Assembly (NCBI GenBank): GCA_009705225.1
Contig: WLCQ01000008.1
Location: 1-34,894 of the forward strand
Length of the DNA stretch: 34,894 bases
DNA from: Actinomycetota bacterium
GTDB taxonomy: Bacteria > Actinomycetota > Acidimicrobiia > Acidimicrobiales > Acidimicrobilacustridaceae
Reading direction: 5' to 3'
Part shown: positions 1 through 34,894 of the stretch, piece after piece
Layout of the letters: each line of letters starts with the position of its first letter
Position numbering within the stretch: the stretch's first letter is position 1
Notes under the pieces: model-generated
The model's database searches: none
Seen by the model: the letters and a program-made list of their open reading frames with translations, nothing else
Told to the model about the DNA's origin: nothing
Program-made: the position numbers and the translations under genes

Positions 1-111
1 CCGCCCTAGCAACCAGGATGATCACCACCCACGCCCCACAGGCGTGACCCCGAGCACACACCCCGACACCGCCATGAGCTGGGCTGGACCTCCGGCAGCC
101 CTGGGCGGGAG

Positions 112-1341
112 TTGCCGGGAGATTCATGCCTGCGCGTCGGCAAGACTCTTAGGGTGCCCACCGGAACCCCCTCCAAGAGCGCCCTGACGATCGAGCTCGC
201 CGCTCAGCAATCGGCGCGTATCGCCGAGTTGCTCAGAGACGGCTTCAACCTGCCTGCGCGGCGTGCCTCCACTTCCGCCGACATCAGGGACGACGATCGG
301 CTTCCGGCGCTGCTCCTGGCCATCGACCTTCACCGGGTGGCGAGTCCCCTGGCCCAACACCCGGAACTGTTCGAGTCCGCCCCCGGGACTTCCCGGGGAA
401 TCCGCGGCATGCACCTCGCCGCATCTCGCGATGCCCTCGGACTGGTGGCCCAAACCTCGTCCGCGTGTGCCCACCTGAGCCGCGCCGGTATCCGGAGTCT
501 GGTGATGAAGGGTGTGGGCATGGCGGCGGTACAGGGACGGACTCCCAGTGCACGAGGTAGCGGCGATCTCGATCTCTGGGTCCATGTCGACGACGTGATC
601 CAAACGGTCGAACACCTGGCGACGATCGGTTATCAGCCGGAGGATCCCGCTGCGGTGGAACTCGTCGGTTCGGCGTCGCGCCGCGGGCGGATCTACCGAT
701 GGATCACTCCCGAGATCACGCTCCTCCACAATGAGTTGAAGCCGATCGATCTGCATTTCCGACTGCTGCGGAGCACCACGCACGTGCCGATCACGTTCGA
801 CGAGGCGTGGGAGAGTTCCGTCCTCATTCCCGGCACCGACGGCCACGGCCGCACGCTGTGCGCCGAGCACGCGCTCAGACATGCGGCCGCGCACGCAACG
901 AAGGACTGCTGGGACACGCTCCGCCATGTCGTCGATATCGTGCACCTCGCGCGAATGATCGGGGACGATGCGCTCGGGAGACTTTGCGTCTCCGACCCTT
1001 CCGTCGACCTCGCAGTGGTGGTGGCGTCAAACCTCGACCCCGGACTCACTCGCCACACAACCTCCTCTCGGCGCACACACCGCCGTGCCCGCGTCGCATG
1101 GAAGATGTGCCTGTCGCTCTCCAAGCGACCCCAGTCGATCGCCCTCCAAACCGGTTGGGCGAATATCCGATCCCGCTCTGAGGTCATGGTGTGGCAGGTG
1201 CGAACCGCTCCCGATCTCGGGACGGCCCTGCACCCACTCATCGAGGCCCCAGTGTCCATGCGAGCACTCACCGACCCGGCTCCGCTACCCCTCGGCATCA
1301 TGCGCGACATCCTCAACCGAGCGAAGGAGACCCGCCGATGA
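112..1341 (+). CDS. PF14907-type nucleotidyltransferase family protein
   Basis: This looks like a member of the uncharacterised nucleotidyltransferase family PF14907. The visible motifs are VMKGVGMA at about residues 131-138, the acidic pair in GSGDLDLWV at about 150-157, and a third acid in PIDLHFRL at about 211-218. That is the G...DxD...D layout of the polymerase-beta nucleotidyltransferase fold, so it may be catalytically competent. A helical part with AEHALRHAAAHATKDCW follows. Substrate and product are unknown. Members of this family often sit beside PqqD-like and HPr-kinase-like genes, as here. The start is uncertain: the ORF track begins at a TTG at 112 preceded by GGGAG, and an in-frame GTG at 154 is an alternative. 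The stop overlaps the next start (ATGA), so it is translationally coupled to the glycosyltransferase gene. Confidence 0.75.
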   Translation: MPGDSCLRVGKTLRVPTGTPSKSALTIELAAQQSARIAELLRDGFNLPARRASTSADIRDDDRLPALLLAIDLHRVASPLAQHPELFESAPGTSRGIRGMHLAASRDALGLVAQTSSACAHLSRAGIRSLVMKGVGMAAVQGRTPSARGSGDLDLWVHVDDVIQTVEHLATIGYQPEDPAAVELVGSASRRGRIYRWITPEITLLHNELKPIDLHFRLLRSTTHVPITFDEAWESSVLIPGTDGHGRTLCAEHALRHAAAHATKDCWDTLRHVVDIVHLARMIGDDALGRLCVSDPSVDLAVVVASNLDPGLTRHTTSSRRTHRRARVAWKMCLSLSKRPQSIALQTGWANIRSRSEVMVWQVRTAPDLGTALHPLIEAPVSMRALTDPAPLPLGIMRDILNRAKETRR

Positions 1342-2540
1342 CTGCCGCTGACAGCGCCTCCTCGAGCGCACTGCCACCCACAACCCGCACGCTGCCCGTA
1401 CATCTGCGACGGGTGCTCGTCCTCGACGCAGGCCCGATTGCTCCGATGGAGACTGCTGGCGACCGAGCGATCGCCGATCTGCTCGATTCGCTCGTGGCGA
1501 TCGGGGCGAAGGTCCACTTCCACGGACTCGGCTCCAGAGGGCCCGACGATCTCGAACTGCTCAGGGCCATTCGCGGGCGCTCGCCGATGATCACCGCCAC
1601 CAGCGAGAACCCTTCAATTGATGACTTGCTCGCCGGTGGAGATTTCGATGTGGTCATCGCCAGCCGACCCGGCACCGCGCTCGCCGTATCCGCCGCCCTC
1701 CGGCGCCACCCCGAGTTACTGCGCATCTACTGGGGCCACGACATCCATTCGATGCGTCTCTCCGCGCAGAACGCTCTGCTCGGAGTTCCCGAGGACCACC
1801 GCACCCGGATCACTGCTCTCGCCGAGCGCACCAACTGGTCGACCTTCGACTGTTCGGTCTACCCAGCGCAATTCGAAGCCGACCATGTTCATTCGATCCT
1901 CGGCGACGATCGGGCGGTCGCATTTCCGTACTACCGCCTCACCGATCTTGATCTCCCACAGCAGGTGCCGCCACATGCCGGGCGCCGTGGTCTGCTCATG
2001 GTCGGACTCGGTGCACATGCGCCGAACGCCGATGCCGCCGTATGGATGGTTGACGAAATCCTTCCGCTCATCGAAAGCGCATCGTCATCGCTCACCATCG
2101 TCGGTCGATGGGAACCCGAACTGCGGGAGCGACTCGCACACCCGGCGGTCACCTTCACCGGCTTGGTTTCCGATGACGAACTCCGAGCGTTGCACCTCCA
2201 GCATCTATGCCTGATCGCGCCGTTGCGATTCGGCGGCGGTACCCGCAGGAAACTCGTTGGCTCCATGGGCTTCGGGCTACCGGTGGTCACAACACCGGAA
2301 GGGCTCCGCGGACTTCTCGTGCGCGACGGCATCGACGGATCCGACGGGATCAGCGTCGGAGGCGATCCCACCGAACTGGCCACTGCCGTGCACCAACTCA
2401 TGGATGATGCCTCATGGTGGAGTTCGCTCTCGCACGCCGCCCAACGAGCCGCAGGCTGGACCTACGGGTCTGACGCCTATGATCGGTCTCTGATCGACCT
2501 GCTTATGCGCAGCGATGATCGCCGCACTGCGCTTCGCTGA
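1338..2540 (+). CDS. GT4-type glycosyltransferase
   Basis: This is a 400-residue glycosyltransferase of the GT-B fold. The C-terminal half carries a Glycos_transf_1-like region: VGLGAHAPNADA near 222-233, a GLVSDDELRALH segment near 275, and APLRFGGGTRRKLVGSMGFGLPVV near 294-317. That corresponds to the nucleotide-sugar binding part of GT4 enzymes. The donor and acceptor sugars cannot be told from the sequence. The long ORF in the track starts at 1191, but the ATG at 1338 is preceded by a good AAGGAGA site and overlaps the upstream stop as ATGA, so I place the start there. It lies inside the PqqD/HPr-kinase-like operon, 44 bases before the PqqD gene, which ties that system to glycan synthesis. 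Confidence 0.85.
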   Translation: MTAADSASSSALPPTTRTLPVHLRRVLVLDAGPIAPMETAGDRAIADLLDSLVAIGAKVHFHGLGSRGPDDLELLRAIRGRSPMITATSENPSIDDLLAGGDFDVVIASRPGTALAVSAALRRHPELLRIYWGHDIHSMRLSAQNALLGVPEDHRTRITALAERTNWSTFDCSVYPAQFEADHVHSILGDDRAVAFPYYRLTDLDLPQQVPPHAGRRGLLMVGLGAHAPNADAAVWMVDEILPLIESASSSLTIVGRWEPELRERLAHPAVTFTGLVSDDELRALHLQHLCLIAPLRFGGGTRRKLVGSMGFGLPVVTTPEGLRGLLVRDGIDGSDGISVGGDPTELATAVHQLMDDASWWSSLSHAAQRAAGWTYGSDAYDRSLIDLLMRSDDRRTALR

Positions 2541-2584
2541 ACCTGTGGTTCTCGGAGGTCGCCCCTCGGACAAGGACTACCTAC

Positions 2585-2986
2585 ATGCTCGATGAGATCT
2601 ACACACTGCGAACTCCCAATGTCGTGAGTGACGAAGTGGGTGGGGAGACCCTCGCGATCAACCTCGATACCGGCGCCTATTACGTGATTGCGCCATCGGC
2701 GCTGCCCGTTTGGCGAGCGATCAGCAATGGGATTCGACCGAGCGCACTTCTGGACGATGCTGATGACAAGCGCTCTGCTGCACTCAGCGCGTTCGTCGAA
2801 CAGGTCATCGCCGCCGGATTGGTGACGGCCAGCGACATCGAGAGCACCGTGGATAGCTCTATCGAGTGGAACGCCGACGGGTTGCTCCTTCAGGAGTTCA
2901 CCGACATGGCCGACCTTCTTGGTCTCGACCCCATCCACGATGCAGACGAAGTGGTCGGCTGGCCTTCCGCCAACCGGCCGGACTGA
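2585..2986 (+). CDS. PqqD-like protein (RiPP recognition element fold) with conserved-looking acidic tail
   Basis: This 133-residue protein has the PqqD signature: INLDTGAYYVIAPSALPVWRAI at about residues 25-46, the position of the family's D-x-x-x-G-x-Y-Y...N-x-x-x-x-x-x-W core, followed by helices to about residue 80. PqqD-like domains bind leader peptides of ribosomally made peptides (RRE fold). No radical SAM enzyme, cyclase or peptide precursor is visible nearby, so its partner here is unknown. After the domain comes an unusual acidic tail, LLGLDPIHDADEVVGWP at about 111-127, that could be a binding motif or a substrate-like peptide. It sits 14 bases before the HPr-kinase-like fusion gene, as expected for HPr-rel-A-type systems. 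The domain call is firm; the tail interpretation is inference. Confidence 0.8.
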   Translation: MLDEIYTLRTPNVVSDEVGGETLAINLDTGAYYVIAPSALPVWRAISNGIRPSALLDDADDKRSAALSAFVEQVIAAGLVTASDIESTVDSSIEWNADGLLLQEFTDMADLLGLDPIHDADEVVGWPSANRPD

Positions 2987-3000
2987 ACCTCCGGGAAACA

Positions 3001-5457
3001 ATGACCGACGCAAATCTCTCTGCGTGGATCCGTTCAGCGCATGAGGCGCTCAAGTCGCAGTCGATCGAGTGCGCTGGCGCCGCGTGGGGTCCCGTTCGCC
3101 TGCGCCATCGGACCACGAGCCCCGGGTGGTTCTCCGGCTTCGACCGCGCCTGGGCGCGGCCTCTTGGTACGGCGACCGATGGAGCGACCGATGGAGTGAC
3201 CATCGATCTCATCACTGCTCCGATACGTGACCTTCCAGCATCAATCACTCCGCCGGCGATCACCCATGGCCGCCTCGGCGCGCGCGGTGAGGTCATCGAC
3301 GCCCCCGACGAAGGAGTGCTGCTGGTCTGGGGTCAACATTCGGGCGAAATCATCGGTTGGGACCTCGAATCTTCACTGGCGATCTGCCTCAGGATGGAGC
3401 CGCCCAACGGCTACGAGGTAGTCAGCCCCCTGCGATCGCTTGTCCATTGGTCGACGATTCGCTCCGGCGGTGTGCTCATGCATGGCGCTTCGGTGGGCAT
3501 CGCTCGCTCCGACGAGGGACCCGGTCGGGGCCTATTGCTCGTCGGCGAGGCCGGCTACGGCAAATCCACCTCGACACTCGCCTGCCTCGAGCGCGGCTGG
3601 ATCACCTGTGGCGATGACGCTGTCGCGCTCTTCGCCGATGATCGAGGTTGGCGCGCCCACGCCGTCTACGGAGCGGTCAAGACCAAGCTCGATGCCGAGG
3701 TGAACCCCGCCGATGTTCCCGACGCCGTCACCTGGGAGATCGCTGGGACGAAACGAGCACACCTGCTCACCTCTACCGACGAACAGCACCTCGTCAAAGA
3801 GATGGCACTCGACGGAATCGTGCTGCTCGATCCCGATGCTGATCCTGACGAGCCCTGGCGGGAAACCTCCCCTGCCCATATCCGTACCGCCGCTGCCCCT
3901 TCGAGCGCGCTCCCGCTGCCTTATTGCCGCACCGAGATCCTCGGGCGAATCGGCCAGGCCGCACATGACCTTCATGGTTTCGTGCTGCCCCGCCGACGCA
4001 CGCTGGCACAAACGGTCGAGGACCTCGATGCCATCCGAGTGGCATGCCATCCGCGAGTGAGCGTCATCCTGCCGGTCTACCGCGGCGCCGCATTCGTGAC
4101 CGATGCAATAAACAGCGTCCTCAACCAGCGGCGCGGCAGGTTCGAGATCATCGTGGTCGACGATGCTTCCCCCGATGATTCCGTCGAGCTCATCGAAGAA
4201 CTCCGCCCGCAGATCGAGCAAGGTGGTCACCGACTCGTCGTCGTTCACCACGCAACCAACCTCGGAGTCACCGCAGCACGCAACAGCGGTCTGCGGGCCT
4301 GCACGGAACCGTTCATTGCGTTCCTTGATCAAGATGACATCTGGAGCCCTTCACACACCGAGATCCTCACCGCTATCGCCGCACGGGACGATGCCTTGGT
4401 GGCCATAGGTGGTGTCGCCTTCGAGGACCTTGGTTCCGAACACGCAAGAACCTGGATGCGCTCCGAATGGTTCGCTGGTGACCACACCGGACATGTCCTC
4501 GGAGCGATGCTCGTGCACCGAGACGTCATCGGGGAGATCGGCGAATTCGACGAACGACTCACAGCGGCCGCTGACGACGTCGATTGGATCATGCGACTAC
4601 GCGACGCAGGAATCCCAACGACGACCTCCGCCGACGTCGTGCTCACCCGACGAATCCATGACACGAACCAGACCGCCTCACTCGGTTCCGATTCAAGTGA
4701 TCTCCTGCGAACCGTCCGAGCCCACCTAGACCGAGCGCGCCGCGCCACTGACTCCACGCCCCTCCCTGTTGTCGACGTGGTGATCCCCATCCACAACCGC
4801 GTCGAATACCTGCGTGCCGCCGTCGACTCCGCACGCTCGCAGGAACAGGTCTCGGTACGGATCTTTGTGGTCGACGACGGCAGTTCTGAAGACGTAGCCG
4901 GCGAAGTGGCGTCCTGGCACTACCCGGAGGTGAACCTCATCACCCACGCTCACCAACGAGGGATCGGGGCAGCCCGTAACTCCGGAGCCAAGGCCGGAAC
5001 CTCGCCATGGATCTCCTTCCTCGACGGCGATGACCTCTGGTTCCCGGGCCGGTCACGAGCCCTGATCGACGTAATCGAATCCTCGACCGAGGCGCGAAGT
5101 CTCGCCCACGGCCACGTCGCTCTTTTCGGCGATGAGCAGGGCCTCGCAGCAATCGAGGAGTTCTCCGTGGCCGATGCGCCGCCATCGCTGCTGCCCGGTG
5201 GGGTGCTGCTGCGCCGGTCTGTCTTCGAGCAGATCGGCCTTTTCCCCGAGGATCTGCAGATGGGCGAGTTCATCGAGTGGGCCGCTCGGGCGCGATCGCT
5301 CGGGGTCGTCGAACTGAGCATTGCGCGGATCACCCTTCTGCGCAGAGTGCACGAGCGCAGCACCACACGGGAACAATCCGTGCATACCAGCGACTACCTG
5401 AAAGTCGTGGCGCGGGCACGCGCCGCACAGAGAACGTTGCCCGGCGAGCCCAACTGA
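3001..5457 (+). CDS. Fusion: HPr-kinase-like P-loop domain + two GT2 glycosyltransferase domains
   Basis: This 818-residue protein has three parts. Residues about 150-340 resemble HPr kinase/phosphorylase: HGASVG at 161-166, a Walker A motif GEAGYGKST at 182-190 and CGDDAVAL at 203-210. Residues about 352-560 are a GT2 glycosyltransferase (VSVILPVYRG, VVDDAS, FLDQDD, DVDWIMRLRDAG). Residues about 590-790 are a second GT2 domain (VDVVIPIHNR, VVDDGS, FLDGDD, GEFIEWAARARSLG). Both GT2 copies keep their acidic donor-binding motifs, so both may be active. The N-terminal 150 residues are not recognised. The start is the ATG at 3001, preceded by a GGGAAAC stretch; the track's earlier start at 2866 runs through the PqqD gene in another frame. 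What the kinase-like domain phosphorylates is unknown. No HPr or PTS gene is seen, so a true PTS role is unlikely. Confidence 0.85.
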   Translation: MTDANLSAWIRSAHEALKSQSIECAGAAWGPVRLRHRTTSPGWFSGFDRAWARPLGTATDGATDGVTIDLITAPIRDLPASITPPAITHGRLGARGEVIDAPDEGVLLVWGQHSGEIIGWDLESSLAICLRMEPPNGYEVVSPLRSLVHWSTIRSGGVLMHGASVGIARSDEGPGRGLLLVGEAGYGKSTSTLACLERGWITCGDDAVALFADDRGWRAHAVYGAVKTKLDAEVNPADVPDAVTWEIAGTKRAHLLTSTDEQHLVKEMALDGIVLLDPDADPDEPWRETSPAHIRTAAAPSSALPLPYCRTEILGRIGQAAHDLHGFVLPRRRTLAQTVEDLDAIRVACHPRVSVILPVYRGAAFVTDAINSVLNQRRGRFEIIVVDDASPDDSVELIEELRPQIEQGGHRLVVVHHATNLGVTAARNSGLRACTEPFIAFLDQDDIWSPSHTEILTAIAARDDALVAIGGVAFEDLGSEHARTWMRSEWFAGDHTGHVLGAMLVHRDVIGEIGEFDERLTAAADDVDWIMRLRDAGIPTTTSADVVLTRRIHDTNQTASLGSDSSDLLRTVRAHLDRARRATDSTPLPVVDVVIPIHNRVEYLRAAVDSARSQEQVSVRIFVVDDGSSEDVAGEVASWHYPEVNLITHAHQRGIGAARNSGAKAGTSPWISFLDGDDLWFPGRSRALIDVIESSTEARSLAHGHVALFGDEQGLAAIEEFSVADAPPSLLPGGVLLRRSVFEQIGLFPEDLQMGEFIEWAARARSLGVVELSIARITLLRRVHERSTTREQSVHTSDYLKVVARARAAQRTLPGEPN

Positions 5458-6380
5458 TGGCGACCGTCGCCGATCCGTCAGAGGAGCAGATTCTCCGCTC
5501 GGCGGTGGAATTAATTCTCGACCCATCCTTCTCGCCGGCCAACCTCGACGAACAGCTCGGACGCATCGATCCCGAGCTTGCGAGCTTCGCGACCTGGCGG
5601 GCCCTCACGACCCTCGAGCGTTTCCTTCCCGCCGATACGCCGTGGAGCGTCAGAGTCCGGAGTCTGCGACGACGCAGTTTCTACGCCCATTCAATCGCGC
5701 TCGAAGCCGCTGCTCGTGTCTCCCAGCAACTGGCGCTCACCGGGACCGAGCATGCGCTGTACGGAGACCTCGCGCTCGCCCTACGCCACCCGAATCCCGG
5801 AGATCGTCCGGTGCATGCAGTGGTGTTCACCATCGCCGAGGATGCCGACACCAGTGTGATCGGTAATGCACTCGCGTCATTCCCCAAGATCATGGTCGAC
5901 CATGTCGATGCGCATCGCATCACGGGGCGAATCGAAGGGATCGAACTACGCATCGAGAAGGGCTGGCTCCCGTGTCCGTGGTATCGGCGGGTCCCGCTCA
6001 CCAACCAGCTCATCGAGCGGCCGGAATCCAACCCCTCCACCGACCAGCCGATACCCCTTCTCGCCGACGCCGCCGAGATCATTCGACTCCTTGAATTGGG
6101 CGGATCAGGCGCAACCGATCGGACTTGGCCGCTCGACATCGCTCGACTCGAGGCAAGCGACGCTCCCCGTCTCGCTGCCGAACTCGGGCGTACGGCGTTT
6201 CTCATTGATCAATGGGAGAGCGCCACGGACCTCGGGTTATTCCAAACTGTTCCCGCACCGAAGCTCCGAGGCACTCCAGGCGAGTGGCTCAAGCGGGCCA
6301 CAACCAGTCGACATCGTTCGATCAGACGATCAGCGAGAGTCGCCGTTGGCCTGTTGGGCGAGCACCCGCGTCATCGATGA
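5457..6380 (+). CDS. Putative degenerate nucleotidyltransferase-like protein
   Basis: This 307-residue protein has no motif that I can assign firmly. The stretch LTGTEHALYGDLALALRHPNPGDRPVHAVVF (about residues 94-124) lines up by eye with the K-G...G-x-R-x-x-x-D-x-D block of PF14907 nucleotidyltransferases, but hydrophobic residues replace the catalytic DxD. A later segment, IEGIELRIEKGW, takes the place of the third acid. I read it as a catalytically dead paralogue of the first gene in this operon, possibly a scaffold or regulatory partner. This is inference from a weak resemblance. The start is the ATG at 5457, which shares a base with the upstream stop (TGATG), so it is co-translated with the kinase/GT fusion. 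The track's start at 5277 is an overlap artefact. Confidence 0.5.
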   Translation: MATVADPSEEQILRSAVELILDPSFSPANLDEQLGRIDPELASFATWRALTTLERFLPADTPWSVRVRSLRRRSFYAHSIALEAAARVSQQLALTGTEHALYGDLALALRHPNPGDRPVHAVVFTIAEDADTSVIGNALASFPKIMVDHVDAHRITGRIEGIELRIEKGWLPCPWYRRVPLTNQLIERPESNPSTDQPIPLLADAAEIIRLLELGGSGATDRTWPLDIARLEASDAPRLAAELGRTAFLIDQWESATDLGLFQTVPAPKLRGTPGEWLKRATTSRHRSIRRSARVAVGLLGEHPRHR

Positions 6381-6444
6381 AGCATGTAGCTGACCCTGAG
6401 TCCACTAACACCTGTGCCCGGGCGAAGATCGCCACCAAGACGAA

Positions 6445-7542
6445 CTAGTGGTCGGTGGGTCGCAGCGGCTTCACATTCTCGATATGCCAAAGCATCTCGA
6501 GACAGGCCTCGGCGGCCGACATCGGGACAGATGGTCGAGCCGGAGAACGGCGCGCCCGCCGGTACCAACCAGGCATGCGGCCGATCGAAGGAACCGCGAA
6601 CGCTGCCACCTCACAGGTATCAACCATCCAGTGAGGCAGAGAACTCGCATGGAGTTTGTCGGCCACCCGACACTGCTGCTCCCAGATGCGTTTCCGAACT
6701 TTCCACGTCAGCGGCAGTGCCGTCGAACGGTTCGTTGCCTCTGGATCGTCGAAGTCGAAGTCCTCGAACTCAGACTCGAAATCGGCCTCCGACGCTGTCT
6801 CATCCTCTGATCCGGCCGCCAACGAAGCCGTTTCTTTGCCCCCCATGAGGTTGCCGACGCGATAGCGATGTGCCCGAAGGCGCATATCGGCGATGGTGGT
6901 CGGATGACGATGGACCACCCGGGCGCTTCGAGTCATAGCGACTTCGTAACCCGCCTCACCCAATCGGTCGCAGAGATCGAAATCCTCGCCGCCGGCGAGC
7001 AAGAAGTTCTGGTCGAAACCGCCGACAGCCTCAAGGGCGCTGCGGCGAAATGCCGCATTGGCGGTGATAAGACGCCAACCGTGATCGCCCTTCTGATGCT
7101 CCAGATGGATCTGATCGGTCATCATCCGCGAGACCGGATTGCTGGCATGAACTGGATCGACGCGGCCGCCAACACCGCCTGCATCGGGATGCGCCATGAA
7201 CCAACGCCGAAGGTCGTCGAGCCAGTTCAACTCGACAATGACATCATCATCGAGGAATGCGATGACCTCGCCAGATGCGCGTCGCCAACCGATGTTGCGA
7301 GCAGTCGCGGGGCCGGCGCGCTCGGTGCTGATGAAAGTAACCGGACGGTCGTACACCGAATTTTCGATCATCTTCGGATGCTTGGCGCCGTCGAGAACAA
7401 CGATGACCTCGATGGTCTCACCCGGCAGCAGGTTGTCGTGAACCGACGTGATGCACTGATTGAGCCATGCCCATCGACCACCACCAGTGGGGATGACCAC
7501 ACTGAAGGTCGGAGCATCCGCTCCCTGCGTCGGGGCGGTCAT
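6445..7542 (-). CDS. GT2 family glycosyltransferase with acidic insertion
   Basis: This 365-residue GT-A enzyme shows FSVVIPTGG at about 13-21, a donor-site loop around VVLDG at 48-52, the metal-binding FLDDD at 97-101 and GGEDFDLCDR at 184-193, the usual GT2 acceptor/catalytic block. An Arg-His rich helix follows. Residues about 245-267 form a strongly acidic stretch (DETASEADFESEFEDFDFDD) that is not typical of the family. No clear membrane segment is seen. I chose the ATG at 7542 because it overlaps the upstream sulfotransferase stop as ATGA and has GGAG eight bases before it; the track starts at a GTG nine bases earlier. It forms a two-gene operon with the sulfotransferase and points away from the ABC exporter. 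Confidence 0.88.
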   Translation of the reverse strand: MTAPTQGADAPTFSVVIPTGGGRWAWLNQCITSVHDNLLPGETIEVIVVLDGAKHPKMIENSVYDRPVTFISTERAGPATARNIGWRRASGEVIAFLDDDVIVELNWLDDLRRWFMAHPDAGGVGGRVDPVHASNPVSRMMTDQIHLEHQKGDHGWRLITANAAFRRSALEAVGGFDQNFLLAGGEDFDLCDRLGEAGYEVAMTRSARVVHRHPTTIADMRLRAHRYRVGNLMGGKETASLAAGSEDETASEADFESEFEDFDFDDPEATNRSTALPLTWKVRKRIWEQQCRVADKLHASSLPHWMVDTCEVAAFAVPSIGRMPGWYRRARRSPARPSVPMSAAEACLEMLWHIENVKPLRPTDH

Positions 7543-8432
7543 CGGTTCCACTCCGAGAGGTCGCGCCCCAGCAGCACTCCGAGGGCATCGTTATACGGCC
7601 GGTAGTATTCGACCAACCCCATCCGCGTGAATCGATTCATGCTCGGCGCTGGGTTCGGGCGTTGCGTGATACGTGTGATACGAGCGCCGAGGGGGTGATT
7701 CGCCTTTTTGATCCGTACCACCATTCGCCTTCCCACTGGCGGAAGAATGCTGTTCTGGTTGCTGTTGTCTTGCGGCAATTTCTTCAGCAGAGGCCTGACT
7801 CCGAGGAACTCCTGAACTGTTGCGAGTGTCTCGGCGGGTTCCCCGACAAGATCATCGAACAGCAGGACGAGCAACTGAGCGGGATCAACACCAAGATCAA
7901 AATATCGCTGCAGTTGGTTGACGTAGTGCCCGTAAACGATGTTGGCGCCGACCATCGGTTGCGCAGCACCACGGGCAGAGATCTGGCCGTCGAGGAAGGC
8001 TTCGAACGTGGGATAGACCTGACCGGCTCGCTGCGAGTGCCAATAGGAGGAATAGAGACGGTCCACTGGGTTGCGGAGTATGGCGATGAGTTTCGCGCCC
8101 GGCGCGAACTTCGCGATCTGCCTCGCGGCTGCGGGGATCAAGAGGTACTCGGGAGTAGCCTCTCCAATGAGTCGTTCGCCCGACCATCCGGAGAAGAAGT
8201 CCCGGTAGCCCTCGCCACCGATTTCTTCGTCGGGAACCTTCCCGAAATGCTGGGCCTCCTTCGCATCAGGAAGGTAGATCTCCGGATGACGCTTGAGCGC
8301 CGATGCGAGCGAACTCGTGCCGGACTTCTGAGCTCCGATGATCAGGAAATCGGGCCGGAACGGAACCGCCAGCCGATCGTCCACGGCAGTAACGGCGGAG
8401 TTCACTCCAAGGCTTTGCTTCTCGACTGACAT
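7539..8432 (-). CDS. PAPS-dependent sulfotransferase (surface glycan type)
   Basis: This 297-residue protein is a sulfotransferase of the NodH / heparan-sulfate type. PDFLIIGAQKSGTSSL at about 27-42 is the 5'-phosphosulfate loop, and RNPVDRLYSSYWHS at about 120-133 is the 3'-phosphate binding motif. It should transfer sulfate from PAPS to a hydroxyl, most likely on a sugar given its neighbours. It has no signal peptide or membrane segment, so it acts in the cytoplasm before export. The start is the ATG at 8432, preceded by GGGGGT; the track ORF begins nine codons upstream with no support. It overlaps the downstream GT2 gene by four bases and is divergent from the ABC exporter. Confidence 0.88.
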   Translation of the reverse strand: MSVEKQSLGVNSAVTAVDDRLAVPFRPDFLIIGAQKSGTSSLASALKRHPEIYLPDAKEAQHFGKVPDEEIGGEGYRDFFSGWSGERLIGEATPEYLLIPAAARQIAKFAPGAKLIAILRNPVDRLYSSYWHSQRAGQVYPTFEAFLDGQISARGAAQPMVGANIVYGHYVNQLQRYFDLGVDPAQLLVLLFDDLVGEPAETLATVQEFLGVRPLLKKLPQDNSNQNSILPPVGRRMVVRIKKANHPLGARITRITQRPNPAPSMNRFTRMGLVEYYRPYNDALGVLLGRDLSEWNR

Positions 8433-8501
8433 ACCCCCATTGTGGTGCATCCGAAGCACACAATGCGACGGCGGCTCGGAGGCTGCGGCAGCCGGAGCAT
8501 T

Positions 8502-8515
8502 AGGATCCGTATCCT
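8502..8515. promoter_or_regulatory. Short palindrome in the sulfotransferase/ABC exporter divergent region
   Basis: The sequence AGGAT-CCGT-ATCCT is a perfect 5-base inverted repeat with a 4-base spacer, 18 bases before the permease ATG. The left arm is part of TAGGAT (8501-8506), which fits a -10 box for the plus-strand exporter genes, though no convincing -35 box is seen. It may be an operator over the exporter promoter, or chance. Confidence 0.3.
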
Positions 8516-8533
8516 TTCACTCCGAAGGTTCCC

Positions 8534-9394
8534 ATGACCGATTTCAACCCCGATGACGAACGACCCGACGTCCCTCCGCCCGAATTGCGCTATCGCCGAC
8601 GTGTGGGACTCAGGAGTGCTGCTTCGCAACTGTGGGCGGCCCGCGGGATGGTGGAGTCCTCAGCCCAGCGGGCCCTGCGCAGCCGGTATCAGCGAAATCT
8701 CCTCGGACCGCTCTGGGTGCTCATCAGCCCCATCGCCTACCTGCTCGTCTTCACGACGTTCCTCCGTCGAGTCGTCCAGATCGACACCGGCGGCGTGCCG
8801 TACCCGCTATTCATCTACACCGCCATGGTTCCCTGGCAGTTCTTCACGGCTGCGTTGAACAACGGATCGACATCGATCGTGTCGAATCTCGCGCTCATCC
8901 GGAAATTCAGAGCCCCCTCAGAGGTCTACCCGATCGCCATGGTGGTGGTCGCAGCGATCGATGCTGTCGTCGTCGCTCTTGTACTCCCTGTGTTCTTCAT
9001 CTTCAGCGGCAAGTGGCCGACTCTTACCATCTTGTGGATACCGCTCATTTTGCTCATCGAACTCGTTGTGATCATGGCTCCGGTCCTCCTTCTCAGCGCC
9101 CTCATGCCATATCTCCGCGATCTTCGGCAGTTCGTGCCGCTCGCGCTCCAGATCGGCTTCCTGTGCACACCGATCGCCTATAGCGTCGACTCCATCCCCA
9201 AAGGATCGAGAGTCTGGTTGAGCATTGTCAATCCAATGATTCCGGTGGTCGACAGTTTCCGTCGATGCTTGGTCTACGGAAGAAGCCCCGATTGGGGACT
9301 GCTCGGCGTGGGACTGCTTTCGGCCTCCGCGCTCTTCGTCGTCGGTTACTTCGCCTTCCGCAGGCTCGAAGTGGGATTCGCTGATGTCGCCTGA
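8534..9394 (+). CDS. ABC-2 type polysaccharide export permease (Wzm/TagG family)
   Basis: This 286-residue membrane protein has the layout of polysaccharide ABC-exporter permeases: a cytoplasmic N-terminus with a charged amphipathic stretch (SSAQRALRSRYQRNLLGPLW), then about six hydrophobic segments from roughly residue 57 onward. The second hydrophobic region contains YTAMVPWQFFTAALNNGS, and VSNLALIRKFRAPSEVYP follows it, both typical of this family. It would form the channel that moves a lipid-linked glycan across the membrane. The start is an ATG with GAAGG upstream. Its stop lies 11 bases inside the downstream ATPase gene, so the two subunits are translationally coupled. Confidence 0.9.
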   Translation: MTDFNPDDERPDVPPPELRYRRRVGLRSAASQLWAARGMVESSAQRALRSRYQRNLLGPLWVLISPIAYLLVFTTFLRRVVQIDTGGVPYPLFIYTAMVPWQFFTAALNNGSTSIVSNLALIRKFRAPSEVYPIAMVVVAAIDAVVVALVLPVFFIFSGKWPTLTILWIPLILLIELVVIMAPVLLLSALMPYLRDLRQFVPLALQIGFLCTPIAYSVDSIPKGSRVWLSIVNPMIPVVDSFRRCLVYGRSPDWGLLGVGLLSASALFVVGYFAFRRLEVGFADVA

Positions 9395-10565
9395 CGCGCT
9401 CGCTCCCGGAAGCGTACGGATCGACCACCTCTGGAAGCGGTTCCGGATTGATGATCCACCCCAGCGATACGGCGTCGCAGAAATGCGGCGGCTGAAGAAG
9501 TTGCTTGCCGGCGACCACCTCAGCGGTTGGCGATGGGTATTGCGCGATATTTCCCTGCAGGTCGAACCCGGCGAGACCCTCGGATTCGTGGGCATCAACG
9601 GTTCCGGGAAATCAACGCTCCTCAAGATCGCCGCCGGCCTGGTCCACCCCTACGCCGGGTCGGCAACGAGCAGTGGACGAATCGGATCTCTCATGGATGT
9701 GCAGGCCGGTATCCAGAGCGATCTCACCGGCCGCGAGAACGTGCTGCTCTACGGCCGGATGCTTGGCTACTCGATGCGCCAGATGCGGGAGATCGCCGAC
9801 GAAATCATCGAGTTCGCTGGCATCGAGGATGCCGTCGATCGTCTGGTGAAGCACTACTCGTCCGGAATGAGCGTTCGACTTGGATTCTCGATTGCTTCGC
9901 ACCTCGAGCCCGACATCCTCATCGTCGATGAAGCACTCGCCGTCGGTGACGCCGATTTCCGACTCAAGTGCATGAAGCGAATGCGAGAGGTGGTGGATGG
10001 CGGCACCACACTGCTCTACGTCTCGCACGGTCTCGAATCCATCCAGGCCATGTGCAAGAAGGCTGTGTGGCTCGATGGCGGCGTGATTCGTTCGGCAGGT
10101 ACATCAGCCGATGTCGTTGCCGCCTACCGAGAAGCCACGATGGGGGCAATCATCGATTCCGATGAGGAGGTCGTGCTCGAAGCCGAAGCCGAGCGCGGCG
10201 TCGGCTACTCAAAAACCGGCGGTTCAAAGAACATCTCGTTGTTTGTGGCATCACGGACCGAGCGCGCAGCGGAGATCACCATCGGCTTGAGTCTCGGGGA
10301 AGTGGACCCGTTCGTCACGATGAACCACCACGTGCAACTCAAGCCCGGCCCGAACCACTTCACGCTCACGATGCACGATCTGCCGCTTGCGCAATCGCGA
10401 CTGCGCCTCTGGGCCACTGTCAACGATTCTGCAGGCATCGCGTTGTGCTCATGGCAGCCACTGCTCTGGTTCCGGGTGATGGGGGACGAACTCCCGCCAC
10501 CGCCCCGTGGAGTTTCAAGGATGGCCCCGATCTGGATCCGATCGAGCCTGGCGCCCGTTTCCTGA
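9384..10565 (+). CDS. ABC exporter ATPase with C-terminal cargo domain (Wzt/TagH family)
   Basis: This 393-residue protein powers the permease encoded just upstream. It shows Walker A (GINGSGKST, 70-78), the signature motif within YSSGMSVRLGFS (158-169), Walker B (ILIVDE, 178-183) and the switch histidine in YVSHG (215). The ATPase part ends near residue 250. The remaining 140 residues are predicted to be a beta-rich C-terminal domain like that of Wzt, which binds the finished glycan end in O-antigen exporters. This supports export of a completed chain that may carry a terminal modification. The domain assignment of the C-terminus is inference from position and length. The gene ends 18 bases from the convergent GT fusion gene. 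Confidence 0.9.
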   Translation: MSPDALAPGSVRIDHLWKRFRIDDPPQRYGVAEMRRLKKLLAGDHLSGWRWVLRDISLQVEPGETLGFVGINGSGKSTLLKIAAGLVHPYAGSATSSGRIGSLMDVQAGIQSDLTGRENVLLYGRMLGYSMRQMREIADEIIEFAGIEDAVDRLVKHYSSGMSVRLGFSIASHLEPDILIVDEALAVGDADFRLKCMKRMREVVDGGTTLLYVSHGLESIQAMCKKAVWLDGGVIRSAGTSADVVAAYREATMGAIIDSDEEVVLEAEAERGVGYSKTGGSKNISLFVASRTERAAEITIGLSLGEVDPFVTMNHHVQLKPGPNHFTLTMHDLPLAQSRLRLWATVNDSAGIALCSWQPLLWFRVMGDELPPPPRGVSRMAPIWIRSSLAPVS

Positions 10566-10583
10566 GCGTCACGGCTGGTCGCG

Positions 10584-13142
10584 CTATTCGCCAGCCAGGT
10601 CCCGGGCAGAACAGACCACGAAGTTTTCGCTGTCCCTCCCCCCAATGATCGACGGGGTCACGATCTGTTGTTGCTCCGAACCGCATCCCGCGGGAATGTT
10701 CTCGATGGAACTCACGATGAGGACCTGCGCCCCAGTTCGCCGCTCGAGCTTGCGCGCCTGCTGGCGCACCCGATCCGAGGGCAGCACGCTCCAGTTGGGT
10801 TGACTCCACACCACATAGGTGAACGGTTCTCCTTCAGCGCGCATGTACGCCGGCACATCCAATCGAATCGCCACGGAACTGCACTGCGGAGCATCCACGA
10901 CACACAAAACGACCGCCGGCCCATGAATCTGAGTTGCGAGTAGCTCTGCTGCGCGCCGGGCCCCCGAGAATGGTTCTCTGATATCGACGGCGGTTGCCCA
11001 GAGACCTCCGCCCAGCGAACCAAGCAGCACCACCGCAATAGCGGCCTTCGCGAGTAGCGGGAATCTGCTGCGATGCTCATACGGAATGGCTCTGCGATCA
11101 CCAGAAGCGAACCAGACAGCGGCGAGCCCGGCCACCCAGAGTACGGAGATGAACCGAGGAGCAATGATCCGATCGGTCGCCAGCACGAGGAGACTGACGC
11201 CCACAAGGGACAGGACCCAGAATGTGCGGGCCGATCGTGAGCGACGCACGAAGATCAGCAGGACAACCGCTACAGCGAAGCCAATGTACGACTTGTCAGG
11301 AACGACGAAGGTGCCCCAGAACTGCCCAACCGGTCGGGGCATCGGCACCGCAGCCTTCATCGGCATGAGCAGAACGTTGCCGACTCTCGCCCGAAACGTC
11401 TGCGCGAGCGGACTCTCCAGTCCGACGTTCGATGACCAAGCGGTGTAGATGATTGCGGCCGCGCCAAGACCGGCACACACGCCGAGCGCCCCGCGAGAGC
11501 TCCGGGCCCAAAACGGCGAAGCGAACAACCGACCACCCCAGAGCGCAATCGCAAGACCGACAGCGATGGGAATGGCGAGCGCATGAGTGCCGAGCAGCAG
11601 AAGGATGAGGAGACCCAGCACCCAATTCGGCGCGTGTCGACGCTCGGCGAACCCCATGGTGAGCAACACGAGCAGGAGTACCAACCCATAACTACGGCTG
11701 ATGGCCGTGAGTTCGAAGAGCGGGAAATAGCCGAACGCCAGCAGCACACGCGCACCGAACGATACCGGGAGGTTCCGCAGGATCAGCCAAGCCGAGGAAG
11801 CACCGACCGTGAGCGAAGCAACCTTCAGCCAGACGATCGATGGCGAGATCTTGGCAAGGGGCCAGAGGATCAGGTACCAGAGTGGCGGGTGCCCCTCACC
11901 CCGAAGCCGCTCCAGGACCTGCAAAGGATTCGCCGCGGATCGAACGATCGCCCAGGCCTGTAGTTCGTCTCGCCACGGCTCGTGATTGACCACGAGGAAA
12001 ACTGCGACAACAACCCAGGTGACCCAGGCCGCGATGATCCATCGCATCCGCCGATCAGGTGCATGCCAGGTGAGCCGACGTCTGCCGTCGATCGCACTTG
12101 CGCTCACCAACGTCGAGCGATCCGGGGCTGAGTTCCCGCTCAGCGTGCGCTGGACACACGCGATAAGGAACCCAGCAATCGCCGTGAGCGAATGCACCAC
12201 GTGGAGCGGAAGAGCGACCAGGGTGAACCCAAGCCCGCGAACACGCAGGAAGAGCCGCGTCAGCCGAAGGTTCACCAACAGGAAGATGAAGGCGAAGAAA
12301 CCTGCCGCGAGCAACGGGAGGTGCGCGGCGACACGGTCGAGTGCTGCGCTGGCGAGCGCCACCATCATCAAGAGCGCCGCTGCGGCTGAGATTGCGTTCG
12401 CTCTCGAGGTGGCAAACCGGTCTGGACGAAACCCCCGATCGAGCATCATGTGCGACCAGGGCACCGCCCGATGGCGAAGATCGGTCATCACCATGGAGCG
12501 CACCGAGTACCGCTTGAGATGCTGACCCTGAATATCGGGGAACACCTCGATCTGATACCCCGCGTCGACGAGTCGATACCCGAACTCGACATCCTCGAGC
12601 TCGCGCCCGGAATGGGACTCATCGAATCCCCCGAGGCTCACGAAGACCTCGCGACGCACTGCGCCGATGCCGGTCCAGAAATGGCCGGCTTGCCGGCCGG
12701 CGTGCTGATGCGTGAAGTGATGGAGCAGATTGCGATAGTTGCTCACCACGCCGGTTGGGGTCGGCTCGGAACTGTAGGAGCCGAAAAGCGCGCTTCGATC
12801 CTGACCGACGGCGAACGCCCGGCGTATCAGCGCGAGCGCCTCGGGAGCGACCACCACATCAGCATCGATGAAAACAAGGACCTCCCGCGTTGCAGCACGC
12901 GCTCCGAGATTTCGGATTGGCCCGCGCCCGATGTTGCGAGCACTGGCGACCCGAATCACGCGGTTGTCGAGGATCGTCGTCAGTTCGTCGATGGCGCCGT
13001 CGGTGGACCCGTCGTCAGCGAGGATGATCTGATCATCCGGACCAGCTGCGACGAGAAGTGCCTCGACGCAGGAGCGAAGTGTCTGTCTGGTGTTGAAGAT
13101 CGGGACGACCACGGACAGCTTGATGCCGTCAGCGGTGGACAT
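10584..13142 (-). CDS. Fusion: GT2 glycosyltransferase + GT-C (GT39-like) membrane glycosyltransferase
   Basis: This 852-residue protein starts with a GT2 domain (about 8-235): VVVPIFNT, ADDGS at 42-46, FIDADV at 91-96, and ELEDVEFGYR at 181-190. Two to three hydrophobic segments follow at about 250-330. From about 366 a polytopic membrane region begins with an external loop containing NHEPWRDELQAWAIVR, the acidic site typical of GT39/PMT-like enzymes that use polyprenyl-phosphate sugars. The last 130 or so residues form a soluble tail. A plausible job is making a lipid-linked sugar on the inside and transferring it on the outside. The start is the ATG at 13142 with GAGG before it; the track's extra 120 residues are antisense to the amidohydrolase gene. 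It is transcribed against the ABC exporter. Confidence 0.82.
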   Translation of the reverse strand: MSTADGIKLSVVVPIFNTRQTLRSCVEALLVAAGPDDQIILADDGSTDGAIDELTTILDNRVIRVASARNIGRGPIRNLGARAATREVLVFIDADVVVAPEALALIRRAFAVGQDRSALFGSYSSEPTPTGVVSNYRNLLHHFTHQHAGRQAGHFWTGIGAVRREVFVSLGGFDESHSGRELEDVEFGYRLVDAGYQIEVFPDIQGQHLKRYSVRSMVMTDLRHRAVPWSHMMLDRGFRPDRFATSRANAISAAAALLMMVALASAALDRVAAHLPLLAAGFFAFIFLLVNLRLTRLFLRVRGLGFTLVALPLHVVHSLTAIAGFLIACVQRTLSGNSAPDRSTLVSASAIDGRRRLTWHAPDRRMRWIIAAWVTWVVVAVFLVVNHEPWRDELQAWAIVRSAANPLQVLERLRGEGHPPLWYLILWPLAKISPSIVWLKVASLTVGASSAWLILRNLPVSFGARVLLAFGYFPLFELTAISRSYGLVLLLVLLTMGFAERRHAPNWVLGLLILLLLGTHALAIPIAVGLAIALWGGRLFASPFWARSSRGALGVCAGLGAAAIIYTAWSSNVGLESPLAQTFRARVGNVLLMPMKAAVPMPRPVGQFWGTFVVPDKSYIGFAVAVVLLIFVRRSRSARTFWVLSLVGVSLLVLATDRIIAPRFISVLWVAGLAAVWFASGDRRAIPYEHRSRFPLLAKAAIAVVLLGSLGGGLWATAVDIREPFSGARRAAELLATQIHGPAVVLCVVDAPQCSSVAIRLDVPAYMRAEGEPFTYVVWSQPNWSVLPSDRVRQQARKLERRTGAQVLIVSSIENIPAGCGSEQQQIVTPSIIGGRDSENFVVCSARDLAGE

Positions 13143-13283
13143 GTCCTCGATGCCGATGGCGCTCTCGCTGGTGTCGATGACCGATCTACTTTCTCGTCCA
13201 CAACCAAGCAGGATGCGTGATGTGAAACAGTAGCGGAGAGGGCTGTGGTGGTCCGAGCGACACGGAGCAAGAGAAAGCCCACT

Positions 13284-14576
13284 ATGACCAGCAACGCGCC
13301 AGTCACAACGGCGATCACCAATGCCACGATCGTCACCTCCGATGCAGCAGATCGGGTGATCCCCCGGGGCACGATCGTGCTCGCCGATGACACGATCATT
13401 GAGGTGCTCCCCGCCGGCGTCGCCCCCGGCAGCCCCATTGACACCACCGTCAACGCCCGCGGCGCGATTCTGCTTCCCGGTCTCGTCAACGCCCACACGC
13501 ACCTAGCGATGACGCTGTTCCGCGGATACGCCGATGACCTTGACCTCCAGGCGTTCCTCGACCGGCTCATCCCGAAGGAGACCGAAGTGCTCTCCGAGGC
13601 ACATGTGCGAACCGGCGCCCGTCTGGCATTCGCCGAATCATTCCGATCCGGTTGCACCACCACTCTCGACATGTACTGGTGGCCCCAAGCAAGCCTCGAC
13701 GAGGCGAAAAACGCAGGATTCGGCCTTGAATCCGGCCCCATCTTCATCGGGTTCGACGGGCCAGACCGCACCCCATGGGATGTGCGTCTCGAACGGGCGC
13801 GGGCTACGGCCCCGCACCGATGGCTGTTCGCCCACGGCACCTACACCATGGAGCCTTCGCAGCTCGCCGAGGTGGGGACGCTGGCCGCTGAACTCGGCGC
13901 CCGGTTCCACATCCACGCCGCCGAAACCGCTCGCGAGGTCGACGATGTGCGCTCACGGTTCGGTCGCTCCCCTGTCGAACTACTCGATTACCACGGCATC
14001 CTGCGACCGGGCACGGTCTTGGCCCATGCGGTGGTGCTCGACGAGGATGAGATCTCGCGCATCGCCGAGAGCGGCACCGCGGTGGCGCATTGTCCGGCGT
14101 CGAATATGAAGCTGGCGAGCGGATTCTGCAGGGTCCCTGAACTCCATGCAGCAGGCGCTGTCGTCGGGATCGGCACGGACGGACCGTCTTCCTCCAATGA
14201 TCTCGACATGTTCGCGGCCATGCGCACCGCCGCACTGATCCATAAAGGCAACCGTCTCGACCCGTTGGTACTCAGCGCCACCACGGTGCTCCGCATGGCC
14301 ACCATCGACGGCGCTCGGGCGCTCGGCCTCGACGACCGCATCGGTTCGATCGAGGTGGGCAAGCGCGCCGATCTCGTGCTTCTTGACCCCGACTCACCGT
14401 CGCTCAACCCCGTCTACGACCCAATCTCCGCCATCGTCTACGCGGCGTCGCGAGCCGATGTCACCGATGTGTGGGCGAGTGGTCGAAAGGTGGTCGCGAA
14501 CCGGGCATGCACCACCATCGACCTTGAACGCACGCTCGCCGAAGCTCGGCTCGAAGCCGAACTCATCGGCCGCTGA
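13284..14576 (+). CDS. Amidohydrolase, MTA/SAH deaminase-like
   Basis: This 430-residue metal-dependent hydrolase belongs to the group with 5-methylthioadenosine / S-adenosylhomocysteine deaminases and chlorohydrolases. Expected metal ligands are present: HTH at 71-73, the second histidine of HIHAAET (211) and an aspartate in GTDGPSSSND (299). Glu214 is the likely proton shuttle and His248 a further active-site residue. The N-terminal 60 residues form the usual beta sandwich. The deaminase role is the common assignment for this motif set, but other aminated heterocycles are possible. The start ATG at 13284 follows an AGAGAAAG stretch; the track's start 39 bases upstream is less likely. It sits between two glycan gene groups, divergent from the GT fusion, and its link to them is not clear. 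Confidence 0.8.
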   Translation: MTSNAPVTTAITNATIVTSDAADRVIPRGTIVLADDTIIEVLPAGVAPGSPIDTTVNARGAILLPGLVNAHTHLAMTLFRGYADDLDLQAFLDRLIPKETEVLSEAHVRTGARLAFAESFRSGCTTTLDMYWWPQASLDEAKNAGFGLESGPIFIGFDGPDRTPWDVRLERARATAPHRWLFAHGTYTMEPSQLAEVGTLAAELGARFHIHAAETAREVDDVRSRFGRSPVELLDYHGILRPGTVLAHAVVLDEDEISRIAESGTAVAHCPASNMKLASGFCRVPELHAAGAVVGIGTDGPSSSNDLDMFAAMRTAALIHKGNRLDPLVLSATTVLRMATIDGARALGLDDRIGSIEVGKRADLVLLDPDSPSLNPVYDPISAIVYAASRADVTDVWASGRKVVANRACTTIDLERTLAEARLEAELIGR

Positions 14577-14675
14577 TACCGAGCAGCACCGACAGCGCTA
14601 GGTACCCCCTAGCCACCCGCTCCGCACAACTACACTTCGAATTCCTCTACAGACCAGATCAAGGAGAACAAAGCG

Positions 14676-15953
14676 GTGAGTATCTCTGTTGGCGTGGTCG
14701 GTGCGGGGTATGTCGGACTCACACTCGCTGCATGTTTGGCCGAACTCGGCCATCAGGTGATGTGCGTGGATTCTGATGGAAGCAAGATTGATCAACTCAA
14801 CCAGGGCAACTCCACGATCGTCGAGAAGGGCCTGCCCGAACTGATCAGATCCAGTCTCGAATCCGGTCGTCTGCACTTCGTCCTGGGTTCCGCGGCAACT
14901 GTCGTCGACACCGAGATCATCTTCCTGTGCCTGCCCACACCGATGTCAGAGACCGGAGCGGCAGATACGCATCTCGTGGTCGAAGCGATACGCGAACTTG
15001 CACCCGTCGTCGCAGCCGGCACCATCATCGTGAACAAGTCCACTGTGCCGATCGGGTTCAAGGACGTCGCTGTCGCCATGATCGGCCGCAGCGACGTGCA
15101 CCTCGTCTCCAATCCGGAGTTCCTCCGTGAGGGCACCAGCGTGTCTGATTTCCTGAACCCGGACCGGATCGTCGTCGGGGCCGACTCGGCAGAGGTTGCG
15201 CAGCGGTTCCTGCGGCTCTACGAAACCATCGATGCCCCCGTGGTCATCACCGATCCCGTGAGCGCCGAGACCATCAAATACGGCGCCAACGCGATGCTCG
15301 CGGCACGACTTTCGTTCATCAATTCACTCGCCCATCTCTGCGAGGTCGTCGATGCCGACATCGACGATGTCCTGCGCGGCATCGGTTTTGACCATCGCAT
15401 CGGGTCCGAACTCATGAGTCCTGGGCCCGGATGGGGTGGCTCCTGTTTCCCCAAGGACACCGCCGCGCTGCTCCAGACCAGCCGCCAGGCTGGTTTCGAC
15501 TTTCCGCTTCTCGCCCAGGTCATCGACTCCAACCATGCCCAGATCGATCACATGGTCAACCGGATCGAGCATGCAGCAGGTGCTCCAGCCTCGGGAGCAA
15601 CAATCGCCGCGCTCGGCCTCACCTTCAAGGCCGGCACCGACGACCTCCGTGGTTCTCCATCACTCGAAGTGCTCGATCGTCTGATCGCCCGTGGGGCCTC
15701 TGTACGGGCCTACGACCCAACCCACCCGACTCTCGGAGCCAATCGCATGATCATCGGCGCCGATCCCTATGAGATCTGCGTCGACGCCGATGTGCTCGTC
15801 GTTCTCACCGAGTGGCCGGAGTTCTCGTCACTCGACTTCCGGCGTATCCACGGGTTGATGTCGTCGCCCAACATCGTGGATACGCGAAACATTCTCGAAC
15901 CGATTGCCCTTCGCGATATCGGTTTCACCTATGTGGGAACCGGGCGGAACTGA
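14676..15953 (+). CDS. ugd: UDP-glucose 6-dehydrogenase
   Basis: This 425-residue enzyme oxidises UDP-glucose to UDP-glucuronate with two NAD+. It has the N-terminal NAD-binding loop GAGYVGL (9-15), STVPIG near 122-127, NPEFLREG near 146-153, and the catalytic cysteine in GGSCFPKD (Cys257). Length and motif order match the UDP-glucose/GDP-mannose dehydrogenase family. UDP-glucose is preferred over GDP-mannose as substrate because the next gene uses UDP-glucuronate. The start is a GTG with AAGGAGA ten or so bases upstream. The upstream 99-base gap holds a short inverted repeat GCTAGG...CCTAGC (14597-14613) that may regulate the pair. Its stop overlaps the next start (TGATG). Confidence 0.93.
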   Translation: MSISVGVVGAGYVGLTLAACLAELGHQVMCVDSDGSKIDQLNQGNSTIVEKGLPELIRSSLESGRLHFVLGSAATVVDTEIIFLCLPTPMSETGAADTHLVVEAIRELAPVVAAGTIIVNKSTVPIGFKDVAVAMIGRSDVHLVSNPEFLREGTSVSDFLNPDRIVVGADSAEVAQRFLRLYETIDAPVVITDPVSAETIKYGANAMLAARLSFINSLAHLCEVVDADIDDVLRGIGFDHRIGSELMSPGPGWGGSCFPKDTAALLQTSRQAGFDFPLLAQVIDSNHAQIDHMVNRIEHAAGAPASGATIAALGLTFKAGTDDLRGSPSLEVLDRLIARGASVRAYDPTHPTLGANRMIIGADPYEICVDADVLVVLTEWPEFSSLDFRRIHGLMSSPNIVDTRNILEPIALRDIGFTYVGTGRN

Positions 15954-16897
15954 TGGCCACAATCCTCATTGCCGGTGGTGCCGGTTTCCTTGGTCGAGCG
16001 ATGGCGACTCAGCTACTGCATCGGGGCGACCTGGTGGTGTGCGTCGACAATTTCGTCACCAGCGAGCGCGGCGAGCTCTCCGAACTGCTCGACAATTCGA
16101 TGTTCACGCTGATCGAACAGGACATCTGCGTTCCGATCGAACAGAACGAAGCCATCGATGCGGTTGTCGATCTCGCTTCGCCGGCGTCCCCCATCGACTA
16201 CCTGCGGCTTCCGATCGAAACGCTGCGGGTTGGAAGTGTCGGCGTGCTGAATCTCCTCGACCTCGCCCGAACCCAGAATGCGCGGTTCCTCCTCAGTTCC
16301 ACCAGCGAGGTCTACGGGGATCCACTGGAACATCCGCAGGTCGAGTCCTACTGGGGCAACGTGAATCCCATCGGCCCTCGCAGCGTCTACGACGAATCGA
16401 AACGATTCGCCGAAGCGGCGACGATGGCAAACCGACGCACGTTCGGCGTCGACACCAGAATCGCCAGGATCTTCAACACCTACGGCCCCGGCATGCGGCC
16501 CAATGACGGGCGAGTGGTATCAACCTTCATCCGTCAGGCACTTCTCGGCGAGGATCTCACGATCTTCGGCGACGGTTCGCAGACCCGGAGCTTCTGTTAT
16601 GTCGATGATCTGGTGCGCGGCTTGATCGCTCTGCTCGATGCCGATCCATCGGTGGTGGCAGAACCGATCAACATCGGCAATCCCGGTGAGTTCACAGTCG
16701 CTGAGCTCGCTGCGCTGGTGTTGGGTCTGATCGATACCCCCTCGAAGGTTGTCCATCTGGATCTACCTGAGAACGACCCGACAAGGCGACGACCCGACAT
16801 CACCCGCGCACAGGAACTCCTGGGTTGGTCGCCGACCGTGCCGTTGGCCGATGGAGTGGCACGAACCATCGAGCACATGGCGGCAACTCTTCTCTGA
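15953..16897 (+). CDS. uxs: UDP-glucuronate decarboxylase (UDP-xylose synthase)
   Basis: This 314-residue short-chain dehydrogenase turns UDP-glucuronate into UDP-xylose and CO2. It has the NAD loop GGAGFLG (8-14), the catalytic Ser in SSTSEVYGD (about 115-123) and Tyr146/Lys150 in VYDESK. The blocks ASPIDYLRLPIET and HPQVESYWGNVNPIGPR are characteristic of UDP-xylose synthases rather than other epimerases. It forms an operon with ugd, sharing one base at the stop/start, so the pair makes two nucleotide sugars in sequence. The start ATG at 15953 is favoured by this coupling; the track's longer start at 15812 lies in another frame inside ugd. UDP-glucose 4-epimerase-like activity is a less likely alternative. 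Confidence 0.9.
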   Translation: MATILIAGGAGFLGRAMATQLLHRGDLVVCVDNFVTSERGELSELLDNSMFTLIEQDICVPIEQNEAIDAVVDLASPASPIDYLRLPIETLRVGSVGVLNLLDLARTQNARFLLSSTSEVYGDPLEHPQVESYWGNVNPIGPRSVYDESKRFAEAATMANRRTFGVDTRIARIFNTYGPGMRPNDGRVVSTFIRQALLGEDLTIFGDGSQTRSFCYVDDLVRGLIALLDADPSVVAEPINIGNPGEFTVAELAALVLGLIDTPSKVVHLDLPENDPTRRRPDITRAQELLGWSPTVPLADGVARTIEHMAATLL

Positions 16898-16920
16898 CGC
16901 TGAGTCAGTTCCATAACGAG

Positions 16921-16948
16921 CGATGGCCGACCCGAGGGCCGGCCATCG
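16921..16948. terminator. Bidirectional hairpin between uxs and the acyl-CoA dehydrogenase gene
   Basis: The arms CGATGGCCG (16921-16929) and CGGCCATCG (16940-16948) form a 9-base perfect stem with a 10-base loop, in the 75-base gap between two convergent genes. There is no long T run on either side, so it is a weak intrinsic terminator at best, but its position suits one. Confidence 0.55.
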
Positions 16949-16972
16949 TCGTACTGCTGGGTCAGAAAACAA

Positions 16973-18190
16973 CTACTCGATGCGCAGACCTGAGATGTTG
17001 CGGGCGATGACCAGACGCTGGATCTCAGAGGTGCCTTCGAAGATCGTGTAGATCTTCGCGTCGCGATGCCAGCGCTCCACCGGGTACTCGCGGGTGTAGC
17101 CGTAGCCACCGAGGATCTGGATGGCCTGCTCGGTGACCCACACTGCGACCTCTCCAGCCTTCAGCTTGGACATCGAACCCTCACCGGCGACGAATGGCTT
17201 CTTGTTCGATGCCATCCAAGCCGCACGATGGGTGAGAAGGCGGGCGGCGTCGATCTCCATCTTCATGTCGGCGAGCTTGAACGCGATCGACTGGTTCATG
17301 ATGATCGGACGACCGAACGCAACGCGCTCCTTGGCGTACTCGAGCGAATACTCATAGGCAGCGCGGGCGATACCGACCGCCATTGCAGCCACAGATGGGC
17401 GGGTGGCCTCGAAGGTAGCCATGGCCGGCTGCTTCTCCCCGCTGCGACCGGCCTCACGGGCACGGGCGAGCTTGGCGTCGAGCTTCTCCTTGCCGCCAAG
17501 CAGGCAGGAACCGGGAACACGGACATCGTCGAGCACGACCTCAGACGTGTGCGAAGCCTTGATGCCGTGCTTCTTGTACTTCTGACCCATCGAAAGGCCC
17601 TTGGTGCCCGGGGGCACGACGAAGCTGGCCTGACCACGGCCCTTGAGTTCGGGATCGACAGCGGCGACCACGACATGGATGTCGGCGATCCCACCGTTGG
17701 TGATCCATGCCTTGGTGCCGTTGAGCACCCATTCATCGTTGGCCTCGTCGTAGACCGCACGAGTGCGCAGCGAGGACACATCGGAACCGGCGTCGGGTTC
17801 GCTCACGCAGAAGGCACCAAGCATCACGTTGTCCGCCGTGCCGTAGCACTGCGGAACCCATTCCATAACCTGCTCGGGGGTGCCGTTGCCCATGATGCCG
17901 GCAGCCGCAAGGCCCGAACCAAAGATGGAGAGACCAATACCGGCATCGCCCCAGAAGAGTTCCTCGAGCGCGATGGGCATGGTGAGACCGGTGGGGTCGG
18001 CCATGTTGTTGGCCATGAACTCCCAGCCGTAGAGCCCGACCTTGGCGGCCTCCTGCACGATCGGCATGGGGAACTCTTCACGCTCATCCCATTCCTCGGC
18101 GGCGGGACGAACAACGTTGACAGAGAACTCGTGAACCCAGTCCTTGATGGTCTGCTGGTCCTCGTTGAGATCAAGACTGAAATCGGCCAT
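16973..18190 (-). CDS. Acyl-CoA dehydrogenase, copy 1
   Basis: This 405-residue FAD flavoenzyme introduces a double bond next to the CoA thioester. Typical family blocks are present: EEFPMPIVQEAAKVGLYG near 38-54, FCVSEPDAGSDVSS near 127-140 (flavin-binding loop), NGTKAWITNGG near 157-167 and the catalytic glutamate in FEGTSEIQR near 385. The substrate chain is not predictable. A second gene 4.76 kb away encodes a protein identical at about 88% of positions by hand alignment; differences cluster in residues 50-100 and at a few later sites, which suggests altered substrate preference. The start is the ATG at 18190 with AGAGG upstream; the track's extension to 18364 has no support. A GTTACC-N4-GGTAAC palindrome lies about 65 bases before the start. 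Confidence 0.93.
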   Translation of the reverse strand: MADFSLDLNEDQQTIKDWVHEFSVNVVRPAAEEWDEREEFPMPIVQEAAKVGLYGWEFMANNMADPTGLTMPIALEELFWGDAGIGLSIFGSGLAAAGIMGNGTPEQVMEWVPQCYGTADNVMLGAFCVSEPDAGSDVSSLRTRAVYDEANDEWVLNGTKAWITNGGIADIHVVVAAVDPELKGRGQASFVVPPGTKGLSMGQKYKKHGIKASHTSEVVLDDVRVPGSCLLGGKEKLDAKLARAREAGRSGEKQPAMATFEATRPSVAAMAVGIARAAYEYSLEYAKERVAFGRPIIMNQSIAFKLADMKMEIDAARLLTHRAAWMASNKKPFVAGEGSMSKLKAGEVAVWVTEQAIQILGGYGYTREYPVERWHRDAKIYTIFEGTSEIQRLVIARNISGLRIE

Positions 18191-18247
18191 GGGGCAACCT
18201 CTGGGATCGGCCGACGACGGCGTCGCCGGATTAGGGGATGCGCTCAA

Positions 18248-18263
18248 GTTACCCCGCGGTAAC
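18248..18263. promoter_or_regulatory. Operator-like palindrome upstream of acyl-CoA dehydrogenase copy 1
   Basis: GTTACC-CCGC-GGTAAC is a 6-base inverted repeat with a 4-base spacer, centred about 65 bases before the acyl-CoA dehydrogenase start and about 96 bases before the start of the divergent plus-strand gene. The same motif lies at the same distance from the second copy. Size and symmetry fit a TetR-type regulator of fatty-acid or acyl-CoA genes; the regulator is not encoded in this window. Confidence 0.6.
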
Positions 18264-18351
18264 AGGCCCTGTCGCACGCAGGGAAAGGCCGCCACGGTGG
18301 CGCCTGTCCACCTAGAGTCCACCGCACGCAACCACCGCACGAGGTCCACCC

Positions 18352-19311
18352 ATGACGGCAACAACAGCCACCCGAATCAGCCCCGCTTACGACGACGTCG
18401 ATGCAGTCCTCTCCGTCGTGCGTTCCACCGGCCCATACTGGCCACTGGCCAACTATGCCGGCAACGATGCCGAAATGGCTGCGCTCGGATCACGTCCCGC
18501 GGTGTTTGTGCCACCGTGGTTCCGCCAGGACATCGGAGCTGGGGGCCTCCCACTCGTCAATGGCGCCGAAGTCATTGTCGATAACCCGCACTTCATCGCT
18601 GCGGCTCACGCGGTGTACGGCGCCGGGTGCATCGTGCGACCCACCAACGCCTATGTGAACATCATGGGACCGACCCCGTTCCCGTTCATGCCCCATCTCG
18701 ACGTGCCGGCGTTCCGCGGTTTCACCCGCGCGGACCATCCGATCTGGTTGCTCAAGGTCATGCAGAATTCGGGCATGTTCGAGCAGTGGCGCATTCATAT
18801 CGCCACTGCCGTTTCCTGGTTCTATGAGGGCGAGGGCGGCGATTTCAACTACTGGCCCGAGGGCCCAGACGGTCCGCAGATGGCTGAATCTCCACCGATG
18901 CGCAATGTGAGCATCGTGGCCGATAACGAAGCCACGTTCCACGGGGTGGCGCCAGTGGGCCCTGCGGACGCAAAGGTGCCACGCGGCATCGACAGCCACA
19001 GCCGCATGGTGCACAGCGGTGCTGGTTGGGATGTGCTCGACGCCGACGGTGGAGTCATCACCAGTTTCACCGATGCTGAGGTCCGAATCACTGTTTCGTG
19101 GAAGGCCGATGTCTTTCTCGATGCGGAAGAAGCCCGCCGTGCTGATGCCGGCGAGGACGCGCTTGATCTCGACACTGTCGTCACCATGTTCCAGACCGAT
19201 CTCCACGCTCGCGGGGTCGGCATCGACCGTCCGACCGATCCCGTTCACAACGAGGAATGGGTGGCACTGATTGCGGCCACCTACCCCGAGAACCCGCCGC
19301 ACATGTCCTGA
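18352..19311 (+). CDS. Uncharacterised protein, possible Fe(II)/2-oxoglutarate-type oxygenase fold
   Basis: This 319-residue protein is not one I recognise with confidence. It contains MPHLDVPAFRGF (His115-x-Asp117), a later NEATFHGVAP (His197) and EVRITVSWKADVF (Arg245). HxD...H followed by an Arg some 45-50 residues on is the iron and 2-oxoglutarate binding pattern of phytanoyl-CoA-dioxygenase-like proteins, and the spacing (80 residues between motifs) is acceptable. No signal peptide or membrane segment is visible. It starts with ATG 18352, preceded by a GAGG site, and stops four bases before the sulfotransferase start, so they form one operon together with an MFS transporter. It may supply a hydroxylated acceptor for sulfation. 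That role, and the fold itself, are inference. Confidence 0.5.
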   Translation: MTATTATRISPAYDDVDAVLSVVRSTGPYWPLANYAGNDAEMAALGSRPAVFVPPWFRQDIGAGGLPLVNGAEVIVDNPHFIAAAHAVYGAGCIVRPTNAYVNIMGPTPFPFMPHLDVPAFRGFTRADHPIWLLKVMQNSGMFEQWRIHIATAVSWFYEGEGGDFNYWPEGPDGPQMAESPPMRNVSIVADNEATFHGVAPVGPADAKVPRGIDSHSRMVHSGAGWDVLDADGGVITSFTDAEVRITVSWKADVFLDAEEARRADAGEDALDLDTVVTMFQTDLHARGVGIDRPTDPVHNEEWVALIAATYPENPPHMS

Positions 19312-19315
19312 CCCC

Positions 19316-20245
19316 GTGAGCATTGCCAGCCTTGCCGATCGAATACGGCCCCGGACACGCCTACGGGCCGCCCGCTCCCACTGGAGCGCGCGCCGTCATG
19401 CGCTTCCAGACTTTCTGATTCTCGGTACCCAGAAGGGCGGCACCTCGTCGCTCTTCGACTATCTCACTGCGCTTCCGGGGGTGATCACATCCGCGACCAA
19501 GGAACTGCACTTCTTCACCAAACATTCCGTATCGAATTTCTACGACAACCATGGGCTCGATTGGTACCGATCCCAGTTCCCACTCCGAAGCGAACTGCGA
19601 CAGGCAGGAGCGATAACCGGCGAGGCCACACCGCGCTACATGTACGAACCGCTGGCGATGACCCGGATCGCCCGGGACCTCCCCGACAGCCGTTGGATCG
19701 TGATCCTTCGCGAGCCCATTGAACGCGCGCAGTCACATTACGAGATGATGACCGGCTTCGGGAAGGAACAGCGATCGTTCACCGACGCTTTGCACGATGA
19801 CCTTAAAGTGTTCATCGCAAGCACCAGTACCGCGAGCGCTTCAGCGCCGACCCGTTACGACAACCTCGATTATCTGGAGCGCGGCATCTACACGCAGCAG
19901 CTTTCAGTCATCGCAGGGCTCCGGCCGGGCATCCCCACCCTCGTGCTGTTCAGCGAGCATCTCTTCGCCGGCGATCCGACGAGTTTCTCGCTGCTGCATT
20001 CCTTCCTCGGACTCCCGGAACCCGAAGCGAATCGGTTCCCACACTCACGTCGCGGGCAGGGAACGACCACAATCGATCCGATCGCCCGCGAGCGACTGGC
20101 GACCTTCTTCACCGAGAACAACGCTGGTCTGGCAGAGCTGCTGCAGTCCGATCGGTTCGTCACCGTTGATCCAACGACCTGGCCGGACTGGGTGCATCGC
20201 GGCCACCTACCCCGAGCACCCTCCGAGGATGGCCTGATCGTGTGA
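19316..20245 (+). CDS. PAPS-dependent sulfotransferase, second copy type
   Basis: This 309-residue sulfotransferase has DFLILGTQKGGTSSLFDYL at about 32-50 (5'-phosphosulfate loop) and LREPIERAQSHYEMM at about 131-145 (3'-phosphate site). It also has the TGEATPRYMYEP block at 101-112 seen in carbohydrate sulfotransferases. It is related to, but clearly different from, the sulfotransferase at 7539-8432. I place the start at the GTG at 19316, four bases after the upstream stop; the track's start at 19271 is inside the previous gene. The N-terminus is basic, without a clear membrane anchor. It is tightly coupled to the putative oxygenase upstream and to the MFS exporter downstream (GTGA overlap), so it probably sulfates a small molecule or lipid that is then exported. 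Confidence 0.87.
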   Translation: MSIASLADRIRPRTRLRAARSHWSARRHALPDFLILGTQKGGTSSLFDYLTALPGVITSATKELHFFTKHSVSNFYDNHGLDWYRSQFPLRSELRQAGAITGEATPRYMYEPLAMTRIARDLPDSRWIVILREPIERAQSHYEMMTGFGKEQRSFTDALHDDLKVFIASTSTASASAPTRYDNLDYLERGIYTQQLSVIAGLRPGIPTLVLFSEHLFAGDPTSFSLLHSFLGLPEPEANRFPHSRRGQGTTTIDPIARERLATFFTENNAGLAELLQSDRFVTVDPTTWPDWVHRGHLPRAPSEDGLIV

Positions 20246-21705
20246 CCGTCGGGAAACCTGCGGGAATCGCCGGGAGTTGGTCCATTTGGATTCGACCAAG
20301 AGCATCTCTCCAGCCTCAGGCTGCTCATGAAAGACTCCCGGCTGTGACAGAGCATTCATCGGCGCCTTCGGACCCGTACATCCGCGTTCGGCGGAACTAC
20401 CTCTTCGGCCTGTTCACCGCCGACTTCGGCCAGGGGATGACGAACCTGACGAGCAGCTTCCTCATCTACCAGCAGACCGGCAAGGTCTCGTTCGTGGCAC
20501 TCATCATCGTTATGACCAATCTCCCCCAGTTGCTGCTGCCCACCGTGGCCACCCGCCTGGCGCACCGGCTCGGCGGCCCCAAGCTCTACGTGCTGACCTG
20601 GGGTGGCTCGTACACACTGCTTCTCGTACCGTTCGCGCTCGCTCTCACCGGGCATCTGACCACGCTCACGCTCCTTGGATGGTTCCTGTTGCAGGGTGTG
20701 GTCCAAGGGCTCGGCTCGCCCGCCGCAGGCATCGTGCGAACCCTCATCGCACCACCAGGTGGTTCCGCCGTGTTCAACGGCAAAGCGGTCCGGGCCATGT
20801 CCGCGGCGCTGATGTTCGGGATCCTCACCGGCGGGGCACTGCTCGCCATTGTCGGTCCGGGATGGATCTATTTCATCGCCTGTCTTGCCGGCTACCCACT
20901 GGTGCTCTCGGTGGTGCCACTGCTTCGAACGGCCCGGGTCGAGACAGCAACTGCACCGAGTCGGTTCTTCGATGTGTTCGACGTTCGGCGATCAAACCCT
21001 GAGATCCGGGCTGCCTTCCGATTCACCTTCATCATCTTCCTGCTCGGGGGCTACTACGTCACGCTCCCGGACATCGCCAGCCGCATCGGCCACCGGGCCA
21101 TGATCCTGTCCTCGCTGCAGGCGGCGGCCGTGTTCGGTGGAATGTTCGTGGTGATCGGCGTGCGGCTCATCCACCAGCGGGCCACGTGGCTGGCAGTACA
21201 ACGGGCCTGCATCGGCGTGGTGGGCGTGGCAACCCTCTATCTGGGTTGGGTTGCGTTCCGCGATCACCAGCCCATCTGGTATCTCGCCACCGCGATCGTG
21301 GCGATCATCCCACTCGGCTTCGCACTCAACCTCGACTCCGCGGTCCTCAACGCAGCGGTGCAGGTAGCTGCTCCTCCCGAATCTCGAACACCCGTGCTCA
21401 CTGCGTTCGCGTTGATCCCACTGGTCGCGCTCCCGGCCAGCGAACTCGTCGTCGGAGCGATCGCCGATCTCGCGTCGGTCTCGCTCGCGCTGATGATGCT
21501 CGGGGGTCTCACATTGGTGCTGGTACTGCTGCCCCGCCATGGCTCGATGCGCGCGGCGATGACATCGCTCGATGATGAGCATGTGTTCCCTGAATCAGAA
21601 CTCGGGTTCGCCACCACAATCGGGGCCATCAAGGACGCTGGTCAGGAGATCGCTGATCAGGTGATCGGACCGGAGATCCCGTTCATCGAGGAGCGCGAGC
21701 GCTAG
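20242..21705 (+). CDS. MFS transporter, likely exporter
   Basis: This 487-residue protein has a long polar N-terminus, then about 12 hydrophobic segments beginning with NYLFGLFTADFGQGMTNLTSSF. It resembles the MFS_3 / EntS-like group that exports siderophores and other metabolites (LFTADFGQGM... and GGPKLYVLTW blocks). The C-terminal 55 residues are soluble and acidic. The start is uncertain: GTG at 20242 overlaps the upstream stop as GTGA and gives 487 residues, while an in-frame GTG at 20344 would give 453. As the last gene of the oxygenase-sulfotransferase operon, it may export the sulfated product. It converges with acyl-CoA dehydrogenase copy 2, 27 bases away, with no clear terminator between them. 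Confidence 0.82.
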   Translation: MTVGKPAGIAGSWSIWIRPRASLQPQAAHERLPAVTEHSSAPSDPYIRVRRNYLFGLFTADFGQGMTNLTSSFLIYQQTGKVSFVALIIVMTNLPQLLLPTVATRLAHRLGGPKLYVLTWGGSYTLLLVPFALALTGHLTTLTLLGWFLLQGVVQGLGSPAAGIVRTLIAPPGGSAVFNGKAVRAMSAALMFGILTGGALLAIVGPGWIYFIACLAGYPLVLSVVPLLRTARVETATAPSRFFDVFDVRRSNPEIRAAFRFTFIIFLLGGYYVTLPDIASRIGHRAMILSSLQAAAVFGGMFVVIGVRLIHQRATWLAVQRACIGVVGVATLYLGWVAFRDHQPIWYLATAIVAIIPLGFALNLDSAVLNAAVQVAAPPESRTPVLTAFALIPLVALPASELVVGAIADLASVSLALMMLGGLTLVLVLLPRHGSMRAAMTSLDDEHVFPESELGFATTIGAIKDAGQEIADQVIGPEIPFIEERER

Positions 21706-21732
21706 CGACTGCGCCCTGACCATCGACGAGGG

Positions 21733-22950
21733 TTACTCGATGCGCAGACCCGAGATGGCGCGGGCGATGACGAGACGCTGGATCTCGGAGGTACCTTCGA
21801 AGATCGTGAAGATCTTGGAATCACGATGCCAGCGCTCCACCGGGTACTCGCGGGTGTAGCCGTAGCCACCGAGGATCTGAATGGCTTGCTCGGTGACCCA
21901 CACCGCAACCTCGCCGGCCTTCAGCTTGGACATCGAACCCTCACCGGCAACGAATTCCTTGCCAGTTGCGGCCATCCATGACGCCCGGTGCACGAGCAGA
22001 CGAGCAGCGTCGATCTCCATCTTCATGTCGGCGAGCTTGAAGGCGATCGACTGGTTCATGATGATCGGACGACCGAACGCAACACGCTCCTTGGCGTACT
22101 GCAGCGAATACTCGTAGGCCGCACGGGCAACGCCGAGAGCCTGTGCGCCGACCGATGGGCGGGTGGCCTCGAAGGTGGCCATGGCCGGCTGCTTCTCGCC
22201 GGTACGACCGGCATCGCGACCGCGGGCCAGCTTGGCGTCGAGCTTCTCCTTGCCACCGAGCAGGCAGTGCCCCGGAACACGCACATCGTCGAGCACGACC
22301 TCGGCGGTATGCGAGGCCTTGATGCCGTGCTTCTTGTACTTCTGACCCTGTGAAAGACCCTTGGTGCCGGGCGGAACGATGAAGCTGGCCTGACCACGAC
22401 CCTTGAGCTCAGGATCGACCGCAGCGACGACCACATGCACATCCGCGATGCCGCCGTTGGTGATCCAGGCCTTGGTGCCGTTGAGTACCCATTCGTCCTT
22501 CGCCTCGTCATAGACGGCACGGGTGCGCAGCGAGGACACATCGGAACCGGCGTCGGGCTCGCTCACGCAGAACGCACCGAGCTTGACGTCGTCGGCGGTG
22601 CCGTAGCACTGCGGCACCCATTCCATGACCTGCTCAGGGGTGCCATTGCCACTGATGCCCGCCGCGGCGAGGCCAGAACCCATGATGGCGAGCGCGATAC
22701 CGGCGTCGCCCCAGGACAACTCTTCGATGAACAACGGAAGGGTGAGACCGGTGGGATCAGACATGGCACTGAGGAGGAACTCCCAGCCGTACACGCCGAT
22801 GTTCGCGGCCTCTTGCACGATTGGCATGGGGAACTCTTCGCGCTCATCCCATTCCTCGGCGGCAGGACGGATCACGTTTGCAGCGAAGTCGTGGACCCAG
22901 TCCTTGATGGTCTGCTGGTCCTCATTGATGTCGAGACTGAATTCGGCCAT
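21733..22950 (-). CDS. Acyl-CoA dehydrogenase, copy 2
   Basis: This 405-residue enzyme matches copy 1 in length, start and family motifs: FCVSEPDAGSDVSS, NGTKAWITNGG and the catalytic glutamate in FEGTSEIQR. By hand alignment about 48 positions differ, many between residues 50 and 125 (MANNMADP against LLSAMSDP, and nearby), a region that helps shape the acyl pocket. This suggests the copies process different acyl chains. The upstream gene, an MFS transporter, ends only 57 bases away, but this copy has its own palindrome and so is probably transcribed on its own. The start is the ATG at 22950, with the same leader sequence (GGTTGCCCC) before it as in copy 1. Confidence 0.93.
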   Translation of the reverse strand: MAEFSLDINEDQQTIKDWVHDFAANVIRPAAEEWDEREEFPMPIVQEAANIGVYGWEFLLSAMSDPTGLTLPLFIEELSWGDAGIALAIMGSGLAAAGISGNGTPEQVMEWVPQCYGTADDVKLGAFCVSEPDAGSDVSSLRTRAVYDEAKDEWVLNGTKAWITNGGIADVHVVVAAVDPELKGRGQASFIVPPGTKGLSQGQKYKKHGIKASHTAEVVLDDVRVPGHCLLGGKEKLDAKLARGRDAGRTGEKQPAMATFEATRPSVGAQALGVARAAYEYSLQYAKERVAFGRPIIMNQSIAFKLADMKMEIDAARLLVHRASWMAATGKEFVAGEGSMSKLKAGEVAVWVTEQAIQILGGYGYTREYPVERWHRDSKIFTIFEGTSEIQRLVIARAISGLRIE

Positions 22951-23006
22951 GGGGCAACCTCGGAGATCGGCCGGCGGTGACTCGCCGGAACGGGGGATCC
23001 CGAGAA

Positions 23007-23022
23007 GTTACCTCGCGGTAAC
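23007..23022. promoter_or_regulatory. Operator-like palindrome upstream of acyl-CoA dehydrogenase copy 2
   Basis: GTTACC-TCGC-GGTAAC differs from the copy 1 palindrome at one spacer base. Its centre lies about 65 bases before the start of copy 2, the same as in copy 1. It also encodes the last residues (VTAR) and the TAA stop of the MFS transporter gene, so it cannot change freely, yet the arms stay perfect. Confidence 0.6.
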
Positions 23023-24345
23023 CGCTTGTGCGGAACGAGTGGCCGTGGGCAGCAGCAGCAGGGCAAGTACCGCCAGGGCCGCGCCGAGGGCATAGGGCAC
23101 GCCCACCCCGGAGAACTCGAACAGCGATCCGGCGACGAGCGGGCCAAGAACCCGAGCTAACCCACCGGCGGACTGCTGCCAACCCAACCACTGCCCGCGC
23201 TGGCGTCCGGCGAGCCCGGCCACCGCCGAGGACAGCGTGGGCGTTAGCAGGCCCTGACCGACCGTGAGCAACAGCAGTGCCGGAATGAGACCTGACCAAC
23301 CGAGATCAACCGCGAGCAGACCGAGACCGATCGCGTTGGCGAGTAGCCCGAACTGCATCGTGCGGTGTTCGCCGAGACGACGGGTGACCGGACCGACGAG
23401 TCCACCCTGGACCGCGACCAAAACCACACCGATTCCGGCGAACACGCCCGCGGTCTGGGCCAACTCGAGTCCGAGCCGTTGCTTGGCCAACAAGGAGAAC
23501 GTTGCCTCGAACCCGCTGAACGCGACAACGCCGACGAAGGCCACGACGATGAGTCGCATGATGACCGCGCGGGTCGATGGCGGGAGTTCGTCGTCGTCGG
23601 GACGCACCAGATGCGCGGGTTCGACGATGCCGGGTCCGTCGAGTGCCGGAGCCGACGCGATGTTCTCCCCGTCGATCTCCGCCTCGGCGGCAGCTCGCGA
23701 ATGCTCGGCCTCACGAGCGGCGACCACCTCCGGAATGGCCAGCGGATGGCCGGCGACGCCTTTCGCGGTCTCCGGTAGTCGACGGATGGCGACGATGCCG
23801 TTGACCGCGGCGATAGCCGCGGCGATGAAGAACGGAAGCTTCGGGCTGGCGAGTGCGGCCAAGCCGCCGATGGCAGGACCAGCAACGAAGCCAACACCGA
23901 ACGCCGCACCGATGAGCCCCATGAGGCGGGCGCGGTCACGCGGAGCAGCGAGATCGCCGACCGACGCCTGGACAACCGACACCGAAGCACCAGAGATGCC
24001 GTCGATGATGCGCCCGAGGAACAGGATGCCGATGGAGCCAGCCACTCCCGTGAGCAACGAACCCGCGGCGGTGCCGAACAGCGACAGGATGATGAGCGGC
24101 TTGCGACCAATGCGATCACTGAGTCGACCCCACACCGGGGCGAACAGCAGTTGCGCAAGTGAGAACGACGCCGACAGCACGCCGATGAGTGCCGCACCGG
24201 CACCGAAGCGTTCGGCGTACTGCGGAAGGATCGGCAGCACGATGCCGAAACCGATCAGGTCAATGGCCACCGTGACCCAGAGGACACCGAACCCTCTGGG
24301 CAACGGGGTGCGTTCCGCTCCCCCACGTCGATTGGAGCGAGCCAT
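23008..24345 (-). CDS. MFS drug-efflux-type transporter (DHA1/TetA-like)
   Basis: This 445-residue protein has 12 predicted hydrophobic segments. The first (VTVAIDLIGFGIVLPILPQY) and the cytoplasmic motif WGRLSDRIGRKP, which is MFS motif A, place it with TetA-like proton-driven exporters. A long polar loop of about 70 residues (roughly 200-260) sits between the two halves, with many acidic residues. The substrate is unknown. The start is the ATG at 24345, sharing one base with the cysS stop (TGATG), so the gene is co-translated with cysS. The track's longer start at 24393 has no support. Its final codons overlap an operator for the next gene. Confidence 0.85.
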   Translation of the reverse strand: MARSNRRGGAERTPLPRGFGVLWVTVAIDLIGFGIVLPILPQYAERFGAGAALIGVLSASFSLAQLLFAPVWGRLSDRIGRKPLIILSLFGTAAGSLLTGVAGSIGILFLGRIIDGISGASVSVVQASVGDLAAPRDRARLMGLIGAAFGVGFVAGPAIGGLAALASPKLPFFIAAAIAAVNGIVAIRRLPETAKGVAGHPLAIPEVVAAREAEHSRAAAEAEIDGENIASAPALDGPGIVEPAHLVRPDDDELPPSTRAVIMRLIVVAFVGVVAFSGFEATFSLLAKQRLGLELAQTAGVFAGIGVVLVAVQGGLVGPVTRRLGEHRTMQFGLLANAIGLGLLAVDLGWSGLIPALLLLTVGQGLLTPTLSSAVAGLAGRQRGQWLGWQQSAGGLARVLGPLVAGSLFEFSGVGVPYALGAALAVLALLLLPTATRSAQAVTAR

Positions 24346-25709
24346 CAGGCGGGACGGACCTGCGTACCGGTGGCGGTGTCCTCGACGATCCAACCCTCGG
24401 CGATCAACGCATCTCGAATGGCATCGGATGCGGCGAAGTCTCGTGCGGCTCGAGCAGTGTCGCGGGCCGCAGCACGCTCCAACACCTCTGCCGGAATCTC
24501 GGAACCACCCGCATCGAGCACCAGGCCCACCGCTGCACAGATCTCGGCCACGACTGCGGCGAGCGCTGCCGCTGTTGCGGTGTCGCCGGAATCGAGCGCT
24601 GAGTTGACCTCGGTGACCAGCCCGAACAACTGAGCGACAGCGGCCGGCGTGTCGAGATCAGAATCCATCGCCCGCACGAATTCAGCGAGAGCAGTGGGGT
24701 CGGGCATCGCTGACGGCAGTTGCGCCGAAGCGACCCGACGAGCGAATGAATCAAGTCGGCGCAGGGCGGCAGCAGCATCGTCGGTGCTGGCGCGAGTGAC
24801 CTCGACCGGTGAGCGGTAATGCGATCGCAGCACGAGGAGCCGATAGGCACGCGGGTCGGTGGATTCAACGAGATCGAGCAGATTGGTGAAGTTGCCGAGG
24901 CTCTTGGCCATCTTCTCGCCACCGACCTCGACGAATCCGTTATGCATCCAATGTCGGGCGAAGGTGCGGCCCGCGGCAACAGCCTGCGCGCGCTCGTTCT
25001 CATGGTGCGGGAAGGCGAGATCCTGTCCACCGCCATGGAGATCGAAGCCGTCGCCGAGCAGGTCGAGTGACATGACCACACATTCGGTATGCCAACCGGG
25101 TCGACCCTCGCCCCACGGCGAAGGCCACGAGGGTTCTCCGGGCTTCACGAACTTCCAGAGCGCGAAGTCGATCGGTGAATGTTTGTGATCGGCCACCTCG
25201 ACGCGGGCGCCGGCCTGCATGGACTCGATGGTCTGACGGGCGAGCAGTCCGTAATCACTGACCACCGATGGCGAGAAGTACACGCCATCGTCGGAGACAT
25301 ATGCGACATCACGGGTGATGAGATCAGCGATGAGTTCGACCATCTGCTCGACGTAGTCGGTGGCATGGGGGTCGGAGGTGGGGCGCATGACACCGATGGC
25401 ATCCATGGCCCGCCACCACACCGACTCGCACTTCTCGGCGATATCGGACCAGTCGCGACCCTCAGTGTTGGCCCGATTGATGATCTTGTCGTCGATGTCA
25501 GTGATGTTCGAGACGTAGTCGACCTCGAGCCCCGACCACAGCAGATACCGGCGCAGCACATCGAACACCAACGAGAAGCGACCATGCCCGAGATGAGGTG
25601 GCCCGTAGACGGTGGGGCCGCACACGTACATGGAGACACGCCCCGGCTGGCGGGGTTCGAACGGGATGACCTTGCCCGCAGCGGTGTCGAAGAGGTGCAG
25701 CACGGCCAC
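24345..25709 (-). CDS. cysS: Cysteinyl-tRNA synthetase
   Basis: This 454-residue class I synthetase charges tRNA-Cys. It has the zinc ligands Cys30, Cys210, His235 and Glu239, which match the E. coli positions closely, the HIGH-type motif HLGH (39-42), and KMAKS (266-270). The C-terminal anticodon-binding helices are present. The zinc and motif pattern, plus the 454-residue length, favour CysS over the shorter mycothiol ligase MshC. Translation begins at GTG 25709. It is divergent from valS across a 69-base gap and leads an operon with the MFS transporter. Confidence 0.95.
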   Translation of the reverse strand: MAVLHLFDTAAGKVIPFEPRQPGRVSMYVCGPTVYGPPHLGHGRFSLVFDVLRRYLLWSGLEVDYVSNITDIDDKIINRANTEGRDWSDIAEKCESVWWRAMDAIGVMRPTSDPHATDYVEQMVELIADLITRDVAYVSDDGVYFSPSVVSDYGLLARQTIESMQAGARVEVADHKHSPIDFALWKFVKPGEPSWPSPWGEGRPGWHTECVVMSLDLLGDGFDLHGGGQDLAFPHHENERAQAVAAGRTFARHWMHNGFVEVGGEKMAKSLGNFTNLLDLVESTDPRAYRLLVLRSHYRSPVEVTRASTDDAAAALRRLDSFARRVASAQLPSAMPDPTALAEFVRAMDSDLDTPAAVAQLFGLVTEVNSALDSGDTATAAALAAVVAEICAAVGLVLDAGGSEIPAEVLERAAARDTARAARDFAASDAIRDALIAEGWIVEDTATGTQVRPA

Positions 25710-25778
25710 TCACGCTACCCGCCCCACCACAGTCGGCCGCGAGCCGACCGCCGATGGCGCACTACCGTTGACGACATC

Positions 25779-28412
25779 ATGAGCACGGCTGCCCCCACCC
25801 CCCGCACCGACTGGACCGTTCCCGAGAAGCCCGGACTCGAGGACCTCGAATCGCGCTGGGACTCCCACTGGGAGGAGAAGGGCACGTACCGCTTCGATCG
25901 CACAGCCACTCGCGACGGCGTCTTCTCGATCGATACCCCGCCTCCCACTGTGAGCGGCTCGCTCCATGTGGGCCATGTGTTCAGCTACACCCACACCGAC
26001 ACCATCGCCCGATTCCAGCGGATGCGGGGCAAATCGGTGTTCTATCCGATGGGTTGGGACGACAATGGTCTACCCACCGAACGGCGGGTGCAGAACTACT
26101 ACGGCGTGCAGTGCGACCCCTCGCTCCCCTACGACCCGGCGTTCGCCGCTCCCACACCGATGAGCGATCGACCAAAAGAGGAGCAGAAGAAGCTCCCGGT
26201 CAACATCAGTCGTCGCAACTTCATCGAACTGTGCAATCTGCTCACGACCGAGGACGAGAAGGCATTCGAGCAGCTCTTCCGTACCCTCGGCCTGTCGGTC
26301 GATTGGTCGCGTACCTACGCCACCATCGACGATCACTGCCGCCGTGTTGCCCAGCGCGCGTTCCTGCGCAACCTCGAACGTGACGAGGCTTATCAGGCCG
26401 AAGCACCCGTGCTCTGGGATGTCGACTTCCGCTGTGCTGTGGCCCAGGCCGAGCTCGAAGACCGAGAAATGCCGGGCGCCTACCACCGCATCCCGTTCGT
26501 GCACACCGGCACCGGCGAGCCGATCTTCATCGAGACCACCCGCCCCGAACTCATTGCCGCCTGCGTGTCGCTCGTGGCCCATCCCGACGATGCGCGCTAT
26601 CAGCCACTGTTCGGCACCACCGTGCGATCCCCGCTGTTCGGTGTCGAGGTCGAGATCCGCGCCCATGAGCTCGCCGACCCCGAAAAGGGTTCCGGCATCG
26701 CCATGATCTGCACGTTCGGTGACATCACCGACGTCACCTGGTGGCGTGAACTGCAGCTCGACACCCGCCCGATCGTCACCGACAACGGCCGCATCGCATC
26801 CGAGGTGCCCGAGTGGATCACCGCTGGTGGCCCTGATGCCGTCGCGGCCTACGAACAGCTCGCCGGCAAGACCATCAAGCAGGCCCAGGTCCTCATTGTC
26901 GAACTACTGCGCCAGGCCGGCGCCCTCGACGGCGAACCCAAGCCCATCACCCATCCGGTGAAGTTCTATGAGAAGGGCGACCGTCCCCTCGAGATACTCA
27001 CCAGCCGCCAGTGGTATCTGCGCAACGGCGGCCGCGATCTCGAACTGCGCGGCGCTCTTCTTGAGCGAGGCACCGAGCTTCACTGGCATCCGACTCATAT
27101 GCGCGTTCGCTACGAGAACTGGGTGAACGGCCTGAACGGCGACTGGCTGGTGAGCCGCCAGCGCTTCTTCGGCGTGTCATTCCCCATCTGGTATCCGCTC
27201 GATGCGGATGGTCAGCCCCTGCACGACTCCCCCATCCGGGCCGACGAAGCTTCACTGCCGGTCGATCCGGCCACTGACACCCCAGCGGGGTACAGCGAAG
27301 CCCAGCGCGATCAGCCCGGCGGGTTCACCGGCGACCCCGATGTCATGGACACCTGGGCCACCTCCTCGCTCACTCCGCAGATCGCCACCGGTTGGGGCGA
27401 GGATCCCGATCTGTTCGAACGCACCTTCCCGATGGATCTGCGTCCGCAGGCCCACGAGATCATCCGCACCTGGCTGTTCTCCACCGCCGTGCGCTCGCAC
27501 CTCGAGCATGACTCGCTGCCCTGGCGCAATGCCGGCATCTCCGGCTGGGTGCTCGATCCCGACCGCAAGAAGATGTCGAAGTCGAAGGGCAATGTGGTCA
27601 CGCCGCTGCATCTGCTCGAGCAGTACGGCGCCGATGCGGTTCGTTACTGGGCCGCCAGCGGCCGCCCCGGCACCGACACCACCTTCGACGAAGGCCAGAT
27701 GAAGATCGGCCGCCGACTCTCCATCAAGTTGCTCAATGCCAGCCGTTTCGCGCTCGGCCTCGGAAGTGCCGATGGCACCGCTGTGGTGCACGATCCCTCG
27801 GTCATCACCGAACCGCTCGACCGCGCCATGCTCGCCGATCTCGCCCGTCTCGCCGACGAAGCCACCGCGGCGTTCGATGGGTACGACTACGCCCGGGCAC
27901 TCGAGCGCACCGAGACCTTCTTCTGGCTGTTCTGCGACCAATACCTCGAACTGGTCAAGACCCGGGCCTACGGCAGCCGCGGCGAGCACAGCGCAGCCAG
28001 TGCGCAGGCCGCGCTGCAGCTCGCCCTGTCCACCATGCTGCGGCTGTTCGCTCCCTTCCTTCCGTTCGTCACCGAAGAGATCTGGTCCTGGTGGCAGAAC
28101 GGATCGGTGCACACCGCACCATGGCCCGATGCCTCCGAACTGCGCACCCACGCTGCCGATGGCGACCCGCTAGCCTTCGCCATGGGCGCCGAGGTGCTCA
28201 GCGCCGCCCGTCGGGCCAAGACCGAGGCCAAGCGCTCACTCAAGTGGCCCGTTGACCTCATTGCCGTCGCCGACACCAGCGCCCGGGCCGCAGCGCTGCA
28301 ATCAGTGGTGGCAGATGTTCAAGAAGCGGCGAACGCGACGTCAGTCACTATCGACCTGGCCGCCGAAGGAATTGTCACTGTCAGCCTCGCCGCCGATCCC
28401 GACCGGGCCTGA
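25779..28412 (+). CDS. valS: Valyl-tRNA synthetase
   Basis: This 877-residue class I synthetase charges tRNA-Val. Key motifs are PPPTVSGSLHVGH (54-66, HIGH type), GWDDNGLPTERRVQ near 100, the editing-domain threonine-rich FIETTRPE near 250, and KKMSKSKGNVV near 598-608. It ends with the anticodon-binding region and has no obvious C-terminal coiled coil. The start ATG at 25779 is right for the family; the track's start at 25179 adds 200 residues antisense to cysS. There is no clear ribosome-binding site before the ATG, but TACCGT at 25763-25768 could be a -10 box for a leaderless or short-leader transcript. Its last 72 bases overlap the convergent channel gene. Confidence 0.96.
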   Translation: MSTAAPTPRTDWTVPEKPGLEDLESRWDSHWEEKGTYRFDRTATRDGVFSIDTPPPTVSGSLHVGHVFSYTHTDTIARFQRMRGKSVFYPMGWDDNGLPTERRVQNYYGVQCDPSLPYDPAFAAPTPMSDRPKEEQKKLPVNISRRNFIELCNLLTTEDEKAFEQLFRTLGLSVDWSRTYATIDDHCRRVAQRAFLRNLERDEAYQAEAPVLWDVDFRCAVAQAELEDREMPGAYHRIPFVHTGTGEPIFIETTRPELIAACVSLVAHPDDARYQPLFGTTVRSPLFGVEVEIRAHELADPEKGSGIAMICTFGDITDVTWWRELQLDTRPIVTDNGRIASEVPEWITAGGPDAVAAYEQLAGKTIKQAQVLIVELLRQAGALDGEPKPITHPVKFYEKGDRPLEILTSRQWYLRNGGRDLELRGALLERGTELHWHPTHMRVRYENWVNGLNGDWLVSRQRFFGVSFPIWYPLDADGQPLHDSPIRADEASLPVDPATDTPAGYSEAQRDQPGGFTGDPDVMDTWATSSLTPQIATGWGEDPDLFERTFPMDLRPQAHEIIRTWLFSTAVRSHLEHDSLPWRNAGISGWVLDPDRKKMSKSKGNVVTPLHLLEQYGADAVRYWAASGRPGTDTTFDEGQMKIGRRLSIKLLNASRFALGLGSADGTAVVHDPSVITEPLDRAMLADLARLADEATAAFDGYDYARALERTETFFWLFCDQYLELVKTRAYGSRGEHSAASAQAALQLALSTMLRLFAPFLPFVTEEIWSWWQNGSVHTAPWPDASELRTHAADGDPLAFAMGAEVLSAARRAKTEAKRSLKWPVDLIAVADTSARAAALQSVVADVQEAANATSVTIDLAAEGIVTVSLAADPDRA

Positions 28413-29459
28413 ACCCTCGCCCCGCTGATCGGTGAGGACCACATGGGTGGGCCCACCGGCGTAGGCGAACTCGATACCGGCATCGGCAAACGCCACCTTG
28501 AGCCTCGCCCGCAGTTCGCGCAGCACAGCGAACTGGCCGGCCGGCAGGGTGCGGATGACGAGGCGCACCTCTACCCCTGCCGGTGAGAACTCCTGGATGC
28601 CCCAGACCTCGGGGGAATCGGTGATCGCCATGACGAAATCGGGGTCGGCCGCCAGCGCATCGGCGGTGGCCTTCATGACCTCGCTGGCCCGGGCCACATC
28701 AACCGAATAGGGCAACACGACATCGATGAGCGCTCGGGCCCATTCCTGAGAGCGATTCGCCACCCGGGTGATCTGTCCGTTGGGGACATGCCATACCGTG
28801 CCCTCGACATCGCGCAGATGCGTAGCTCGCAGCGAAACCCGCTCGACAACTCCCTTGGCGCCGCCACCGAGGTCGACGGTGTCGCCGACGCCCAACTGAT
28901 CCTCAGTGACGATGAAGAAGCCGGCGATGAAGTCACGCACCATCTGCTGGGTGCCGAACCCGAGAGCCACGCCGAGGATGCCCGCGGTAGCGAGGATCGG
29001 GCCGAGGCTCACACCGAGTACGTCGAAGATGGCGACCATGGCCACGAACCACACGAGCGCAGTGGCCAGCGAACGGAACACCGCCGTGAGTGTGCCCACA
29101 CGAGCGGTGTTGCGCAACGAGTCGTCGCCGGCCGAGAGCAGCACCGAGGAGGTGTGACGGCCAAGGCGGCCGGCCGAACCACCATCGGCGGCGGCCATGA
29201 GTCGGCGCATCGCCCGCGTGATGAACCAGCGAACCACGCGGGCCACGATCGAAGCCACCAAGACGATGGCCAGGATGGTGATCGGCTTGGCGAGCAACCA
29301 TTCCGCGGCGTTGGCCCACCATTTCGAACCTGTCCAGTCGTAGACGTGCTCGCAGGCCCAACCCGGATCGGCACCGCACGCGTCGACAAGATCGGCCGGC
29401 AGATTTCCAGGCAGATCAGCAGTGGGCACGGCAGCGAGTAGTGCGGCGAGAACAGTCAT
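28341..29459 (-). CDS. Mechanosensitive channel, MscS family
   Basis: This 372-residue membrane channel would release solutes under osmotic stress. A short N-terminal part carries two cysteines (ACGADPGWACEHV) that may form a disulfide outside the cell. Three hydrophobic segments follow; the third (GPILATAGILGVALGFGTQQMVRDF) is the MscS pore helix. The cytoplasmic beta domain has GDTVDLGGGAKGVVERVSLRATHLRD and WHVPNGQI, typical of the family. A tail rich in Gly, Ser and Asp ends the protein. The start is the ATG at 29459; the track's extra 74 residues upstream are unsupported. The tail is encoded within the last 72 bases of valS on the other strand. Confidence 0.9.
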   Translation of the reverse strand: MTVLAALLAAVPTADLPGNLPADLVDACGADPGWACEHVYDWTGSKWWANAAEWLLAKPITILAIVLVASIVARVVRWFITRAMRRLMAAADGGSAGRLGRHTSSVLLSAGDDSLRNTARVGTLTAVFRSLATALVWFVAMVAIFDVLGVSLGPILATAGILGVALGFGTQQMVRDFIAGFFIVTEDQLGVGDTVDLGGGAKGVVERVSLRATHLRDVEGTVWHVPNGQITRVANRSQEWARALIDVVLPYSVDVARASEVMKATADALAADPDFVMAITDSPEVWGIQEFSPAGVEVRLVIRTLPAGQFAVLRELRARLKVAFADAGIEFAYAGGPTHVVLTDQRGEGSGPVGIGGEADSDNSFGGQVDSD

Positions 29460-29480
29460 GTCACACGAGACGGTACGCGA

Positions 29481-29506
29481 AACGGGACCCCGTGCGGGGT
29501 CCCGTT
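29481..29506 (-). terminator. Strong hairpin downstream of the superoxide dismutase gene
   Basis: AACGGGACCCC-GTGC-GGGGTCCCGTT is a perfect 11-base stem with a 4-base loop, 60 bases after the superoxide dismutase stop and 22 bases before the channel start. Reading on the minus strand the stem is followed by TTTCGCG, so the T run is short. It most likely ends the superoxide dismutase transcript before the mscS-type gene. Confidence 0.75.
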
Positions 29507-29565
29507 CGAAGGATGCTGGCGTGTCTCGAGCGAGCGGTACTCGGTTCGATCCATCAAACCTGTTC

Positions 29566-30147
29566 TCAGGCAGCCAGATTGGCGGCCACGAAGTCCCAGT
29601 TGACGAGGTTGTCGAGCACGACCTCGATGAACTTGGCCCGGGCGTTGCGGTAATCGATGTAGTAGGCGTGCTCCCAGACATCGATGGTGAAGAGCGCCTT
29701 GGCGCTGTGCTTCATCGGGAGATCAGCATTCGGGGTCTTCATGATGGAAAGACCGCTGCCATCTTCGACCAACCATGCCCAGCCCGAACCGAACTGGGTG
29801 AGTCCGGCCTCGGTGATCTGCGCCTTGAAGTCCTCGTAGGAACCGAACGAGGAGTTGATGCGGTCGGCGAGTTCGCCGGTGGGAGCGCCGCCACCGTTGG
29901 GGGTGAGGCAGTTCCAGAAGAAGGTGTGGTTCCAGACCTGGGCGGAGTTGTTGAAGAGGCCGGCCTCGGAGCTCATGATGATCTCCTCGAGCGACTTCGA
30001 GGCGTTGTCGGTGCCGTCGACGAGCTTATTGAGGTTGTCGACGTAGGTCTTGTGATGCTTGCCGTAGTGGTACTCGAGGGTCTCGGCGCTGATATGCGGG
30101 GCGAGGGCGTCTTGGGCGTACGGCAGTGCTGGGAGTTCGAAGGCCAT
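29566..30147 (-). CDS. sodB: Superoxide dismutase, Fe-type
   Basis: This 193-residue enzyme removes superoxide. The four metal ligands are His27 (EYHYGKHH), His74 (VWNHTFFW), Asp156 and His160 (DVWEHAYY). Gln70 in NNSAQVWNHTFFW is the placement seen in iron enzymes; manganese enzymes have Gly there and a Gln further on. So iron is expected as cofactor, though metal use can vary. There is no signal peptide, so it acts in the cytoplasm. The start ATG at 30147 has AGGAG eight bases before it. It lies 53 bases downstream of the rpf-like gene in the same direction and is followed by a strong hairpin. Confidence 0.95.
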   Translation of the reverse strand: MAFELPALPYAQDALAPHISAETLEYHYGKHHKTYVDNLNKLVDGTDNASKSLEEIIMSSEAGLFNNSAQVWNHTFFWNCLTPNGGGAPTGELADRINSSFGSYEDFKAQITEAGLTQFGSGWAWLVEDGSGLSIMKTPNADLPMKHSAKALFTIDVWEHAYYIDYRNARAKFIEVVLDNLVNWDFVAANLAA

Positions 30148-30200
30148 GGAAAAGCTCCTGATTGAGAAGGAAGGGGAACGAAGGATGAGGCTAGCGGAAC

Positions 30201-31016
30201 CTAGCGAAGACCCATCATGGAGGTGCAGCCCGGCCAGGCACCCCAGCCCTGCGAGGCGAGCACGCGAGTGGCAATGTCGATCTGCTGCTCACGAGTGGCC
30301 AGATAGGCATCGGGGGCGTACTCGCCGCCACCCACACCAAGCCAGGTGCTGCGCACGAACTGCAGCCCTCCGGTGAACCCGTTGCCGGTGTTGATGGCCC
30401 AGTTGCCACCGCTCTCACATTGGGCGAGGCGATCCCAGACACTGCCGTCGGCGGCGGCGGGAGCGGCCCTTCCGGTATTGGCGCCCACGACGACCGCCGG
30501 GGCGGCAGCCCGCTCGGCAGCCTGCTGGGCGGCGGCCTGATCGGCGGCCTGCTGGGCGACCCCATCCAGGAACGCGTTCCGGGCGTCGAGAGTCTGCTGC
30601 TCCACGACGGCGGCGACATAGGCATTGGCGGCAGCGATGGCTTCGACGGAGGGACTCTCGACAGAGATGGCTGCCGCAGCGACCGGGGCCGGGACGCTCA
30701 CGCTGGCGGCGGCCAGCGAGCCGCCCGGAGCAGCGAAGCCGACACTGCTTGCGGCGGCGACGCCGCGGGGCTGCCCGAAGATGCTGAAGGCGAGGACGCC
30801 GGCGAGCACCGAGAAAGCACCGAGACCGATGAGCAGATCGTGACGCAGATGGGCGATGGCTGAGCGTCGACCCTTGCCTCCGACCTCGGCGGTCGGCTCG
30901 GCGACCGAGGTGCTTGAGCGCACGAGTGCCCAGCTGAGACCGGTGCGGTCGGCGACGCCGCTCTCGGTGCCGAGTGTGGTTGTGGCCGGATCGGTGAAAC
31001 GGAATGCGAGTGTCAT
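30201..31016 (-). CDS. Resuscitation-promoting-factor-like secreted transglycosylase
   Basis: This 271-residue protein has a polar N-terminus, a single membrane segment (about 61-80, [20 protein letters not shown]), an Ala-rich linker of about 110 residues, and a C-terminal Rpf domain (192-271). The domain holds the catalytic glutamate in CESGGNW (Glu201) and two cysteines (200 and 264) that should form the family's disulfide. It should cut peptidoglycan glycan strands outside the cell and promote growth from dormancy. The start ATG at 31016 has a strong GGAGGAG site; the track's extra 18 residues come before it. The 250 bases upstream hold a CRP-type palindrome. Confidence 0.9.
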
Positions 31017-31109
31017 GTTTTTGCTACTCCTCCAGTGCGATCCGTAACGGAACCGCAACAGTCGGAGCACAGCCTGCAGGCTTTGTCACGCAAGTGCAAC
31101 ATTTGTCGC

Positions 31110-31140
31110 TGGAATGTGCCGTGACGACCGTCACATTCCA
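31110..31140 (-). promoter_or_regulatory. CRP/GlxR-type palindrome upstream of the rpf-like gene
   Basis: A 9-base inverted repeat (TGGAATGTG ... CACATTCCA) encloses a second one, CGTGA-CGACCG-TCACA at 31120-31135, which matches the CRP consensus TGTGA-N6-TCACA at nine of ten arm positions. Its centre is about 111 bases before the rpf-like start. Mycobacterial rpfA is known to be under CRP control, so regulation by a cAMP receptor protein is plausible. I see nothing else in the 31017-31265 gap that I can name. Confidence 0.5.
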
Positions 31141-31265
31141 CTTTTCCGGCAGCGGCGTCTGCTAGAACCCGCCGCGTCGACCCCTACTGGAGACGATTGG
31201 TGACTGAATTGTCCCTGGTGCCCTCGACAGTGATGGCCTCGATCCCTTGGGGTGCTTGGGATCTC

Positions 31266-32303
31266 TCAGATCAGCGAAAGCAACAGTTCGGCCGCGGCCC
31301 AACCCGAGGCCGCCGCACCGGGCACGCGGGAGCCGTCGAAAATATCGCCCGCAAGCACCGCTGGAGGTAACCCAGAAATTTTCCTGGTGAACCCCTCGAG
31401 ACCGACATCTGGACGTGCAAAGCGCCAGCGTTGGACCTGCACCCCATCAGCAACCGGAGAGGCAGCAAGACCGGGCACGGCGCCGAGAAGGGTAGCGATC
31501 ACCTCGGCATCGGGGGCGTCCCACATGGCCCGACTTGTGGCCGGGCCGGCATGAACGGTGAGCGACGGCACCGGTGAGATTCCCTTGCGCTGGTTGTCGG
31601 CCACCCAATCGAGCGGCTCTCCGCCCGGGCGAAGCGCTCCGGGTTCGGGAAGTCCCGACGGCCCGTCGAGCAGGGCCATGACCGCCAGACACGGATGGTA
31701 GGAGGCCGATTCCAGTTCCTCCCGCTCGGCCCGATCGAGCATGACCCCACCTGCAGCAAGGAGATCGAGGGTCTGCGGGATCGGCGCGGTGAGAAGCACC
31801 GCACCCGCCCGCAGTTCGGTGCCGTCGTCGACGATCGCCCGCCAGGAGTCGCCCGAGTCGTCGGTGTCGACCTGCAGTGAGGCCAATCGGGTGGAGGTGC
31901 GCACATCGAGGCCGATGGCCAGATGTTTGGCGATGGCGGTCATGCCGGTGCTGCCTCGCCAGCGGGGATGCCCATCGGGCACCACCGAACCATCGGGCTC
32001 GAGACGGGTGTCGAACCACTGCTCGACAACACCGGCAGCCTCCCAGCGGGCCACCTCGGCGGCGAAGGCCGGCTCCGAGGATGTGAAGAACTGAGCGCCA
32101 TGATCGAAGACCCCCTCTCCCATCCTTCGGGTGGCCAGCCGACCGCCGACCCCACGGCCCTTGTCGACCACGATGACGCTGTGCCCCGCATCAACGAGAC
32201 GATGAGCGGCGAGGAGTCCGGCGATACCCGCCCCCACGACGAGCACGTCAGCGATGGAGGTTCCGTTCGGATCGACGGGGGAACCCGACTGCGATGTGCT
32301 CAC
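31266..32303 (-). CDS. FAD-dependent oxidoreductase, renalase/amine-oxidase-like
   Basis: This 345-residue flavoprotein has an N-terminal dinucleotide-binding motif ([15 protein letters not shown], 22-36) and the second FAD motif [12 protein letters not shown] (49-60), followed by DHGAQFFT, a block seen in renalase-like proteins of the COG3380 group. Substrate is unknown; some relatives oxidise dihydronicotinamide isomers. The start is a GTG at 32303 whose GTGA overlaps the stop of the upstream msrA gene, so the two are translationally coupled. A redox-repair theme with msrA is possible. There is no signal peptide. Confidence 0.82.
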
Positions 32304-32953
32304 GACTCGGCGAGGGTGATGCCCACCGGGCAGCTCACGCCGGTGCCACCGAGACCGCAGTACCCGTTTGGATTCTTGGCGAGGTACTGCTGGTGGTAGT
32401 CCTCGGCGTAATAGAAGGGTCCGGCGAGCGCCAGCTCGGTGGTGATGGTGTCGAAGCGTTGGGCCTGCAGGATCGTGTCGAAGCGATCGCGACTGCGCTC
32501 GGCTGCGGCCAGCTGCTCGGGGTCGGTGGCGTAGATGGCCGAGCGGTACTGCGTGCCGACATCGTTGCCCTGGCGGTGACCCTGGGTCGGGTCATGGTTC
32601 TCCCAGAAACAGCGGAGCACGCCATCGAGGTCAACGATGGCTGGATCGAACACCACGAGCACCACCTCGGTATGACCGGTTCGGCCCGAGCACACCTCTT
32701 CATAGGTGGGATTCGGCGTGTAGCCACCGGCATAGCCCACTGCAGTGGTGACCACACCCTGAAGCTGCCAGAACTTGCGTTCGGCTCCCCAGAAACAGCC
32801 CATAGCAACAACGATCGATTCGCTGCCCTCGGGGAACGGCGAGGTCATGGGCGTACCGAGCACCAGATGAGCGCTGGCAACGGGCATGGTGGCCTCGCGA
32901 CCGGGCAATGCCCGCTCCGGGGTGACCATCTCTGGGGTTCTGAATCCGAACAT
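32300..32953 (-). CDS. msrA: Peptide methionine sulfoxide reductase A
   Basis: This 217-residue enzyme reduces methionine-S-sulfoxide in proteins. It has the catalytic Cys53 in [12 protein letters not shown] and resolving cysteines Cys199 and Cys208 in the C-terminal [15 protein letters not shown], close to the positions in the 212-residue E. coli enzyme. The N-terminal extension ([16 protein letters not shown]) also matches the E. coli type, which supports the full-length start at the ATG 32953. It is coupled to the FAD enzyme downstream by a four-base overlap, and lies 27 bases after an aminotransferase gene, so all three may share a transcript. Confidence 0.95.
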
Positions 32954-32980
32954 GGGGCCGAGGCTACCGACCGCTCTGCG

Positions 32981-34336
32981 TCAGCGCCCCAGCAGGGCAG
33001 CGACGGCCGAGGCGAAGGACTTCGTGTGCCGGTCAACATCCTCAGCGGTGGTGGCCGGGGCCATGAGGGCCATGTTGTGGAACGGAGCCAGAAGGACCCC
33101 GCGATTCATGCACCACAGATGCATGAAAGCGTCGAGTTCGTGGTCCACCGCGGCTGCGGCCTCTCCCCCGTTGCGCGGCGGCGGGCAGAACCAGTACTCG
33201 GCACGACATCCGAGCTGCTGCACATGCCAGGGAAGAGCGGCGTCGGCGATCACCCGTGCGACTCCCTCGGTCCAACGGGTGGCGAGAGCAATCGTGTGCT
33301 CGTAGTCGGCTGCCGTGAGGGTGGTGGCGAGGGTCGCCTGTGCGGCAGCAAGCGAAAGGGCATTGCCGGCGAGCGTTCCCCCCACGCCGCTCACATCGGT
33401 GTCGTCACTGAGGAACATCGCCGTGGCTCGTTCGGCCAACTCCGCCGAAAGCCCCCACGCCGCCATCGGGACCCCACCGGCGATTGGCTTGCCGATGGTG
33501 AGGATGTCCGGTTCGAGCCCGAATGCTGCCGTGTACCCACCGGGGCCGGCGCAGATCGTGTGGGTCTCATCGATGATGAGCAGAGCACCCGCCGCTCGTG
33601 TGCGTGCGGCAAGCGCCTCGAGATACCCCGGGTCCGGCAGCACGATGCCGATATTGGTGAGCGCGGGTTCGGTGAGCACGCAGGCGACATCGCCATGAGC
33701 GAGCGCGGCGTCGAGGGCATCGAGGTCGTTGAACTCGACCACGCGAGTGGTGAGGGCCGGATCAACCGCCGCTCCAGTGCTTCCCGGGCGGGGCACGACT
33801 GCACCATCGGCGTCGAGTACCGCGAAGGTCTCGTCGACAGTGCCGTGGTAGCACCAGTTCATCACGATGACCTTCGACCGGCCGGTGAGTGAACGAGCCA
33901 GTCTCAGCGCGAACCGATTGGCATCGGTGGCGGTGAGAGCGAACTGCCAGGCGGGAAGTCCGAATCGATCAGCCAGCATGGATGCGACATTGCCCGCCGA
34001 AGCACCCGGCAGCATCGTGGTGATGCCACGCGGCGCCTGCTGGGCGAGTGCTTCCACCACCGCGGGCAACCCATGACCCGCCATGGCTCCCGTGTCACCG
34101 AGACAGAGATCCACATACTCGTTGCCGTCGACGTCGACGAAGCGAGCACCGGAGGCCGATTCGACGAACACCGGGAAGGATCCGGGCCAACGACGCATCC
34201 AGTTCATGGGCACGCCGGCCACCAGATGCTTCTGGGCTTCAGCGGCCAGTTGCTGCGAACGCGGATGCAGGTCCACAAATCGCCGCTCCTCGGCGGCGCG
34301 GAGACTGGCGAGCCGATCACGATCAATACCGTTCAT
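32981..34336 (-). CDS. Class III (glutamate-1-semialdehyde type) aminotransferase
   Basis: This 451-residue PLP enzyme has the PLP-aspartate in IIDETHTICAGPGG (Asp257) and the Schiff-base lysine in LTIGKPIAGG (Lys283). The pattern GDTGAMAGHG near 80-89 is in the place of the family's phosphate-binding start. It resembles glutamate-1-semialdehyde aminomutases, but no haem genes are adjacent, and variants with other substrates share these motifs. So I do not name it hemL. The start could be ATG 34336 or GTG 34342. It is divergent from the menC-like gene, with a gap of about 95 bases holding the promoters of both. Confidence 0.8.
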   Translation of the reverse strand: MNGIDRDRLASLRAAEERRFVDLHPRSQQLAAEAQKHLVAGVPMNWMRRWPGSFPVFVESASGARFVDVDGNEYVDLCLGDTGAMAGHGLPAVVEALAQQAPRGITTMLPGASAGNVASMLADRFGLPAWQFALTATDANRFALRLARSLTGRSKVIVMNWCYHGTVDETFAVLDADGAVVPRPGSTGAAVDPALTTRVVEFNDLDALDAALAHGDVACVLTEPALTNIGIVLPDPGYLEALAARTRAAGALLIIDETHTICAGPGGYTAAFGLEPDILTIGKPIAGGVPMAAWGLSAELAERATAMFLSDDTDVSGVGGTLAGNALSLAAAQATLATTLTAADYEHTIALATRWTEGVARVIADAALPWHVQQLGCRAEYWFCPPPRNGGEAAAAVDHELDAFMHLWCMNRGVLLAPFHNMALMAPATTAEDVDRHTKSFASAVAALLGR

Positions 34337-34442
34337 GCCCACACGGTAGAACGACAGAGCTCGCGATCACGTCCTTCGGAACTCAAGTCGGCGCTGTCCC
34401 ATGTCGTGCGCCCGAGCGAGTCGTAGGCTGCTCCCCGTGCGC

Positions 34443-34894
34443 ATGAGCCCGGGGATCGCGACGGTGGAACTGCGCATTGTTGCGCTGCCGCTGATCGAAC
34501 CATTCGTGGCATCACATGGCACCGTGACCACCAGAACAGCGGTAATCGTTCGCGTGATCGGCGACGACTTCGAGGGCTGGGGCGAATGCGCCGCACTGCC
34601 GGAACCGACGTATACGTCCGAGTATGTCGACGGAGCATTTGCCGTGCTACGCGACGAACTGGTGCCCGGGCTTCTGCGAGCTGCGTCCGAGGCGCCCATC
34701 GAAGCAAAAGACGTTCGTCGACTGTTCGCCTTCTACGCCAACCATCCGATGGCCCGAGCGGCGATCGAACTCGCCCTGCTCGATGCCGAATGTGCAGCTG
34801 GAGGTCGATCACTCGCCCGACGATTCACCTCCGTCGACCCCGGGCCGGCGCCGACCGTTCCTGCAGGTGTCGCTATCGGACTCATGGACACCGC
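34443..34894 (+). CDS. menC: o-Succinylbenzoate synthase / enolase-superfamily enzyme, partial (N-terminus)
   Basis: This gene is absent from the ORF track because the window ends inside it. My translation from the ATG at 34443 (or GTG 34437) runs 150 residues to the edge without a stop. GWGECAALPEPTYTSEYVDG and FAVLRDELVPGLL match the N-terminal cap of MenC enzymes of the Bacillus/Amycolatopsis type, which make o-succinylbenzoate in menaquinone synthesis and often also racemise N-succinyl amino acids. The catalytic lysines and metal ligands lie beyond the window. A menaquinone role fits an actinobacterium, but the racemase activity cannot be excluded. Confidence 0.8.
   Translation, partial: MSPGIATVELRIVALPLIEPFVASHGTVTTRTAVIVRVIGDDFEGWGECAALPEPTYTSEYVDGAFAVLRDELVPGLLRAASEAPIEAKDVRRLFAFYANHPMARAAIELALLDAECAAGGRSLARRFTSVDPGPAPTVPAGVAIGLMDT

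Follow-up and report, generated by a model that had tools for sequence, protein, structure and literature searches.

A conserved GTTACC-N4-GGTAAC palindrome upstream of acyl-CoA dehydrogenase genes as the very probable operator of a FasR-like TetR regulator of fatty-acid breakdown in Acidimicrobiales

TetR regulators paired with acyl-CoA genes are an already known kind of system. Bacillus FadR has a TetR fold and represses beta-oxidation genes until it is released by long-chain acyl-CoA, and its operator has a different sequence from the one described here. KstR and KstR2, which control mycobacterial sterol catabolism, are actinobacterial TetR repressors of CoA-dependent catabolism that act at palindromic operators, but they recognise other motifs and respond to sterol-derived ligands. 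FasR (Rv3208) of M. tuberculosis and M. smegmatis recognises the core TAC-N6-GTA, the oligonucleotide present in its crystals containing TACCCGTACGTA, and is released from DNA by long-chain acyl-CoA (C16 or longer). In M. tuberculosis it is reported to activate fatty-acid synthesis, and long-chain acyl-CoA is sensed by way of a tunnel and a transmission spine to which L98 and F123 belong (PMC7382501). In C. glutamicum, FasR is a repressor of lipid genes with defined fasO operators (PMC6460773).

The locus under study lies in a 34,894-nucleotide stretch of DNA, hereafter the window, belonging to a genome of 2,585,472 bases (2.59 Mb; G000). The window carries two copies of an acyl-CoA dehydrogenase (ACAD) gene, each preceded by the palindrome GTTACC-N4-GGTAAC (Table 1). 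The arms are perfect in both sites, GTTACCCCGCGGTAAC before copy 1 and GTTACCTCGCGGTAAC before copy 2, and the distance to the ACAD ATG is equal within one base (far edge at 73 and 72 nt, centre at about 65 nt, read towards the gene), in agreement with a preliminary description of the sequence that had reported the palindrome intact about 65 bases before both starts. With up to two mismatches allowed, the window contains four matches against 0.34 expected in shuffles, and none of 100 shuffles contained at least four. The 12 arm bases are unchanged between the copies, while the ACAD coding sequences share 85% DNA identity and only 68% at third positions. The surrounding leader bases do differ, as had also been reported, though the two leaders are related: their homology runs from the ATG to the palindrome and ends there, so that the operator forms the outer edge of the duplicated unit. 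The upstream MFS gene ends in a TAA codon (23008-23010) that falls within operator 2, an arrangement found in many members of the genus, so that the positional ortholog is probably copy 2, copy 1 being a relocated duplicate.

Table 1. Coordinates of the genes and of the operator and promoter elements in the window.
Feature	Position	Strand	Remarks
ACAD copy 1	16973..18190	-	405 aa; target gene; Pfam Acyl-CoA_dh_N/M/1
Putative -10 TAACTT, copy 1	18246..18251	-	overlaps right half of operator 1
Operator 1, GTTACC-CCGC-GGTAAC	18248..18263	.	before ACAD copy 1; exact match, conserved before ACAD orthologs
Putative -35 GCGACA, copy 1	18270..18275	-	18-nt spacer to TAACTT; weak consensus
Putative -10-like TAGAGT of divergent ORF	18313..18318	+	about 50 nt from operator 1, no overlap
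Divergent ORF beside copy 1	18352..19311	+	319 aa; probably outside operator control
ACAD copy 2	21733..22950	-	405 aa; 88% identical to copy 1; target gene
Putative -10 TAACTT, copy 2	23005..23010	-	overlaps operator 2
Operator 2, GTTACC-TCGC-GGTAAC	23007..23022	.	before ACAD copy 2; exact match
MFS transporter gene upstream of copy 2	23008..24393	-	3' end overlaps operator 2

The distribution of the site was evaluated in the whole genome, using the reversed pattern of the palindrome as a control. The two window sites were the only perfect matches (control, 0), and the shorter core TTACC-N4-GGTAA occurred five times against none. Sites with at most one mismatch numbered 9 against 5 in the control, a difference that is not significant by itself, and the weight is carried by gene placement and conservation. 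ACAD orthologs were fetched from 61 genomes of the order, and 56 of these were examined for a site in the ACAD leader. Perfect sites numbered 77 in the 61 related genomes, where the reversed control gave 2, and most genomes of the window's genus hold exactly one, located before the ACAD gene. In 51 of the 56 genomes the ACAD ortholog has such a site upstream, perfect or with a single mismatch, usually 25-115 nt from the start; as many of the genomes are incomplete metagenome-assembled genomes, the absences are soft. Among 54 ACAD sites the arms read GTTACC/GGTAAC in 40, the remainder showing a single change on one side only. The spacer takes 29 forms over the same sites with the arms nearly fixed, and the inner C and G flanking it are mostly fixed. 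A record titled as a Bifidobacterium breve metagenome-assembled genome (L303) was found to carry an ACAD of the Acidimicrobiia type (81% identical) preceded by a one-mismatch site, and it is probably mislabelled.

When the genes downstream of the sites were listed, perfect sites proved to be tied to acyl-CoA genes and not to random coding DNA. In the window's genome, one-mismatch sites occur 81 nt before an AMP-binding acyl-CoA synthetase gene (FadD; contig C183), 116 nt before a FadA-type thiolase gene (C40), between a thiolase and a crotonyl-CoA carboxylase/reductase (Ccr) gene arranged as a divergent pair (C30), and before an enoyl-ACP reductase gene (C101). Every one of the 20 genus genomes in which the FadD gene was found retains its site, with no more than two mismatches, and the genus members inspected likewise retain the thiolase/Ccr site. 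The site of the FadA-type thiolase differs by one mismatch at most in four close relatives and is degraded in others. For the enoyl reductase, G000, G008, G011 and G023 alone keep the site, making this gene a possible target only. In other families, perfect sites also precede genes for 3-hydroxyacyl-CoA dehydrogenase-, thiolase- and other ACAD-like proteins, as well as GlpD-like and PEP-carboxykinase-like genes, the last two judged from their N-termini only.

One-mismatch sites on contigs C2 and C19 were rejected as targets, being inside genes. The one-mismatch site GTTACCCCACGGTCAC at C145:19672-19687 (L008), about 75 nt upstream of ftsZ, was not taken as a target and may be due to chance. 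A further sequence, TTTACCACTTGGTAAG, of the form TTTACC-N4-GGTAAG, was observed at C212:3141-3154 of G000 (L014), where it separates a gene resembling fatty acyl-CoA reductase from a TetR gene other than the one described below; it perhaps serves another regulator with a similar half-site.

Inspection of the neighbours of non-ACAD perfect sites and of TetR leaders showed that 13 relatives from other genera also carry the site before one TetR gene (G021, G022, G024, G025, G029, G030, G032, G041, G042, G043, G046, G049 and G055). A profile search with this TetR identified a single ortholog in the window's genome, located outside the window on contig C176 (8801-9379, minus strand). The regulator and the site co-occur: the ACAD site is present in 47 of the 48 genomes with the TetR gene versus 4 of the 8 without it (Fisher p=0.0009) and, outside the genus, in 31 of 32 versus 1 of 5 (p=0.0004). 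Among the eight ACAD-bearing genomes lacking a full TetR match, the site is absent in four, and the four that have it are three genus members (assemblies 78-91% complete) and G037 (84% complete). The TetR and ACAD genes are often neighbours, being adjacent in G034 and G047 and 2 kb apart in G004; in G038, a single contig of 4.6 Mb, they are 24 kb apart. The operator was looked for and found absent in the TetR leaders of the window's genus (G000-G020), whereas it is present before the TetR gene in several other genera of the family. Autoregulation is thus absent in this genus, where, judging from the leader sequences, it appears to have been lost.

The C176 protein bears an N-terminal TetR_N helix-turn-helix domain (PF00440, 56.5 bits, cut-off 24), and its AlphaFold model (pLDDT 91) shows ten helices in an all-helical two-domain fold whose top fold matches are TetR proteins. 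The nearest solved structure is M. tuberculosis FasR, both by sequence (E 5e-46) and by fold (E 1e-10, TM about 0.85), and FasR used as a query returned this same TetR as its top match in these genomes. The protein remains distinct from FasR itself: the FasR equivalog NCBIfam NF053731 is its best family, but the score of 144 bits lies below the cut-off of 330, and in the tree it falls outside the FasR clade, FasR and Streptomyces proteins forming a clade (100/98) that excludes those of Acidimicrobiia. The FasR spine residues L98 and F123 align with a Leu and an aromatic Tyr, the latter invariant in A2. Furthermore, the window operator can be written GT-TAC-C-N4-G-GTA-AC, that is TAC-N6-GTA, the same core as FasR.

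The targets differ. FasR activates fas-acpS, a synthesis function, and C. glutamicum FasR represses the acetyl-CoA carboxylase genes, also belonging to synthesis, whereas the sites described here are placed mainly before breakdown genes, the one site with a possible synthesis link, at the enoyl-ACP reductase gene, being conserved in close relatives alone. By its mode of working the system resembles Bacillus FadR, the regulon holding FadD, a FadE-type ACAD and FadA. FadR is also the next best named fold match after FasR, but its identity to the TetR is about 20% and the family score is 43.6 bits against a cut-off of 200. KstR and KstR2 show weak sequence similarity to the TetR. The operator of MftR, T-N2-GGCA-N5-TGCC-N2-A (PMC8728441), is unlike GTTACC-N4-GGTAAC and was discarded as a candidate.

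On these grounds, the palindrome is, with a probability of roughly 0.85, the operator of a FasR-like, acyl-CoA-responsive TetR repressor of beta-oxidation. The site, its conservation, the target genes, the linked TetR gene and its relation to FasR were all read from sequence; we infer that the protein binds the site, that it represses rather than activates, and that its ligand is acyl-CoA. According to this proposal, the C176 TetR, the closest relative of FasR in these genomes, would bind GTTACC-N4-GGTAAC as a dimer over or beside the ACAD transcription start, thus blocking RNA polymerase. Upon accumulation of long-chain acyl-CoA, the ligand would open the dimer and release it from DNA, and the beta-oxidation genes would then be expressed. 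The two perfect sites would serve the two ACAD copies, while the weaker one-mismatch sites would serve the acyl-CoA synthetase, the FadA-type thiolase, the thiolase/crotonyl-CoA reductase pair and possibly the enoyl reductase. The preliminary description had proposed a conserved TetR-type operator linked to acyl-CoA genes, a proposal now strongly backed by comparative footprinting, the regulon, the TetR gene carrying the site and the co-occurrence of the two.

The sign of control was considered in the light of promoter geometry. In TetR-family systems a palindromic operator lies near the controlled promoter, and this is the case here, with the protein-DNA contact being predicted. In the window's genus the likeliest promoter, as read from the leaders, consists of TAACTT over the right arm, based on GGTAACTT, which is retained in most ACAD sites, and of GCGACA 18 nt upstream in copy 1, a block conserved in G000 and G008 and largely in G011; by consensus this promoter is weak. 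A search of 35 ACAD leaders for TTGnnn (at least 4 of 6 matches to TTGACA), a 17-18 nt gap and TAnnnT found the pattern in 12, and in 10 of these it ends 0-6 nt short of the operator, the expectation from shuffles being 0.42. In leaders with such a recognisable promoter the predicted start falls at or inside the left arm, and in the relatives the site thus adjoins or covers the predicted transcription start. With either placement a bound dimer would be expected to block polymerase.

The same palindrome and the same TetR might nevertheless operate in the opposite sense, with the regulator activating ACAD as FasR does on fas-acpS. The closest characterised relative is indeed described as an activator (PMC7382501), so that the sign of control could differ here, and the sign is not readable from the palindrome alone. 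However, wherever a genus has a recognisable promoter, the site is located at or just after the -10, over the expected start, which is a typical repressor position, and a site in front of the regulator's own gene is in keeping with negative autoregulation. We therefore regard activation as improbable.

Two further explanations appear highly improbable. The palindrome could act as an RNA hairpin in the 5' leader, as an attenuator or a site for an RNA-binding protein, and a 6-bp stem with a 4-nt loop could form if transcription started upstream; the predicted starts lie instead at or inside the palindrome, and the 54 sites share one arm sequence with one-sided deviations and no compensatory pairs. 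The GlnR box, GTnAC-n6-GnAAC, resembles GTTAC-N6-GTAAC and would make the palindrome a site for a GlnR-type nitrogen regulator, but the targets belong to beta-oxidation rather than nitrogen metabolism, the C and G bordering the spacer are mostly fixed, and it is a TetR of the acyl-CoA-sensing type that has the site before its gene and co-occurs with it. Finally, the idea that the sequence is kept merely as coding for the MFS C-terminus (VTAG/VTAR-stop), suggested by the overlap with the MFS stop codon, which is seen at copy 2 and shared by many genus members, is refuted by these sequence data: the site occurs at copy 1 and in many other genera without such an upstream gene, the spacer is free to vary while the arms are not, and TetR, FadD and thiolase genes are preceded by it as well.

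As for the other side of operator 1, the preliminary description had placed the copy 1 site in the divergent region of a sulfotransferase operon and suggested that one regulator could control both directions. The divergent arrangement stands, but the adjoining gene is the 319-aa ORF, which gave no match in Pfam or NCBIfam, and the sulfotransferase-like gene lies one gene beyond it, not adjoining the operator. The 319-aa ORF is conserved in G008 and G011, where its -10-like element reads TAAAGT and TAGAGT, respectively. Two-way control found no support, since the operator overlaps promoter elements on the ACAD side, with the divergent -10-like TAGAGT about 50 bases off, and relatives without such a divergent gene still keep the site. 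Direct control of the divergent gene by operator 1 is thus not indicated by the sequence.

A related element was found in more distant actinobacteria. In 43 of 59 distant ACAD orthologs, mostly from Streptomyces, nnTAC[CT]-N4-[GA]GTAACAGACT occurs 55-99 nt upstream of the gene, and Streptomyces orthologs of the same ACAD show CTAC[CT]-N4-[GA]GTAACAGACT at a similar distance. Across the leaders from Streptomyces and other actinobacteria (L324-L382), TAC[CT]-N4-[GA]GTAACAGACT is nearly invariant and longer than the palindrome, with an AGACT tail. Six leaders from Nocardiopsis, Streptomonospora, Actinomadura and Planobispora (L334, L351, L352, L362, L372 and L373) are of the GTTACC-N3-GGTAAC type, with a spacer of about 3 and not 4. 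A TTACC-N4-AGTA-like element is also present about 110-120 nt upstream of Streptomyces FasR-clade TetR genes (L412-L418), where it possibly mediates autoregulation. The comparison of these leaders suggests that the switch is older than the class Acidimicrobiia. More tentatively, and in a reading that we consider less likely than not, the operator and its FasR-like regulator might represent an ancient actinobacterial beta-oxidation switch, the control of synthesis by mycobacterial FasR being a later rewiring. A literature search found no paper on the motif or on a beta-oxidation regulator of Acidimicrobiia, which is weak evidence of novelty as subscription papers were mostly outside its reach.

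Taken together, the palindrome very probably serves as the binding site for a TetR-type switch of fatty-acid breakdown across Acidimicrobiales. Being short and nearly invariant, the operator offers a marker for annotating fatty-acid genes in metagenome-assembled genomes. The predicted regulator and operator constitute a concrete pair for fatty-acid breakdown in an order that is widespread and mostly uncultured, and in which very few transcription factors have been studied. They would also tie the FasR branch of TetR proteins to beta-oxidation and not to synthesis, which bears on the origin of mycobacterial lipid control.
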